DNA of 64,000 nt, taken from NCBI GenBank assembly GCA_947498705.1, contig CANMLW010000007.1, positions 124,001 to 188,000 on the forward strand, read 5' to 3'. Both the position numbers and the translations under genes were made by a program. Of the stretch, positions 1 to 64,000 are shown in pieces. This DNA comes from an uncultured Aquimarina sp. GTDB taxonomy: Bacteria > Bacteroidota > Bacteroidia > Flavobacteriales > Flavobacteriaceae. Below the pieces are notes generated by a model. It had not been told where the DNA came from and made no database searches. It saw only the letters and a list, made by a program, of their open reading frames with translations. Every line of letters starts with the position of its first letter. Positions within the stretch are counted from its first letter, which is position 1.

Positions 1-33
1 CAGATAATTAAGATTAAAATTTATAAATAATGC

Positions 34-41
34 TATTTTTG
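34..41 (+). promoter_or_regulatory. -7 promoter box (TATTTTTG)
   Basis: Exact match to the Bacteroidota -7 consensus TAnnTTTG, 16 bases before the start codon of the oxidoreductase at 58. No clear -33 TTG is visible in the few bases available upstream. It implies a very short leader. Confidence 0.5.
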
Positions 42-57
42 TCTAAAATCACAAATT

Positions 58-1017
58 ATGCTCAAAGCCGGAGTACTCGGTGCGGGACACCTTGGTAAAA
101 TCCATTTACGTCTACTAGAAGAATCTGAAAAATATAACTTGGTTGGTTTTTATGACACCAATCAATCTCAAGCAACTCTTATTGCAAAAGAATTAGGGTA
201 TCAATTATTTAATTCTGTCGAAGAATTAATTAATGCAGTCGATGTTGTGGATATCGTTACTCCTACTTTTGCTCATTTTGAAGTTGCAAAGCAAGCCATA
301 CAGGCAGGTAAACATGTTTTTATAGAAAAACCTATCACCAATACTGTTGCAGAAGCAACGCAGCTTATCGAACTGGCAAAAAAACATCATGTAAAAGGGC
401 AAGTAGGGCATGTAGAGCGTTTTAATCCGGCCTATACATCGGTGGTAAACAAAATTGACAATCCTATGTTTATAGAAACACACCGATTGGCAGAATTTAA
501 TCCCAGAGGTACCGATGTTCCTGTAGTACTTGATCTTATGATTCATGATATCGATGCTATTTTGAATGTGGTGCATTCTGATGTGAAACAGATAAGTGCA
601 AGTGGTGTTTCTGTAATAAGTGAAACTCCTGATATTGCCAATGCACGTATCGAATTTGAAAATGGATGTGTTGCAAATCTTACAGCAAGTAGGATATCAC
701 TAAAAAACATGAGAAAAACGAGGTTTTTTCAAAAAGACGCTTATATCTCTGTAGATTTCTTTGAGAAAAAATGCGAAGTGGTAAAAATGAAAGATGCGCC
801 AAAGACCCCAGATGATTTTGCAATGATTCTGCAAAATGCAGAAGGGATTAAGAAACAAATATATTTTGACAACCCAACGATAGCAACCAATAATGCGATA
901 TTAGATGAGTTAGAAACTTTTGCTGATGCAATTACTAACGACACTACTCCTATCGTTTCTTTGGAACAAGGAAAAAAAGCACTCGAAGTCGCTTTACAAA
1001 TTATAGACTGCTTTTAG
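58..1017 (+). CDS. Gfo/Idh/MocA-family NAD(P)-dependent oxidoreductase
   Basis: A 319-residue cytosolic dehydrogenase of the Gfo/Idh/MocA family. The N-terminal Rossmann fold shows GAGHLG at residues 8-13, and the family EKP motif lies at 90-92, where the lysine normally acts in catalysis. The C-terminal half is the alpha/beta substrate domain. Family members oxidise or reduce sugars, inositols or related polyols; the substrate cannot be told from sequence. ATG start at 58 sits 16 bases after a TATTTTTG box. It is followed after 126 bases by the hydroxyacyl-CoA dehydrogenase on the same strand, with no obvious functional link. Family assignment is firm, substrate unknown. Confidence 0.88.
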   Translation: MLKAGVLGAGHLGKIHLRLLEESEKYNLVGFYDTNQSQATLIAKELGYQLFNSVEELINAVDVVDIVTPTFAHFEVAKQAIQAGKHVFIEKPITNTVAEATQLIELAKKHHVKGQVGHVERFNPAYTSVVNKIDNPMFIETHRLAEFNPRGTDVPVVLDLMIHDIDAILNVVHSDVKQISASGVSVISETPDIANARIEFENGCVANLTASRISLKNMRKTRFFQKDAYISVDFFEKKCEVVKMKDAPKTPDDFAMILQNAEGIKKQIYFDNPTIATNNAILDELETFADAITNDTTPIVSLEQGKKALEVALQIIDCF

Positions 1018-1143
1018 TAACCCTATTAATTGGCCAGTCTATCATCTTTTTCCTATTCTGAACGGTTATTATGTTATTACAGAATCGTGTATTTTACTTG
1101 ATTCTAGGATAGAGTTTAAAACATTTTCAAAAATATTATACAG

Positions 1144-2049
1144 ATGAAAAACATTGCCGTAATAGGTGCTGGTACCATGGGAAATGGTATTGCACACACA
1201 TTTGCTCAAAATGGTTTTAAAGTACAACTCATTGATATTTCTCAAGAAGCTATCAATCGTGGCCTATCAACCATTACAAAAAACCTGGATAGGATGATTG
1301 CCAAAGAGAAAATATCAGAAAGTGATAAAGAAACAACACTGGCAAACATTTCTACATTTACAAATATTAAAGAAGGCGTAGAATATGCTGGACTTGTGGT
1401 CGAAGCTGCTACAGAAAATGTGGCTTTAAAACTACAATTATTTAAAGAGCTAAGCGCTGTCTGCCCAGAGGATACTATTTTAGCAACGAATACCTCATCT
1501 ATATCTATAACACAAATAGCTGCCGCCACAGATCGACCAGAAATGGTTATCGGTATGCACTTTATGAACCCTGTACCTTTGATGAAATTGGTAGAAATTA
1601 TAAGAGGGTATAATACTTCTGACGAGGTAACCAATACTGTTATGAGTCTATCAAAAACATTAGGAAAAACGCCTGTCGAAGTAAATGACTATCCTGGATT
1701 TGTGGCCAATCGTATTTTAATGCCAATGATTAATGAATCAATTGAAACATTATATAATGGTGTTGCTGGAGTTTCTGAAATCGATACCGTTATGAAACTG
1801 GGAATGGCCCACCCTATGGGGCCTTTACAATTAGCCGATTTTATAGGGCTAGATGTCTGTCTTTCTATTCTTAATGTTATGTATGAAGGTTTTAAAAATC
1901 CTAAATATGCTCCTTGTCCCCTATTGGTTAATATGGTAAGAGCGGGTAAACTAGGGATTAAAAGTGGCGAAGGATTCTATGACTATACAAATAGCAGAAA
2001 GGCAGAAAAGGTTGCAAAACAGTTTAATAAAGAGTTAATCAAACTATAA
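1144..2049 (+). CDS. 3-hydroxybutyryl-CoA / 3-hydroxyacyl-CoA dehydrogenase
   Basis: A 301-residue NAD-dependent dehydrogenase that oxidises 3-hydroxyacyl-CoA to 3-ketoacyl-CoA, or the reverse. The N-terminal nucleotide fold has GAGTMG at residues 8-13. The catalytic residues of the family are visible: Ser in the TNTSS motif (115-119), His139 within GMHFMNP, Glu151, and Asn in PGFVANR (184-190). The C-terminal helical dimerisation domain is complete. Length is typical of the short single-function enzyme (Hbd type) rather than of the FadB fusion. No thiolase or crotonase gene is nearby, so its pathway (fatty acid or butyryl-CoA metabolism) is inferred only from the family. Confidence 0.92.
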   Translation: MKNIAVIGAGTMGNGIAHTFAQNGFKVQLIDISQEAINRGLSTITKNLDRMIAKEKISESDKETTLANISTFTNIKEGVEYAGLVVEAATENVALKLQLFKELSAVCPEDTILATNTSSISITQIAAATDRPEMVIGMHFMNPVPLMKLVEIIRGYNTSDEVTNTVMSLSKTLGKTPVEVNDYPGFVANRILMPMINESIETLYNGVAGVSEIDTVMKLGMAHPMGPLQLADFIGLDVCLSILNVMYEGFKNPKYAPCPLLVNMVRAGKLGIKSGEGFYDYTNSRKAEKVAKQFNKELIKL

Positions 2050-2104
2050 AACACAACGATAACACCTATATTTTAATAGAATCATCTAAAAAAAACGACC
2101 AAAC

Positions 2105-3343
2105 ATGGCAAAAGTTCATCCCTTTAGAGCAGTTAGACCCACAAGAGATAAAATAAGCCTTGTTGCCTGTAGGTCGTACCAGAGTTATACTCCGTTCGAA
2201 AGAGACTCCAGAATGAATTACAACCCTTATTCCTTCTTACACATCATCAACCCAGGTTATAAGTATCAAAAAGAAATTGCAGGAGAAGAACGTTATAAAT
2301 TGGTTCGTAACAGATACCTGGAATTTAAAGAAGATGAAATTTTCATGAAGGATGATACTCCCAGTTATTATGTGTATAAAATTGTAAATCGAGAACAAGA
2401 ATCGTTTCATGGTATTATTGCAGCAACTTGCGCAGAAGATTATAAGAACAATATCATCAAAAAACATGAAGACACATTACAGGACAGAGAACATACGTTT
2501 AAAGAATATCTAAAAACTGTAAGGTTTAATGCAGAACCTGTTCTACTCACTTATCCAGATAATGATGTCATTGCAGATATTATCTCTCAAGTAATTAAAG
2601 AACGACCAGAGTATGAATTTACCACTACTTACAGAGATACCCATTATCTCTGGAAGATAGATGAGGAAAAACTAATCTCTGATATTCAACAAGCATTTTC
2701 TTCGATCGATACAATTTATATAGCAGATGGTCATCATCGTTCGGCCTCATCTTTCTTGCTATCTCAAGAGCAAAAAGAGACAAACCCAAAACACAAAGGT
2801 ACCGAACCCTATAATTTTTTTATGAGTTATTTGATTCCCGAATCTAACCTTAAAATTTATGAGTTTAACAGGTTGATAAAAGACTTAAATGGTTTATCCA
2901 AAGAAGAATTTTTGGTCCAACTAGATGAATGGTTTAGAATAGAAAAAAGAGGATTAGAAATCCCTAAGCCTTCAAAAATTCATCATTTCAGCATGTATCT
3001 GGATGGTGATTTTTATTCATTAAACCTACGAAAAACAGCTTACAAATTCACCAATGCTCTTGAAGAACTAGATGCCCAAATCTTATACCAGACCGTCTTA
3101 AAGCCTATTTTAAATATAAAAGATCTAAGAACCGATACACGCATTCAGTATCTACATGGTAAGAATGACATTGCTATGATAAAAAGTATGGTTGATAGTG
3201 GTGAATTCAAAGTTGGTTTTGGGCTTTTTCCTGCCTCTATTGCGCATGTTAAAAAAATTGCAGAAGAAGGGCTAACCATGCCCCCAAAAAGCACTTATAT
3301 AGAACCTAAATTAAGAAGTGCCATTACCATATATGAATTTTAA
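2105..3343 (+). CDS. DUF1015 family protein
   Basis: A 412-residue soluble protein of the DUF1015 family. The hallmark ADGHHR motif is at residues 207-212, followed by a predicted mixed alpha/beta domain ending in the conserved motif with PPKSTYIEPK near the C-terminus (about 395-404). No signal peptide or membrane segment is visible. The family is common in Bacteroidota and Firmicutes and often lies near serine biosynthesis genes, but no such gene is present here. Biochemical function is not established and I do not assign one. It follows the dehydrogenase by 55 bases and may share its transcript. Confidence 0.9.
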   Translation: MAKVHPFRAVRPTRDKISLVACRSYQSYTPFERDSRMNYNPYSFLHIINPGYKYQKEIAGEERYKLVRNRYLEFKEDEIFMKDDTPSYYVYKIVNREQESFHGIIAATCAEDYKNNIIKKHEDTLQDREHTFKEYLKTVRFNAEPVLLTYPDNDVIADIISQVIKERPEYEFTTTYRDTHYLWKIDEEKLISDIQQAFSSIDTIYIADGHHRSASSFLLSQEQKETNPKHKGTEPYNFFMSYLIPESNLKIYEFNRLIKDLNGLSKEEFLVQLDEWFRIEKRGLEIPKPSKIHHFSMYLDGDFYSLNLRKTAYKFTNALEELDAQILYQTVLKPILNIKDLRTDTRIQYLHGKNDIAMIKSMVDSGEFKVGFGLFPASIAHVKKIAEEGLTMPPKSTYIEPKLRSAITIYEF

Positions 3344-3392
3344 ATTTTCATAATTGACATACACTAATGCAAACTTAATTTATCCCTATCTT

Positions 3393-3424
3393 TTGTTTCC
3401 AAAAGAGCTTAATAATTATCTTTG
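3393..3424 (+). promoter_or_regulatory. Promoter of yggS: TTG -33 and TATCTTTG -7
   Basis: TTG at 3393-3395, a 21-base spacer, then an exact TAnnTTTG box (TATCTTTG) at 3417-3424. The ATG of yggS begins only six bases after the box, at 3431, so the expected transcription start falls almost on the start codon. Confidence 0.6.
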
Positions 3425-3430
3425 CATTCT

Positions 3431-4093
3431 ATGAATGAAATCAAAACGAACCTAAGTTCTATTAAGACATCTATTCCAGAAGAAGTAACTCTGGTAGCTG
3501 TTTCTAAAACCAAACCTGTTTCTGACATCATGCAAGCCTATAATGCGGGGCATCGTGTTTTTGGAGAAAACAAAATTCAGGAAATGGTAGAAAAATGGGA
3601 AACTATGCCCAAAGACATTAGCTGGCATATGATTGGACATGTACAGACCAACAAGGTTAAGTATATGGCTCCTTTTGTAGACCTTATTCATGCAGTTGAC
3701 AGTTATAAACTACTAAAAGAAATAAACAAACAAGCAATAAAATACGAAAGGACTATTAATTGTTTATTACAAATCAAAATTGCTACAGAAGAAAGTAAGT
3801 TTGGGCTTCATGAAGAAGATGCACTCGCTCTTTTAAATTCTGAAGAGGTAGCACAGTTAACCCATGTAAATATACAAGGACTTATGGGTATGGCTACCTT
3901 TACAAATGACACAGTACAAATCAAAAATGAATTTAAAAAAATTGCCGGTTTTTATAAAAAGCTCCTTCCAAAATTTCCAAACTTGACAACTTTATCTATT
4001 GGAATGAGTGGGGATTACCAAATTGCTATTGATTGCAACAGTACAATGGTAAGAATAGGAAGTTCGATTTTTGGAGTAAGAAATTATAAATAG
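3431..4093 (+). CDS. yggS: YggS-family PLP-binding protein (PLP homeostasis)
   Basis: A 220-residue alanine-racemase-fold protein of the YggS/PROSC/YBL036C family, which binds pyridoxal phosphate and maintains its balance without known racemase activity. Visible motifs are VAVSKTKP with the PLP lysine, GENKIQE, WHMIGHVQTNK and the phosphate-binding end RIGSSIFG. I start at ATG 3431 rather than the TTG at 3422: the latter lies within the -7 box TATCTTTG, and family members start with the short Met-Asn-Glu-Ile segment. The leader would be nearly absent. Monocistronic as far as can be seen. Confidence 0.92.
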   Translation: MNEIKTNLSSIKTSIPEEVTLVAVSKTKPVSDIMQAYNAGHRVFGENKIQEMVEKWETMPKDISWHMIGHVQTNKVKYMAPFVDLIHAVDSYKLLKEINKQAIKYERTINCLLQIKIATEESKFGLHEEDALALLNSEEVAQLTHVNIQGLMGMATFTNDTVQIKNEFKKIAGFYKKLLPKFPNLTTLSIGMSGDYQIAIDCNSTMVRIGSSIFGVRNYK

Positions 4094-4137
4094 GCGAACA
4101 ATACCATACAAATTCGGGCAATCTTTGGTAATCTTAA

Positions 4138-4165
4138 TTGATAAAAAGTTATTTTGTTATTTTTG
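4138..4165 (+). promoter_or_regulatory. Promoter: TTG -33, TATTTTTG -7
   Basis: TTG at 4138-4140 and an exact TAnnTTTG box at 4158-4165, separated by 17 bases. It lies 94 bases before the exonuclease/GIY-YIG gene at 4260 and probably drives the run from there to miaA. Confidence 0.55.
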
Positions 4166-4259
4166 ACTTTTTTAAGGGTATTTATTTTCCGACCAACACA
4201 ACGTAAATTACATTTATTAATTAAAACAATCACCCCATCATAATTTGTAAAGGACAACT

Positions 4260-5633
4260 ATGTATGCAATTTTAGATATAGAAACTACAGGAGGGAAATA
4301 TAATGAAGAAGGGATTACTGAGATTGCAATTTATAAGTTCGATGGACATACTGTTGTAGATCAATTCATATCATTAATTAATCCCGAAAGGCCTATACAG
4401 CCTTTTGTGGCAAATCTTACGGGTATTAACAATCAGATGTTGCGTAATGCTCCTAAGTTTTTTGAGGTAGCCAAAAGAATCGTAGAAATCACAAAAGATT
4501 GTGTTATTGTAGCTCATAATTCTAGTTTTGATTATAGGATCTTAAAAACAGAATTCTCTAGACTAGGATTTGATTTTGAACGTCAATCCTTATGCACCGT
4601 AGAACTTTCAAAAAAATTGATTCCCGATCAACCATCTTATAGTTTAGGTAAATTAGTTAGAGGATTAGGAATCCCTCTTTCAGACAGGCACAGGGCCAAC
4701 GGAGATGCGCTAGCCACCGTAAAACTTTTTAAATTATTACTACTAAAAGATCTAGAGAAAAAAATTATTTCAGAAACGGTTAGAACAGAAACCAAGAGAC
4801 AAGTAGATAGTAAACTACTTGACATTATAGAGAAGGCACCTACAGCTACAGGAGTATATTATATGCATCGTGAAGATGGAACTATCATTTATATCGGTAA
4901 AAGCAAAAATATTAAAAAACGCCTCAACCAACATTTTACCAATGACAATCGTAAATCAAAAAAAATCCAAGAAGAGGTTGTTAGCGTTACGTACGAGGTT
5001 ACAGGAAGTGAACTATTAGCATTATTAAAAGAAAGTGAAGAGATCAAACGCAATAAGCCCGTGTATAATCGTGCCTTACGAAAAAGCAACTTTAATCAGG
5101 CATTATATTCATTCACCGATAAAAACGGATATATCAATCTTAAAATAGCAAAAGTAGATAACCAGAAATCGAGCATAACTACCTTTACAAACAGACAACA
5201 AGCAAAACTATACATGCATCGATGGACAGAAGAATACAATCTTTGTCAAAAACTTATGGATCTTGACACTAGTAAAGGTAATTGTTTTCATTATACCATA
5301 AAACAATGCTTTGGTGCTTGTATTCTGGACGAATCAACAGAAACATACAACAAGAGGGCACTACAATTAATTAATAGTCAATCTTTTGAAAATCAAAATA
5401 TGATTATACTTGACAAAGGACGAGAGATTGATGAACAAGGTTTTGTACTAATAGAAGAAGGGAAATTTGTTGGTATTGGCTATTTCAATCTTAATCATCA
5501 AATTAATAATGTAGATATACTACGTACAATTGTCTCACCTATGACACATAATAGAGATGCGCAACATATCATTCAAAGTTATGTGCGAACTCATAAAAAA
5601 TTAAAGATTCAAACATTCACCAATGATCAATAA
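4260..5633 (+). CDS. DnaQ-like exonuclease fused to GIY-YIG (UvrC-type) nuclease
   Basis: A 457-residue fusion. Residues 1-165 are a DEDDh 3'-5' exonuclease of the DNA polymerase III epsilon type: D6/E8 in DIETTG, D91 in HNSSFDYRIL, and H144 with D149 in HRANGDALAT. After a short linker, residues 195-280 are a GIY-YIG endonuclease domain like UvrC/Cho, with GVYY at 198-201 and YIG at 211-213. The remaining about 170 residues resemble no domain I can name but include two Cys-rich spots around FHYTIKQCFGAC. The combination implies DNA incision plus 3' trimming, so a repair role is inferred. Its stop overlaps the next gene by 11 bases. Confidence 0.88.
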   Translation: MYAILDIETTGGKYNEEGITEIAIYKFDGHTVVDQFISLINPERPIQPFVANLTGINNQMLRNAPKFFEVAKRIVEITKDCVIVAHNSSFDYRILKTEFSRLGFDFERQSLCTVELSKKLIPDQPSYSLGKLVRGLGIPLSDRHRANGDALATVKLFKLLLLKDLEKKIISETVRTETKRQVDSKLLDIIEKAPTATGVYYMHREDGTIIYIGKSKNIKKRLNQHFTNDNRKSKKIQEEVVSVTYEVTGSELLALLKESEEIKRNKPVYNRALRKSNFNQALYSFTDKNGYINLKIAKVDNQKSSITTFTNRQQAKLYMHRWTEEYNLCQKLMDLDTSKGNCFHYTIKQCFGACILDESTETYNKRALQLINSQSFENQNMIILDKGREIDEQGFVLIEEGKFVGIGYFNLNHQINNVDILRTIVSPMTHNRDAQHIIQSYVRTHKKLKIQTFTNDQ

Positions 5634-7593
5634 ATATGTTCTGGTAGTACACCTACTCTTTTTTACATTAGTTTCTCTAGCCCAGGAAAGCTATAATTCT
5701 AAAAATATGGTAGTAAGTAAAGCCGATCTAAATAGAATGGTATACTCAAAAGACACCACTGCAAATGCACTATATCTTTATGAGAAAGGTTACAGTAGAA
5801 TTCAGGATGGAGGAAGTTATGATATTCTAACAGATTACAGTGCAAAAATTAAAATCTTAACTGAACAAGGTTATGAAAAAGCAACAATAGAAATCCCTCT
5901 ATACAAAAAAAACAAGAGCTCTAAAGAAAAAATCAAAAACATCGTTGCACATACGTATACGTATGAAAATAATCAAATAAAAAAAGTTACTCTTGATAAA
6001 GATCAAATCTTTTTTAACGAATATGATGAAAATCATACACTGGTAACGTTTACTTTGCCAAACCTTAAACCAGGATGTGTTATCACTTATTCTTACCAAA
6101 CGAGCTCTCCTTTTGTTTGGCGTTTTAGAGAGTGGGAGTTTCAGGATGATATCCCAAAAATATATAGTGAATATACTACTGATATCCCAGGAAACTATAT
6201 TTACAACACCCGTATCAGAGGACCTCTTAAACTAAAAACCAATGAATCTTCTATTAAAAAAGGCTGTATTAAAGTATCTGGAGGTGGTAAAGCCGATTGC
6301 TCTCATAATGTATATGCCATGGAAAACATTCCTGCATTTATCGAAGAAGATTATATGACTGCCAAAAAGAACTATTTTTCAAAAATAGCATACGAACTTA
6401 GCGAGTTTAAAGGTTTTGACGGATCACATAAAAAATATACTAAAACCTGGAAAGATGCAGACAAAGAATTAAAAGAAGACCCTAATTTTGGACAGCTTTT
6501 AAAAAAGAATGCTTTGGTAAAAGACGTACTCCCACAAGAAATTTCGTTGTTACCAAATTCTCTAGATAAAGCCAAACGTATTTATCACTATTTGACCAAA
6601 AACTATGTGTTTAATGGTGATTTATATGTGCTTCGAAAAGTCGACTTAAAAAACGCTATTAAAACTAAATCCGGAAACATTTCTGAAATCAATCTTTTGT
6701 TATACAATGTTTTAAGACAGCAAGGGTTTTCTGTGCAACCCGTTTTAAGTGCCACCAGAAACAATGGGTATATCGTTAAAATACATCCCGTAATTTCTGA
6801 TTTTAACTACTTATTAGTGCAATTAAATATCGATACTACTTCCTATTTATTAGATGCATCTATATCCACATTGCCTTTTGGAAATGTTCCTTTTCGTTGT
6901 CTTAATCAATACGGAAGACTTATGGACTTTAAAAATGGAAGTTCTTGGGTAGATATTAAGCCAAAGATGAGATCGTACTATTATTTTAAAGAAAAGATGA
7001 TATTGCAACCCGACAACCAAATTCTTTGTGATGCAATTTTTGCTTATGGAGGTTATCATGGATACTTCAGACGTAATCAAATGGCTAAAAAACAAAAGTA
7101 TATTGAAAGAATCAAAAAAGTAAATCCCGATATAGAAATCACCAAAATTGATATCAAAAATCAATATGATCTTCCTGCACCCTTTGTCGAAGAAGTATTA
7201 TTTACACGGTATCCAGATGATATAGAAGATATTCTTTACATTAACCCATTTAGCAATCCTTTCTTTAAAGAAAACCCTTTTAAACTTAACCAAAGAACAT
7301 ACCCAATAGATTTTGGGTATCAGGATTCATATACCTATCAAATAACTTTTGAAATACCTGAAAACTATAGCTTTGAAGATATCCCAGAAGACACTTCGTT
7401 TGGATTACCAAATAACGGAGGAACACTTCACTTATCTACTAAAGCAAACAATAAAGTTCTCACGATTAATTACAGAATATCATTTTCATCAGATTATTAT
7501 CCAAAAGATTATTACGAATCATTAAAAATTTTCTTCAACAAAATAGTAACTATAGAGAACAATAGCGTTATTGCAATAAAAAAGGGCCTTTAA
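5623..7593 (+). CDS. DUF3857 / transglutaminase-like exported protein
   Basis: A 656-residue protein with a signal peptide (about residues 1-21, ending LAQE), so periplasmic or outer-membrane associated. Residues about 50-220 match the DUF3857 all-beta domain and about 310-420 the transglutaminase-like fold. The region that carries the nucleophilic Cys in active transglutaminases reads KSGNISEINLLL here, with no cysteine, so it is probably not catalytic. The C-terminal part is a beta domain. The family is abundant in Bacteroidota and has no firm function. Its start overlaps the upstream nuclease gene by 11 bases, suggesting a shared mRNA rather than a shared role. Confidence 0.83.
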   Translation: MINKYVLVVHLLFFTLVSLAQESYNSKNMVVSKADLNRMVYSKDTTANALYLYEKGYSRIQDGGSYDILTDYSAKIKILTEQGYEKATIEIPLYKKNKSSKEKIKNIVAHTYTYENNQIKKVTLDKDQIFFNEYDENHTLVTFTLPNLKPGCVITYSYQTSSPFVWRFREWEFQDDIPKIYSEYTTDIPGNYIYNTRIRGPLKLKTNESSIKKGCIKVSGGGKADCSHNVYAMENIPAFIEEDYMTAKKNYFSKIAYELSEFKGFDGSHKKYTKTWKDADKELKEDPNFGQLLKKNALVKDVLPQEISLLPNSLDKAKRIYHYLTKNYVFNGDLYVLRKVDLKNAIKTKSGNISEINLLLYNVLRQQGFSVQPVLSATRNNGYIVKIHPVISDFNYLLVQLNIDTTSYLLDASISTLPFGNVPFRCLNQYGRLMDFKNGSSWVDIKPKMRSYYYFKEKMILQPDNQILCDAIFAYGGYHGYFRRNQMAKKQKYIERIKKVNPDIEITKIDIKNQYDLPAPFVEEVLFTRYPDDIEDILYINPFSNPFFKENPFKLNQRTYPIDFGYQDSYTYQITFEIPENYSFEDIPEDTSFGLPNNGGTLHLSTKANNKVLTINYRISFSSDYYPKDYYESLKIFFNKIVTIENNSVIAIKKGL

Positions 7594-7623
7594 TTTTTTA
7601 GTATTTTAGTAAAAACATTCGTT

Positions 7624-8457
7624 TTGAAGCAGAACTCATCACATAAAACCTGGAAAGAAAAACTACACGAAATCATCTATGAGGCCGACACTCGTGCTGG
7701 TAAATCCTTTGATCTCATTATTCTTATCATGATTCTTGCGAGCATCATTGTGGTTATGCTAGAGAGCGTATCCTATCTCAATGATCAATATGCCTCTATA
7801 TTTAATCTACTAGAGTGGGTTATCACAATTGTTTTTACGATAGAATACATCCTGAGAGTTATTACTATTAATAAGCCTAAAAAATATATTTTTAGTTTTT
7901 TTGGTATTATAGATTTTCTTGCTACTGTTCCTAAGTACCTCTCTTTACTTTTTGTAGGCACACATGCGTTGGTTGCATTACGAGCACTTCGCTTATTACG
8001 AGTTTTTAGAATTTTAAAATTGGCTCGTTTTATAGGCGAGTCCAACAACCTAACCAAAGCACTGATTGCAAGTAGAGCAAAAATATCTGTTTTTCTATTT
8101 GCTGTTTTAATTGTTTCTATCATTTTAGGTACTGTGATGTACCTCATCGAAGGGCCAGAACATGGTTTTAATAGTATTCCTAAAAGTGTTTATTGGTGTA
8201 TTGTAACGCTTACTACGGTTGGGTATGGTGATATTTCTCCAGAAACACCTATAGGCCAATTTATTGCCTCGGTAGTAATGATATTGGGATACGGTATTAT
8301 AGCAGTTCCTACAGGTATTGTAAGTGCAGAGTATTCAAAACAACCAAAAGCTTCACTTCCTCCTCTTAATACACAACATTGTCAAAACTGCAATCTTAGT
8401 AATCATGCTGATGGAGCAAAATTTTGTCATAATTGCGGAAACAAATTGCATTCATGA
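7624..8457 (+). CDS. Voltage-gated-type K+ channel with C-terminal zinc ribbon
   Basis: A 277-residue six-helix ion channel. Membrane helices fill residues about 30-240; S4 carries spaced arginines (R120, R123, R126, R129) and the selectivity filter TVGYGD is at 198-203, so K+ selectivity is expected. After S6 a short tail ends in a four-Cys zinc ribbon: C253, C256, C268, C271. The start is TTG at 7624; no ATG occurs before the first helix and a stop precedes it closely. Its TGA stop overlaps the ATG of miaA in an ATGA junction, so the two are translationally coupled. The zinc ribbon is an unusual appendage on this channel type. Confidence 0.87.
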   Translation: MKQNSSHKTWKEKLHEIIYEADTRAGKSFDLIILIMILASIIVVMLESVSYLNDQYASIFNLLEWVITIVFTIEYILRVITINKPKKYIFSFFGIIDFLATVPKYLSLLFVGTHALVALRALRLLRVFRILKLARFIGESNNLTKALIASRAKISVFLFAVLIVSIILGTVMYLIEGPEHGFNSIPKSVYWCIVTLTTVGYGDISPETPIGQFIASVVMILGYGIIAVPTGIVSAEYSKQPKASLPPLNTQHCQNCNLSNHADGAKFCHNCGNKLHS

Positions 8458-9374
8458 ATAGTAAACACCTATTAGTAGTTATTGGCCCTACCGCCATTGG
8501 CAAAACAAGCTTAAGCATTGCACTTGCACAACATTTTAAATGCGAAATTGTTTCGGCAGATAGTAGACAGTTTTACAAAGAGATGAGTATTGGTACAGCT
8601 GCTCCCGATGCAACAGAACTAAAAGCTGCTCCTCATCATTTTATTCAACACAGAAGTATTAAAGCTGACTATAGTGTTGGGGATTTTGAGAAAGAAGCCA
8701 TCCAAAAGATTGAGCAATTATTTACAATCCATAACTATGTAGTTCTTGTAGGAGGATCTGGACTCTATGTAGATGCTATTACCAAAGGACTAGATGATTT
8801 TCCTGATGTTGACGAACAAATTAGAACAACACTTAAAGAAGAATATCAAAATAATGGTATAGAAAGCCTTCAAAAGCAATTAAAAAAACTTGATCCTGTA
8901 TACTACAATAAAGTCGATATTCATAACACTCATAGAGTTATGCGTGGGTTAGAAGTATGTATTAGTAGTGGTAAACCTTATTCATCTTTCCTAAATCAGT
9001 CTTCAAAAAAACGTTCTTTTAATACTATTAAGATTGGGCTAACTGCAGAAAGGAGCATTATCTATGATAGAATCAATCAACGAGTAGATCTAATGATAAA
9101 ACATGGATTGTTGGATGAAGTTAAAGGACTTTATGAACACAAAGCTTTAAATGCCCTAAATACTGTTGGGTATAAAGAAATATTTAAGCATTTTGATCAT
9201 GAATGGGAGCTAGATTTTGCGATATCAGAGATCAAAAAAAATACACGTCGTTTTGCAAAAAGACAACTTACCTGGTTTAAAAAAGATACAGAAATTGAGT
9301 GGTTCGACTATAAAGAAAATATTAATTCGATTATAACACATATCACAAAAAGCTCATTACAGCCTAAAGAATAG
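8454..9374 (+). CDS. miaA: tRNA dimethylallyltransferase
   Basis: A 306-residue enzyme that transfers a dimethylallyl group to N6 of A37 in tRNAs reading UNN codons. The P-loop GPTAIGKT is at residues 11-18, followed by the DSRQFYKEMSIGTA motif, the GGSGLYVDAI motif and the C-terminal TRRFAKRQLTWF motif. I start at ATG 8454, not at the TTG 21 bases earlier, because GPTAIGKT then sits at its normal distance from the N-terminus and the ATG forms an ATGA overlap with the channel gene. The stop codon lies within the loop of a bidirectional terminator. Confidence 0.95.
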   Translation: MNSKHLLVVIGPTAIGKTSLSIALAQHFKCEIVSADSRQFYKEMSIGTAAPDATELKAAPHHFIQHRSIKADYSVGDFEKEAIQKIEQLFTIHNYVVLVGGSGLYVDAITKGLDDFPDVDEQIRTTLKEEYQNNGIESLQKQLKKLDPVYYNKVDIHNTHRVMRGLEVCISSGKPYSSFLNQSSKKRSFNTIKIGLTAERSIIYDRINQRVDLMIKHGLLDEVKGLYEHKALNALNTVGYKEIFKHFDHEWELDFAISEIKKNTRRFAKRQLTWFKKDTEIEWFDYKENINSIITHITKSSLQPKE

Positions 9375-9391
9375 GTTGTAATGAGCTTTTT
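9351..9391. terminator. Bidirectional terminator between miaA and the response regulator
   Basis: Perfect 11-bp inverted repeat AGCTCATTACA (9351-9361) / TGTAATGAGCT (9377-9387), with T residues after it on the plus strand and an A run before it, giving a T run on the minus strand. It ends miaA (+) and the rprXY transcript (-). The miaA stop codon at 9372-9374 is in the loop. Confidence 0.85.
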
Positions 9392-9418
9392 AATTAGTTA
9401 GTTACCGTTTATATTTTT

Positions 9419-10132
9419 TTAAGACACTTCTTTCTTTACAACCAACCTAAATCCTTCTCCATGAATATTTAGAATCTCTACACTTTCGTCTTTTTTCAAA
9501 TATTTTCTAAGCTTAGCAATATAAACATCCATACTTCGAGAGGTAAAATAATTATCATCTCTCCATATTTTTGTTAAAGCCAACTCCCTAGGCATAAGAT
9601 CATTAAGATGCAACGCTAATAAACGAAGTAATTCATTTTCTTTTGGAGATAATTTAACAGGATCTTCTTCTTGGTAAGACAAGAATCTAAGTTTAGAATT
9701 AAGGTGAAATCCACCAATTTTAAACTCGAATTGCTTGCTATCCGCAACAGACTCTGTGCTTTTACGTTGCATAATAGCTTGTATTTTCATCAATAAAACT
9801 TCGCTATCAAAAGGTTTATTTAAATAATCATCTGCTCCTACCTTATACCCTTTCAAGACATCTTCTTTCATAGCTTTTGCCGTTAAAAAGATAATGGGCA
9901 CTTCTTCATTTTTTTCTCTTATTTCTTTGGCCAACGTAAACCCATCTTTATATGGCATCATCACATCGAGGATACACATATCATAATCATCTTTTTTGAA
10001 TTTTTCGAAACCTTCCATACCATTTTTGGCATGCACAACCTCATAGTCATTCATTACTAAGTAATCCTTTAGAACTGTTCCAAAATTTGGATCATCTTCT
10101 ACAAGCAAAATCTTTTTGTTTTCTGTTTCCAT
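9419..10132 (-). CDS. rprY: OmpR-family response regulator (RprY-type)
   Basis: A 237-residue two-component response regulator. The receiver domain (residues 1-125) has the acidic pair in VEDD and the phosphoacceptor D56 in CILDVMMP, plus the conserved Lys in FLTAKAM. Residues about 135-232 are an OmpR/PhoB winged helix, with MDVYIAKLRKYLK as the recognition region. It follows the sensor kinase gene after a four-base gap and is cotranscribed with it. Sequence and pairing fit the RprXY system of Bacteroidota; targets are not visible here. Confidence 0.88.
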   Translation of the reverse strand: METENKKILLVEDDPNFGTVLKDYLVMNDYEVVHAKNGMEGFEKFKKDDYDMCILDVMMPYKDGFTLAKEIREKNEEVPIIFLTAKAMKEDVLKGYKVGADDYLNKPFDSEVLLMKIQAIMQRKSTESVADSKQFEFKIGGFHLNSKLRFLSYQEEDPVKLSPKENELLRLLALHLNDLMPRELALTKIWRDDNYFTSRSMDVYIAKLRKYLKKDESVEILNIHGEGFRLVVKKEVS

Positions 10133-10136
10133 ATTT

Positions 10137-11699
10137 CTAAGATATTAACGGTAATTTAATTATAAATGTTGAGCCTTTTCCTCTTTCACTTTCTACCCAA
10201 ATCTGACCATGATGATCATCAATAATTCTCTTCACATAGGTTAGACCTAGCCCATGTCCTTTTACATTATGCAAATCTCCTGTATGTTCTCTAAAAAATT
10301 TCTCAAAAATCTTTTTCTGAGCAACTTTACCCATTCCGATTCCTTGATCTCTAATTTTTAGTATGATACTATTTTTCACATTCTCTGTATATATATCAAT
10401 TTTTGGAGCTTCCTCAGAGTATTTAATAGCATTATCTAAAATGTTTACAATCACATTTGTTAGATGACTATCATTTGCCAAAATAGAGGTTTTAAGTGCT
10501 CCTAAATGCATTTTTACATACCCTAGCCTATTTTCTACAATTAAGGAAACATGAGTTATTGCATCTTCAATAATGTCATGAAGCTCTTGTTTCTCCTTTT
10601 TTATATTAAGCTCATTTTTCTCTAATTGTGATATCCTCAATACATTTTCTACCTGTGCATGCATTCTCTTATTCTCTTCTCTTATCATCTTCATATATCG
10701 CATTACCTTTTCCTGATCCCCACCTATTTTTGGATTCTTTATAGCATCCAACGCCAGATTAATGGTCGCTATAGGTGTTTTAAGTTCATGAGTCATATTA
10801 TTAATAAAGTCTGTCTTTATCTGTGATATTTGTCTTTGCTGTATTAGCTGTGACAATGCGCTCGAATATGCAACTACAATAATTAAGGTAAATAATATCG
10901 ACAAAATTGCCATACCTTTTATGGTAGACAATACAAATTGTTTTTTTCCTGTAAAATTAACATACAATTGATAATTACTTATCCCTTGATCATTTACAAA
11001 AAGTGGTATTCCGTAAGTAGTTGGATAATCCCAACTAAAATCATCAGAACGTACTTTTGTAGATAATGCATTACTGTATATAGCATACTCAAAGTCAACT
11101 TTTATATCTCTCTCTTCTAATTCTTTTTTTAGTAAATGCTCTATTTCCTCTTTTTGAACTCTTCTATGAATCGGAATAAAACTTGCTATCTCCCCAATTA
11201 CAATTTCATAATCCATTCGTTGAAGATCTGTTAACCCACGAATCCTTTCAATTTTTGATTTGGATTTTTGATTAACAAAATCATTTTTTTGTGTCTCTAA
11301 AACAGCAGATTCGGTATTACGATTTAAAATATTTTTTAGTCGCACCGTATCAATATTTAAATTCACAAAAGATGAAAATAACTTATAATCTTCTTCCAAA
11401 ATACCATTTGTGAATGATTTTGTGGTATTATCAATACTAATATTTAAGAGCTGACGTATTGTTTTGTTATCAGGCTCTTCGATACTATCCAATATTTCCT
11501 GCAAAGGAAAAAACATCTCTTCAAATTCTCTGTACTGAATTTTATTCGACACCGAGATAAGTATCTGCTTAGCATTAAAAGAAAATTGTTCTTCATTATT
11601 CTCTACCGTGTTGTTAATCCAATATCCCTGAACAAAAATAATCCCAATTAATGACAAACTCATTAGGATTATCAGCAACACGAATAATCTTTTATTCAT
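10137..11699 (-). CDS. rprX: Sensor histidine kinase (RprX-type)
   Basis: A 520-residue membrane kinase. A transmembrane helix at residues 5-26 and a second at about 259-280 bound a periplasmic sensor region of about 230 residues, largely helical. The dimerisation domain carries the phosphorylated H303 in MTHELKTP, followed by the N box (LDNAIKYSE), G1 (DQGIGM), F box and G2 (GHGLGL) of the ATPase domain. It lies directly upstream of its response regulator. An exact TACTTTTG box lies only four bases before the ATG, so the transcript may be leaderless. Confidence 0.88.
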   Translation of the reverse strand: MNKRLFVLLIILMSLSLIGIIFVQGYWINNTVENNEEQFSFNAKQILISVSNKIQYREFEEMFFPLQEILDSIEEPDNKTIRQLLNISIDNTTKSFTNGILEEDYKLFSSFVNLNIDTVRLKNILNRNTESAVLETQKNDFVNQKSKSKIERIRGLTDLQRMDYEIVIGEIASFIPIHRRVQKEEIEHLLKKELEERDIKVDFEYAIYSNALSTKVRSDDFSWDYPTTYGIPLFVNDQGISNYQLYVNFTGKKQFVLSTIKGMAILSILFTLIIVVAYSSALSQLIQQRQISQIKTDFINNMTHELKTPIATINLALDAIKNPKIGGDQEKVMRYMKMIREENKRMHAQVENVLRISQLEKNELNIKKEKQELHDIIEDAITHVSLIVENRLGYVKMHLGALKTSILANDSHLTNVIVNILDNAIKYSEEAPKIDIYTENVKNSIILKIRDQGIGMGKVAQKKIFEKFFREHTGDLHNVKGHGLGLTYVKRIIDDHHGQIWVESERGKGSTFIIKLPLIS

Positions 11700-11703
11700 A
11701 CTT

Positions 11704-11711
11704 CAAAAGTA
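11704..11711 (-). promoter_or_regulatory. -7 box of rprX (TACTTTTG)
   Basis: Exact TAnnTTTG match on the minus strand, four bases before the rprX ATG. No TTG is seen at the usual distance upstream. Instead there is a GTTAAC / GTTTAAC-like repeat around 11738-11755 that could be an activator site; that part is speculative. Confidence 0.5.
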
Positions 11712-11768
11712 AGGCTTTAACATTTAGCTACTTTAGGGTTTAACCAAATGTTAACAAAATGAATTATT

Positions 11769-12368
11769 TTAATCATAACTACCTTCAGAAGATATAATTT
11801 TATGAATTTCGTAAGTTTTTAACTTTGTTTCTTCTATATCATCATTAAATATCACAAAATCCGACAAGTCAATTTTACGACTATCTTCCCATTGGTTATT
11901 TATTCTTGCTTGTATCTCTTTTCGACTCATAGATTCGTCTCTTTTTAAAACGCGTTGAATCCTTACTTCTTCTGGAGCTACAACTAGAATTATATAATCA
12001 CATTGCTTATACCCCTCATTTTCAAAGAGCACTGCAGCTTCTTTAATTACATATTTTCCTGGTTGTTGATTTTTCCAATCATCAAAATGTTTTGCTACTG
12101 CAGGGTGAACAATCGCATTTAACTTATTTAATTTCTCCTCTTCGTTAAAAACAATATTAGCAATATATGGCCTATTTAATTGAGATGCTGTATATGCTTT
12201 TTCTCCAAACAATTCTATTATTTGCTCTTTTAACAAAACATCCTCATTCATAAGTTTTTTTGCTTCATCATCTGCTATATATACTGCTACCCCCAGTTTC
12301 TTAAACATTTTAGCAACAGTAGATTTACCACTTCCAATCCCCCCTGTCAACCCAACTACTTTCATCAT
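11769..12368 (-). CDS. coaE: Dephospho-CoA kinase
   Basis: A 199-residue P-loop kinase that phosphorylates the 3'-OH of dephospho-CoA, the last step of coenzyme A synthesis. The Walker A motif GGIGSGKST begins at about residue 9, with the DADDEAKKL-type CoA-binding segment (here IADDEAKKLM), the IVHPAV motif and KEAAVLFE following in family order. Two adjacent ATGs (12368 and 12365) could both serve; I keep the first. The start abuts the stop of the YbbR-like gene with no gap, so they are cotranscribed. coaBC of the same pathway lies further along this strand. Confidence 0.95.
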   Translation of the reverse strand: MMKVVGLTGGIGSGKSTVAKMFKKLGVAVYIADDEAKKLMNEDVLLKEQIIELFGEKAYTASQLNRPYIANIVFNEEEKLNKLNAIVHPAVAKHFDDWKNQQPGKYVIKEAAVLFENEGYKQCDYIILVVAPEEVRIQRVLKRDESMSRKEIQARINNQWEDSRKIDLSDFVIFNDDIEETKLKTYEIHKIISSEGSYD

Positions 12369-13331
12369 TTATTGTTTTAAAACTACGAATTGCACTTGTT
12401 TTTCTTGTAATCTTACATCGTGTATAGCACCAGGCTTTTCTACTAATTCTACCGTTAGAAACGAACTTTCTTCCGAAACTTTAGCATAATCAGCAATCAC
12501 AACAAAATCTCGCGGACTCACTTCGTTATACTTATCTAACCCCACTCTATATACTACCGAAATTTCTGTAGGAAAAATTTTTATTTCCATACCATCTGGC
12601 GCATTACGTATTGTTATTGGTACTTTTTGATGCCCTTCAGTAAATTTACTTACCAAAACAGTAGCATCTACTCTAGAGGGAATTACCAGAATATCAGACG
12701 GTAATTCTTCTGTATTGATTCGCAATTTAGCAGTATGATCTACATTTAACCCTTTAAGATCTACCTTCTCTGTATGCACCTGATTAATAGAATCAACTAT
12801 TTGAGAAGGCCCACTAACAGTTATAGAATCTGGTTTCAGCACCAAACCTTGATCACTTCCATATCCAACAGCATACTCTATATCTCTCTTTGCATATACC
12901 GGCACTTTCTTCTTAAGATTATAATCTAAATATAATTCTAAAGTATCTTTTTGTATAGACAACACTTTGCCTTTGAAGTCTAATTTATTATTTAGCAATA
13001 AGGTTTCTTTATTTACAAAAAAAGAATATTTATTACTGGTAGTTGTAAACGCATCTTCTACAGAAAAATTTAGAATAGATTTACTCCAATTATGACCAAT
13101 AAGCCTAAAACCATTACCGTTAAGAACCATTTTCAAGCTTTGATCACTCTTCGCGTTCACAATTCTGTCTTTTGGAATATTGGTATATTTTATTGTTACT
13201 TCTACTTCTTGAGTATAGTTTTTTGAGAATTGTGTAAATAACCAGAGCATCGAGGTAAACAATAGAAAAAACAAAAACGTTTGCACATTACTCTTTTTAA
13301 GAGAAAATCTATTCTTTTTTCGATATGACAT
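12369..13331 (-). CDS. YbbR-like / CdaR-family membrane-anchored protein
   Basis: A 320-residue protein with a basic N-terminus and one transmembrane helix at about residues 16-34, leaving about 285 residues outside the membrane. The extracytoplasmic part is beta-rich and shows repeated YbbR-like segments (for example VPVYAKRDIEY and the later VPITIRNAPDGM). In Firmicutes YbbR/CdaR regulates the diadenylate cyclase CdaA; no cyclase gene is present here, so I do not transfer that role. The gene is followed immediately by coaE, a pairing common in Flavobacteria. Confidence 0.75.
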   Translation of the reverse strand: MSYRKKNRFSLKKSNVQTFLFFLLFTSMLWLFTQFSKNYTQEVEVTIKYTNIPKDRIVNAKSDQSLKMVLNGNGFRLIGHNWSKSILNFSVEDAFTTTSNKYSFFVNKETLLLNNKLDFKGKVLSIQKDTLELYLDYNLKKKVPVYAKRDIEYAVGYGSDQGLVLKPDSITVSGPSQIVDSINQVHTEKVDLKGLNVDHTAKLRINTEELPSDILVIPSRVDATVLVSKFTEGHQKVPITIRNAPDGMEIKIFPTEISVVYRVGLDKYNEVSPRDFVVIADYAKVSEESSFLTVELVEKPGAIHDVRLQEKQVQFVVLKQ

Positions 13332-13336
13332 ATTGC

Positions 13337-14341
13337 TTATTTTTTAAAAAAAAGCTTTTTGAATTGATCTTTAGGATCTTTTCCTAACACATGAATATAA
13401 TAATAAGATTTTAAGAATCCTTTTCCATATCCATAAAATTGTATCAAAACAGCCAAAACGGATTGAATCCCAATCAAAACATTTTTATAATGCCAGGTAG
13501 CTCCTATAAAAATTGCAGCAAAATACAACAGTACTCCTCCTGCCAAATGCCACCAACCAAACAATAATACAAATAAGGCGATGATCATATATATTACAAA
13601 TAGCGTTGGAAACCAATACGTGAGTTTTGCCGTTTCTGGATGCCACTTATTTAAGATAGGTCTTACTAAGCCAAATTTATTAACCTGAACATAAAATTTT
13701 TCCCATGAGATTCTTCTTTTATGAAATACTTTTGCATCGGGTATTAAAGCAGTTTGATACCCTAATTTCCATAAACGAATAGTTAAATCTGGGTCTTCTC
13801 CCGGGTGTATATCTCCAAATCCTCCAGATGCATCAAAAGCCTCTTTAGACAATCCCATATTAAAACTACGCGGTTGAAATTTACCCATCGTATTTTTTCT
13901 TCCGCGTATACCACCGGTTGTTAGATAAGAAGTCATGCTATAGCTTATTGCTTTCTGAAGGTCAGAAAAACTTGGATGCGCATCATCGGGACCTCCGAAA
14001 CAATGAACATAATTTGATAACAAATACCTCTCTACTCTCGATAAGTAATCTATAGGAAGGATCACATCACTATCTAGTATAATGTTATAATTACCTTTTG
14101 CCCTTTTCATTCCGTAATTACGCGAATCTCCAGGACCGGTATTAGGTTTTTGGTAATAACTAATGGTTAAATCATCTGTAAACTCATTAATTACGTTTTC
14201 AGATGTTTCGGAAGAACCATCCTCTATAATGACTATCTCATATTCTTTAGGATAATCCATAGCCACCATACTCTGTAACAACTCCTGTATTTCTATAGGC
14301 CTATTATAGACCGGAATAATAAAAGAAAAATATATATTCAT
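13337..14341 (-). CDS. Family 2 glycosyltransferase, membrane-associated
   Basis: A 334-residue GT2 (GT-A fold) glycosyltransferase. The N-terminal half shows the opening SFIIPVYNRP, the acidic metal/nucleotide-binding DSDV motif near residue 95, and GEDPDLTIRLWKLGY near residue 183, matching the ED motif. The C-terminal third contains three hydrophobic helices (about 240-310), so it is anchored in the inner membrane. The acceptor sugar is unknown. It leads the cluster glycosyltransferase, YbbR-like, coaE. A CATTTTTG box, one mismatch from consensus, lies five bases before its ATG. Confidence 0.85.
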   Translation of the reverse strand: MNIYFSFIIPVYNRPIEIQELLQSMVAMDYPKEYEIVIIEDGSSETSENVINEFTDDLTISYYQKPNTGPGDSRNYGMKRAKGNYNIILDSDVILPIDYLSRVERYLLSNYVHCFGGPDDAHPSFSDLQKAISYSMTSYLTTGGIRGRKNTMGKFQPRSFNMGLSKEAFDASGGFGDIHPGEDPDLTIRLWKLGYQTALIPDAKVFHKRRISWEKFYVQVNKFGLVRPILNKWHPETAKLTYWFPTLFVIYMIIALFVLLFGWWHLAGGVLLYFAAIFIGATWHYKNVLIGIQSVLAVLIQFYGYGKGFLKSYYYIHVLGKDPKDQFKKLFFKK

Positions 14342-14362
14342 AATGGCAAAAATGGTACAACA

Positions 14363-14395
14363 AAAAATCCCATACTAATAACGAATGGGATTTTT
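14363..14395 (-). terminator. Terminator after fabI
   Basis: Inverted repeat of 11 bp (arms 14363-14373 and 14385-14395, core ATCCCAT/ATGGGAT) with A/T runs at both ends. Read on the minus strand it lies between the fabI stop and the glycosyltransferase start and ends in a T run. Confidence 0.75.
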
Positions 14396-14426
14396 GTATA
14401 AAATCTATAAAGCTTTATAATCGCTA

Positions 14427-15245
14427 TTATTCTTCATCTACAAATTTATTCATAACTAACTGGCTAACTCCCATATTAGAAAAACCACCGTCATTATATA
14501 AATTTTGTAGCGTTACCTTTCTTGTTAAATCCGAAAACAAAGTAACAGTATAATCTGCACACTCTAATGCTGTAGCATTACCTAAAGGCGACATTTTATC
14601 TGCATACTCTATAAAACCATCAAAACCTTTAACTCCTTTTCCTGCAGTTGTTGGAGTTGGTGATTGAGAGATTGTATTTACTCTAACCTTATGATCTCTC
14701 CCAAAGAAATATCCAAAACTACGAGAGATTGATTCTAAATATGCTTTGTTATCTGCCATATCATTATAATCAGGAAATACTCGCTGAGCAGCCATATAGG
14801 TTAATGCAACAATACTTCCCCATTCATTCATAGCTTCTTTCTTATACAATGTTTGCATTGTTTTATGAAATGAAAGTGCAGAAACATCCCATCCTTTTTG
14901 ACTCCAGTCATAATTAAGATTCGTATAATGACGTCCTTTACGAACATTTACTGACATCCCGATAGAATGTAATACAAAATCTAACTTGCCTCCTAAAATT
15001 TCCATTGCTTTCTCTACTAGGTTTTCAAGATCTTCTAATGAAGTAGCATCAGCAGGTATAACTTGAGAGTTTGTTTTTTCGGCCAGTGTATTTATTGCTC
15101 CCATACGCATGGCAACTGGTGCATTGGTAAGAACAAAACTTCCTCCTTCTTCAAAAACTCGCTCTGCTGTTTTCCAGGCAATTGAATTTTCATCAAGTGC
15201 TCCAAAAATAATTCCTCTCTTACCTTTTAATAAATTGTGTGACAT
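14427..15245 (-). CDS. fabI: Enoyl-[acyl-carrier-protein] reductase (NADH)
   Basis: A 272-residue short-chain-dehydrogenase-fold enzyme that reduces trans-2-enoyl-ACP in the last step of each fatty-acid elongation cycle. Family signatures are the GxxxxxSIAW nucleotide motif (residues 15-24), LHSIGM, and the catalytic Tyr160 and Lys167 with the Y-x6-K spacing of FabI. The C-terminal segment ends with QNLYNDGGFSNMG, as in flavobacterial FabI. It is a single gene: a terminator follows, and recN ends about 100 bases upstream. A TATCTTTA element at 15280-15287 on the minus strand may be its -7 box. Confidence 0.95.
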   Translation of the reverse strand: MSHNLLKGKRGIIFGALDENSIAWKTAERVFEEGGSFVLTNAPVAMRMGAINTLAEKTNSQVIPADATSLEDLENLVEKAMEILGGKLDFVLHSIGMSVNVRKGRHYTNLNYDWSQKGWDVSALSFHKTMQTLYKKEAMNEWGSIVALTYMAAQRVFPDYNDMADNKAYLESISRSFGYFFGRDHKVRVNTISQSPTPTTAGKGVKGFDGFIEYADKMSPLGNATALECADYTVTLFSDLTRKVTLQNLYNDGGFSNMGVSQLVMNKFVDEE

Positions 15246-15342
15246 TTAATTGTAAATTAAAGTATGGTTATACGAGCGGTAAAGATAATAAAACGACCCA
15301 AACCACAAGTATTCTAAATAGGTTTTAGTTTAAACTTAAATA

Positions 15343-17001
15343 TTATTTTAAATTCAATAATGATTTTGCATGACTCAAGGCAGAATCAGAGCTATTTTTC
15401 CCGCTTATCATTTCTGCTATTTCCTTAACTCTATCTTCATTATTTAAAAGTCTGAGCTGTGTGATAGTCATATTTTGTACATCTTCCTTGTATACTTTAT
15501 AATGACTTTGCCCTTTGGCAGCAATCTGAGGCAAATGAGTAATACTAAATACTTGCAGGTTTTTGCTCATCCCCATCATTACATCTGCCATTTTATGTGC
15601 TACCTCACCAGATACTCCTGTATCTATTTCATCAAAAATAATCGTTGGTAATTGTGAATATCTTGAAAGAACCGATTTGATCGCCAACATAATTCTAGAC
15701 AATTCACCTCCAGAAGCTACTTTTTTAAGTTCTCCATAATTACCTCCTTTATTAGCAGAAAACAAAAATGACAGTTCTTCTTTTCCGTTAGACAAATATT
15801 TATCCTGTAGCTTTAATGCTCCCTGAAAAGAAGCATTTACCATTCCTAATGATGCAAGAATAATCTCTAATTCTTTTATTAGTTTAGGAAGTGCTTTAAT
15901 TCTTTTCTTATGAATTTTTTCTGCTACTTCATCCAACCCTTTTTTTATTGTAACAATTTCTTTTTCGATTGCACCAATATCGTCTTTAAGAGATTCTGTC
16001 TTAGAAACTTTTTCTTTTAACACCGTCTCGACACTAATTAATGCTTCTATATCTGCACATTGATGTTTTACTTGAAGATTATGTAATAATTCTATTCGCT
16101 GACTAATTTGCTCTAGACGTTGTGGATCCGCTTCTAATTTTTCGAATTCATCTAATAAAGATGCACTAATATCATCTAATTCTATATATAAACTCTCTAC
16201 TCTTTTTGAAAGCTCTGCAAGAGAATGTGAGTAGGATTCAATCTTAGAAAAACTATTCTTAATACTAGACAATTGATCAGCAACCCCTACCTCGTCTGAA
16301 GAAACAATAGAAATTGCTCCTGATAACCGCTCTTGTATTTCTTCAATATTATTTAATTGTGCATATTGTTCTTCGAGCTCTGGTAATTCATTAGGTTTTA
16401 GCTTTGCTTCTTCTAACTCTTTTAACAAAAAAGAATTATACTCATACTCCTTTGTAAAACTCTCTTGATTCTCTAGTAACTCATTAAGGGTTTTTTCTTT
16501 ATTTTTAAGTAATATCAACCCTCTTTGATAAGATTCTATCTCTCGACCAGTATCTGCCAACGCATCCAATACTTCAAATTGAAAATCATTAGTGGTGACT
16601 TCTAATGTTTGATTCTGACTATGAATATCTATTAATTTTTTTCCTAGTGCCGCCAAAGATTGCAAGGTAACCGGAGTATCATTTATAAAAGCTCTTGATT
16701 TACCCGATGGTAGGATCTCTCTCCTAATAATGGTTTGGTCTTCATAATCCAGCTCTTCTTCTTCAAAAAACTGAGTTAAATTATACTGTTGCACTTCAAA
16801 AGTGCCTTCTATAACACATTTCTGAGAGCTATCTTTAACACTACCTAGATCGGCTCTTTTACCCAATAATAACCCTAGAGCACCAAGTAATAACGATTTA
16901 CCGGCTCCTGTTTCTCCAGTAATCGTAATCAAACCTGTATCAAAAGATACCTGTAATTGTTCTATTAACGCGAAGTTTTTTATTGAAAGACCTCGTAGCA
17001 A
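15343..17001 (-). CDS. recN: DNA repair protein RecN
   Basis: A 552-residue SMC-like ATPase acting in double-strand-break repair. The Walker A motif GETGAGKS is at residues 29-36, two long coiled-coil stretches fill the middle, and the C-terminal part has the ABC signature SGGELSRIML and Walker B IIFDEIDTGVSG. The start is TTG at 17001: no ATG is available before the conserved LSIKNFALIE segment, which in relatives begins two or three residues after the initiator. It is the last gene of the bamD-rpoZ-coaBC-porD-recN cluster but has a 146-base gap, so it may have its own promoter. Confidence 0.94.
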   Translation of the reverse strand: MLRGLSIKNFALIEQLQVSFDTGLITITGETGAGKSLLLGALGLLLGKRADLGSVKDSSQKCVIEGTFEVQQYNLTQFFEEEELDYEDQTIIRREILPSGKSRAFINDTPVTLQSLAALGKKLIDIHSQNQTLEVTTNDFQFEVLDALADTGREIESYQRGLILLKNKEKTLNELLENQESFTKEYEYNSFLLKELEEAKLKPNELPELEEQYAQLNNIEEIQERLSGAISIVSSDEVGVADQLSSIKNSFSKIESYSHSLAELSKRVESLYIELDDISASLLDEFEKLEADPQRLEQISQRIELLHNLQVKHQCADIEALISVETVLKEKVSKTESLKDDIGAIEKEIVTIKKGLDEVAEKIHKKRIKALPKLIKELEIILASLGMVNASFQGALKLQDKYLSNGKEELSFLFSANKGGNYGELKKVASGGELSRIMLAIKSVLSRYSQLPTIIFDEIDTGVSGEVAHKMADVMMGMSKNLQVFSITHLPQIAAKGQSHYKVYKEDVQNMTITQLRLLNNEDRVKEIAEMISGKNSSDSALSHAKSLLNLK

Positions 17002-17147
17002 AGGATCAAAGTATTTAATTGTTTTAAAAAAGTAAAGATACTATAGTTTTAAAAAGATTAGATAGGATGGTTTATTTTTTATCAAATAAAAACAAACATC
17101 GTTGCTTACAAACAAAAATGGTAAGTTTTTCTATAAATCCAGTGGTG

Positions 17148-18035
17148 TTAAAACTTTATAGATTTCCAGTTATCAGAATAGGTAGGTGCTATACGGTTTA
17201 AAACCTGAACAGTTTCTGCTATATTTACAGAAGGACCTCCTGACAGAATACTAGAAACCTCATCTGCTTTTGCATCAAAAAACACACGCATCATATAAGA
17301 GTTAGGTCTCGAATTATGCATTTTGTTTAAAGATTTCATAGATTCTGTAATTACTTCTTTTCCTTTTTTTACATTATTATGCATAATATCCAACCCTTCT
17401 CTATGATATTTATACAATGCCTCTCTATAGCCTGCAAAGGTACCCGAAAGAAGATCATCATTAAGCGTAAATCTATTGGGATCTCTCTCTCGTTTCCACC
17501 CTAACCTATTACTTCCTTGAGCATTACTAACTATATTATTAGCCTCCTGATAGTATTTGGTACCTCCATTTAACTCAAAACTATCTGCATCTATACCCAA
17601 AATAGTGTATAAATAATACGCTATAACAGAAACCAAATTAGAATCAAAATTATTAGGATTATAGTTTAACGGTTGGTACTCGAGATAATTAAAACCAAAC
17701 TGTTTATCATTCACATTAAAAATTGTAGTTGTATATCCTGATCCATATACCGGCCTAGACGCAAGTACTTGCAAAGTTGCATCAAACACATCATTATCAT
17801 ACTTCTCTAGCGTGATAAAAAAACTACAGTTTATACGCTCTTCTGTTCTATAATCAACATCTGTCCATTTTGTATTATTAATGAATTCTGTTAAGGAACG
17901 CTCCAGTGTTTTAAAGATCTGCAAATTAGGATTACCCGTTTGTGCCGCATTAACAGCTACCGTTGCATTAAACTCCTGAGCAGAAGCAATAAAAGTAAAG
18001 ATGCTAAATACGATAACAAGAAATAACTTATTCAT
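17148..18035 (-). CDS. porD: DUF4835 protein, PorD of the type IX secretion system
   Basis: A 295-residue exported protein with a signal peptide (residues about 1-19, ending ASAQE). Sequence features match DUF4835: an early FKTLERSLTEFINNTKW segment, a middle domain with LEYQPLNYNPNNFDSNLVSVIAYY, and the GTKYYQEANNIV region. The family is annotated in Bacteroidota as PorD, a periplasmic component linked to type IX secretion and gliding; its exact role is poorly defined. It overlaps the coaBC stop by eight bases, and the order coaBC-porD-recN is conserved in Flavobacteria. Confidence 0.82.
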   Translation of the reverse strand: MNKLFLVIVFSIFTFIASAQEFNATVAVNAAQTGNPNLQIFKTLERSLTEFINNTKWTDVDYRTEERINCSFFITLEKYDNDVFDATLQVLASRPVYGSGYTTTIFNVNDKQFGFNYLEYQPLNYNPNNFDSNLVSVIAYYLYTILGIDADSFELNGGTKYYQEANNIVSNAQGSNRLGWKRERDPNRFTLNDDLLSGTFAGYREALYKYHREGLDIMHNNVKKGKEVITESMKSLNKMHNSRPNSYMMRVFFDAKADEVSSILSGGPSVNIAETVQVLNRIAPTYSDNWKSIKF

Positions 18036-19239
18036 TTTTTAATGTATTTATTTCATTAAATATATCTTGGGCCACTTCTGACTTTGTTTTTAAATCAAAC
18101 GCTTTTACTTCGAGTTTATGATTTATCAAAGTTACTTTATTTGTTTGTCCTTTGAAACCAGCACCTTTGTCATTAAGTGAATTAAGAACAATCAAATCCA
18201 GGTTTTTCTTTTTTAGTTTGGCAGTAGCATTTTCCTGTTCATTCTGAGTTTCTAAAGCAAACCCAACCAAAAACTGTTCTTTCTTATTCTCTCCCATCCA
18301 TTTAAGGATATCATCTGTTCTCTCCAGTTCTATCGAAAAATCTTCACTTTTCTTTTTAATTTTCTGATCTGCAACATTCTTTGGTCTATAATCTGCCACT
18401 GCTGCTGATGCTATCGCAATATCACATGTATCATACAACCCTGTTACTGCTTCATACATTTGTTTTGCGCTTACTACTCGGGATATTTGAATTTGAGAAT
18501 GTGCTACATCAATAGCAGAAGGCCCTAAAACCAAATACACATTAGCTCCCAATCCCGCAGCTGTTTTAGCCAACTCAACCCCCATTCTACCACTAGAATG
18601 ATTCCCAATAAACCTAACAGGGTCTATAGCTTCATAAGTGGGTCCTGCTGTTATCAAAACTTGCTTCCCTTTTAGAGGGAGTTTACCCAATATATCATCT
18701 TCTATAAATGTAAGGATATTTGTTGGTTCTGCCATACGGCCAGGCCCCACCAAACCACTGGCTAACTCTCCTGATTCTGAAGGAATCATAATATTACCGT
18801 AACTCTGTAGTTTCTCGAAAGTTTGATGTGTAGAAGGATGCTTATACATGTCCAAATCCATTGCCGGAGCAAAATAAATCGGACATTTTGCAGATAAATA
18901 CGTAGCAACCAATAGGTTATCACTACTACCTGTTGCCATTTTCGACAATGTATTTGCAGTTGCCGGGGCAATAATCATTAAATCTGCCCACAATCCCATT
19001 TCTACGTGATTGTTCCACGATGCATTTTCATCTTCTTCATCAAAAAAAGAAGAATACACTGGATTTTTGGATAACGTAGACAGCGTCAGAGGTGTTACAA
19101 AGTCCTTTGCAGCAGGTGTCATCACAACTCTAACCTGAGCTCCAGCCTTTATAAATAAACGCACCAAATTTGCTGTTTTATACGCGGCGATACCGGCAGT
19201 GACACCCAGCAATATTTTCTTACCGCTTAAAACAGACAT
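18028..19239 (-). CDS. coaBC: Bifunctional phosphopantothenoylcysteine synthetase/decarboxylase
   Basis: A 403-residue fusion carrying out two steps of coenzyme A synthesis. Residues about 1-180 are the flavin-dependent decarboxylase (CoaC), with GVTAGIAAYK at the N-terminus, the catalytic His in WNNHVEMG and the APAMDLDMYKH motif. Residues about 185-400 are the CTP-dependent synthetase (CoaB), with ITAGPTYEAIDPVRFI and the SSGRMG motif, and IKKKSEDFSIELERTDDIL near the end. It lies three bases after rpoZ and overlaps porD. With coaE on the same strand the window holds three of the CoA steps. Confidence 0.96.
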   Translation of the reverse strand: MSVLSGKKILLGVTAGIAAYKTANLVRLFIKAGAQVRVVMTPAAKDFVTPLTLSTLSKNPVYSSFFDEEDENASWNNHVEMGLWADLMIIAPATANTLSKMATGSSDNLLVATYLSAKCPIYFAPAMDLDMYKHPSTHQTFEKLQSYGNIMIPSESGELASGLVGPGRMAEPTNILTFIEDDILGKLPLKGKQVLITAGPTYEAIDPVRFIGNHSSGRMGVELAKTAAGLGANVYLVLGPSAIDVAHSQIQISRVVSAKQMYEAVTGLYDTCDIAIASAAVADYRPKNVADQKIKKKSEDFSIELERTDDILKWMGENKKEQFLVGFALETQNEQENATAKLKKKNLDLIVLNSLNDKGAGFKGQTNKVTLINHKLEVKAFDLKTKSEVAQDIFNEINTLKNE

Positions 19240-19242
19240 AAA

Positions 19243-19578
19243 TTATAATGATTCTGTATCCTCTGCTTTTGTGTTTCTGTGGTAAATTTTACCATCTAAC
19301 CATTCTTGCACAGCAAGCGCATGTGGTTTTGGTAACCTTTCATAGAACTTTGAAACTTCAATTTGTTCTTTATTTTCAAAAACTTCTTCTAAACTGTCAT
19401 TATAAGTAGCAAATTCATCCAATTTTTCAAGAAGTTCCTTCTTTATATCTGTATTGATCTGCGTAGCTCTTTTAGATATTATCGATATGGCTTCATAAAT
19501 ATTGTCAGTTCGCTCATCGATACGATTTTTATCAATTGTGGTAGTATTTACCGGAGCATTACTTTTTTTCAAATCCAT
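19243..19578 (-). CDS. rpoZ: RNA polymerase omega subunit-like protein
   Basis: A 111-residue protein with the flavobacterial RpoZ-like pattern: a divergent N-terminus, the central segment DNIYEAISIISKRATQIN equivalent to the omega helix with the conserved arginine, and an acidic C-terminal extension. Omega stabilises the beta-prime subunit in RNA polymerase. The Bacteroidota version is divergent and longer than the E. coli protein. Position between bamD and coaBC, with gaps of 13 and 3 bases, is the usual one in this family and supports the call. Confidence 0.83.
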   Translation of the reverse strand: MDLKKSNAPVNTTTIDKNRIDERTDNIYEAISIISKRATQINTDIKKELLEKLDEFATYNDSLEEVFENKEQIEVSKFYERLPKPHALAVQEWLDGKIYHRNTKAEDTESL

Positions 19579-19591
19579 CTTCTACTTTTTT

Positions 19592-20386
19592 CTATTTATA
19601 CTGTTCTAATCTTGTCTTAATATCTTGCCCTAATTCTTCGGCTTGTTCTAAATATTCTCCTTTTGTTTTATAATACTTCTTATAATTATTATAAAATGTT
19701 TGAGCGGATAATAAACGTTCTTCTACTAAATTCTCATAACTACCAACTGCCAGTAAATATTGAGACTCTAACTTGTAATATAATACTTTTTCTTTAAAAA
19801 TAGATCCGGGATAATCCACCAGATAATTATCAAAGGATGAAATAGCTACCTTAAAATCTTCTCTATGATGATAACGTTTTGCTATTTCGTAGGCTTTTTG
19901 TTCTTTTTTATTTCTAAGCTCAGATACCATATCATTTGCTCCTTTCACTCTTTCACTCTCTGGAAACTCATTGATAAACGACTGAAGTTTCTCTATTGCA
20001 TTATCTGTATCTTCCTGATCTAGACTATATCTTGGAGATAAATGATAGTAACTTTTAGCTCCTTTATAAAGTGCTTCTTCTCTTTTTTGACTTTTTGGAT
20101 ATGATTTGCCATATCTTTCGAATTGATAACCTGCCAAATAGTAATCTTCTAATTGATAATATGTATCTGCATAATAATACATAACTCTTTCTGCCTGAGG
20201 CTTTCCTCTATATTGAGGTACTACCTGCTCAAAAAGCCTTAAAGCTTTCTTATACTTTCCTTCTTTATAATAACTTTCGGCAGCTTTATATTTAGCCCCT
20301 ATATCTTTGCTTTTAAGAACTTTCTGGTATTGACTACAAGAACCTAGAAAAATTGCTAAAACAAATACATATAATAATCTCTTCAT
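19592..20386 (-). CDS. bamD: Outer membrane protein assembly factor BamD
   Basis: A 264-residue lipoprotein of the beta-barrel assembly machine. I start at the ATG at 20386: it gives a clean lipoprotein signal (MKRLLYVFVLAIFLGSC) with the lipidated Cys at residue 17. An upstream TTG at 20407 lies inside the -7 box and is rejected. The mature protein is built of TPR helices (AAESYYKEGKYKKALRLFE and similar repeats through residue about 200). It heads the cluster bamD-rpoZ-coaBC-porD-recN. Confidence 0.93.
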   Translation of the reverse strand: MKRLLYVFVLAIFLGSCSQYQKVLKSKDIGAKYKAAESYYKEGKYKKALRLFEQVVPQYRGKPQAERVMYYYADTYYQLEDYYLAGYQFERYGKSYPKSQKREEALYKGAKSYYHLSPRYSLDQEDTDNAIEKLQSFINEFPESERVKGANDMVSELRNKKEQKAYEIAKRYHHREDFKVAISSFDNYLVDYPGSIFKEKVLYYKLESQYLLAVGSYENLVEERLLSAQTFYNNYKKYYKTKGEYLEQAEELGQDIKTRLEQYK

Positions 20387-20404
20387 ATCTAAAAAAACAT
20401 CTGG

Positions 20405-20433
20405 CAAAAATAGCTATTTCTACCTTATTACAA
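20405..20433 (-). promoter_or_regulatory. Promoter of the bamD cluster: TTG -33, TATTTTTG -7
   Basis: On the minus strand, TTG at 20433-20431, an 18-base spacer, and an exact TATTTTTG box at 20412-20405. The bamD ATG begins 18 bases after the box. This is one of the best promoter matches in the window. Confidence 0.7.
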
Positions 20434-20629
20434 AAACTTTAACCCATCTAATAACCAGTTACCACTCCAAAGCACCAAATTAACGTACAAACCTATAACA
20501 CAAACGATTAGACAGCACCACAAATTAAACTCGAATAACTGTATCAAATAAACTTTCTCTAAAAACCCATTATTAAAGCAATTGTTGCAAAAATTAACCT
20601 CAACACTTTGATTTACGAAAGGAGTTTAA

Positions 20630-21556
20630 TCACAAAATTTCAGTTTTTACCGTTTTATCCAAATTATCATGATCTAAAACCACATATCCATTCTTGTCGT
20701 AATAAAAAGCAGGCACAAAACGATGGTCTTTTTTTAGCTCTAGGAAAGTATAAGAATGTGTCTGGTGCACCTCTTGTTTAAACGACTCATCATAATAACT
20801 AACTAGTATTAAAACTTCTCCCTTTAATTCTGTTAACTTGTCTCTTTCGTATTTACACAAAGGGCTTTGTTTATTAATTGGGTGCACAATTGTCCATGTA
20901 GTTGGCAAATATGTAATTGAATTACGCTCTAATTCGAGTTTATAAAAATTATTTACAAATTTCTCATCTTCATCCTTATGTGATAGTGTAAGCGTAGCCT
21001 CTATTTTAGGACTAATCATCACATTAGCACTTCTACTCATCAATCTGAACATAATACTATCGCCATCATTATGCTTACGAAGCACCATATTTTCACTAAA
21101 CCTAATACTTGATCGAGGTCTGGAAAATCGACCATACAACAAACCTGTTACAAAAGAAAAGCTTAACAACCCCACCAAAGCTTCTATAGAAGACACTATA
21201 CCATAAGCAATCCCTTTAGGCGCCATGGCTCCATACCCTACAGTAGTAATTGTTTGAGCAGAGAAAAAAAAGGCATTCGCAAAATCTTCAAAAAAACTTC
21301 CTGTAGGCTCGGTTATATTGGACACCCCTAAAAAAGTATATACCAAGGCAAAAACAACATTAACAAGTGTATACCCCAGTAGCACCCACAAAAAAAACTT
21401 ACCCCAACCAATAGTTACCAGATATTTATAACTTTCTGACAACGAAGTAACCCTATTGACATGTTTTATATTAAAAGAACCATCTGGGTTTACAAATCGT
21501 TTAGCATGCTTGTTAGACGACTTACCAACCCCAGGATCTTTTATTTCTTTTGCCAT
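20630..21556 (-). CDS. Inward-rectifier (Kir-type) potassium channel
   Basis: A 308-residue two-helix K+ channel with a cytoplasmic Ig-like domain. Membrane helices lie at about residues 50-78 and 115-145, flanking the pore helix and the filter TTVGYGA. The C-terminal about 160 residues form the beta-rich regulatory domain, beginning with GRFSRPRSSIRFSENMVLRKH, which closely resembles bacterial KirBac proteins. It is the last gene of DUF6913-dapA-Kir, with a 15-base gap after dapA. A second K+ channel of another class lies at 7.6 kb. Confidence 0.93.
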   Translation of the reverse strand: MAKEIKDPGVGKSSNKHAKRFVNPDGSFNIKHVNRVTSLSESYKYLVTIGWGKFFLWVLLGYTLVNVVFALVYTFLGVSNITEPTGSFFEDFANAFFFSAQTITTVGYGAMAPKGIAYGIVSSIEALVGLLSFSFVTGLLYGRFSRPRSSIRFSENMVLRKHNDGDSIMFRLMSRSANVMISPKIEATLTLSHKDEDEKFVNNFYKLELERNSITYLPTTWTIVHPINKQSPLCKYERDKLTELKGEVLILVSYYDESFKQEVHQTHSYTFLELKKDHRFVPAFYYDKNGYVVLDHDNLDKTVKTEIL

Positions 21557-21571
21557 TTTAGAAAATAAAAC

Positions 21572-22447
21572 TTAGTTATTAGCTATATATTCTTTTATTT
21601 TTAAAGCTAAGCCTTCGGAAACAGGCACTAATGGCAAACGTAAATTATCCTCACACACTCCTTTTGCCTTAAGGATATTTTTAATTCCGGCAGGATTTCC
21701 TTCTTCGAATGTATAATCCAAAACTGGTAAAAGCTTGTACAAAATATCGAAAGCAGCTTTGGTTTTTCCTTCCAACCCTAATCGTATCATCTCTGAAAAC
21801 TCTTCTGGAAAACCTTGCCCTACAACACTAATAACCCCATCTCCTCCAGCAGCTACTGTAGACAAAGCCAATGCATCATCACCCGAGATAACTTTAAACC
21901 CTTCTGGCCTATCTTTAATAATTTTCAAAACCTGTGTAAAATCCCCTACTGCTTCTTTAATCCCAACTATTTTATCTAAACCAGCAAGACGCAAAGTGGT
22001 TTCTGCTGTCATATTAGTTGCGGTACGAGAAGGGACATTATATAACAAAACCGGTAACGGAGAAACATCATTTATCATCTTATAATGCTCATATATTCCT
22101 TGCTGACTTGGTCTATTATACATTGGAACAACCGATAGTATAGCGTCAAGATTAACAGTATCTACCTTTTTAATCTCTTCTATAACAGCAGCTGTATTAT
22201 TACCCCCTATTCCTATCACCAAAGGAAGTCTTTTATTGTTTACTTCTATAATATGAGCCACTAAGCTCTTTTTCTCTTCTTTTGTAAGCGTAACTGACTC
22301 TGCTGTAGTACCCAATACCACAAGATAATCTACCTTACCTTCTATGCAAAAATTAACCAATTTAGTAACCCCTGAATAGTCTATTGAACCATCCTTATTA
22401 AAAGGAGTCGCTAACGCTACTCCTGTTCCTGTGAGAAAATCACTCAT
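21572..22447 (-). CDS. dapA: 4-hydroxy-tetrahydrodipicolinate synthase
   Basis: A 291-residue TIM-barrel aldolase condensing pyruvate and aspartate semialdehyde in the lysine/diaminopimelate pathway. Key residues are visible: the TTAES loop, the Tyr in LLYNVPSRT, the Schiff-base Lys in VGIKEAVGD, and the ISGDDALAL motif. Length is standard. It starts one base after the stop of the DUF6913 gene, so the two are coupled. dapF of the same pathway is elsewhere in the window, at 39.6 kb. Confidence 0.96.
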   Translation of the reverse strand: MSDFLTGTGVALATPFNKDGSIDYSGVTKLVNFCIEGKVDYLVVLGTTAESVTLTKEEKKSLVAHIIEVNNKRLPLVIGIGGNNTAAVIEEIKKVDTVNLDAILSVVPMYNRPSQQGIYEHYKMINDVSPLPVLLYNVPSRTATNMTAETTLRLAGLDKIVGIKEAVGDFTQVLKIIKDRPEGFKVISGDDALALSTVAAGGDGVISVVGQGFPEEFSEMIRLGLEGKTKAAFDILYKLLPVLDYTFEEGNPAGIKNILKAKGVCEDNLRLPLVPVSEGLALKIKEYIANN

Positions 22448-22448
22448 G

Positions 22449-22973
22449 TTATATTATCTGTAAAATTTTTAAATACTTTTTCAATTCTGATATGAAAAGA
22501 TTGGTATCATTAGTTGTTGCCCCAATAATCAAATCATTAATCCTGTGATCTACTGTCGTAAAACCTACCTTAAACTTTGCTTTAGAAGCAGCTGCCACAC
22601 AATCCAATTCTATTGAACTTTCTTCATAAAAATTAATTAACACATCATAATCTTCATTAACAAAGTCCAATAACCCTTTATTTTTAATCATCCCATTAAC
22701 CCCAAAGCTCTTCTCACTATAGTATGCAGCATCCTTATCATCTGCAATCTCTTTCATGTCTTTTTTAAACCCCATTACCTTGAGTTTATCCGACTTAACC
22801 CCTAACTCATTCGCCAGTTTCAATAACGAAACAATATTAACCGATTGAGATGCATCAATTAGCACTGCAAGAGTTTTTAGGCTAGAAATACCGTTAGAGG
22901 CTGCATCTCTTTTTTCTAGATACACCTCTACACTTTTTTTTATCGCATTTCTTTTAAGACCTTTAAAAATCAT
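22449..22973 (-). CDS. DUF6913-like conserved protein
   Basis: A 174-residue soluble protein without signal peptide or membrane helix. It begins with a basic helix (residues 1-20) and continues as an alternating alpha/beta domain. I recognise it as the small protein that precedes dapA in Flavobacteria, named DUF6913 in recent annotation; that name is from memory. Function is unknown. The one-base junction with dapA implies cotranscription and perhaps balanced expression. No catalytic motif is visible. Confidence 0.68.
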   Translation of the reverse strand: MIFKGLKRNAIKKSVEVYLEKRDAASNGISSLKTLAVLIDASQSVNIVSLLKLANELGVKSDKLKVMGFKKDMKEIADDKDAAYYSEKSFGVNGMIKNKGLLDFVNEDYDVLINFYEESSIELDCVAAASKAKFKVGFTTVDHRINDLIIGATTNDTNLFISELKKYLKILQII

Positions 22974-23107
22974 TTATCAAAAATTAATAAGCCACAAATG
23001 TAACTATTTTACATTTTAAAATCACATCGCTTACCTTAAGAAAAAAAAAGAATATCTAAGAAATATTACAACATACTTTAGGAATTACAAAAACAATCCA
23101 TTTAGTT

Positions 23108-23788
23108 TTAAAATTTATTAAGCTTTAAAGATGTTGGGCTTGATATTTTGAATTGCACAAGAAAAAAAACAGCTAACAATTGATAAATAGCATTGATCAC
23201 CTTGAATTGAATTGTCTGAACATAAAACCTATCAAGCGCAAAACAAGAATCACTAATTACAAAATTAAGTATTGCAATCAAAAAACACAGGGATTTTGAA
23301 GATCTAACATTGACATAATGAAAAACGGCTCCAATAAAAAGAAGATAAAGTATCAATAAATAAATAGCACCATACCATCTAATATCGCCCATCGCTTCTT
23401 GAGTAGCATCATAGATCTCGTAAACAATAAATGTCCAAATAACAAAAAACACTACTAAATAGATAATATCCACTTCACTATAGGTTATTGGCTTATAATT
23501 TTTCCACAAAAAATAAAACAATACCAAATAACAAACCCCGTAGCTCAACAAAACATATAGAAAACTATTTTTAAAATCTGTTAGAAGAAAAATATCCCCC
23601 AAAAAACATAGCAATAAAACCGCCACAAACACCCCATCAACCTTCTTAGTATTAAACCAATACAACATAAAAAACAGTGGTACTGTCATTGGCTTAGCAT
23701 AAAACTCAAGATCTGGAAACTGTATTACTTTACTCAAAATACATAGTCCTCCTGTAATACTTAATAAGATGTAGATAAGAATTTTCAT
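23108..23788 (-). CDS. YhhN/TMEM86-family membrane protein (lysoplasmalogenase-like)
   Basis: A 226-residue, seven- or eight-helix integral membrane protein. The early KPMTVPLFFMLYW and the following LLCFLGDIFLL fit the KPxTxP and GDxxL motifs of the YhhN family; animal members hydrolyse the vinyl-ether bond of lysoplasmalogens. The later SDSCFALDRF segment fits the second acidic motif of the family. Enzymatic activity in this bacterium is only inferred. It lies between ligA and the DUF6913-dapA-Kir operon on the same strand, with over 90 bases on each side, so it is probably its own unit. Confidence 0.68.
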   Translation of the reverse strand: MKILIYILLSITGGLCILSKVIQFPDLEFYAKPMTVPLFFMLYWFNTKKVDGVFVAVLLLCFLGDIFLLTDFKNSFLYVLLSYGVCYLVLFYFLWKNYKPITYSEVDIIYLVVFFVIWTFIVYEIYDATQEAMGDIRWYGAIYLLILYLLFIGAVFHYVNVRSSKSLCFLIAILNFVISDSCFALDRFYVQTIQFKVINAIYQLLAVFFLVQFKISSPTSLKLNKF

Positions 23789-23882
23789 GTGTTTTCATTC
23801 TTGTTTTAAATATCACACAAAACTCGTCTATTAAACATTTTATTATATCCAACAAAAAAACTTAATATGACTCATTTTATTC

Positions 23883-25880
<1,998 letters not shown>

Positions 25881-25900
25881 TTAACAATATATTACAACTA

Positions 25901-27853
25901 CTATTGTATTGCTTTCTCTATTATTTCTATAACACTCTTAATTTCTATTCCCAAATAATCCGCAAGTTTCAATAATGATTCTTTACCTTTTATAAAAGAC
26001 TCCGCTGTTTTTCTTGTCCAATTAACCCCATCCACAATCCCTTTTATATTATTAAAAAAACGCCTAAAACGATTCTTGAAACTTCCCTTTAATTCTTTAA
26101 CATCACTTTCACCAACCGAGTCTAACTCGTCCTGCAGCCTTTCCGCATCTTCAAAAAACTCAGTACCTTTCAAACCTTTCTTGATAAAATCAAACGCATC
26201 TTGAATATCAACAATGTTTTCATTTGTAAAATCCACTGATTGCACTTGCATTTGTTTTTGATCTTGAATTTGGTTTACATTAAGATTAATACTTACCGGT
26301 TCTTTTCTAGAAAGGAAAAATAACTTTTTGAATTTTGCTAGATCTTCTTCTAAATACTTAACCTTAAAATTAGCTAAATTCAAATCGGTTTTAAATTGTA
26401 AAATTTGAGACTGATATTTAATTTCTAAAAAATCTATCTCCTTAGTCAGCTCGTCAATAATTATCTTATCCTTTAGAGACACATTTGCATTATGTACTAA
26501 ATTCATGTATTCATTCAAGTAACTTCTAATCTCCTCAATATCCACCTCCCTTCCAATAGATGTTTCCAACTCTATCCCATCAATAGTTTTCTTTACATAA
26601 AACTCTATTTCAACCCCTTTAGTATCTTTAACATATTCATCAAAGTTTATCAAATATTTGACAAATGCATTCTTCAAAAGATCATGAATTTCAACCTTAT
26701 CTCTATACATTTTCTTTTCATTCAAGTCATATAAACTAAGTATTGACTTAGCAAGATCAATAGTTATATCCTCTTTCTTAAAAGAAGAATGAGCTATTAA
26801 AGACACCATTACACCTTTTAATTCACGAATGTTATTTTTTATACTATTTGCTAAAAGCACCACAACCTCCTCTAACATCTCAGTACCATCACGATACAAT
26901 TTATCTCTAATAATAGAAACCCTTGTCTCAAAATCTGGTTGATGCAACTCAGCAGATAACCCTAATTTAAGATGAGACAATAACCTTTGTTCAATATCTT
27001 GCATATTCACAGGTGCTTTATTACTTGTTAGAATGACCTGCTTTCCATTTTGATGCAAGTGATTAAAGATGTGGAAAAAGACATCTTGTGTACCTGCTTT
27101 TCCTGATAGTAACTGAATATCATCAACAATAAGAACATCGATAATCTGATAGAAATGAATAAAATCATTTCTATTATTCTTTTTTACAGACTCAATATAT
27201 TGTTGTGTGAATTTTTCTGCAGATATATATAGTACAGTTTTTTCTGGATAGTTATCCTTTATGCTTACTCCAATTGCATGTGCAAGGTGAGTTTTTCCTA
27301 AACCAACTCCACCAAATATTAGTAAAGGATTAAAAGATGTGCCTCCAGGCTTTTTGGCAACTGCCATTCCTGCTGAACGTGCTAGTTTGTTCGAATCTCC
27401 TTCTAAGAAATTTTCGAAATTGTAGCTGGGATTTAATTGAGACTCTATTTTTACATTTCGAATCCCCGGAATAACAAAAGGATTTTTTAATTCTGGGTTT
27501 TTACCCTTGACAGGTACATCAACCTCTTGAGAGTCAATGGCAGATTGATTCATGCTAGGAATTTTTTCTGTAAATGGTTTTTTGTTACCATAGGTGTTTT
27601 CCATTTTGATTACATACACCAACTTGGCATCCTTTCCTAACTCTTGCTTTATACAAGTCTTAAGAAGTTTTACGTAGTGCTCTTCTAACCACTCATAAAA
27701 AAACTTGCTTGGAACCTGAATACTTAAGACACCACTCTCAGTAAGCCTTACAGCTCTAATAGGCTCAAACCAAGTCTTATAAGCCTGAGGCGTAATATTA
27801 TCTTCTATTAAGGACAAACAATTTTTCCAAACTAAATCCGCTGTTAAATTCAT
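25901..27853 (-). CDS. DnaA-like AAA+ paralogue with domain IV replaced by a helical tail
   Basis: A 650-residue protein. Residues 1-370 align without gaps to the DnaA encoded at 34177 (323 of 370 identical by hand count): domain I, linker, and the AAA+ domain with Walker A GGVGLGKT (181-188) and Walker B LIVDDI (241-246). The box VII arginine finger is His294 (SHLKLG instead of SRFKWG), while the sensor II Arg in NIREL is kept. After residue 370 similarity stops: the DNA-binding helix-turn-helix is absent. The remaining 280 residues contain a coiled coil (about 465-512), a Gln/Asn-rich linker (about 520-540) and a basic amphipathic end. I start at ATG 27853, matching DnaA; it is one base from the upstream stop. 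Function unknown: DnaA decoy, regulator or sensor are possibilities. Confidence 0.9.
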   Translation of the reverse strand: MNLTADLVWKNCLSLIEDNITPQAYKTWFEPIRAVRLTESGVLSIQVPSKFFYEWLEEHYVKLLKTCIKQELGKDAKLVYVIKMENTYGNKKPFTEKIPSMNQSAIDSQEVDVPVKGKNPELKNPFVIPGIRNVKIESQLNPSYNFENFLEGDSNKLARSAGMAVAKKPGGTSFNPLLIFGGVGLGKTHLAHAIGVSIKDNYPEKTVLYISAEKFTQQYIESVKKNNRNDFIHFYQIIDVLIVDDIQLLSGKAGTQDVFFHIFNHLHQNGKQVILTSNKAPVNMQDIEQRLLSHLKLGLSAELHQPDFETRVSIIRDKLYRDGTEMLEEVVVLLANSIKNNIRELKGVMVSLIAHSSFKKEDITIDLAKSILSLYDLNEKKMYRDKVEIHDLLKNAFVKYLINFDEYVKDTKGVEIEFYVKKTIDGIELETSIGREVDIEEIRSYLNEYMNLVHNANVSLKDKIIIDELTKEIDFLEIKYQSQILQFKTDLNLANFKVKYLEEDLAKFKKLFFLSRKEPVSINLNVNQIQDQKQMQVQSVDFTNENIVDIQDAFDFIKKGLKGTEFFEDAERLQDELDSVGESDVKELKGSFKNRFRRFFNNIKGIVDGVNWTRKTAESFIKGKESLLKLADYLGIEIKSVIEIIEKAIQ

Positions 27854-27854
27854 A

Positions 27855-28445
27855 TCATATTCTTTCTGACTTAAACCTTTTAGGAATCTTCTCTGGTTCA
27901 TATCCTTTCATTTTACCTAACAGACCTCTAATAGTAGTATCAACCAAAAGCAATTCATAATTTTCCATTTTTAAAAACCCTTTATGAACCATTTTTTTTA
28001 AAAGAGTCAATAATTCATCATAAAAACCATTTGTGTTCAAAATACCAACAGGCTTTTGATGTAGCCCCAATTGTGACCACGTAACAACCTCAAACAATTC
28101 TTCTAATGTCCCGAATCCTCCTGGTAAAACTATAAACCCATCACTAAGCGTTTGCATTTTCATCTTACGTTCATGCATGGTTTGAGTAACTATTAATTCT
28201 TGCAAACCGAGATGAACTACCTCTTTTACTTTCAAAAACTCTGGGATCACTCCTATAACTTTTCCATTATAACGCATCACTCCTTTAGCTACCTCTCCCA
28301 TAATCCCGATTTTAGCACCCCCATAAACTAGGGAAATTTGTTCTTCTGCTAGTTTTTTACCCAATACATATGCTTCAGAAACAATACTCGTATCATTTCC
28401 CATACTACTACCACAAAACACACAAATCGACTCTATCTTACTCAT
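27855..28445 (-). CDS. LOG-family (TIGR00730) nucleotide-hydrolase-like protein
   Basis: A 196-residue Rossmann-fold protein of the LOG family, whose members cleave ribose-5-phosphate from cytokinin nucleotides or other nucleoside monophosphates. The signature PGGFGTLEE is visible at about residues 108-116, preceded by the conserved MHERK motif, and FCGSSMG starts the fold. In bacteria the physiological substrate is usually unknown. It overlaps nothing, but the DnaA-like gene begins one base after its stop, and prmC ends 11 bases upstream, so it sits in a tight operon. Confidence 0.88.
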   Translation of the reverse strand: MSKIESICVFCGSSMGNDTSIVSEAYVLGKKLAEEQISLVYGGAKIGIMGEVAKGVMRYNGKVIGVIPEFLKVKEVVHLGLQELIVTQTMHERKMKMQTLSDGFIVLPGGFGTLEELFEVVTWSQLGLHQKPVGILNTNGFYDELLTLLKKMVHKGFLKMENYELLLVDTTIRGLLGKMKGYEPEKIPKRFKSERI

Positions 28446-28456
28446 ATATTCCCTAC

Positions 28457-29311
28457 TTATTTAGTTAAAGAAGCTCGTATCATACGATCATTACCATACA
28501 TATCTTTGCGCAAATCGACTGCAACAAACCCTTTATCTTCTATCATACTTTTTGTTTCTTCTCCCAAGTATTGATTAATTTCAAAATACAGTCTCCCATT
28601 ATCCAACAAACTCTTTTGCGCCAGCACTGTTATTTTATTATAAAACAATAAAGGATCATTATCTGAAACAAACAATGCGCCAGAAGGCTCATTATCCAAA
28701 ACATTGGGCTTCATTTCTTGTTTTTCTAATTCGCGAACATATGGGGGGTTTGAAACAATTATATCAAAATTTTGAAACAGGCTCTTAGTTTCTAAAATAT
28801 CTTCTTTAACAAACTTTACAGCTACCTGATTTTTCATAGCGTTCTTTTTGGCCATCTCTAAGGCTTTTTCTGAAACATCTAGCGCATATACTTTTGCATT
28901 AGGAAGGCTCTTAGCCAGCGAAATTGCAATACAACCACTACCTGTGCCAATATCTAATATCTTTAAAGAATTCTGCCTGCCTTTTTGATCCTTTACAATC
29001 CAATCTACTAATTCTTCTGTCTCTGGCCTGGGAATCAACACATTCTTATCTACAAAAAAAGACGACTCATAAAAATGGACTTCCCCAATGATATATTGAA
29101 TTGGTTCTTGAGTTTTAAGTCTTTTTAAAGTTTCTGCAAAACGCTCTACTTCATCATTAGTCAATTTCTTACTCAAATTAACAGCTACTTCAATTCTTGT
29201 ATAACCTATGATCGCTTCAGTAAGCATATAAAAAAGTGACAATACCTCTTCTGGTTCATAAATTTTGCTTAATTCATTTACAAAGCTGACTCTTAATTCT
29301 TTTACTGTCAT
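28457..29311 (-). CDS. prmC: Release factor glutamine N5-methyltransferase
   Basis: A 284-residue SAM-dependent methyltransferase that modifies the GGQ glutamine of peptide chain release factors. The N-terminal helical bundle precedes the EPIQYIIGEVHF and PRPETEELV motifs, the SAM-binding DIGTGSGCIA and the catalytic NPPY (in IVSNPPYV). I start at the ATG at 29311; a TTG one codon upstream is an alternative. It heads the close-packed series prmC, LOG gene, DnaA-like gene, ligA. Confidence 0.94.
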   Translation of the reverse strand: MTVKELRVSFVNELSKIYEPEEVLSLFYMLTEAIIGYTRIEVAVNLSKKLTNDEVERFAETLKRLKTQEPIQYIIGEVHFYESSFFVDKNVLIPRPETEELVDWIVKDQKGRQNSLKILDIGTGSGCIAISLAKSLPNAKVYALDVSEKALEMAKKNAMKNQVAVKFVKEDILETKSLFQNFDIIVSNPPYVRELEKQEMKPNVLDNEPSGALFVSDNDPLLFYNKITVLAQKSLLDNGRLYFEINQYLGEETKSMIEDKGFVAVDLRKDMYGNDRMIRASLTK

Positions 29312-29345
29312 CAAATCCCTCTTAATTTATACCCCTACAATAAAA

Positions 29346-29834
29346 TTACAATTCCTTTATCATCCATTCCTGGCAACTATAATGTCCTGTATTTCCCATG
29401 GGTTTTTCTAACGATTCAAAGCCAACTTTCCTATACAACTTTCTAGCTGCCTCCATATATGGCATCGTTTCTAAATAACAATGTGTATACCCTTGTTTTT
29501 TCGCAAAATCAAGACATTTCTGCATTACATCAAAACCAACCCCTCTGCCTCTGGCTTGAGGCAAAAAATACATTTTTTGCAATTCACATACGCCAGAAGA
29601 ATCTGCTTCTTCGAGAGGAGCGATACCTGCACCTCCCAGAATTTTTTCATTTTCTTCGATTACAAAATATTCTTTACCAGTAAAATCATATGTCTCAAAC
29701 ATTACATCCAAAGCTTCATCTTCATAAGCAGTTCCCACCTTTGGCACCCCCATTTCTATTAAAACATCTCGAATTGCTCTTGCGAGCATTACGTTATCTT
29801 TTAATTGTATCGAACGAATTTTTATAGTACTCAT
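29346..29834 (-). CDS. GNAT-family N-acetyltransferase
   Basis: A 162-residue acetyltransferase with the complete GNAT fold. The acetyl-CoA motif A is QARGRGVGFDVMQKCLDFA (about 93-111), preceded by ELQKMYFLP, and motif B includes HCYLETMPYMEAARKLYRKVGF. The acceptor is unknown. It lies 34 bases upstream of prmC on the same strand, so the two could be cotranscribed. It is divergent from the LEA-like lipoprotein gene. Confidence 0.88.
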   Translation of the reverse strand: MSTIKIRSIQLKDNVMLARAIRDVLIEMGVPKVGTAYEDEALDVMFETYDFTGKEYFVIEENEKILGGAGIAPLEEADSSGVCELQKMYFLPQARGRGVGFDVMQKCLDFAKKQGYTHCYLETMPYMEAARKLYRKVGFESLEKPMGNTGHYSCQEWMIKEL

Positions 29835-29848
29835 ATGCTTATAAATAG

Positions 29849-29856
29849 TATTTTTG
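29849..29856 (+). promoter_or_regulatory. -7 box (TATTTTTG) for the LEA-like/ribD run
   Basis: Exact TAnnTTTG match in the divergent spacer, 107 bases before the lipoprotein ATG. The leader contains a small hairpin (CGAGT 29882-29886 / ACTCG 29894-29898). No TTG is seen at the -33 distance. Confidence 0.45.
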
Positions 29857-29963
29857 CGACTAATTGTTACAATAGAGACACCGAGTCCTTACTACTCGAT
29901 ATTAAATCTACTAAATTAGCGCTTAAGAATATTGAAATATACGTCAAATCTACACAGAAATCA

Positions 29964-30425
29964 ATGAAGAATTTTTTATTATTATTAACACTGTCTTCCT
30001 TTATCATGAGCTGTTCATTGTCTAAAAAACCTCATTTTAAATATGTAGATAAAATCGAGGTTAAAAATATGAATCTGGATCAAATAACACTTAGTGCAAA
30101 TGCTGTTTTTGACAATCCAAACCACCTACAAGGAAAATTATCTATAGAAGACATAAATCTTTTTGTTGATAACATTGATGTAGGAACTATTTCTTCAACC
30201 GAATTTAATGTTCCTTCTAAAGATGAATTTACGATCCCACTACAAGGAACTTTTTCTCTTTCTAAAATTTATAAAAAAAACAAAAACAACCTTCTAAGCA
30301 GTGTTCTTAAAGTAATCCAGACAGATTCTATAAATATCCAATACAAAGGTACTATACGATATCACCTAGGCAGTTTCTCCTATCCATATACTATTAACAA
30401 AGAACAAAAAATAAGCATCAAATAA
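29964..30425 (+). CDS. LEA type 2 family lipoprotein
   Basis: A 153-residue protein with a lipoprotein signal peptide: hydrophobic MKNFLLLLTLSSFIMSC with the lipidated Cys at residue 17. The mature part is one beta-sandwich like the late-embryogenesis-abundant type 2 (water-stress) domain, with VDKIEVKNMNLDQITLSAN and VFDNPN typical of that fold. I start at ATG 29964, not at the open frame's earlier codons, because only this start gives a signal peptide. The function in bacteria is not established. ribD starts two bases after its stop. Confidence 0.77.
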   Translation: MKNFLLLLTLSSFIMSCSLSKKPHFKYVDKIEVKNMNLDQITLSANAVFDNPNHLQGKLSIEDINLFVDNIDVGTISSTEFNVPSKDEFTIPLQGTFSLSKIYKKNKNNLLSSVLKVIQTDSINIQYKGTIRYHLGSFSYPYTINKEQKISIK

Positions 30426-30427
30426 AA

Positions 30428-31471
30428 GTGACTACACACGAAAAATACATACTGCGATGTATTGAACTAGCCAAAAACGGACTTGGAACAACATACCCTA
30501 ACCCATTGGTAGGCAGTGTGATTGTTCATAATGATATTATTATTGGTGAAGGGTGGCACTATAAAGCAGGATTGCCACATGCAGAAGTAAATGCTATTGC
30601 CTCCGTAAAAGACGCTTCTTTATTAAAAGATGCTACAATTTACATAAACCTTGAACCTTGTAGCCACTATGGAAAAACTCCCCCCTGTTGTGATCTTATT
30701 ATTACTAAAGACATAAAAAAGGTAGTAATCGGCACTGTAGATTCTTTTGCAAAAGTTTCTGGTGCCGGCATCCAAAAACTAATGAATGCGGGGTGTGATG
30801 TAACTGTAGGCGTTCTTGAAAAAGAATGCCTTGACCTAAACAAACGTTTCTTTGCTTTTCACAATAAAAAACGCCCTTATATTATATTAAAATGGGCAGA
30901 AACCGAAGATAAATTCATAGCTCCAGAAATAACAAACAAAAGAAGCCCTATTTGGATTTCTAACAACTACTCCAGACAATTAACACACAAATGGAGGGCC
31001 GAAGAACAAGCTATATTAGTAGGAAACAATACTGTATTAAAAGACAACCCAAAACTTACCATACGAGACTGGCATGGCCACAATCCTACAAGAGTTGTTA
31101 TTGATCTATCTGGAAAAACTCCTGAAGATTCTGCCATATTAGCACCAGAAGCTACAACCATTATCATCACTTCTAAAGATTCTAAAAAAGAGAACAATCA
31201 TCATCTTATCTATGAAACTATCTCTCTAAAAGACAACATAACGCATGAGGTTTGTAATATTTTATACAAACACAATATCCAATCAGTAATCATAGAAGGC
31301 GGACAATATACCTTGCAATCATTTATTAACAAAAATCTTTGGGATGAGGCAAGAGTTTTCAAAGGGTGTATTACCTTTGAAAAAGGAACAAAAAGCCCCT
31401 TATTAAACGGAAACTTAGTTTCTAAAAACCAAATAACAAAAGACACATTAACAATATACCAAAATGATTAA
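30428..31471 (+). CDS. ribD: Bifunctional riboflavin deaminase/reductase
   Basis: A 347-residue enzyme carrying out the deaminase and reductase steps of riboflavin synthesis. The N-terminal zinc-dependent deaminase has His51 and Glu53 in HAEVNA and Cys78 and Cys87 in the PCSHYGKTPPC motif. The C-terminal part (about 145-347) is the NADPH-dependent reductase, with WAETEDKFIA and a VIIEGG motif. The start is GTG at 30428; no ATG lies near. It is followed by a HAD phosphatase that overlaps its end by eight bases, which could supply the missing phosphatase step of the pathway, though this is only context. Confidence 0.94.
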   Translation: MTTHEKYILRCIELAKNGLGTTYPNPLVGSVIVHNDIIIGEGWHYKAGLPHAEVNAIASVKDASLLKDATIYINLEPCSHYGKTPPCCDLIITKDIKKVVIGTVDSFAKVSGAGIQKLMNAGCDVTVGVLEKECLDLNKRFFAFHNKKRPYIILKWAETEDKFIAPEITNKRSPIWISNNYSRQLTHKWRAEEQAILVGNNTVLKDNPKLTIRDWHGHNPTRVVIDLSGKTPEDSAILAPEATTIIITSKDSKKENNHHLIYETISLKDNITHEVCNILYKHNIQSVIIEGGQYTLQSFINKNLWDEARVFKGCITFEKGTKSPLLNGNLVSKNQITKDTLTIYQND

Positions 31472-32072
31472 AACAATAATTTTTGATTTTGGCGATGTTT
31501 TTATCAATCTGGACAAGCCTGCTACCCTAAGAGAGCTATACAAATTAGGAAACAATAGACCCGTTAGAGAAATCCAAGAGCTCAATAAACGCTATGAAGT
31601 TGGAGCCCTAACGACTAAAGAATTTATTTCTGATTTAAAAATATATTTCCCTGCCGCATCAGATGAACAACTAACCCAAGCCTGGAATGCTATTTTATTA
31701 GATTTTCCAAAACATCGCTTAGAATTTATTTGCAATTTGGCGGCAACTCAAAAATACAAACTGCTTCTGTTTAGCAACACCAATGAATTACATATAAACT
31801 GGATCAAGAAACATGTAGATTTTTTTAATGAATTTAAATCTTGCTTCGATTCTTTTTACTTATCCCACGAGGTAAAACTTCGCAAACCCAATACTGCCGT
31901 TTTCGAATTCATCTTACATCAACACCAACTTATTGCTGAAGAAACATTGTTTATAGACGACACCAAAGAAAACACAGATGCAGCCGCAGCACTAGGCATA
32001 CACACCTGGAATAATAACCCAATCACAGAAGATGTTACAAACTTATTCACCACAAAATCTTCTATATTTTGA
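31464..32072 (+). CDS. HAD-superfamily hydrolase (subfamily IA)
   Basis: A 202-residue haloacid-dehalogenase-type phosphatase. Motif I starts with D8 in FDFGDVFINLD, motif II is the Ser/Thr-containing FSNTNELH, motif III the Lys in LRKPNTAVFE, and motif IV is FIDDTKENTDAA. The helical cap lies between residues about 15 and 95. Substrate is unknown. It overlaps ribD by eight bases and the EamA gene by four (TTGA), so it belongs to one transcript. A role in dephosphorylating the RibD product is possible but unproven. Confidence 0.87.
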   Translation: MIKTIIFDFGDVFINLDKPATLRELYKLGNNRPVREIQELNKRYEVGALTTKEFISDLKIYFPAASDEQLTQAWNAILLDFPKHRLEFICNLAATQKYKLLLFSNTNELHINWIKKHVDFFNEFKSCFDSFYLSHEVKLRKPNTAVFEFILHQHQLIAEETLFIDDTKENTDAAAALGIHTWNNNPITEDVTNLFTTKSSIF

Positions 32073-32938
32073 TTTACCTCATATCAAGCATTTTAGCTGC
32101 AAGTCTCATCTTTGTTATTTTTAAGCTTTTTTCTAAATACAATATAAATACAGAACAAGCTATTATTGCCAATTACATAACAGCTTCTTTTTCAGGGGTT
32201 ATTGCATACTCTAAGCCCATTAATATTTCAACTATATCGCACGAAGCTTGGTTTTTTAAGGCATTTATATTAGGTATTATATTTATCCTGGTCTTTAATC
32301 TAATGGCCATAACCACTCAAAAAAACGGATTATCAGTAGCTGCTGTTGCAACAAAAATGAGCTTGGTTATCCCTATTGTTTTTGGAATATTAGCTTATGA
32401 TGAAGGTACAGGAATTATCAAAGTGATTGGTATTATACTAGCACTTATAGCAGTATATCTTACCTCTGTAAAAACAACAGAAAACTCTGAATTAACAAAG
32501 AAAAATTTAATTTTTCCTATTTTGGTTTTTATAGGAAGTGGGATTGTAGATACTAGCATCAAATTTTTAGAAACCCGATATGTATCCAAAGACGATGTTC
32601 CTATTTTCTCTGCTACAATTTTTGGTTTTGCCGCTTTAACAGGAATTTTTCATTTACTTTATAAAATATCATTTAGCACTATAAAAATTGAACTTAAAAA
32701 TATACTTGCAGGTATTGGATTAGGGGTTCCCAACTATTTCTCCATTTATTTCCTGATAAAAGCACTTCGCCATGATGGCATCGAGAGTTCTACAATTTTC
32801 ACAATAAATAATGTTGCCGTCCTACTAGTATCTACGCTTGCTGGAATTCTTTTTTTTAAAGAACGATTATTTTTAAAAAATTGGATTGGAATTATCTTAG
32901 CAATTTTAAGTATTATCTTAGTAGCATTATCTGTATAA
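32069..32938 (+). CDS. EamA/DMT-family transporter
   Basis: A 289-residue integral membrane protein with nine or ten hydrophobic helices arranged as two EamA-type repeats (about 1-135 and 145-289). This is the drug/metabolite transporter superfamily; the substrate cannot be predicted. The start is TTG at 32069, overlapping the TGA stop of the HAD gene as TTGA, since the next ATG lies well inside the second or third helix. Helix-end motifs such as ILAGILFFKERLFLKNWIG fit the family's last helix pair. Confidence 0.83.
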   Translation: MIYLISSILAASLIFVIFKLFSKYNINTEQAIIANYITASFSGVIAYSKPINISTISHEAWFFKAFILGIIFILVFNLMAITTQKNGLSVAAVATKMSLVIPIVFGILAYDEGTGIIKVIGIILALIAVYLTSVKTTENSELTKKNLIFPILVFIGSGIVDTSIKFLETRYVSKDDVPIFSATIFGFAALTGIFHLLYKISFSTIKIELKNILAGIGLGVPNYFSIYFLIKALRHDGIESSTIFTINNVAVLLVSTLAGILFFKERLFLKNWIGIILAILSIILVALSV

Positions 32939-32954
32939 TTGAACTGCAACAACT

Positions 32955-33572
32955 TTGGAAGACATAAAGGACACATATAAGACAATCGAAACCTCGGGAA
33001 ACGAAGTTTTATTCAAGGACAAAAACAGTAAATTTTATGGATATACTTTTCCTGTTCATTCTGAAGAAGAAGTCAAACAAACCATTGACCAACTCAAAAA
33101 ACAACACCATGCAGCTCGACATTGGTGCTATGCTTGGCAAATTGGAACTGAAAAACTACGATATCGGGCTAATGATGACGGAGAACCCTCTAATTCTGCA
33201 GGGCAACCTATCTATGGGCAAATTTTATCTTTTGAAGTTACTAACATATTGATAGTTGTCGTACGATATTTTGGAGGGGTTAAGTTAGGCGTTGGAGGAT
33301 TAATAAATGCATATAAAACCGCTGCCCAACAAGCCTTATTGTCCTCAAAAATTGTAGACAAAACCATCGACATTCATTTTGTAATTATTTTTGAGTACAA
33401 AGACATGAATAAAGTAATGCGGATTATCAAAGAAAACAACCTTACTATTACTCGTCAAGACTTAGAACTAAATTGCAAAATTTACATTTCAGTAAGAAAA
33501 AGAAATGCACACAAAATAAAAAATACTTTTTCGTCGTTGTATGAGATAGAAATCAAAAAAATTGAGAATTAA
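32955..33572 (+). CDS. YigZ/IMPACT-family protein
   Basis: A 205-residue protein of the IMPACT/YigZ family. The N-terminal domain includes the conserved segments DKNSKFYGYTFPV, HWCYAWQIG and the DDGEPSNSAGQPI motif, followed by VVRYFGGVKLGVGGLI. The C-terminal part (about 140-205) is a ferredoxin-like domain. In bacteria the function is unclear. The start is TTG at 32955, since no ATG lies nearby. It converges on the thioesterase gene, leaving only 12 bases between stops. Confidence 0.88.
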   Translation: MEDIKDTYKTIETSGNEVLFKDKNSKFYGYTFPVHSEEEVKQTIDQLKKQHHAARHWCYAWQIGTEKLRYRANDDGEPSNSAGQPIYGQILSFEVTNILIVVVRYFGGVKLGVGGLINAYKTAAQQALLSSKIVDKTIDIHFVIIFEYKDMNKVMRIIKENNLTITRQDLELNCKIYISVRKRNAHKIKNTFSSLYEIEIKKIEN

Positions 33573-33584
33573 TAAAATAGAAAA

Positions 33585-33989
33585 TTAATATTTTTTTATT
33601 TTTTCAATTAAATATTGGGGACAGGGAATTGGTTTTTTTGTGACGCTATCCATAAAAACCAAAGTAGAAGATGCTGTTGTTAATAATTCACCTTTTGTAT
33701 TGAAAATTTCAAAGTCAAAGCTTATTTTTGCTGTAGGAATTTTCTTTAGTGAAGTTTTAACAATCAATTCATCATCAAAGTAAGCAGATTTCTTAAATTT
33801 AAAATCAATTGTATATACCGGAAGCATAATACCATTTGCTTCCATAGTTTTATACGAAATCCCAAGTTGGGATAACCAATCAATTCGAGCCAACTCTATG
33901 TATTGTACATAGTTACTGTGGTGAACGACCCCCATTTGGTCGGTCTCTGCATAACGTACTTTCAAAAAAGTTTCTGAAGTGATTAACAT
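33585..33989 (-). CDS. Hotdog-fold acyl-CoA thioesterase (YbgC/FadM-like)
   Basis: A 134-residue single hotdog domain. The motif ETDQMGVVHHSNYVQYIELAR contains the Asp (in TDQMG) and His/Asn catalytic positions of the 4-hydroxybenzoyl-CoA thioesterase family. Members hydrolyse acyl-CoA or acyl-ACP thioesters; substrate is unknown. It is divergent from dnaA, and the 187 bases between them hold the dnaA promoter region. Confidence 0.88.
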   Translation of the reverse strand: MLITSETFLKVRYAETDQMGVVHHSNYVQYIELARIDWLSQLGISYKTMEANGIMLPVYTIDFKFKKSAYFDDELIVKTSLKKIPTAKISFDFEIFNTKGELLTTASSTLVFMDSVTKKPIPCPQYLIEKIKKY

Positions 33990-34176
33990 AGTATCATAAA
34001 TTATTATATATTAATGAAGTGCTAATCAAATTATGCAAAAAAAATAATTAATATTCAACCCCGTTAACGTTTTTTTTTTACATTTTTTGTTCACATATTT
34101 GCCATACAAAAATAGTAAGGATTTTATCAACAATTCCTTTTAACACCATAACAAAAAAGCAAATTTAACCACAGGA
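33990..34176. promoter_or_regulatory. dnaA upstream region with DnaA-box-like sites
   Basis: AT-rich spacer between the thioesterase and dnaA. TTATCAACA at 34124-34132 is one mismatch from the DnaA box TTATCCACA, and TTGTTCACA at 34087-34095 is two away. CATATTTG at 34094-34101 is one mismatch from the -7 consensus. They could mediate autoregulation. There is no box cluster that would justify calling an origin. Confidence 0.35.
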
Positions 34177-35607
34177 ATGAATGTAACCGCGCAATCAGTT
34201 TGGGACAATTGTTTATCTTTTATAGAAGATAACATTACACCTCAAGCTTACAAAACTTGGTTTGAACCCATTAAAGCTGTAAAGCTTACAGAAGGTGGTG
34301 CTTTAAGTATTCAAGTCCCAAGTAAGTTTTTTTATGAGTGGTTAGAAGAACACTATGTAAAACTACTCAAGGTATCTTTGACAAGAGAATTAGGAGAGAA
34401 TGCCAAGTTGGTGTATGTAATCAAAATGGAGAACACCTATGGCAATAAAAAACCATTTACAGAAAAAATTCCTAGCGCGAATAGATCTGCTGTTAATTCT
34501 CAAGAGGTTGATGTACCTATCAAAAGCAAAAACCCTGAATTAAAAAATCCTTTTGTTATTCCTGGAATTCGAAATGTAAAAATAGAATCCCAACTAAACC
34601 CTAGTTACAACTTTGAAAACTTCTTAGAAGGAGACTCAAACAGACTTGCACGTTCGGCAGGAATGGCTGTTGCTAACAAACCGGGAGGCACATCTTTTAA
34701 CCCTTTACTAATATTTGGTGGAGTTGGCCTAGGAAAAACACATTTAGCACATGCTATTGGTGTAAACATAAAAGACAACTACCCAGAAAAAACAGTTCTA
34801 TATATATCTGCAGAAAAATTTACGCAACAATACATAGAGTCTGTAAAAAAGAATAATAGAAATGATTTTATTCATTTCTACCAAATCATCGATGTTCTTA
34901 TTGTAGATGATATCCAGTTACTATCAGGAAAAGCAGGTACTCAGGACGTCTTTTTCCATATATTCAATCATTTACATCAAAACGGAAAACAGGTTATTCT
35001 AACAAGTGACAAGGCACCTGTAGACATGCAAGATATCGAACAAAGATTATTGTCTCGTTTTAAATGGGGATTATCTGCAGAATTGCATCAACCTGATTTT
35101 GAGACAAGAGTTTCTATTATCAAAAACAAACTATACAGAGATGGTGTTGAAATGCCTGAACAAATTGTAGAGTTTCTTGCAAATAACATAAAAACTAACA
35201 TACGAGAATTAGAAGGTGCTATTATATCACTAATCGCCCACTCTTCTTTTAACAAAAAAGATATCACCATAGATCTTGCAAAAGCTATTGTTGATAATTA
35301 CGTAAAAAACACAAAGAGAGAAGTTTCTATTGATTATATTCAAAAGGTAGTAAGTGATTATTTCCAAATGGATGTAGAAACACTGCAATCCAAAACAAGA
35401 AAACGACATATTGTTCAAGCAAGACAATTAGCCATGTTTTTTGCAAAAAAACTTACCAAAGCTTCATTAGCAAGTATTGGAACCCAAATAGGAAAACGAG
35501 ATCACGCAACGGTACTTCATGCCTGCAAAACTGTAGACAATTTATCATCTACAGACAAGCAGTTTAGAAAATACGTAGAAGATTTAGGAAAAAAGCTTAC
35601 TTTATAA
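34177..35607 (+). CDS. dnaA: Chromosomal replication initiator protein DnaA
   Basis: A 476-residue complete DnaA. Domain I (1-85) carries the DnaB/DiaA-type interaction fold; a linker follows to about 135. The AAA+ domain has Walker A GGVGLGKT (181-188), Walker B LIVDDI (241-246), the box VII arginine finger R294 in LLSRFKWG, and sensor II NIRELEGA (341-348). Domain IV (about 385-476) has the basic KTRKRHIVQARQLAMF helix and the IGKRDHATVLHA signature that reads DnaA boxes. All expected catalytic residues are present, so this is the functional initiator; a second copy lacking domain IV is encoded 6.3 kb to the left. Confidence 0.98.
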   Translation: MNVTAQSVWDNCLSFIEDNITPQAYKTWFEPIKAVKLTEGGALSIQVPSKFFYEWLEEHYVKLLKVSLTRELGENAKLVYVIKMENTYGNKKPFTEKIPSANRSAVNSQEVDVPIKSKNPELKNPFVIPGIRNVKIESQLNPSYNFENFLEGDSNRLARSAGMAVANKPGGTSFNPLLIFGGVGLGKTHLAHAIGVNIKDNYPEKTVLYISAEKFTQQYIESVKKNNRNDFIHFYQIIDVLIVDDIQLLSGKAGTQDVFFHIFNHLHQNGKQVILTSDKAPVDMQDIEQRLLSRFKWGLSAELHQPDFETRVSIIKNKLYRDGVEMPEQIVEFLANNIKTNIRELEGAIISLIAHSSFNKKDITIDLAKAIVDNYVKNTKREVSIDYIQKVVSDYFQMDVETLQSKTRKRHIVQARQLAMFFAKKLTKASLASIGTQIGKRDHATVLHACKTVDNLSSTDKQFRKYVEDLGKKLTL

Positions 35608-35649
35608 CATAAAGTCATCGCTTACTACAACACATAAATCACATCTTAT

Positions 35650-36117
35650 ATGAAAACCAAAGTTTTGATGGTATGCCTTGGCAATATATGCAGATCACCA
35701 TTAGCAGAAGGAATTCTAAAATCTAAACTAGACTCTCGTTACTACCAAGTTGACTCATGCGGAACCAGCAGCTACCACATAGGAAGCAAACCTGACATAC
35801 GCTCTATCGATATTGCCAAAAAAAACAATATTGATATTACCAGACAAAGAGCCGCACAGTTTAAAAAAAGTGATTTTGACACCTATGACTACATCTATGC
35901 CATGGACACCTCTAACTATCAAGATATCATAGCTCTAGCAAACAACTCACTACAAAACAATAAAGTAAACCAAATTCTAAACGAACTTCATCCCAACCAA
36001 AATCTAGATGTACCAGACCCATACTACGGAGGAGATCAAGGATTTGAAGAAGTATTTAAAATGTTAGACCAAGCATGTGAAAACATTGCATCTAAATTAA
36101 AAAAATCGGATCAATAA
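35650..36117 (+). CDS. Low-molecular-weight protein tyrosine phosphatase
   Basis: A 155-residue phosphatase. The signature loop C-x5-R-S is at residues 9-16 (CLGNICRS), with Cys9 as nucleophile and Arg15 binding phosphate. The general-acid Asp lies in VPDPYYGG near residue 117. The family dephosphorylates tyrosine kinases of polysaccharide export in some bacteria; none is seen here. It follows dnaA by 42 bases on the same strand, an arrangement common in Flavobacteria, and is followed after 191 bases by a methyltransferase. Confidence 0.93.
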   Translation: MKTKVLMVCLGNICRSPLAEGILKSKLDSRYYQVDSCGTSSYHIGSKPDIRSIDIAKKNNIDITRQRAAQFKKSDFDTYDYIYAMDTSNYQDIIALANNSLQNNKVNQILNELHPNQNLDVPDPYYGGDQGFEEVFKMLDQACENIASKLKKSDQ

Positions 36118-36308
36118 ACTGTAGCCCTCATATGCTTAATTACAAAGCAACACACAATCTCTACAATTTATCGCATCACAACAAGTAACAATAAAAAAAT
36201 TACACTATTTTTAATTCTGGATACTCAAATAAAACATTTATTGTTTTAATCAATACAATCCAAACACAAATAAATTAAATAAATAGACCTAAATCAATCA
36301 TAAAGAAT

Positions 36309-37037
36309 ATGGAGTTTAAACCCCTGGACCCTAAAGGAAAATTATACCTTATCCCAACAAGACTAGGAGACGATGTACCACTAGAAGTACTACCCATATC
36401 TATCAAAAAAGTCCTAGAACAGGTTAACCACTACATTGTTGAAAACGAAAAGCCAGCTAGACGATTTATAAAAAAAATAAGCCCCAGCAAATCTCAACGA
36501 TCCCTTATCATTAACACCGTAAACAAATACACTGATGTTTCTGAGATCCCGAATTATCTTTCGCCATGCCTAAACGGAGAGTCTATTGGTCTTTTATCTG
36601 ATGCAGGATGCCCCGGTATTGCCGATCCCGGAGCCGAAGTGGTCAAAATAGCACACGAAAAAAATATCCCTGTCACCCCATTAGTTGGCCCTTCTTCAAT
36701 TGTTCTAGCAATGATGAGTAGCGGTATGAATGGTCAAAACTTCACTTTTAACGGATATCTCCCTATCGATAAAAACGAAAGGAAATCTACCATCAAACAT
36801 TTAGAACGAATTTCTTTTGAAAGAGATCAAGCTCAGATTTTTATTGAAACCCCCTACCGAAATGATAAAATGTTTGCAGATCTTAAAGCCATTTTACAAC
36901 CAAATACTCGCTTATGCATTGCATGTGATATCACACTTACAACAGAGTACATTGCCACAAAAACCGTTGAAGAATGGAATAAAGAAGATATTGATCTACA
37001 CAAAAGACCTTCTATATACGTCATCCAAAAAGACTAG
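36309..37037 (+). CDS. Tetrapyrrole-methylase-family SAM methyltransferase (RsmI-like)
   Basis: A 242-residue SAM-dependent methyltransferase of the tetrapyrrole-methylase fold. LIPTRLGD at the N-terminus, the SAM-binding GLLSDAGCPGIADPGAE and VGPSSIVLAMM are the class signatures shared with RsmI, which 2'-O-methylates 16S rRNA C1402. It lacks the C-terminal HTH region of classical RsmI and diverges enough that I keep the function at family level. It sits downstream of the LMW phosphatase. Confidence 0.85.
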   Translation: MEFKPLDPKGKLYLIPTRLGDDVPLEVLPISIKKVLEQVNHYIVENEKPARRFIKKISPSKSQRSLIINTVNKYTDVSEIPNYLSPCLNGESIGLLSDAGCPGIADPGAEVVKIAHEKNIPVTPLVGPSSIVLAMMSSGMNGQNFTFNGYLPIDKNERKSTIKHLERISFERDQAQIFIETPYRNDKMFADLKAILQPNTRLCIACDITLTTEYIATKTVEEWNKEDIDLHKRPSIYVIQKD

Positions 37038-37068
37038 CAACAAGCTAAATCCAGAAAGAAGATTTATC

Positions 37069-37713
37069 TTAAAGATTTACCTTAGGTCTTTTAACAGGAA
37101 CAACAAAAGAAGTATCATATCCACCAAAACGCTTCATATAATACCTGATTGTAGTACCAAAAGCATCAGCAAACCCCTCTACACCACCACTGCGTAAATA
37201 TTTTTTTACAGCACCTGGGCCTGCTAAATGTGCAGCTGCAAGAATTCCTGATTCTGTAACATCTACCCCATTAATCCTTTTTCCTACTGACCACTTAATA
37301 TCCTTTCTCAAAACCCACTTATTTCTACACAAATTTGCATAAAAAGCTTTTTCCTGAAGGGCCGGATTACTAAGGAATTCATTTTTACCAACGTTCTTCA
37401 CACCGATCAAAGCCAAAGTACCTTTACCAAATTGGTATTTCCCTAAATATCCAAATTGATTTACAACACCATAATCACCTCTAGATTCCTTAAAAGCCAA
37501 TGCCTCTTTAAAACCTTCATAAGATGTTCCTAATACAGGAGATACAAAAGGATCGCTATCTTCTATATCATTAAAATTAGGCGCTGCATAATACAGCTCT
37601 AAACCAGCTGTACTATAAGAACTAAGATCAGCACTTTTTTCTGTTGTAAAACTTACCGAAAGTATTCCCCCAATCGTAAGCAACGTAGATAATCCCACTA
37701 TCTTTTTTGTCAT
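37069..37713 (-). CDS. Exported lysozyme-fold protein
   Basis: A 214-residue exported protein. Residues 1-25 are hydrophobic and signal-like. The remainder resembles the lysozyme/lytic-transglycosylase fold: KESRGDYGVVNQFGYLGKYQFG (about 72-93) contains the Glu-Ser and GxYQF pattern, and LAAAHLAGPGAV is the usual later motif. Many Flavobacteria carry such a protein, labelled peptidoglycan-binding protein LysM, although no LysM repeat is visible here. A role in cell-wall turnover is inferred. Its leader carries a strong hairpin downstream of a TATCTTTG box. Confidence 0.76.
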   Translation of the reverse strand: MTKKIVGLSTLLTIGGILSVSFTTEKSADLSSYSTAGLELYYAAPNFNDIEDSDPFVSPVLGTSYEGFKEALAFKESRGDYGVVNQFGYLGKYQFGKGTLALIGVKNVGKNEFLSNPALQEKAFYANLCRNKWVLRKDIKWSVGKRINGVDVTESGILAAAHLAGPGAVKKYLRSGGVEGFADAFGTTIRYYMKRFGGYDTSFVVPVKRPKVNL

Positions 37714-37725
37714 ATAAAAAATTTC

Positions 37726-37757
37726 TAAGTGGCCTTAAAATAGCCCCTCGCCACTTA
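37726..37757 (-). promoter_or_regulatory. 5' leader hairpin of the lysozyme-like gene
   Basis: Perfect 8-bp inverted repeat TAAGTGGC (37726-37733) / GCCACTTA (37750-37757) with a 16-base loop. It lies between the -7 box at 37778-37771 and the ATG at 37713, so the stem would sit at the very 5' end of the mRNA. It may stabilise the transcript or influence ribosome access; no T run follows it. Confidence 0.55.
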
Positions 37758-37770
37758 AATTTTTGCCGTG

Positions 37771-37778
37771 CAAAGATA
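37771..37778 (-). promoter_or_regulatory. -7 box (TATCTTTG)
   Basis: Exact TAnnTTTG match on the minus strand, 57 bases before the ATG of the lysozyme-like gene. A T-run ending in TTG lies 15 bases upstream, a little close for a -33 element. Confidence 0.55.
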
Positions 37779-38062
37779 CAGCATTTTTTTAAACAAAAAA
37801 GAATATTGTGTTATTTTTTTTATTTTACTGAAAAACAGTTATTTACGTAAAAAATAAGGCTAAAAAAACCCCTAAAACCATAAAAAAAAACAAAAAACGA
37901 ACACTTAAACGTCAAATAAAGTATTTTTATCGAACAAAATTAATCTCAAAAAAATAGATTAATTCACAACAAAAAAAGCCAATTTGTTAATAAGTTTTGT
38001 GATTTTTCACTGTTTCGTACAGAGAAAGGGTCTTTTTTTCGAACTGAAAAGCAAGATCAAAA

Positions 38063-39106
38063 TTAGCGATTAATTCCTTGTTTATTAATCCAGTTTACGT
38101 ATTGTTTTCTGTTTTGATTATGCTGTCTTAAAGTTTTTGCAAATTTATGATACCCCATATTCTGAACATCTGCTACAAAGAAATAATAATCATGTTTTTC
38201 ATGATTAAGAACTGCATCTACAGAAGATATATCTGGCATTGCGATTGGGCCTGGTGGCAACGAAGCATTTTTATAAGTATTATAAGGGCTTTCTATTTCT
38301 AAATCTTTAAACAGAACCCTTTTTATAACAGCGTTCCAATCATTACGATGTTTTTTCAAAGCATAAATCACTGTGGGGTCGGCATCTAGTTTCCATCCAT
38401 TTGTAAATCTGTTTAGATAAACACCCGCTACTCTTGGACGCTCATCTACTTTTGCTGTTTCTTTTTGTACAATCGAAGCTATTGTAATGACTTCCTGAGG
38501 TGTTAACCCAACTTGCTTAGCTTTTGACAAACGAGCATCATTCCAAAATCGATTGTACTCTTTAAACATTCTGTTTCTAAACTGTTCTGCAGAAGTGTTC
38601 CAAAAAAACTCATATTTATTCGGAATATACATCCCTAGAGCTCCTTCTAATGAAAACCCTTTTTCTTTTAAAAAAGCCTCATCTTTAAAAGCAGTAATAA
38701 GAGAAAGACTATCTGCTTCTATCTGAGTAGCGATTCTTCCTGCTAAATTCTCAAGACGTTCCTGATTATTAAAACTAACCTGGATTGGACTATTTTTACT
38801 TCGTAATGTATTTATAATTTCATTGTTATTCAATCCTTTCTTTAAGATATAACGACCCGATTTGATATGATCAATGTATCCTTTTCTTCTAGCGATCTTA
38901 TCAAAAGTATAAATATCTTTAACTACAGGACTAATCTCTTCTATAAGCTCTGTATAAGTTGCATCTGTTGGTATATAAAGTGTAACTGTATCAGTTTCGA
39001 AAGCGGTATTTGGTGTGAATACAGCCTGATAAACATAATAAGCAAAAATGCCTCCCGCTACTACTCCTAATAATGAGATGGCTAATAGTATTTTTTTAAT
39101 GTACAT
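38063..39106 (-). CDS. mltG: Endolytic murein transglycosylase MltG
   Basis: A 347-residue inner-membrane protein that cleaves nascent glycan strands and ends their elongation. One N-terminal transmembrane helix (about 7-27) is followed by a periplasmic LysM-like part and the YceG catalytic domain; the catalytic Glu lies in SIVQKETAKVDERP, with later motifs DPTVIYAL and LPPGPIAMP. The start overlaps the GNAT gene by 11 bases and dapF lies just upstream, forming dapF-GNAT-mltG, a plausible cell-wall cluster. Confidence 0.94.
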   Translation of the reverse strand: MYIKKILLAISLLGVVAGGIFAYYVYQAVFTPNTAFETDTVTLYIPTDATYTELIEEISPVVKDIYTFDKIARRKGYIDHIKSGRYILKKGLNNNEIINTLRSKNSPIQVSFNNQERLENLAGRIATQIEADSLSLITAFKDEAFLKEKGFSLEGALGMYIPNKYEFFWNTSAEQFRNRMFKEYNRFWNDARLSKAKQVGLTPQEVITIASIVQKETAKVDERPRVAGVYLNRFTNGWKLDADPTVIYALKKHRNDWNAVIKRVLFKDLEIESPYNTYKNASLPPGPIAMPDISSVDAVLNHEKHDYYFFVADVQNMGYHKFAKTLRQHNQNRKQYVNWINKQGINR

Positions 39107-39623
39107 ATATTAATTGATATAAAAATTCATCTTTAAAGGTGTTTTTCACCAAATTCCAATCCTTTTTCACTCCTACTTTAGAAAAACCCTGGTTTTCGAA
39201 CAAATTAATACTTGTCATATTATCTTCAGAAATATTTGCATACAATTGATGTAAACGAAGATGTGTTGCTCCATATTTTATAATAAGTTCCAAAGCTTCA
39301 GCTCCATACCCTTTGCCTCTTTCCTTTTCTTCTGCTATCAAAATACCCACTCCTGCTCTGCGATGCATTGGATTAAAATCAAACAAATCAATCAATCCCA
39401 AAGTCGCATCATCATACGAACAAATAACCAATCGCAACTGTTTTGCTTCATAAATATCCTTATGGGCGTGTTCTAAATATTGTTTGATCAAAAATCGGGA
39501 ATATGGTGTTTGAGTACTGCTCATCTCCCAAATTTGTTCATCATTTTCTATACAATATACAAAATCAAGGTCTTCGGGCTCGAGTGCTCTTAGGTATATA
39601 TTTTCCCCTTTTAAAGTTACCAC
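39096..39623 (-). CDS. GNAT-family N-acetyltransferase (RimJ/RimL-like)
   Basis: A 175-residue acetyltransferase. It opens with LKGENIYLRALEPEDLDF, the pattern of RimJ/RimL-type GNATs, and has motif A with ERGKGYGAEALELIIKYG (about 112-129) and a later ISEDNMTSINLFENQGF. The substrate is unknown; relatives acetylate ribosomal proteins or small metabolites. The start is GTG at 39623, overlapping the dapF stop by seven bases, and its end overlaps mltG, so all three are translated from one message. Confidence 0.86.
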   Translation of the reverse strand: MVTLKGENIYLRALEPEDLDFVYCIENDEQIWEMSSTQTPYSRFLIKQYLEHAHKDIYEAKQLRLVICSYDDATLGLIDLFDFNPMHRRAGVGILIAEEKERGKGYGAEALELIIKYGATHLRLHQLYANISEDNMTSINLFENQGFSKVGVKKDWNLVKNTFKDEFLYQLIYVH

Positions 39624-40402
39624 TCGATTTCTCCTTTAAAAACTTGTTCTGCTGGACCAATTAAATAAATATTTTCGTACCCTTTTTCAGTTTTTTGGAA
39701 AGTAACTTTTAACGCACCACCTTCAGTAGCTACATCTATCTCTTCTTTATCAATTCTTTTGGTTGCATGCATAGACAATGCTACAGCTGTTACACCTGTC
39801 CCACAAGACAAGGTCTCATCTTCTACTCCTCTTTCATAGGTTCGTACAGCAAAAGCACTACCATTTTTCTTTTCCACAAAATTCACATTGCTTCCTGCTT
39901 CAAAATATGGAGCTCCATTTCTAATTCTCTTACCTTCTTCTCTTACATCATAATTCTCTAAATCGTTAACCATGGTTACATGATGAGGAGATCCAGTATC
40001 CAAAAACAAATGTGTAGTGTGATTCTCTATATCAAATACATCTTGCATTTGTAAATACACCAAACCATCTTTTATTTCTGCATGATGTTTTCCATCTATT
40101 GCAGTAAACGTTGCTTTATCTTTTATCACGCCTAAAAATGCAGCAAAAGCAACCAAGCATCTTCCGCCATTACCACACATAGAACTTTCATTTCCATCTG
40201 CATTAAAATACACCATCGTAAAATCATCTCCTTCGTTATAAGGCTTTTCCAACAACATTAATCCATCGGCACCTATGCCAAATTTTCTGTCACAAAGTCT
40301 TGCAAATAATTTGGTATTATTTTTGGAGATACTATTGTCTCTATTATCAATGATTACAAAATCATTACCTGTACCTTGGTATTTATAAAAAGTAAGCGTC
40401 AT
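39617..40402 (-). CDS. dapF: Diaminopimelate epimerase
   Basis: A 261-residue epimerase converting LL- to meso-diaminopimelate for lysine and peptidoglycan. The two catalytic Cys are in MCGNGGRC and LSCGTGVTA, and the N-terminal FYKYQGTGNDFVIID motif is clear. I start at ATG 40402: a preceding in-frame ATG at 40435 would add a stretch not conserved in the family, and it lies upstream of the expected transcription start. The TACCTTTG box at 40432-40425 fits the chosen start. Confidence 0.95.
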   Translation of the reverse strand: MTLTFYKYQGTGNDFVIIDNRDNSISKNNTKLFARLCDRKFGIGADGLMLLEKPYNEGDDFTMVYFNADGNESSMCGNGGRCLVAFAAFLGVIKDKATFTAIDGKHHAEIKDGLVYLQMQDVFDIENHTTHLFLDTGSPHHVTMVNDLENYDVREEGKRIRNGAPYFEAGSNVNFVEKKNGSAFAVRTYERGVEDETLSCGTGVTAVALSMHATKRIDKEEIDVATEGGALKVTFQKTEKGYENIYLIGPAEQVFKGEIEW

Positions 40403-40424
40403 TATTCTTATGTAATTTAAATGA

Positions 40425-40432
40425 CAAAGGTA
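40425..40432 (-). promoter_or_regulatory. -7 box of dapF (TACCTTTG)
   Basis: Exact TAnnTTTG match on the minus strand, 22 bases before the dapF ATG at 40402. It supports rejecting the longer frame from 40435. No convincing -33 TTG. Confidence 0.5.
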
Positions 40433-40564
40433 CAAAGAATGTTATCAAAAAATCGTTGTTAATTGCAAGTTAAATTGTATAAAAAAAGTTATCTAGATTG
40501 TAATTTTAAACAGTAAATACAGTCTATTATACCTAATAAGTAGTTATTTTAAACAAAAAAAGAA

Positions 40565-41998
40565 ATGAAAATGAAACAATTTTTGAGTTTGATGGTTGTT
40601 GCGATCCTTGCAGGAGGGTTTACATTGGGCGCATACAAAATGTTCATTGAAACAACACCAATGGTTGTTGACCAAAATGAAAACAAGAACACTCCTACCC
40701 CAGATTTTATTCCTACAAACTATACCGCTACCAATACAAATACAGCATTGACAGCTAGCAGTATTGACTTTACATATGCCGCAGAAAAAACAGTGAATGC
40801 CGTTGTTCACGTAAAACAATATGGAATTACTCGTACTCCCCGAAATTTGATGGATTTTTTCAGAAACGGAGGAGCACAAGAAAGAAGAATTCAAGGAGCC
40901 GGTTCTGGGGTTATTATTACAGAAGATGGGTACATCGTTACCAATAATCACGTAATAGATGGCGCATCTGAACTGGAAATTACTTTAAACAATAACAAAA
41001 CATATAAAGCAGAAGTTATAGGTACCGCACCAGAATCTGATATTGCATTACTTAAAATCGATGCTAACGAAAAATTATCCTATATCCCATTTGGTGATTC
41101 TAACCATGCAAAAATTGGCGAATGGGTATTAGCTGTTGGTAATCCTTTTAACCTTACCTCTACCGTAACTGCTGGGATTATTAGTGCCAAATCCAGAGAT
41201 TTGGATGAAACAGATAACAACAGTCAATCTTTCATTCAAACAGATGCAGCTATCAATCCAGGAAATAGTGGTGGTGCTTTAGTAAATACCAGAGGCGAAC
41301 TGATCGGCATAAACACTGCGATTACATCACAAACGGGAAGTTATGTAGGATATGCATTTGCAGTACCTTCTAATAATGCCAAAAAAATCATAGATGATAT
41401 TATAGAGTTTGGAGCGGTACAAAGAGGTATTATCGGAATTTCGGGAGGAACAATAAACCCTAAAGCGATTGAAGAATATGATATATCTGTATCACAAGGA
41501 GTCTTTATTGCTTCTGTAGAAGAAGGTAGTGGAGCAAAAAAAGCGGGACTTCTTAAAGGAGATGTAATACGAGAGATTGATGGAGTTCCTGTTAGAAAGT
41601 TTGCAGATTTAACCGGTTATGTAAATAGCAAAAGACCTAATGACATTATTAATATAACTGTTATACGTAAAAGAAAAGAGTTAACTATACCCGTAAAGCT
41701 ATCTAAATATGAAATTCAGAGATATGACTTAGATGATGTTGGCGTAGAAGTTGCTAACGTTAGCAAAGAATACCTTGAACAATTTGGGTTGGATCATGGA
41801 GTAGCCATTAGCAAAGCGCTTAGTGCTAGAATGCAGCGTTATAACTTAAAAGGACTTATTATTAGCGAAATAGATGGTAAAAAAGTAAAAAGTGTCCTTG
41901 AAGTAAAAAATATTATTGAAAAAAAATACAAGGATGAAGATATTAGCATCACTTTGGTTGATAGAAACAAGCAAAAAAGAGAGTTTGTTTTTGAATAA
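40565..41998 (+). CDS. Do/HtrA-family periplasmic serine protease
   Basis: A 477-residue envelope protease/chaperone of the DegP type. Residues 5-25 form a signal sequence or anchor. The trypsin-like domain has the catalytic triad H129 (TNNHV), D159 (SDIALL) and S235 (GNSGGA). Two PDZ domains follow (about 285-375 and 390-475), the first with VFIASVEEGSGAKKAGL. Homologues degrade misfolded periplasmic proteins under stress. The gene is followed by a strong terminator, so it is monocistronic. Confidence 0.94.
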   Translation: MKMKQFLSLMVVAILAGGFTLGAYKMFIETTPMVVDQNENKNTPTPDFIPTNYTATNTNTALTASSIDFTYAAEKTVNAVVHVKQYGITRTPRNLMDFFRNGGAQERRIQGAGSGVIITEDGYIVTNNHVIDGASELEITLNNNKTYKAEVIGTAPESDIALLKIDANEKLSYIPFGDSNHAKIGEWVLAVGNPFNLTSTVTAGIISAKSRDLDETDNNSQSFIQTDAAINPGNSGGALVNTRGELIGINTAITSQTGSYVGYAFAVPSNNAKKIIDDIIEFGAVQRGIIGISGGTINPKAIEEYDISVSQGVFIASVEEGSGAKKAGLLKGDVIREIDGVPVRKFADLTGYVNSKRPNDIINITVIRKRKELTIPVKLSKYEIQRYDLDDVGVEVANVSKEYLEQFGLDHGVAISKALSARMQRYNLKGLIISEIDGKKVKSVLEVKNIIEKKYKDEDISITLVDRNKQKREFVFE

Positions 41999-42030
41999 AT
42001 AAGAACAAAAACCCTTTACAAAAAGGTATC

Positions 42031-42065
42031 TCCCATCACTTTAACATAGTGATGGGATTTTTTTT
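42031..42065 (+). terminator. Terminator after the HtrA protease
   Basis: Perfect 10-bp stem TCCCATCACT (42031-42040) / AGTGATGGGA (42048-42057), 7-base loop, followed by eight T residues. Classical intrinsic terminator 33 bases after the stop. Confidence 0.9.
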
Positions 42066-42098
42066 CACAAAAGGTTTTACGAAAACGTTTGAAATATA

Positions 42099-42106
42099 TA
42101 CTTTTG
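42099..42106 (+). promoter_or_regulatory. -7 box of the GAPDH gene (TACTTTTG)
   Basis: Exact TAnnTTTG match 34 bases before the GAPDH ATG and right after the protease terminator. No TTG at the usual -33 distance. Confidence 0.5.
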
Positions 42107-42140
42107 CACGAAATTACAAGACTGTAAAACACAACATATT

Positions 42141-43589
42141 ATGAGCTCTAACGAAGTTTATGAAAAAGAACTAGCCTTTCAGGCAGATCGACGTCGCGCA
42201 ACTGTAGCCTTTATAAAGACAGTAAGCGATTTATGGTATGACAATTCTATCGAATTGGTACTTTTTCGCAATCAATTGATTGACAAAAATGTAAGTGAAA
42301 TTATCAATCTGCATGAGTATGCTGGTGAGTTTGTTCAAAAACCAATTTCAATTTTTGATTCTGTAGAAATTGCACAGGCAATCAAGTTGATGAATTTGCC
42401 ACCTGCAAAACTGGACATTGGTAAACTTACCTATGAATACCATTTAGCTAGTGACGAATATGGTTCTATTAATCGTTTTGTGCAAAGCAAACTTAAAGAT
42501 GCTGTAAAAGTAAAGCCCATTTCGCCAAAAAACGTTGTGCTTTATGGATTTGGCAGAATAGGTCGCTTGGTAGCAAGAGAATTAATGACCATTACCGGAA
42601 AAGGGAGTCAGCTAAGACTAAGAGCTATTGTTACCAGAGGAGCGGTTACGCAAGAAGTACTTGAAAAAAGAGCTTCTTTACTACGTAGCGATTCTGTACA
42701 TGGGGATTTTCATGGTACTGTAGAGACCAACATAGAAAATAGTGCTCTTATAATAAATGGTACTACTGTAAAAGTCATTAGTGCTAATAGCCCAGAAGAA
42801 ATAGACTACACAGCTTACGGGATTAGTGATGCCTTATTGATCGATAACACAGGAGCTTTTAGAGATAAAGAAGCATTAACGAGACATCTTGCAGGAAAAG
42901 GAATTAGTAAAGTATTACTTACTGCACCAGGAAAAGGGATACCAAACATTGTACATGGGGTAAATCATAAAGAGCATGACCCTGATAAAGTGGATATTTT
43001 TTCTGCAGCTTCTTGTACTACCAACGCTATCACTCCCATTTTACATGCGGTAGACGAAAGTTTTGGTGTTAATAACGGGCATTTAGAAACGATACACGCA
43101 TATACCAATGACCAAAACTTGGTAGACAATATGCATAATAAATACAGAAGAGGTCGTGCAGCTGCCCTTAATATGGTAATTACAGAAACAGGTGCAGGAA
43201 AAGCTGTTTCTAAGGCTTTACCTAGTTTTGAAGGTAAACTAACATCAAATGCTATACGTGTACCGGTTCCTAATGGTTCTTTAGCTATTTTGAAATTAAA
43301 CTTAGAGAAAAAGGCTTCTAAAGAAAGTATGAATGCTGTACTTAAAAAGTATGCACTTGAAGGAGATCTTGTTGAACAAATCAAATATTCTCTAGATAAT
43401 GAATTAGTATCTAGTGATATTGTTGGTTCTTCTGCACCTTCAATATACGATAGCAATGCTACAATTGTAGATGCAAAAGGCGACAATGCTGTTTTATATG
43501 TATGGTATGATAATGAATATGGATATAGCCACCAGGTAATTAGACTGGCAAAATATATTGCAAAAGTAAGAAGGTTTACTTATTACTAG
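42141..43589 (+). CDS. Glyceraldehyde-3-phosphate dehydrogenase with N-terminal extension
   Basis: A 482-residue enzyme. Residues 131-482 are a complete GAPDH: NAD-binding GFGRIGR (136-142), catalytic Cys292 in SAASCTTNAITP, and the WYDNEYGYS motif near the C-terminus. The first 130 residues are an additional, largely helical domain absent from standard 330-340 residue GAPDHs. Long forms of this type occur in Bacteroidota and elsewhere; the extension's role is unknown to me. It is flanked by terminators on both sides and has its own TACTTTTG box. Direction (glycolytic or gluconeogenic) cannot be told. Confidence 0.92.
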   Translation: MSSNEVYEKELAFQADRRRATVAFIKTVSDLWYDNSIELVLFRNQLIDKNVSEIINLHEYAGEFVQKPISIFDSVEIAQAIKLMNLPPAKLDIGKLTYEYHLASDEYGSINRFVQSKLKDAVKVKPISPKNVVLYGFGRIGRLVARELMTITGKGSQLRLRAIVTRGAVTQEVLEKRASLLRSDSVHGDFHGTVETNIENSALIINGTTVKVISANSPEEIDYTAYGISDALLIDNTGAFRDKEALTRHLAGKGISKVLLTAPGKGIPNIVHGVNHKEHDPDKVDIFSAASCTTNAITPILHAVDESFGVNNGHLETIHAYTNDQNLVDNMHNKYRRGRAAALNMVITETGAGKAVSKALPSFEGKLTSNAIRVPVPNGSLAILKLNLEKKASKESMNAVLKKYALEGDLVEQIKYSLDNELVSSDIVGSSAPSIYDSNATIVDAKGDNAVLYVWYDNEYGYSHQVIRLAKYIAKVRRFTYY

Positions 43590-43608
43590 AAAAACCTCTC
43601 TATCCTAT

Positions 43609-43647
43609 AAAAAAGCTGTTGTTCATAATGAACAACAGCTTTTTTTA
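43609..43647 (+). terminator. Terminator after the GAPDH gene
   Basis: Perfect 17-bp inverted repeat (43609-43625 / 43629-43645) around AGCTGTTGTTCA, with a 3-base loop and a seven-base T run. Also has an A run on the left, so it could act in both directions, though no gene faces it from the right. Confidence 0.92.
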
Positions 43648-43985
43648 TTGAATTGTTTTAAACTTTTTTGATTCATGCGAAAAATTATATTTTTATAGCG
43701 AATTGAAAAAAGTTTAAACCAGTTCATTTTCAAAATACACTTTAAAAGTATTAATTTCTGTAACTAAATTTCTAACAAAAAATCAATCTTATATTATAAA
43801 AACAACTTTCTTTTAAATTCTTTCAAAAAAAACTTTGTAATCATCAACAATATCGTACATTTATTACCGTTACAGAAGAAATTAATAAACGTAAAAACAC
43901 TCTACTCTAATAGGTATTGTATTATCTTTACTACCTTGGCTTTGGAGTTAGAGTATATATCTATTCAACAAAACAAGAATATCAC
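43648..43985. other. Non-coding spacer upstream of the coiled-coil membrane protein
   Basis: 338 AT-rich bases without a credible gene. It contains a 13-bp perfect inverted repeat, TTTAAACTTTTTT (43657-43669) and AAAAAAGTTTAAA (43706-43718), spaced by 36 bases. TATCTTTA at about 43922-43929 is one base off the -7 consensus and could serve the next gene. Nothing else is evident. Confidence 0.5.
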
Positions 43986-44603
43986 ATGAAATTATCGCAA
44001 TATCTATTAGTTATCTCATTGCTTATATCCTTTTTTCAAATCACTTATGCGCAGGAAGAAACCATCAATGTTTCTGATGTTCTTAAGAAAGGTGAGATTG
44101 AAAAGCAATTTGATATTGTGGTCAAAAAATCAGGAAATTATCAGGAGTATAAGGTTGTAAAACGTGTTTGGTTAGACCAGTTTAGAACAAACTTGAGCGA
44201 TACCTTAAAAACGTTAGAATCAAGATTAAATACGAACCACCTTAAAATAAATGAGTTAAAGACCACCATATCAGGATTAGAAGAATCACTTGCCAAAACC
44301 AATCAGGATCTTGCTTCTGTAACCAAAGAAAAAGACAGTATCAGCTTTTTGGGAGCTGCGTTGACAAAGGCTAGTTACAATACTATTATCTGGGGAATTA
44401 TAGGAGTGCTTTTGGCGCTACTTGGTTTCTTTATTTTCAAGTTCAAAAACAGTAACGCAGTAACGTTACAAGCTCAAAAAGCACTATCAGAAACCGAAAC
44501 AGAGTTCGAGGACCATAGACGTAGAGCTTTAGAGCGTGAACAAAAAGTAATGCGTAAATTACAGGACGAAATAAACAAGCAACGTAAAGCTGGAGCTAAG
44601 TAA
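43986..44603 (+). CDS. Coiled-coil single-pass membrane protein upstream of trmD
   Basis: A 205-residue protein with a signal peptide (about 1-22, ending YAQE), a periplasmic helical region with a coiled coil (about 75-125, LKTLESRLNTNHLKINELKT), one transmembrane helix (about 138-158) and a charged cytoplasmic coiled-coil tail. Proteins like this precede trmD in Flavobacteria and are sometimes mislabelled as tRNA methyltransferase; no methyltransferase motif is present. Start at ATG 43986 gives the signal peptide; the open frame's earlier codons add an unlikely Tyr-rich leader. Function unknown. Confidence 0.78.
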   Translation: MKLSQYLLVISLLISFFQITYAQEETINVSDVLKKGEIEKQFDIVVKKSGNYQEYKVVKRVWLDQFRTNLSDTLKTLESRLNTNHLKINELKTTISGLEESLAKTNQDLASVTKEKDSISFLGAALTKASYNTIIWGIIGVLLALLGFFIFKFKNSNAVTLQAQKALSETETEFEDHRRRALEREQKVMRKLQDEINKQRKAGAK

Positions 44604-44672
44604 TTGGGTTTACTAGATTTTTAGCATATTCTTTTGCATCTTTGCACTTTGTAGAAATGTAATAGATTACTG

Positions 44673-45350
44673 ATGCGTATAGACATTATAACTGTAGTTC
44701 CTGACATCCTTAAAAGTCCTTTTGAAGCCTCTATTATGAAACGATCTATCGACAAGGGATTGGTAGAGGTACACCTTCATAACCTTAGAGACTACACTAG
44801 CAATAACTACAAACAGGTAGATGATTATCAATTTGGAGGTGGTGCAGGTATGGTTATGATGATCGAACCTATAGACAAATGTATTTCAAAATTAAAGTCT
44901 GAACGGGATTATGATGACGTTATATATATGACACCAGATGGAGAAACTTTGACTCAAGGAATAGCCAATCAATTATCTTTGCAGGGAAACTTGATTATTT
45001 TATGTGGTCATTATAAAGGAGTAGATCAACGTGTTCGGGATCATTTTATAACCAAAGAGATTTCTGTTGGAGATTATGTTCTATCTGGTGGAGAGTTAGG
45101 AGCATTAATTCTTTGTGATGCTATTATTAGACTCATACCTGGCGTCTTAGGAAATGAAACATCTGCACTTACAGATTCTTTTCAGGACGATTTATTAGCT
45201 CCTCCTATTTACACAAGACCTGCCGATTATAAAGGCTGGAAAGTTCCTGAAATATTAACATCTGGTAATTTTCCAAAAATTGAAACATGGCGAGAAGAAC
45301 AAGCTTACCAGAGAACAAAAGAGCGTAGACCAGATTTGTTAAGAGAATAA
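44673..45350 (+). CDS. trmD: tRNA (guanine-37-N1)-methyltransferase
   Basis: A 225-residue SPOUT-class methyltransferase making m1G37 in tRNAs, which prevents frameshifting. The trefoil knot motifs are visible: [28 protein letters not shown] and the C-terminal [14 protein letters not shown]. Length is typical. It lies 69 bases after the coiled-coil protein gene and 171 bases before rplS, the usual trmD-rplS pairing. Confidence 0.96.
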
Positions 45351-45439
45351 AGTTAAAATGTTCCTTTTAAAAAGGTTACCACTATTGGCTACCAAATAAA
45401 ATAATTAAATAAGAAATCTTTTTATTTATATAATTTTAT

Positions 45440-45447
45440 TATTTTTG
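45440..45447 (+). promoter_or_regulatory. -7 box of rplS (TATTTTTG)
   Basis: Exact TAnnTTTG match between trmD and rplS, 74 bases before the rplS ATG. The leader would be about 70 bases, long enough for ribosomal-protein autoregulation, though I see no clear structure in it. Confidence 0.55.
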
Positions 45448-45521
45448 CACGCTGATTAGATTAACCTCTGACGAAAATCGTGAATGTTGATTTAACAAAA
45501 ATCAAGAAACTATATCGTAAA

Positions 45522-45872
45522 ATGGAAGATTTAGTAAAATTTGTACAAGACGAATTTGTAACAAAAAAAGAATTTGCTGAATTTGCAGCAGGTGATACTA
45601 TTACAGTATACTACGAAATTAAGGAAGGAAATAAAACACGTACTCAGTACTTTAGAGGAGTTGTTATACAACGAAGAGGTTCTGGTAGCACAGAAACATT
45701 TACTATCAGAAAAATGTCTGGTACTGTTGGTGTAGAACGTATTTTCCCAGTAAACCTACCAGCACTTCAAAAAATCGAAGTGAATAAGAGAGGTAAAGTT
45801 CGTAGAGCTCGTATATTCTACTTCAGAGAACTTACTGGTAAAAAAGCACGTATTAAAGAAAGAAGAAACTAA
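45522..45872 (+). CDS. rplS: 50S ribosomal protein L19
   Basis: A 116-residue ribosomal protein at the 30S/50S interface. The diagnostic [18 protein letters not shown] and [18 protein letters not shown] segments are present, and the [19 protein letters not shown] end is standard. I start at ATG 45522 ([12 protein letters not shown]), which gives the 116-residue length usual in Flavobacteria; a GTG at 45480 would add 14 lysine-rich residues not expected in the family. A strong terminator follows. Confidence 0.96.
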
Positions 45873-45894
45873 TTCATTATTTCTTTATACAAGT

Positions 45895-45925
45895 AAAAAA
45901 AGATCGCATAATGCGATCTTTTTTT
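45895..45925 (+). terminator. Terminator after rplS
   Basis: Perfect 14-bp inverted repeat (45895-45908 / 45912-45925) with core GATCGCA/TGCGATC, 3-base loop, and a seven-T run that forms the end of the right arm. Symmetric A/T runs allow both directions. Confidence 0.92.
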
Positions 45926-46450
45926 ATAAACAAAAGTTAACAACGTCGGTTTATAACCTATTGAAAACTAATAACATAACATTAACAAATTTTGATTTAA
46001 ATTTTCTTTATATTTATACTATAGTTACATTGAAGATGACACAAGGATTCTTTTTTCATGTAATCTAAACTAATGTTCTTTGAACATATTGAAGACCAAT
46101 TTATCATTAAAATAAATATGAAACGAAAGTTATTTTTTTGAGTACATCCTTGAAATCAGTTTATGGGACTTATCGTAAAATAATTTCAAAATGAAATTCG
46201 AAAGAAAAAATTAAGTTTTGACACTTTTTTAATTATAAATGGCATTAGACTTGTTGATGAAATCCAAGGAATTTATAACTAAATTCGGTACAAACATCAA
46301 TTTATAGTCGAACGAGTAGTAATTACATGCACAAATTTTTATTTGACCATTAATACTACTCAAAATTAGAAATAAATTTATTGGTATAAATAACGAAAGT
46401 TTTTATTTAACGGCGGGTAAAACAGCTGACATTAAAACTATTTCTAATGA

Positions 46451-46490
46451 AGCCATATCAAAATACAATGTATTGTTGATATGGCTTTTT
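46451..46490 (+). terminator. Isolated intrinsic terminator with no gene before it
   Basis: Perfect 11-bp stem AGCCATATCAA (46451-46461) / TTGATATGGCT (46476-46486), 14-base loop, T run from 46486. The nearest upstream gene is rplS, which already has its own terminator, so this one must serve something else, possibly a small RNA. Confidence 0.75.
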
Positions 46491-46622
46491 TGTTTTCAAA
46501 AATACAACAGCAAACCCATCTTTTTTTTAGCATCTCATATTTTTTTAACCCTAATTTTCCGGAAACCATAATTCCATGTGGAGTTCTCAAAACTAACACT
46601 ATACAGGTTGCATATAGCTAAC

Positions 46623-46630
46623 TAGATTTG
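46623..46630 (+). promoter_or_regulatory. Possible -7 box upstream of icd (TAGATTTG)
   Basis: Matches TAnnTTTG, 191 bases before the icd ATG. The closest upstream TTG is only 12 bases away, so support is weak. Confidence 0.3.
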
Positions 46631-46797
46631 TATATTCGCTCATAGCAATTTGTGTGATAGACAGTGGTGTTATTCTTTAAAGCAAACACTCAAAATATTC
46701 ACCAGTATTGTTTATAAAACGACAAAGTATACAACCGTTTACTTATTGTTAAAATTAATAACGAATTAGGGCACTACTGCATACCAAAGCCTTATAA

Positions 46798-49047
<2,250 letters not shown>

Positions 49048-49070
49048 TTTGTTTAATAAAATAAACCTCT

Positions 49071-49106
49071 AAAAATCCTGTAAACCCTATGGTTTACAGG
49101 ATTTTT
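49071..49106 (+). terminator. Terminator after icd
   Basis: Perfect 16-bp inverted repeat (49071-49086 / 49091-49106) with core ATCCTGTAAACC, 4-base loop, and T run in the right arm. Confidence 0.92.
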
Positions 49107-49242
49107 GCTGTTTGGTCTAAATCTAATTAAAAAAAATGTTCATTTTTTTTAACTCAAATGCAACCCTTTAATTTTTCATTTGTCAATAATACCAAACATA
49201 AAGAAAGTACCTTTAAAGAAATTTACAATCAATCAAAATTAA

Positions 49243-49782
49243 TTGAAGACCAATATTCTTTATACGCACAAAGACATTGTAGAAAAAAGCAAGTCTGGTG
49301 ATAGAAATTCGCAATATCAATTGTACGAGCTCTATGTAGATGCTATGTACAATGTAAGCATGCGAATGTTAGGCATAAAAGAAGATGCAGAAGATGTTGT
49401 TCAAGATAGTTTTGTTGATGCTTTCAAAAATTTAAAATCTTTTAGGTACGAAAGCACATTTGGATCTTGGTTAAAAAGAATTGTAATTAATAAAAGTATC
49501 AACCATTTAAAACAAAAAAAAATACCTGTAAGTCCATTAGACCAACATGAGTATCGTATAAGTGAAGAAACAACTGAAGTAGTACTTCCTATGGATATTA
49601 GTAAGATCAAAAAAGGAATTAATGTACTACCTCAGGGATATCGCCAAATTATCAATCTGTATTTGATTGAAGGATATGATCATATAGAGATAGCAGAAAT
49701 ATTAGGTATTACCTCTTCGACATCGAAATCGCAATACCATAGAGCAAAGAAAAAACTAATTGAAATTGTAAATACCCTATAA
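49243..49782 (+). CDS. ECF-type RNA polymerase sigma factor
   Basis: A 179-residue sigma-70 family factor with regions 2 and 4 only. Region 2 (about 20-90) includes LYVDAMYNVSMRMLG, EDAEDVVQDSFVDAF and SFGSWLKRIVINKSINHLK; region 4 (about 125-175) has LPQGYRQIINLYLIEGYDHIEIAEILGI and STSKSQYHRAKKKL. The start is TTG at 49243 immediately after a stop codon; no ATG exists before region 2. It is four bases from the next gene, a small membrane protein that is probably its anti-sigma factor. Confidence 0.92.
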   Translation: MKTNILYTHKDIVEKSKSGDRNSQYQLYELYVDAMYNVSMRMLGIKEDAEDVVQDSFVDAFKNLKSFRYESTFGSWLKRIVINKSINHLKQKKIPVSPLDQHEYRISEETTEVVLPMDISKIKKGINVLPQGYRQIINLYLIEGYDHIEIAEILGITSSTSKSQYHRAKKKLIEIVNTL

Positions 49783-49786
49783 TACA

Positions 49787-50326
49787 ATGGATGATTTTGA
49801 AAAATATATTAAAGAAAATAAGCATTTGTTTGACGATCACAGAGCAGACAAATCAAAAATATGGAACGTCATTGAGTCGCAGTTAGACACCAAACCAACT
49901 ATTCGCTTATGGCAATCTCATTTACTTAAAATAGCAGCAACAGTACTAATTTTATTAGGAGTTTTTTCTGTCATGCAAGGTTTTTTAACCTCAAAATACA
50001 ACTATCATAAAAACAATAGTGTTGTACATCAAGAATTACAGGATATTGACTCCTACTACTCAAACCTGGTATCGTTTCAGGTACAATTGGTAAAAAATAA
50101 TTCAAAATTACAACCCGAAAGCAAAAAAGAGTTCTTGTCATTCATGGATGAATTAGATGAAGAATACAATACCTTAAAACTAGAAATGGCAAAAAACCTA
50201 GATAACGAATACATTTTAGAGGCCATAGTAAATAATTATAAAAAGCGAATAGAGCTGATCGAAAATTTATTAAAACAGATCAATGATTCTAAAAATACAG
50301 ATATCAATGAAGGTTACATCTTATAA
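49787..50326 (+). CDS. Putative anti-sigma factor, single-pass membrane protein
   Basis: A 179-residue protein. The acidic N-terminal about 45 residues would be cytoplasmic, one transmembrane helix spans about 46-67, and the rest is a helical periplasmic region (about 80-175) rich in Glu and Lys. I recognise no named domain and no zinc-binding HxxxCxxC motif. The position right behind an ECF sigma gene and the topology are what suggest anti-sigma function. Its end overlaps the next gene by 20 bases. Confidence 0.66.
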   Translation: MDDFEKYIKENKHLFDDHRADKSKIWNVIESQLDTKPTIRLWQSHLLKIAATVLILLGVFSVMQGFLTSKYNYHKNNSVVHQELQDIDSYYSNLVSFQVQLVKNNSKLQPESKKEFLSFMDELDEEYNTLKLEMAKNLDNEYILEAIVNNYKKRIELIENLLKQINDSKNTDINEGYIL

Positions 50327-51398
50327 ACATATCATAGTAATGCTTATGACGCTACTTTCTTTGCATACTATATATGCACAAGAAAGAGTATCTAAAAACA
50401 TTGAGAATACCTATCCACTCACCAATGCAGGAGAATTACATATCGAAAATAAGTACGGAAATATTATTATTAATGGATGGGATCAAAAAACAATACAAAT
50501 TAATATAGATATACATGTTACCAAAAAGAAAAAAGAAGATGCAGACGAGCTGTTACAAAGAATCAAACCAAAATTTACGGTTACAGATGACTTTATAAGT
50601 ATCATTTCTATTATTGAAGAAAAAAGTAACAGCATGTTAACCAAATTCTTTAATAAAGCAAACCCCTTTGATTTTGACAAAAGCAACATCCAAATCGATT
50701 ATACTATTCATATCCCATTTAACGCTGGAGTTAATATTACCAATAAGTTTGGAGATATTATTATGAGTAGTTGGAAAGGAAAAGTAAAAGCAAATATACA
50801 ACATGGTGACATGTGGATCAATAAAGACATTAGTAGTGCTAATATAGAGATGAGATTCGGAAAATTGAAAACCAAAGGAATTACTTATGGACATATTCGA
50901 ATTAAAAATGGAGAGGTAGATATTGAAAACTCTAATGACCTAAAAATTAATAGTAGTGGAACTGTAACACAAATAGAAAAAGTGCAGTCTCTTGAAATAC
51001 ACTCTAGTAAGGATCAAATTGCAATAAATAAAGCAGGAACTATACAAGGAAAATTGATGTTTAGTAAATTAAACTTGAACACATTACGAGAGAACATTAA
51101 CCTAGATCTAGAAGTTACAGATCTGTGGGTATCTAATATCGAAAATAAAACTCCTTCTATTGTTATAAACCAAGAATCATCCGAGCTAAATGTAAATATA
51201 AAAGGACTTACGATTGATTTTACAGCTTCTCTTGAACAAGGGTTATTAAGAATACCAAAATCTTTTACTAATATAAAAAACAATGTTATTGACAAACGAA
51301 AAAGAATTAGAAATATTAGTGCCGTCTATGGTCAAGACAGTGAATATGGAAAATTTCAAATTATTGGCAAAAAAGGAGTAATAATTTTAAAAGAGTAA
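50307..51398 (+). CDS. Exported beta-rich protein (DUF4097-like)
   Basis: A 363-residue protein with a signal peptide (MKVTSYKHIIVMLMTLLSLHTIYAQ segment, about 1-25). The mature part is predicted to be repetitive beta structure, with short strands such as GELHIENKYGNIIINGW, VNITNKFGDIIMSSW and ANIEMRFGKLKTKGITYG at regular spacing, which resembles the beta-solenoid of DUF4097/adhesin-like proteins. I start at ATG 50307, giving the signal peptide, rather than ATG 50283. It is the third gene of the sigma-factor locus and may be a surface or periplasmic output of it; the function is unknown. Confidence 0.68.
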   Translation: MKVTSYKHIIVMLMTLLSLHTIYAQERVSKNIENTYPLTNAGELHIENKYGNIIINGWDQKTIQINIDIHVTKKKKEDADELLQRIKPKFTVTDDFISIISIIEEKSNSMLTKFFNKANPFDFDKSNIQIDYTIHIPFNAGVNITNKFGDIIMSSWKGKVKANIQHGDMWINKDISSANIEMRFGKLKTKGITYGHIRIKNGEVDIENSNDLKINSSGTVTQIEKVQSLEIHSSKDQIAINKAGTIQGKLMFSKLNLNTLRENINLDLEVTDLWVSNIENKTPSIVINQESSELNVNIKGLTIDFTASLEQGLLRIPKSFTNIKNNVIDKRKRIRNISAVYGQDSEYGKFQIIGKKGVIILKE

Positions 51399-51510
51399 CA
51401 AATTACAAATACATCAGTCAAATCAAAAAAATAAAATCATCTAACAGATTTTCAATCAAAAAAGATAATGCCAATATTTTTAGTCTGTTTATGATACAAT
51501 AACTTAAACA

Positions 51511-52206
51511 ATGGAACACTCAAAAAAAATTATACTACTGCTTCTATTAATTACCGGTATATATAGTAGTATTGCTCAAGAGTCCAAAAGCACTGAATAT
51601 ATAGAATTTAACGATCGAAGAAATATCGTTCATGGTATATATTTAGGTACGAATTTGGGATATGGTACAATTAAAAATAAAAGTACCCTAACAACAAGTA
51701 TAAAACTAGCCTATGTTGCCAATCAAAAATTTGAACTAGGAATTATAGGTACAGCCTTTTACTCTAATCAAAATGCATTGAATGACACATCGTTTGACGA
51801 TGAAAACCATGTTGATGGGGATCTTATTGGGGTGTATATAGGAGCACACCTTGAACCTATTTTTTTTAAACAATCCATAATTAACCTCTCTTTCCCATTG
51901 CTTATTGGTGGTGGTTCTGTTGGATATATAGAAGCATTAAAAGAGAATAACTCTTTAGAAAATGAAGGTTATATAATAGAATCGGAGGATATATTTGTTA
52001 TGGAGCCCGGTATAAATGTTTTATTCAATTTTTCAAGATATTTTCAAATAGAAGCCGGAGTAAAATACCGGTTTTCTAGCAAGTTTAATTTACACCCCGG
52101 TACAGTGAACCGAATTAATGGATACACTTTTAATGCCGGAATAAAAATTGGTGTTTTCAACCTTGGTAGAAATCGATACAAAAAAAACATTCCAGATAAT
52201 GAGTAA
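51511..52206 (+). CDS. Predicted outer-membrane beta-barrel protein
   Basis: A 231-residue protein with a signal peptide (about 1-23, ending SIAQE). The mature sequence has alternating aromatic/hydrophobic strands separated by polar turns (GIYLGTNLGYGTI, LTTSIKLAYVANQKFELGIIGTAFY, YFQIEAGVKYRFSSKF), typical of a small outer-membrane barrel, although the last residue is not aromatic. No named family is recognised. It lies 112 bases after the beta-rich exported protein and overlaps a 63-codon gene at its end, so it closes the sigma-factor locus. Confidence 0.62.
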   Translation: MEHSKKIILLLLLITGIYSSIAQESKSTEYIEFNDRRNIVHGIYLGTNLGYGTIKNKSTLTTSIKLAYVANQKFELGIIGTAFYSNQNALNDTSFDDENHVDGDLIGVYIGAHLEPIFFKQSIINLSFPLLIGGGSVGYIEALKENNSLENEGYIIESEDIFVMEPGINVLFNFSRYFQIEAGVKYRFSSKFNLHPGTVNRINGYTFNAGIKIGVFNLGRNRYKKNIPDNE

Positions 52207-52390
52207 ATTAAAAACAACCCGCAAAAAAAACCTGAACGTTGTGTACGTATTTACAAAAAACAATCAGGTGTATGTCAAAACCGATTCGCTCAAAGCAATA
52301 AATGAAATAAGCACAACCATTAAAAACGAATGGCAGCCTATTCCTTTTCAATGGAAATCATTAACAGAACATTACCACCAGACTCCTTAG
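52199..52390 (+). CDS. Small protein of unknown function, 63 residues
   Basis: A short basic protein beginning MSKLKTTRKKNLNVV and ending EHYHQTP, without signal peptide or membrane segment. The start ATG at 52199 overlaps the stop of the barrel-protein gene by eight bases, as in coupled operon genes. Its middle reads as two strands and a helix (VVYVFTKNNQVYVKTDSLKAI). I recognise no family. The overlap is the main reason to believe it is real. Confidence 0.5.
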   Translation: MSKLKTTRKKNLNVVYVFTKNNQVYVKTDSLKAINEISTTIKNEWQPIPFQWKSLTEHYHQTP

Positions 52391-52560
52391 TTTCAAGGGA
52401 TATTCTGGCTTAATTTTTTAAATCAACATTTTGTTTTCAATTGATAAAATCTAAACTTAAAAAGCTTTGGACTGGTATTTTATTGCCCTTTTTTATCGAT
52501 TCGTAAAAAGTCAAACATTTTAACAACCAATTTAATTTTAAACCTTCTAGCAATAAACAA

Positions 52561-54930
52561 ATGAAAAAAACAATTTTTGCTCTTCTATTTTTCACATCAC
52601 TTTTATCCGCTCAGGAAAAATTTACGATTAGTGGAACAATAAACGATGCGAGTAACGGAGAAACTTTATTCGGTGCTTCGGTATACCTGCAAAGTACTAC
52701 TATTGGAGTAATTACCAACGAATATGGTTTTTACTCTCTTACAGCCCCACAAGGCGAATACTCATTAGTAGTCTCTTATATGGGGTATAATGACATCATT
52801 CAAAAAGTTACTTTAAATGGTGATCAAAAACTAAACTTTGAACTGGGTGAATCTTCTGAACAACTAGACGAAGTGGTAATTACCGCAGAGGAAAGCGAAA
52901 GAGTAAGTATTAAAAAACCCGAAATGAGTGTCGCTAAACTAAAATCAGAGACCATCAAAAAAATACCTGTTGTACTAGGAGAAGTAGATGTGGTAAAATC
53001 AATTCAAACTTTACCAGGGGTAACTAATACTGGTGAAGGAAGTAGTGGTTTTAACGTAAGAGGTGGTGCTGTAGATCAAAACCTAGTATTACTAGACGAA
53101 GCTATTATTTATAATACCTCGCATTTATTAGGATTCTTTTCTGTTTTTAATGCAGATGCAATCAAAGATGTAAAGCTTTATAAAGGAGGAATTCCTGCAA
53201 AGTTTGGAGGTAGAGTTTCTTCGGTATTGGATGTACGACAAAAAGACGGAAACAACAAAAGAATTGGGCTTACAGGTGGTATCGGGGTTATATCAAGTAG
53301 ACTGGCTATAGAAGGTCCTACATTTAATAAAAATGGATCTTTTTTATTGGCTGGTAGAGGCTCATATGCTCACCTTTTCACAGCCGCATCCAAAAATCTA
53401 AAAGACACTAAGGTTAATTTTTATGACCTAAACCTAAAAACCAATTACAAGGTAAGCGAAAACAATAAACTATATCTTTCTGGATATTTTGGCAGAGACA
53501 TCTTTAATCTCAACAGTTTTAAAAGTAGTTACGGAAATGCTTCAGGTAACTTAAGATGGAATCATATTTTTAATGATAAACTATTCTCTAACTTATCCTT
53601 GATATACAGTAAATATGATTATCTATTGTCCATCAATTCTGTTCAATTTGACTGGGACTCATCAATAGAAAATTACAATGTAAAATATGATCTTAAATAT
53701 TATGTTGGTAATAATCTAAAACTTGATTTTGGAGGAAACATCATATCGTATGATTTTCATCCTGGTGAAATCACCCCTACCTCTCCAACTTCTCCTATTA
53801 ACCCAAGAAAACTTGACGAAAAAAGAGCTTTTGAAACTGGATTATACATCAATGCAGAGCATAAAATATCTGAAAACTTAACAGCACAATATGGATTACG
53901 TCATAGCTTTTTCTCTAGATTAGGAGGCCAAAAATTAACTAACTATGCTAATGATCAACCCGTAGTCTATAATGAAGAGTTAGGTATTTATGAAGAAGGA
54001 ACAGCCATAGGTGAAACCGATTATAAAAAAAGTGAGACTATAAAAAGTTATAACAATTTTGAACCTCGGTTAGGATTATCGCTTTTATTAAATGAATCTT
54101 CATCTATAAAGGCAGGGTATTCGCGAACTGCACAATACATACATTTATTATCAAACACCGTATCAGTAACCCCATTAGATGTTTGGACCCCAAGTGGCAA
54201 ATTCATAAAACCACAATTATCAGATCAATATGCACTAGGATATTTTAAGAATTTTAAAGACAATAATTATTCTTTAGAAGTAGAAGCTTACTATAAAACT
54301 ATAGAGAATAGAATTGATTATATCGACGGATCTGATTTAATAGGTCAAAACAATATCGAAACCGAAATATTAAATGGCGAATCCAGAGCTTATGGGTTAG
54401 AGTTTTTATTACGTAAAAACAAAGGAGATTTTACAGGGTGGATAGCATATACAGTATCCAAATCAGAGCAAAGAACTTTGGGAGAAAATGTTGCAGGTCC
54501 TGGAATCAATGAGGGCAAATGGTACAATACCCCACATGACAGAACACACGATCTTTCTATAACGGGTATATATAAACTTAGCGACAAATGGACACTTAGC
54601 TCTAATTTGGTATTTCAGACCGGTAGACCGGTTACCTACCCTAATGGGCAATACCAATATGAAGACTTGTCTATTGCTAGCTATTCTGAGCGAAATTCAA
54701 ACAGACTTCCCGAATATCATAGATTGGATATATCGGCGACCTATAGCCCTAATAAAAAACCAGATAGAAGATGGAAAGGAGAATGGGTTTTTAGTGTATA
54801 CAATGCTTATAACCGTAGAAATGCAGCTTCGATATCTTTTGGACAAAATCTGGAAACGGGAGCCAATGAAGCAACAAGAACTGCAATTTTTGGTATCGTA
54901 CCCTCTATAACTTATAACTTTAAATTTTAA
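52561..54930 (+). CDS. TonB-dependent receptor with CarboxypepD-reg-like domain (first copy)
   Basis: A 789-residue outer-membrane transporter. A signal peptide (1-18) is followed by a beta-sandwich of the CarboxypepD_reg-like type (about 22-105, SGTINDASNGETLFGASVYL), the plug domain (about 120-235, with GFNVRGGAVDQNLVLLDEA), and a 22-strand barrel ending in the aromatic YNFKF. Substrate unknown; such receptors import siderophores, vitamins or glycans. A DUF4249 lipoprotein gene follows by 93 bases, and a paralogous receptor/lipoprotein pair lies directly downstream. Confidence 0.93.
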   Translation: MKKTIFALLFFTSLLSAQEKFTISGTINDASNGETLFGASVYLQSTTIGVITNEYGFYSLTAPQGEYSLVVSYMGYNDIIQKVTLNGDQKLNFELGESSEQLDEVVITAEESERVSIKKPEMSVAKLKSETIKKIPVVLGEVDVVKSIQTLPGVTNTGEGSSGFNVRGGAVDQNLVLLDEAIIYNTSHLLGFFSVFNADAIKDVKLYKGGIPAKFGGRVSSVLDVRQKDGNNKRIGLTGGIGVISSRLAIEGPTFNKNGSFLLAGRGSYAHLFTAASKNLKDTKVNFYDLNLKTNYKVSENNKLYLSGYFGRDIFNLNSFKSSYGNASGNLRWNHIFNDKLFSNLSLIYSKYDYLLSINSVQFDWDSSIENYNVKYDLKYYVGNNLKLDFGGNIISYDFHPGEITPTSPTSPINPRKLDEKRAFETGLYINAEHKISENLTAQYGLRHSFFSRLGGQKLTNYANDQPVVYNEELGIYEEGTAIGETDYKKSETIKSYNNFEPRLGLSLLLNESSSIKAGYSRTAQYIHLLSNTVSVTPLDVWTPSGKFIKPQLSDQYALGYFKNFKDNNYSLEVEAYYKTIENRIDYIDGSDLIGQNNIETEILNGESRAYGLEFLLRKNKGDFTGWIAYTVSKSEQRTLGENVAGPGINEGKWYNTPHDRTHDLSITGIYKLSDKWTLSSNLVFQTGRPVTYPNGQYQYEDLSIASYSERNSNRLPEYHRLDISATYSPNKKPDRRWKGEWVFSVYNAYNRRNAASISFGQNLETGANEATRTAIFGIVPSITYNFKF

Positions 54931-55023
54931 ATCAGTAAAATAATCGATAACCATTAAAAATATATTTACTATACTGATTAATGGGATTTTATCTAAAAAA
55001 AATAAAAAATAAAAAACATACAG

Positions 55024-55854
55024 ATGAAAACATATATAAAAATATTACTAATCGCAACCATAGCTTTTACATCATGTACCGATGTGGTTGATGTAGAAGT
55101 TCCCGAAGCGGCACCAAGACTAGTAGTCGAGGCTTCATTAGATTGGGAAAAAGGAACTCAAGGAAATGAGCAAACCATAAAGCTATCAACATCTACGGCA
55201 TACTTTGACAAAAATAGTAACAAAATTGTAACCGGTGCCAGTGTAAAAGTAACTAATGACTCAAACAGTACCGAGTTTATATTTACAGATCAAAATAATG
55301 GAGAATATACAAGCACTAATTTTATTCCTATTGTTAATCAATCTTATACATTAGAGATTATTTATAATAACGAAAGGTATATTGCGCAGGAAACATTGAA
55401 ATCTGTAGCCGATATCGAAAGTGTTTCACAAGAAATTGATGATGTTGATCTTAATATTACAGTAGAATTTAATGACCCTGAAGATGAAGAAAACTTTTAT
55501 TTTGGAAAATTTAAAGAACAAAAAGAAGTATTACCAGAGTTATTTTATAATGCCGATGAATTTACTAATGGAAATTTGATGGATTTTGAATACACTATCA
55601 ATGAGGATATTGAAGATGATGGGCCGCTATTAGAAGATACAGTAAACATACAACTATTAGGCATTTCAGAAAGATATTATAACTATATCGGTTTATTAAC
55701 AGATCAAGCAGAAAGTGATGGCGGGCCTTTTAGCACTACCCCTGCTCCATTACGAGGTAATTGTAGAAATATTACCACTCCAGAAAATTACGCATTTGGT
55801 TATTTTAGACTAAGTCAAATGGTACAAACGAGTTTTACGTATTCCTCAAAATAA
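55024..55854 (+). CDS. DUF4249 lipoprotein (first copy)
   Basis: A 276-residue lipoprotein with a signal peptide and lipidated Cys18 (IAFTSC). The DUF4249 domain begins right after with DVVDVEVPEAAPRLVVEASL and contains the internal beta-sandwich and the late segment GGPFSTTPAPLRGN. DUF4249 genes regularly sit behind TonB-dependent receptors in Bacteroidota, and the product is presumably a surface or periplasmic partner of the receptor, by analogy to SusD-like proteins; this is inference. A terminator follows. Confidence 0.87.
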   Translation: MKTYIKILLIATIAFTSCTDVVDVEVPEAAPRLVVEASLDWEKGTQGNEQTIKLSTSTAYFDKNSNKIVTGASVKVTNDSNSTEFIFTDQNNGEYTSTNFIPIVNQSYTLEIIYNNERYIAQETLKSVADIESVSQEIDDVDLNITVEFNDPEDEENFYFGKFKEQKEVLPELFYNADEFTNGNLMDFEYTINEDIEDDGPLLEDTVNIQLLGISERYYNYIGLLTDQAESDGGPFSTTPAPLRGNCRNITTPENYAFGYFRLSQMVQTSFTYSSK

Positions 55855-55931
55855 CGTATCAATTACCAGAAGAATTTTACTGCAAATATTTGGTGAAATT
55901 CTGATTAAATAAACAATGTTACTTTTCCCAC

Positions 55932-55967
55932 AAAAAAGCCGATAAATTAGATTTTATCGGCTTTTTT
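55932..55967 (+). terminator. Terminator between the two receptor modules
   Basis: Perfect 15-bp inverted repeat (55932-55946 / 55953-55967) with core GCCGATAAA, 6-base loop, six-T run. It separates the first receptor/lipoprotein pair from the second. Confidence 0.92.
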
Positions 55968-56175
55968 AATAATATTTTATATGTAGAATACACCTTCAAA
56001 TGACTCTGTAAATTGTATTCATATATAACCGTTAGGTATATTTTCTATAAAGCTCATCCCGATCCAAAAGACTAATTATTTAAAAACAAGCAAAAAATAA
56101 CATAGACATGAGTCTTAAATGATTAATTTGCAAAAAAAAAGAAAACAAAAAATCCCCCACATTTTGATAAGTAAC

Positions 56176-58563
56176 ATGTTGTATCAAAAAAAGTACACTA
56201 CTATTTGGCTATTTTTCTTTTTATGCATGCATTCATCGATACAATGCCAAGAAAAATATACACTAAGCGGTGTAATATCTGAACTATCGAGTAATGAAAC
56301 TCTTATAGGCGTTACGGTAATATTTCCTGAAATCGAAAAAGGTGTTGTTACCAATGAATATGGTTTTTATTCTATAACATTACCTAAGGGGGTTTATAAG
56401 CTTCTGATAAGTTATATGGGATTTACCGATATTGAACAAGAAATTAATCTCTCTGAAGATAAAAAGATAAATTTTCAGCTTGAAGAGTCTTCAGAAAGTC
56501 TGGAAGAAGTCATTATCACACAAAAAACTGAAGGCTTAAATATTAAAACTCCGCAGATGAGTGTTAACAAGCTTACTGCCGGAACCATCAAACAAATACC
56601 AGTTGTTCTAGGCGAAGCAGATGTTATCAAATCTCTTATACTTTTGCCTGGTATAACCAATGGTGGTGAAGGGGCATCGGGTTTTAATGTAAGAGGAGGC
56701 GCAGCAGATCAAAATCTTATCTTACTTGACGAAGCTATCATCTTTAATTCATCGCATTTATTTGGCTTTTTTTCTGTTTTTAATCCAGATGCCATCAAAG
56801 ATATTAAGTTATACAAAGGAGGGATTCCTGCAAAATACGGAGGTCGTCTATCCTCGGTTCTTGATATTTACCAAAAGGAAGGTAATAGTAAAAAATTTAA
56901 ATTCACAGGTGGATTAGGAGCTGTTGCCAGTAGATTACAGGCAGAAGGCCCTATGAAAAAAGATAAAGGTGCATTTCTGGTAGCAGGAAGAGCCTCTTAT
57001 GCACATCTTTTTTTACCTCTTTTTGATAATAATAATATTGCCTATTTCTACGACCTTAATTCGAAACTGAATTATAAGATTAATAAAAACAATAGTATAT
57101 ACCTTTCTGGATATTTTGGTAGAGATATATTCAGTATTGATCAAATTTTTGAAAACACTTATGGAAATACGGTTTTAAACCTAAGGTGGAATCACTTATT
57201 TTCTGATCAGCTTTTTTCTAATTTGTCATTAATCTATTCTGATTATTTTTATGGCCTAGAACTCGATTTCGTTGGATTTGAGTGGGATTCTGGCATAAGA
57301 AATTTCAACCTCAAATATGATTTCAATCATTATTTAAGTGATGCATTTCAACTTAATTATGGTGTTAATAATATCTACTACAGATTTAACCCCGGTGAAA
57401 TAAAACCAAACCGGGAAGATTCGGGTATTATTAGAGAAAAACTGATCGATAAATATGCAAACGAGCTTGCTGCTTATATTGATATAAAACATACGATTTC
57501 AAAAAATCTAACCTTACAATATGGTATTAGAGCCAGTAATTTTATTAGGTTGGGGCAAGACGAACTAAATATTTATGAAAATGACAACCCTTTATTGTTT
57601 AATGAAGAGTTTCAGATTTATGAAGCAGCAGAGCCTATACAAGTAAAAAAATATAGCCGAAGCGAATCAATCAAAACATTTACCAATCTAGAACCTAGAG
57701 TTGCACTAGCTTACACTTTTAATGAGTATAGCTCTATAAAGGCAAGTTATAATCGAATGGCACAATACCTTCATTTGTTATCAAATACGAGTTCTCCTAC
57801 CCCATTAGATGTATGGGCCCCTAGCGGAAAGTATATAAAGCCACAATTACTTAATCAATTTGCTTTGGGGTACTATAGAAATACAAAAAGTAATATGTAT
57901 TCTATCGAGGTAGAAACTTTTTTCAAAGAAATTCAAAATAGAATTGACTATATCGACGGAGCCAATTTAATTGCTAACAATGCAATAGAACAAGATATCT
58001 TAAATGGAGAGGCAAGAGCGTATGGTGCCGAATTTTTGTTACGAAAAAATGAAGGTAAATTAAAAGGATGGTTGGCCTATACCTTATCAAAATCAGAACA
58101 GAAAACCACCGGGAGAACTCCACAAGAAACTGGCATTAATAATAATGAATGGTATCGCACACCTTACGATAAAACTCATGACATATCGTTTAACGGAACG
58201 TACAAATTAAATGACCGATGGAAATTTGGAGCCAATTTTGTATTTCAGACAGGACAACCTACCAATTATCCAACTGGACAATTTGAGTATCGTGGATTAG
58301 CCGTTCCTTTGTATGATGGTTCTAGAAATGATGAGCGACTACCCTCCTACCATAGAATTGATGTGTCTGCAACATTGATGTCGAAAAAAAATAAAAATAG
58401 AAAATGGAAAGGAGAATGGGTATTTAGTATTTATAATTTATACAATCGTAGAAACGCAGCATCAATTGCGTTTACAAGAAATTCTGACACTTATGTAAAC
58501 GAAGCCATACGAACATCTATTTTTGGATTCATACCAGCAGTAACCTATAATTTTAAGTTTTAA
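56176..58563 (+). CDS. TonB-dependent receptor with CarboxypepD-reg-like domain (second copy)
   Basis: A 795-residue outer-membrane receptor closely related to the first copy: same signal peptide plus beta-sandwich (SGVISELSSNETLIGVTVIF), plug with GFNVRGGAADQNLILLDEA, and a barrel ending YNFKF. ATG 56176 (MLYQKKYTTIWLF) gives a normal signal peptide; an earlier ATG at 56119 would add 19 basic residues and is less likely. The substrate is unknown. The DUF4249 lipoprotein gene starts three bases after its stop, tighter than in the first pair. Confidence 0.91.
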   Translation: MLYQKKYTTIWLFFFLCMHSSIQCQEKYTLSGVISELSSNETLIGVTVIFPEIEKGVVTNEYGFYSITLPKGVYKLLISYMGFTDIEQEINLSEDKKINFQLEESSESLEEVIITQKTEGLNIKTPQMSVNKLTAGTIKQIPVVLGEADVIKSLILLPGITNGGEGASGFNVRGGAADQNLILLDEAIIFNSSHLFGFFSVFNPDAIKDIKLYKGGIPAKYGGRLSSVLDIYQKEGNSKKFKFTGGLGAVASRLQAEGPMKKDKGAFLVAGRASYAHLFLPLFDNNNIAYFYDLNSKLNYKINKNNSIYLSGYFGRDIFSIDQIFENTYGNTVLNLRWNHLFSDQLFSNLSLIYSDYFYGLELDFVGFEWDSGIRNFNLKYDFNHYLSDAFQLNYGVNNIYYRFNPGEIKPNREDSGIIREKLIDKYANELAAYIDIKHTISKNLTLQYGIRASNFIRLGQDELNIYENDNPLLFNEEFQIYEAAEPIQVKKYSRSESIKTFTNLEPRVALAYTFNEYSSIKASYNRMAQYLHLLSNTSSPTPLDVWAPSGKYIKPQLLNQFALGYYRNTKSNMYSIEVETFFKEIQNRIDYIDGANLIANNAIEQDILNGEARAYGAEFLLRKNEGKLKGWLAYTLSKSEQKTTGRTPQETGINNNEWYRTPYDKTHDISFNGTYKLNDRWKFGANFVFQTGQPTNYPTGQFEYRGLAVPLYDGSRNDERLPSYHRIDVSATLMSKKNKNRKWKGEWVFSIYNLYNRRNAASIAFTRNSDTYVNEAIRTSIFGFIPAVTYNFKF

Positions 58564-58566
58564 AAA

Positions 58567-59385
58567 ATGAAGAAGTTAACTTTTATTTTAGCCATACTCA
58601 TTACAACCATTGGTTGTGAAGATGTTATTGATGTAGAAGTTCCTAATGGCGAAGCTAAATTGGTTATAGATGCTACTTTCGAGTATTTCAGAAATGAAAC
58701 TCCTGCCACTATGGAAGGTGGTGTAAAACTTACTTTATCTGCTCCATTTTTTAATACAGATGTCCCCGCTGTTAGTGATGCTACGGTTTTCATAACCAAT
58801 ATGAACGATAATACCATTATCAACTTTATAGAATCAGAGGAACAAGGTTTTTTTATTCCGTCTGAAGAAGAGTTCTTACCAGAATTTGATACTCCTTACC
58901 AATTAACAGTAGAATATAAAGACGAAACCTATGTGGCAGATGCTACACTTATCCCTACCGTTCCTATAGATGATGTGCAACAAGGAGATGCAACACTTTT
59001 TGATGGAGATGAAACAGAAATAATCATAACATATACAGATGATGCAACAAGAGATGATTTTTATCTTTTTGATTTCGATTTCAATCTATTTATTACCAGT
59101 GAAGATAGGTTCTACCAAGGAGAAACCTTTGGGTTCTCATACTTCTATGACCAAATGGTTAGTAATCAAGAGATAACTATAAAAATTATCGGTATTGATG
59201 AGCAATATTTCGATTACGCAACCTTACTAATTGAACAAAGTGATCAGGGTGGTGGAAATCCTTTTCAGACACCCCCAGCAGTATTAAGAGGAAATATAAT
59301 TAATAAAACTAATCCTGATAACTATGCCCTTGGGTATTTTACAATTTCTGAAGCCAATCGATTTGATTTTAGTATTGAAAAATAG
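58567..59385 (+). CDS. DUF4249 lipoprotein (second copy)
   Basis: A 272-residue lipoprotein with lipidated Cys17 (ITTIGC) and the DUF4249 domain starting DVIDVEVPNGEAKLVIDATF, clearly a paralogue of the first copy (compare DVVDVEVPEAAPRLVVEASL). The late segment GGGNPFQTPPAVLRGN corresponds to the first copy's GGPFSTTPAPLRGN. It begins three bases after its receptor gene, so the two are cotranslated. Function as the receptor's partner is inferred from gene pairing. Confidence 0.87.
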   Translation: MKKLTFILAILITTIGCEDVIDVEVPNGEAKLVIDATFEYFRNETPATMEGGVKLTLSAPFFNTDVPAVSDATVFITNMNDNTIINFIESEEQGFFIPSEEEFLPEFDTPYQLTVEYKDETYVADATLIPTVPIDDVQQGDATLFDGDETEIIITYTDDATRDDFYLFDFDFNLFITSEDRFYQGETFGFSYFYDQMVSNQEITIKIIGIDEQYFDYATLLIEQSDQGGGNPFQTPPAVLRGNIINKTNPDNYALGYFTISEANRFDFSIEK

Positions 59386-59437
59386 CCTTTTAGCAACATT
59401 TTATTAAGAATTATAAAAGCTTAACCACTTTAAAAAG

Positions 59438-59445
59438 TATTTTTG
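59438..59445 (+). promoter_or_regulatory. -7 box of murQ (TATTTTTG), three bases from the ATG
   Basis: Exact TAnnTTTG match ending at 59445; the murQ ATG starts at 59449. The expected transcription start is on or beside the A of ATG. No good -33 TTG is present. Confidence 0.5.
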
Positions 59446-59448
59446 AAC

Positions 59449-60261
59449 ATGTCATTTATTAAAACAACAGAGCAATCATCAAAATATGACCATTTAGAAA
59501 AAATGAATGTCGGTGAATTGCTTTCGAATATTAACGCAGAAGATAAAACTGTACCCGAAGCGGTAGAAAAATCCATCCCGGCTATAGAAGCTTTAATAAC
59601 TCAAATAGTTCAAAAACTTAAAGATGGTGGGCGACTTTTCTATATGGGTGCAGGAACAAGTGGTAGATTAGGCATTGTGGATGCCAGTGAATGTCCTCCT
59701 ACATTTGGGGTATCTCCTAATCTTGTTATTGGATTAATTGCGGGAGGAGATAAAGCAATTAGAAAATCGGTAGAGCATGCAGAAGATAGTACAGACCAAG
59801 GTTGGAAAGACCTTCAATCCTATCAAATATCTAAAAAAGATGTTGTAATCGGTATTGCCGCTTCGGGAACGACGCCATACGTGGTTCACGCATTACAGAT
59901 ATGTAACGAAAATGACATCCTTACCGGATGTATTACCTGTAATGACGGTAGTCCTTTAGCATTAACTGCAAAATTTCCGATTGTAGTTACCGTTGGACCA
60001 GAGTTTGTGACGGGTAGCTCCCGAATGAAAGCCGGAACGGCTCAAAAACTTGTCCTTAACATGATTTCGACAGCTACCATGATACAACTAGGTCATGTAA
60101 AAGGTAATAAAATGGTCGATATGCAACTAAGTAATACCAAATTAGTAGGGCGTGCAGTAAAAATGCTTATGGAAGAGCTTACTATTGATGAAGTAACTGC
60201 CAAAAAATTATTAGAACAATACGACAACGTACGTAATGCAATTAATAATTATGGAGCCTAG
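59449..60261 (+). CDS. murQ: N-acetylmuramic acid 6-phosphate etherase
   Basis: A 270-residue SIS-domain enzyme that cleaves the lactyl ether of MurNAc-6-phosphate, giving GlcNAc-6-phosphate and lactate, in peptidoglycan recycling. Signatures: FYMGAGTSGRLGIVDASECPP, GIAASGTTPYVVHAL and GSSRMKAGTAQKLVLNM. I start at ATG 59449; a TTG at 59443 lies within the -7 box. The TATTTTTG box is only three bases from the ATG, so the transcript may be leaderless. It overlaps the next small gene by 11 bases. Confidence 0.95.
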   Translation: MSFIKTTEQSSKYDHLEKMNVGELLSNINAEDKTVPEAVEKSIPAIEALITQIVQKLKDGGRLFYMGAGTSGRLGIVDASECPPTFGVSPNLVIGLIAGGDKAIRKSVEHAEDSTDQGWKDLQSYQISKKDVVIGIAASGTTPYVVHALQICNENDILTGCITCNDGSPLALTAKFPIVVTVGPEFVTGSSRMKAGTAQKLVLNMISTATMIQLGHVKGNKMVDMQLSNTKLVGRAVKMLMEELTIDEVTAKKLLEQYDNVRNAINNYGA

Positions 60262-60499
60262 AAGAACCGACAAAGAAGTATTAGGTAAGGGAGTGCAACG
60301 CATGGCAATTGCACTCATTTTTATGTTTATTAGCCCGGTAGTTATACATTCATCCTTTAAAAACCAAGACCATTCATTGTATATACCCATATTGATTCTT
60401 GGGTTATTAGGAGCTGTATTCGCTATTTATATGGCGTTTAAAGGAATCAAAACTATTATGGAAGCTATCTTTGGAAAAAAAAACAAACCCCAAAACTAA
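60251..60499 (+). CDS. DUF6095-like small membrane protein
   Basis: An 82-residue protein with two transmembrane helices (about 18-35 and 46-66) and a basic C-terminal tail. I recognise it as the small protein commonly found behind murQ in Flavobacteria, called DUF6095; the name is from memory. The ATG at 60251 overlaps the murQ stop by 11 bases, indicating a shared message. Function is unknown. Confidence 0.72.
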   Translation: MEPRRTDKEVLGKGVQRMAIALIFMFISPVVIHSSFKNQDHSLYIPILILGLLGAVFAIYMAFKGIKTIMEAIFGKKNKPQN

Positions 60500-60530
60500 A
60501 ATAGTAGTGATTTTATGATAAATTCCTGCT

Positions 60531-61040
60531 TTAAATACCTTCTCTTTTATTAATAGGTGTTGTTGGGTTATAACCAAACCCAGGTATCTTAACCTCAATT
60601 CCTAATTGACAAAGAATATACCCTATCGTAGCATAATGGTGTACTGCATGACTATTTGCATGAGTAAGAATACTCTCTAATGTATAATTAACAGTAACCT
60701 TTCCTTTTCCCATATGATCGGTAACATGTAACAAATAATCTGTATTTACGGTACTATAGGACAATAATGTTTCCTGAAGTTCATACATATAGTTGATTGC
60801 CGAATCTTTATTAGTAGATAACACTTGATCTCGTTTACGGGCGGTTAAATCTATATTATTAGAATCTAACCCATCAATAATGCAATCAAAAAAATCAAGT
60901 GTATGCCTGATATGATCACCAATACTTGAACAATAGGGCTCTACAGAAGTATCACAATAGATATGGGAGTCAATAGATTTAAGCAATGTAATTGCACTAC
61001 TTAAATTATGATTAATAGATGATATTATAAGTTTTTTCAT
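60531..61040 (-). CDS. DinB/YfiT-like four-helix protein
   Basis: A 169-residue predicted four-helix bundle of the DinB/YfiT type. Possible metal ligands are the His in SIGDHIRHTLDFF (about residue 45) and the pair in HANSHAVHHYATIGYIL (about 127-143), which matches the family's third-helix HxxxH pattern. Members bind a divalent metal and some are thiol-dependent transferases; activity here is unknown. It converges with DUF6095, and its start faces a 516-base non-coding region. Confidence 0.77.
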   Translation of the reverse strand: MKKLIISSINHNLSSAITLLKSIDSHIYCDTSVEPYCSSIGDHIRHTLDFFDCIIDGLDSNNIDLTARKRDQVLSTNKDSAINYMYELQETLLSYSTVNTDYLLHVTDHMGKGKVTVNYTLESILTHANSHAVHHYATIGYILCQLGIEVKIPGFGYNPTTPINKREGI

Positions 61041-61556
61041 AAAATATAAAGACGAAAGATATATAATTAACTAACAAAAATTTCCAAGTTAAATTACAAA
61101 TATTTTTTTTTAACGTTCAAAAAATATTTACACATATTAATCGTTCTATAATATAGTAAACACAGCCATTCTATAACCCAACAACTATTGAAAAATCTAT
61201 ACTACACATTATCAACAAGTTACTCACAATCATAGTATAAAAATTCATATAGTAAACTTCTACTCATTATAAATAAATAGGTATATACCGTAATTAATAT
61301 ACTGTTAAAACGACAATACAATTGTTTTGTACGAATTTTCTATGTCTTTAAAAGATAAGACACTAAAAAATCGTAGAAAAAAATTTGATAGCTATCTATC
61401 TCTTATTAAATCAAGTAGGATATCGATCACTATCTTTAAGGTTAACCCGTAAAAAAATAAGATAAAGTGCGTATTTCATCGATTAATGACATTTTTTTTT
61501 GGAAGTTATCCATAAAATATTGTATTATTGTTTTGTTATCTAAAAGCCCCATAAGA
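61041..61556. other. AT-rich non-coding region
   Basis: 516 bases without a credible gene, between the DinB gene (-) and the coiled-coil exported protein (+). It holds TTATCAACA at 61209-61217 and TTATCCATA at 61506-61514, each one mismatch from a DnaA box, but they are too few and too far apart to call an origin. The segment ATATAGTAAAC occurs twice (near 61150 and 61250). No terminator or tRNA is seen. Confidence 0.5.
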
Positions 61557-62363
61557 ATGAAGAAGATTGTAATTATCATAGTTTTTCTATGTTCTATTCC
61601 AAAAATTAATGCTCAGGATGTCTATTCAGATGCTATAACAGCTGCTAGTTATGCATACTCACATAGTAAAAAAGCACACGGAGCAAACAATGTGTATCAC
61701 ACTCAAGAATATGCTGATAAAGCGATAGAAGCTTTTGAAAAAGTTGAAACTTTATCTGATCAATGTAATTGTACCGAAGCGAATGAAACCGCATATCAGG
61801 CGAGAGTTGATATGGAAAGTTCATTAGAACAAGATACATACGAGCGTAGTAGATTTTTTGCAAAACGTGCAAAAGAATTAGGAGCTAAAGTTTTAGAACA
61901 ATTAACTACTTGTCAAGCAGTTGCTGGTAATTACTCTGAAGATACTGCAGAAGAAAGTGATTTAGCAGATGCTACTCAAGAAGTTGCCGATAAACAAAAA
62001 GAATTAGAAGAAAAACGTCGTCAATTAGAAATCGAACAACAAAAGTTAGAACAACAAATAGCCGAACAAAATAGAATGAAAGCTGAATTTGAGGCTAGAA
62101 GAGCCGAAGAATTAAAACAGCAATCAGAAGTTAAACTAAAAGCTGAGCAAGCACTTGATAAATTACAAAATGCTTTACAGGAGTTAAGCGTAGTACTTAA
62201 CAATAAATCAGAATTTGGAGTACCTGCTGACTATGTAAGAAGCGAAAAAGAGCTAAAAAACGAATCGTTAGATGACACCAAAAATTTCTATGTAAATAGA
62301 GCAAAAGAATTAACAAAAACTGCTATGCAACAGTTCGCTAGTTTTAACGATATAGAAAATTAA
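61557..62363 (+). CDS. Exported coiled-coil protein
   Basis: A 268-residue protein with a signal peptide (about 1-20, ending INAQD). The first half is a helical domain (SYAYSHSKKAHGANNVYHT, two Cys in QCNC and TCQ); the middle (about 135-205) is a strongly charged coiled coil, QKELEEKRRQLEIEQQKLEQQ, and a short C-terminal helical region follows. No family is recognised with certainty. The frame is open further upstream, but only ATG 61557 gives a signal peptide. A strong terminator follows, so it is monocistronic. Confidence 0.76.
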   Translation: MKKIVIIIVFLCSIPKINAQDVYSDAITAASYAYSHSKKAHGANNVYHTQEYADKAIEAFEKVETLSDQCNCTEANETAYQARVDMESSLEQDTYERSRFFAKRAKELGAKVLEQLTTCQAVAGNYSEDTAEESDLADATQEVADKQKELEEKRRQLEIEQQKLEQQIAEQNRMKAEFEARRAEELKQQSEVKLKAEQALDKLQNALQELSVVLNNKSEFGVPADYVRSEKELKNESLDDTKNFYVNRAKELTKTAMQQFASFNDIEN

Positions 62364-62416
62364 AAATATAAATGCTTAAATTTTATTTTGTAGCCCCAAA
62401 ATAAAGTTTTTAATAT

Positions 62417-62447
62417 GACACCTTCTATGTAGAAGGTGTCTTTTTTT
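62417..62447 (+). terminator. Terminator after the coiled-coil exported protein
   Basis: Perfect 11-bp stem GACACCTTCTA (62417-62427) / TAGAAGGTGTC (62430-62440), 2-base loop, seven-T run. Confidence 0.92.
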
Positions 62448-62479
62448 ATAGTATAACTACAGAAGTTAATTAGTTATTT

Positions 62480-62956
62480 TTATACGACTACTTTTATGGT
62501 AGGAACATGATCAATTTCAAAATTGCAAGAATTAGCAACAAAACACATTTTATTAGCCTCTTCGTGTAATTGTATTGCCTTTTCTTTCAAATTTTCATTT
62601 GTAATATGTACCACAGGGTTTAAAGTCACACTAATAAATCTTCCACTACCCGTCTTACTTTCTTCCATTACTCCTGTAGCATTATCCTTATAATCTGTTA
62701 CTACTATTTTGTTTACTGTACATAAATGTAGATACCAAAGCATGTGGCAAGCAGATAATGATGAGACAAACAAATCTTCTGGATTATACCGCTCCTTATC
62801 TCCTAAAAAAGAAGGGTCTGAAGAAGCCTTAATTTCACTATATTTTTCCTTCCCCATAATCGTATGATTGCGATTATATGCTTTATAATTAGAAGTTCCC
62901 TGCCCCTCGTTTCCAGTCCATTCTATTTTTACTTCATAGTTATGCAATTTTGCCAT
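62480..62956 (-). CDS. OsmC-family peroxiredoxin-like protein
   Basis: A 158-residue OsmC/Ohr-fold protein. The two redox Cys of the family are visible, in SACHMLWYLHLC (about residue 69) and in MCFVANSCNF (about 143), with an additional Cys nearby. OsmC/Ohr proteins reduce organic hydroperoxides with dithiol reductants. It begins 11 bases after the marR stop on the same strand, so the pair is an operon in which the regulator probably controls the enzyme. Confidence 0.88.
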   Translation of the reverse strand: MAKLHNYEVKIEWTGNEGQGTSNYKAYNRNHTIMGKEKYSEIKASSDPSFLGDKERYNPEDLFVSSLSACHMLWYLHLCTVNKIVVTDYKDNATGVMEESKTGSGRFISVTLNPVVHITNENLKEKAIQLHEEANKMCFVANSCNFEIDHVPTIKVVV

Positions 62957-62967
62957 AGTACTTATTT

Positions 62968-63444
62968 TTATAATTTGCCTAAAATTCTATCTCCAAATGA
63001 TGATTCGTTCAACCGATGCTCCATTACATCCAAATGTTTTAATAACTCTTGATTGTTGTCAAGTAATTCTGCAATTACTTCTTCTCCATGATTCCATATC
63101 TTCTCTATCTCTGGTAAAATTTCTTCCGATTTAGGAGTCAAACGTACTACTGTTCTTCTTAAGTCATTCTCATCTTTGCTGCTTAATAAATATCCTCTTT
63201 TTATCATTTTATTGGTCATAGAAACAATGGATTGATGTGCAAAACCTAAATATCTGGCAATTTCAACTATAGAAACCGCATCGTTTTCTTTTACAAGTGT
63301 GAGTACCAAATACCAGTTAGGTTCTATATCCATTCCTAGTTTTTTATACATATCCCTTGCGCTATGAGACATTTTATCTGCAATTCGTTTCAACCTTGTC
63401 CCCAACGTTCTAAAACCTAAATCTTTAACCAAATCTTTATTCAT
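62968..63444 (-). CDS. MarR-family transcriptional regulator
   Basis: A 158-residue winged-helix regulator. The DNA-binding core is ENDAVSIVEIARYLGFAHQSIVSMTNKMIKRGYLLSSKDENDLRRTVVRLT (residues about 54-104), and helices at both ends form the dimer interface. It contains no cysteine at all, so it cannot sense peroxide through a thiol as OhrR does, despite the neighbouring osmC gene. A 26-bp near-perfect palindrome just upstream is a likely autoregulatory operator. Confidence 0.88.
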   Translation of the reverse strand: MNKDLVKDLGFRTLGTRLKRIADKMSHSARDMYKKLGMDIEPNWYLVLTLVKENDAVSIVEIARYLGFAHQSIVSMTNKMIKRGYLLSSKDENDLRRTVVRLTPKSEEILPEIEKIWNHGEEVIAELLDNNQELLKHLDVMEHRLNESSFGDRILGKL

Positions 63445-63460
63445 AAATACAAAAACAATA

Positions 63461-63486
63461 AATTTACGCAGTTAACTACGTAAATT
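63461..63486 (-). promoter_or_regulatory. Palindromic MarR operator candidate
   Basis: 26-bp near-perfect palindrome: AATTTACG (63461-63468) and CGTAAATT (63479-63486) flank the palindromic centre AGTTAACT (63470-63477), with one mismatched pair (C63469/A63478). It ends 17 bases before the marR ATG and directly precedes a TGTTTTTG box (63457-63450, one mismatch from consensus). Size, symmetry and position fit an autorepressing MarR dimer. Confidence 0.75.
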
Positions 63487-63500
63487 GTAAAAAAATATAT

Positions 63501-64000
63501 CTACTTCTTTTTAGATCCCAACAAAAAAAGTATTACTCCTGGTCCCGACTCCACCCTATCTACCTCCCAATCATAACTATCATCATCTATACTTTTGATT
63601 AATTCCTTCATTTCTTTTACAGAGTATGTTCGTAAACAAGAAATAATTCCGTCCCACAACACAAACAACGGAACAATTGGTATTATATAGGTAAAAACAA
63701 TTCTTCCTATCTTAAAAGGTCTTATAAATGGTGTTACTAAAAGAACGGTTAACGGAGAAAATATCATGGCCAACATACTTTTTACACTACGCTCTTGTGC
63801 TTCAAAAATAGCAATAGGAGCATTCGAAATAACCGCATTTCGCAAAATAAGTTGTGCATCAGATTTCCTGAAATGATGAAATGATAAAAATTGTGTTCTT
63901 AATCCTTTTAATTCTGTTGGAACATTTCTAGCATCTATTGATTTTTCTATGTACTCAAAATTGTTCGATTGCGCCTTGGTAAATTTAAACGCCGAAATAT
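63501..64000 (-). CDS. Membrane protein, possibly SAM-dependent methyltransferase-like (5' end outside the window)
   Basis: The frame is open to the right edge, so only the C-terminal about 165 residues are seen. A helical segment with LKGLRTQFLSFHHFRKSD precedes LRNAVISNAPIAIFEAQER, then two hydrophobic stretches (IFSPLTVLLVTPF and IGRIVFTYIIPIVPLFVLWDGI) and a C-terminal domain ending PGVILFLLGSKKK. This tail resembles Bacteroidota proteins annotated as class I SAM methyltransferases with a membrane-associated C-terminus; the SAM-binding part would lie outside the window. The TTG at 63845 is not the start, as the frame continues past it. Confidence 0.5.
   Translation of the reverse strand, partial: ISAFKFTKAQSNNFEYIEKSIDARNVPTELKGLRTQFLSFHHFRKSDAQLILRNAVISNAPIAIFEAQERSVKSMLAMIFSPLTVLLVTPFIRPFKIGRIVFTYIIPIVPLFVLWDGIISCLRTYSVKEMKELIKSIDDDSYDWEVDRVESGPGVILFLLGSKKK

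Follow-up and report, generated by a model that had tools for sequence, protein, structure and literature searches.

The bacterial initiator DnaA reads DnaA boxes through its domain IV. Among its regulators, stimulators of hydrolysis of the Hda type need an arginine finger to act, and SirA is not derived from DnaA at all. In Escherichia coli, the head-to-tail assembly of DnaA protomers is described as ATP-dependent and as requiring Arg285, with ATP bound to one protomer and Arg285 of its neighbor joining the two (PMC5742627, PMC6727663); Arg285 is the arginine finger, and the box VII arginine, Arg281, lies four residues earlier (PMC5742627). Hda is described as having an N-terminal clamp-binding motif, and SirA of Bacillus subtilis as inhibiting initiation by contact with domains I and III of DnaA (PMC5448010). 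A search of titles and the starts of abstracts in the open-access literature found no description of a DnaA in which domain IV has been replaced.

Here we analyze a gene with this arrangement in a 64,000-nucleotide stretch of DNA from an uncultured Aquimarina sp. (the window), which also carries a resident full-length dnaA. The novelty of its sequence is the joining of a DnaA paralog to a module of an apparently unnamed family.

A DnaA paralog with a foreign C-terminus

The chimeric gene lies at 25901..27853 on the reverse strand and encodes 650 amino acids, with its ATG at 27853 and its stop codon ending at 25901. A preliminary description of this DNA had recognized the reading frame as a DnaA paralog from a hand count of 323 identities in 370 residues. 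BLASTP is in line with this count, aligning aa 1-381 (26711..27853, reverse strand) without gaps to the protein of the resident dnaA, which has domains I-IV (34177..35607, forward strand), with 327/381 identities (86%, E 0). This portion corresponds to domains I-III and matches DnaA_N (PF11638, 3.7e-20) and Bac_DnaA (PF00308, 7.9e-58). The junction falls at the end of domain III, and the last 266 residues (aa 385-650, 25901..26701, reverse strand) are not domain IV: the resident DnaA matches Bac_DnaA_C (PF08299) at 6.6e-27, and the chimera has no Pfam match to that domain.

The earlier claim that domain IV had been replaced by unrelated sequence is thus borne out. A divergent domain IV is ruled out by the missing PF08299 match, by the placement of the tail in another module family, and by the other layout of its structural model, in a comparison in which the first half of the tail model is of low confidence. 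With domain IV replaced by unrelated sequence, ordinary recognition of DnaA boxes is unlikely, and the earlier expectation that this protein does not bind the origin directly stands. An assembly chimera had also been considered as an alternative. This is ruled out by the same architecture at the same site in a second, independent assembly, that of A. macrocephali.

An upstream in-frame ATG at 27901 falls within the LOG gene that precedes the chimera, and the A. macrocephali reading frame starts at MNLT without an upstream extension. Scans for promoters, terminators, and DnaA boxes gave no excess over shuffled sequences. As a whole, the chimera scores 361.8 bits against TIGR00362, above the NCBIfam cut-off of 343.9, so automatic annotation could name it an initiator. 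That a model accepts it as one despite the missing origin-binding domain is a warning for annotation.

Arginine finger and ATP site

Both paralogs, that of the window and that of A. macrocephali, retain Walker A (GGVGLGKT), Walker B (LIVDDIQ), and the sensor-2 arginine (NIRELKG). Residue 294 of the chimera (codon at 26972..26974, reverse strand), located by alignment to DnaAs, corresponds to residue 264 in B. subtilis DnaA (8btg), and in Aquifex aeolicus DnaA (2hcb) to chain position 154. We take B. subtilis Arg264 and A. aeolicus Arg230 to be the arginine fingers at these aligned positions. The chimera has histidine in this place and, with Arg290 and His294, keeps the four-residue spacing. 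The finger is histidine in both paralogs and arginine in 29/29 Aquimarina DnaAs, a set made up of the two resident proteins and 27 proteins from among the best-scoring of 64 further genomes; a 28th such locus, L020, yielded no reading frame with the pattern used and was left out.

At 19 positions, the residue of neither paralog is found in any of the 29 DnaAs, and 15 of these positions, including 294, are invariant in DnaA. Their placement is uneven: 9 are in aa 1-80, the domain I stretch (27614..27853, reverse strand), and 8 in aa 281-372, the mostly paralog-specific box VII/arginine-finger region and lid (26738..27013, reverse strand), while aa 81-160 and 161-280 hold 1 each. These two outer stretches together account for 17/19.

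Distribution and insertion site

Orthologs in other Flavobacteriaceae had been put forward as a check on the gene, and they proved very rare. A second DnaA match marks the chimera in 2/66 Aquimarina genomes; 62/66 have one DnaA match, and 2/66 have none, both of them incomplete genomes (55% and 89%). The gene does not occur as a DnaA fusion elsewhere in a 397-genome sample of the family, in which the tail was matched in 3/397 genomes; two of these lie outside Aquimarina, and in neither is the tail joined to DnaA. Two DnaA_N matches are found in the window's genome alone among 179 genomes of a family sample without A. macrocephali. The sole other DnaA fusion found is that of A. macrocephali JAMB N27, a protein of 652 aa with identical architecture, whose gene occupies the corresponding position, flanked by the LOG gene and ligA, and whose tail is 78% identical to that of the window.

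On the left of the insertion site is the gene 27855..28445 (reverse strand), presumably of the LOG family, a name given by reading, which lies 1 nt upstream of the chimera start, a spacing also found in A. macrocephali. On the right, 23 bp downstream, is a gene read as NAD-dependent DNA ligase (ligA, 23883..25877, reverse strand). These spacings suggest a putative single operon.

Among the 64 other Aquimarina genomes, the dnaA region was examined in 22, and the site is empty in 21 of these. The LOG gene and ligA are adjacent in 19/22, with 15-151 bp between the ends of their tblastn matches. In 2/22 (L072 = G022 and L083 = G007) prmC adjoins ligA and a search for the LOG gene found none, and by these two genomes the prmC-ligA interval varies within Aquimarina beyond the chimera. 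In the last (L082 = G085) the flanking genes were not found within 16 kb of dnaA, leaving the site unseen; the usual neighbors beyond a thioesterase-like gene were not found there, and the gene order seems rearranged. One of the empty sites is that of G072, which is 91.5% identical to A. macrocephali across the neighboring proteins; no remnant of the chimera was found in its 145-bp gap. The empty sites, including that of G072 with no remnant, indicate that the chimera is a clean, patchy insertion. Its history would be either that of an old gene with losses or one of exchange between species at the same site.

In a 17-genome tree, the window species and A. macrocephali are sisters (support 0.999), and in a tree with nearer genomes they share a common clade (1.0) whose inner branches have values of 0.33-0.56. 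Between these two species the tail has a pS of 0.61, at the low end of the 0.61-0.81 of eight neighbors. Between the paralogs, dN/dS (Nei-Gojobori) comes to 0.063 in the DnaA part and 0.096 in the tail, values that are rough because dS is near saturation. The chimera is under purifying selection.

Gene conversion by the resident dnaA

Site patterns were compared between both paralogs and both resident dnaA genes over aa 1-372. There are 57 sites that group the genes by species, 44 that group the paralogs, and 13 with the third pattern, which arises from homoplasy alone. Species-grouping and paralog-grouping sites are clustered (33 runs, permutation p 1.5e-4). The middle of the protein is dominated by the species grouping, with 20 such sites to 1 paralog-grouping site in aa 81-160 and 15 to 6 in aa 201-280, and the ends by the paralog grouping, with 9 to 14 in aa 1-80 and 7 to 19 in aa 281-372. 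Between the two middle blocks, aa 161-200 is mixed (6 species-grouping, 4 paralog-grouping, 6 third-pattern). In trees of these blocks, aa 81-160 (0.925) and 201-280 (0.929) place the window paralog beside the resident dnaA of the same genome, and aa 281-372 (0.997) and 1-80 (0.805) unite the two paralogs. For the A. macrocephali paralog, aa 81-160 give a group with the resident dnaA of that species and the dnaA of L031 (0.869); the tree of aa 201-280 does not resolve its position.

Taken together, the site patterns and block trees indicate that, in each lineage, sequence of the resident gene has replaced part of the middle once or more. In the window, the linker and AAA+ core (aa 81-280, 27014..27613, reverse strand) are largely converted, with the resident dnaA as donor. 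Domain I and the finger and lid region either mostly escaped conversion or were kept different by selection. GC skew is 0.000 at window positions 27000-27499, inside the converted part, and -0.470 and -0.281 in the adjacent 500-bp intervals; the coding strand of the resident dnaA is near zero there too.

The close match to the resident protein is not kept equally in both species. For the window, pN to its own DnaA is 0.045 in aa 81-160 and 0.014 in aa 161-280, and for A. macrocephali it is 0.074 and 0.073. The middle of the A. macrocephali protein has thus changed since at the protein level, and the tight match is kept in the window species alone.

Relatives and structure of the tail

On its own, the tail gave nothing above cut-off in Pfam and no NCBIfam match at E <= 1. 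Profile searches gave 12 other proteins and one that is split into two frames. Proceeding stepwise, they reached first a protein of G439, in which two membrane helices (by reading) precede the tail, and one of G261, in which leucine-rich repeats (LRRs) do. Further relatives are a protein of G554, a COR-A/COR-B protein of G487 that has only the C-terminal part of the tail, and the Polaromonas plasmid pH1NP1 protein WP_181375211.1, and later ones are in G534 and G752. G036 has a weak relative (E 7e-4), which was left out of the profile tests. Five distinct IMG/VR contigs carry the module, all matched through profiles A6 and A9, with intact proteins at L090, L091, L092, and L097. At L093:4572-5778, on the same contig as L095, the tail-module gene lies in two overlapping frames of 280 and 125 aa. 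The N-termini of the 13 relatives comprise LRRs, a COR domain, a probable membrane segment, and domains without assignment, and never DnaA.

When a profile was built from six tails, none of them from Aquimarina, the window protein matched it over profile positions 10-251 of 259 at E 1.7e-13 (47.4 bits) and the A. macrocephali protein at E 1.2e-13; the best of 2000 shuffled tails scored 10.8 bits against it. With the COR protein added to the profile, the window protein scores 42.1 bits. A profile of three tails alone (G554, Polaromonas, and G534) misses the window protein (E 1.9, with shuffles scoring higher) and reaches the A. macrocephali protein at 6e-7. By profile similarity, these searches show the tail to be a recognizable member of an unnamed C-terminal module family, which, with its members on plasmid and provirus contigs, deserves a family entry. 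The preliminary description had not recognized the architecture as a described family. This remains true of the DnaA fusion, of which none was found outside the two Aquimarina, but the tail itself is shared with proteins of a plasmid, provirus contigs, and genomes.

Other searches added little. The window's genome has the tail only once. An Aquimarina tail query gave no match at E <= 0.1 in the phage and plasmid collections, and scans of viral contigs with the earlier tail queries gave none that was confirmed. Weak matches in G692, G721, G688, G725, and G048 were discarded as chance or coiled-coil, other weak tail matches with E above 0.004 were left out, and matches of the relatives to YabA (0.0032) and DruC (0.0015) were considered coiled-coil noise. 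In PHROGs, phrog_33926 matches a probably coiled region of the chimera at 7e-4. Neither PADLOC nor PHROGs gave a known defense or phage family worth keeping for the chimera tail. With an LRR-tail protein as query, an LRR-Roc-COR protein of a Photobacterium plasmid also came up (L050:2318-5056), encoded between TniB and TniQ family genes.

The AlphaFold2 model of the tail, made from two sequences, has a mean pLDDT of 54.6. Its residues from about 160 to 269 form a confidently modeled helical bundle (about aa 541-650 of the chimera, 25904..26233, reverse strand), and before the bundle come a helix, a beta-hairpin, and a long helix with pLDDT below 50. The tail had been called helical at the outset, which fits the C-terminal bundle; the beta-hairpin and long helix preceding it, both of low confidence, leave the term only partly apt. 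In a model of a provirus relative, the elements follow in the same order, and the mean pLDDT is likewise 54.6. Foldseek against the PDB gave no match to the tail model at E <= 0.001 among the best 50 of 215 matches (E <= 10). Of two PDB sequence searches with the tail, one gave 0 matches and the other 4 weak ones (best E 0.36). For the domain at the N-terminus of the plasmid and provirus-contig proteins, a nuclease fold was considered, and was dropped with no library match and a low-confidence model.

Genomic context and phage defense

P2-like phages are described as having a hotspot for anti-phage systems between gpA and gpQ (PMC9122126). On one provirus contig (L097:1114-5650), a Pycsar pair of TIR effector and cyclase (PADLOC: PycTIR 3.6e-119, PycC 7.5e-99) is encoded about 1.5 kb away from the tail-module gene, with genes read as P2-like portal and terminase beyond. 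On another (L091), the tail-module gene is beside genes read as P2-like tail genes. The 3.8-kb contig of G261 has the tail gene followed by a GmrSD_N gene matching NsnA and PD-T4-2_A and then by a HEPN gene, and in G752 the gene next to the tail-module gene matches PDC-S15. Overall, PADLOC on the neighbors of four tail-module loci gave a match at 3/4, with none for the Polaromonas neighbor. The genes surrounding the G439 copy are ordinary by reading.

The neighbors of the chimera itself, in the window and in A. macrocephali, read as housekeeping genes and not as a defense island. Elsewhere in the window (52561-59385), the pairing of a large TonB-receptor-like gene with a lipoprotein-like one, both named by reading, occurs twice in succession. 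PADLOC gave 0 families for the chimera tail, and its weak matches to the chimera are confined to the ATPase region (best 2.9e-4). Out of eight tails, one matches a PADLOC candidate at the 1e-5 level, namely residues 359-446 of the G554 protein P0010 (L041), with PDC-M14B. A linkage to defense is moderately supported by these contexts; it is suggestive for the tail module and indirect for the chimera.

Possible functions of the chimera

Among the activities proposed in the preliminary description was joining or capping DnaA filaments. This is the best mechanical reading of the protein, and the lost finger fits a cap with one working end; the mechanism is inferred. The chimera would bind ATP and dock with the resident DnaA through domain I and its ATP-bearing AAA+ face. 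With its own finger missing, it could not complete the ATP site of the next protomer, so that the filament would be ended on one side: the chimera would offer its ATP face to the finger of a DnaA and be unable to serve the protomer that follows. The tail may supply the regulation, as a trigger or through partner binding or oligomerization. Once the tail is engaged, for example by phage infection, assembly at the origin would be capped and initiation of replication would stop. Conversion would keep supplying the docking core with resident sequence, and selection would hold the changes in domain I, the finger, and the lid. Alternatively, with its finger lost, the domain could be one that takes part in no filament.

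We tentatively prefer this reading, in which a finger-less DnaA docking part with a regulatory tail caps the filament or arrests initiation and part of which allows for a trigger other than phage, and we would put its chances somewhat below even. We hold with similar reserve the proposal that an initiator has been turned into an immune component, refreshed by conversion as a poison subunit or an integrated decoy would require, which acts by arresting initiation upon infection or as bait for phage proteins.

The main rival to the cap is an integrated decoy, in which the DnaA part would bait phage or mobile-element proteins that attack the host DnaA, the tail would be a signaling or killing output, and conversion would preserve the likeness. 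Such a likeness is what the window shows in aa 161-280, where pN to the resident DnaA is just 0.014, but in A. macrocephali it is looser (0.073). The same tail stands behind LRRs in G261, and LRRs are often sensors; a killing or signaling output is harder to read from a tail model that has no Foldseek match at E <= 0.001 among the best 50 of 215. A cryptic prophage protein, YfdR, is listed among the interactors of E. coli DnaA domain I (PMC5448010), yet domain I is one of the two stretches in which the paralogs have diverged from DnaA, and a bait has no need to lose its arginine finger. On balance we consider a decoy rather unlikely.

Next comes a lineage-specific regulator of initiation without a role in defense, which would titrate or cap DnaA in normal growth and whose tail would oligomerize or bind a partner. 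Regulators of DnaA of the SirA and Hda types are described (PMC5448010), and the housekeeping neighbors, the putative operon suggested by the 1-nt LOG and 23-bp ligA spacings, and the purifying selection are what such a gene would be expected to have. However, presence in 2/66 Aquimarina and absence from G072 are patchy for a core regulator, and the relatives of its tail are on mobile elements, which leaves this explanation doubtful as well. A duplicate that is decaying or neutral and was joined by chance to a neighboring reading frame would account for the rarity of the gene and for the changes of the window copy at F and W beside the lost finger, but is highly improbable for a gene that is intact in two species despite near-saturated synonymous divergence (tail pS 0.61) and has a dN/dS of 0.06-0.10.

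If the cap reading is true, the chimera would be a natural filament-capping DnaA, and DnaA would have been recruited into a conditional switch that couples the initiation of replication to phage defense. A role in defense, if true, would make it a new kind of immune component. In two species, an initiator gene has undergone conversion with a gene that would be its antagonist or bait, and the finger and lid region was largely spared.

Comparison with known systems

The chimera shares with DnaA its domains I-III, 86% identical to those of the resident protein, the Walker A and B motifs, and the sensor-2 arginine. It differs from DnaA (TIGR00362; PF11638, PF00308, and PF08299) in having no domain IV, a histidine in place of the finger, and a foreign tail of 266 residues. 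With the other proteins of the tail-module family it shares the C-terminal module and nothing of DnaA, as this is not found in their N-termini.

Like Hda (TIGR03420), the chimera is a DnaA-derived AAA+ protein without domain IV, and it scores 90.5 bits against TIGR03420, under the cut-off of 194.8. Unlike Hda, it has a long C-terminal module and keeps domain I, so that its N-terminus is that of DnaA where Hda has its clamp-binding motif. That Hda lacks domain I and keeps its arginine finger had already been named in the preliminary description, and both contrasts hold: the chimera has domain I, and a histidine in place of the finger. This histidine speaks against a mechanism of the Hda type, and stimulation of hydrolysis in the manner of Hda is ruled out as a mechanism by the lost finger, which fits a one-ended cap. 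In the kind of outcome that we propose, inhibition of initiation through contact with DnaA, the chimera would resemble SirA.
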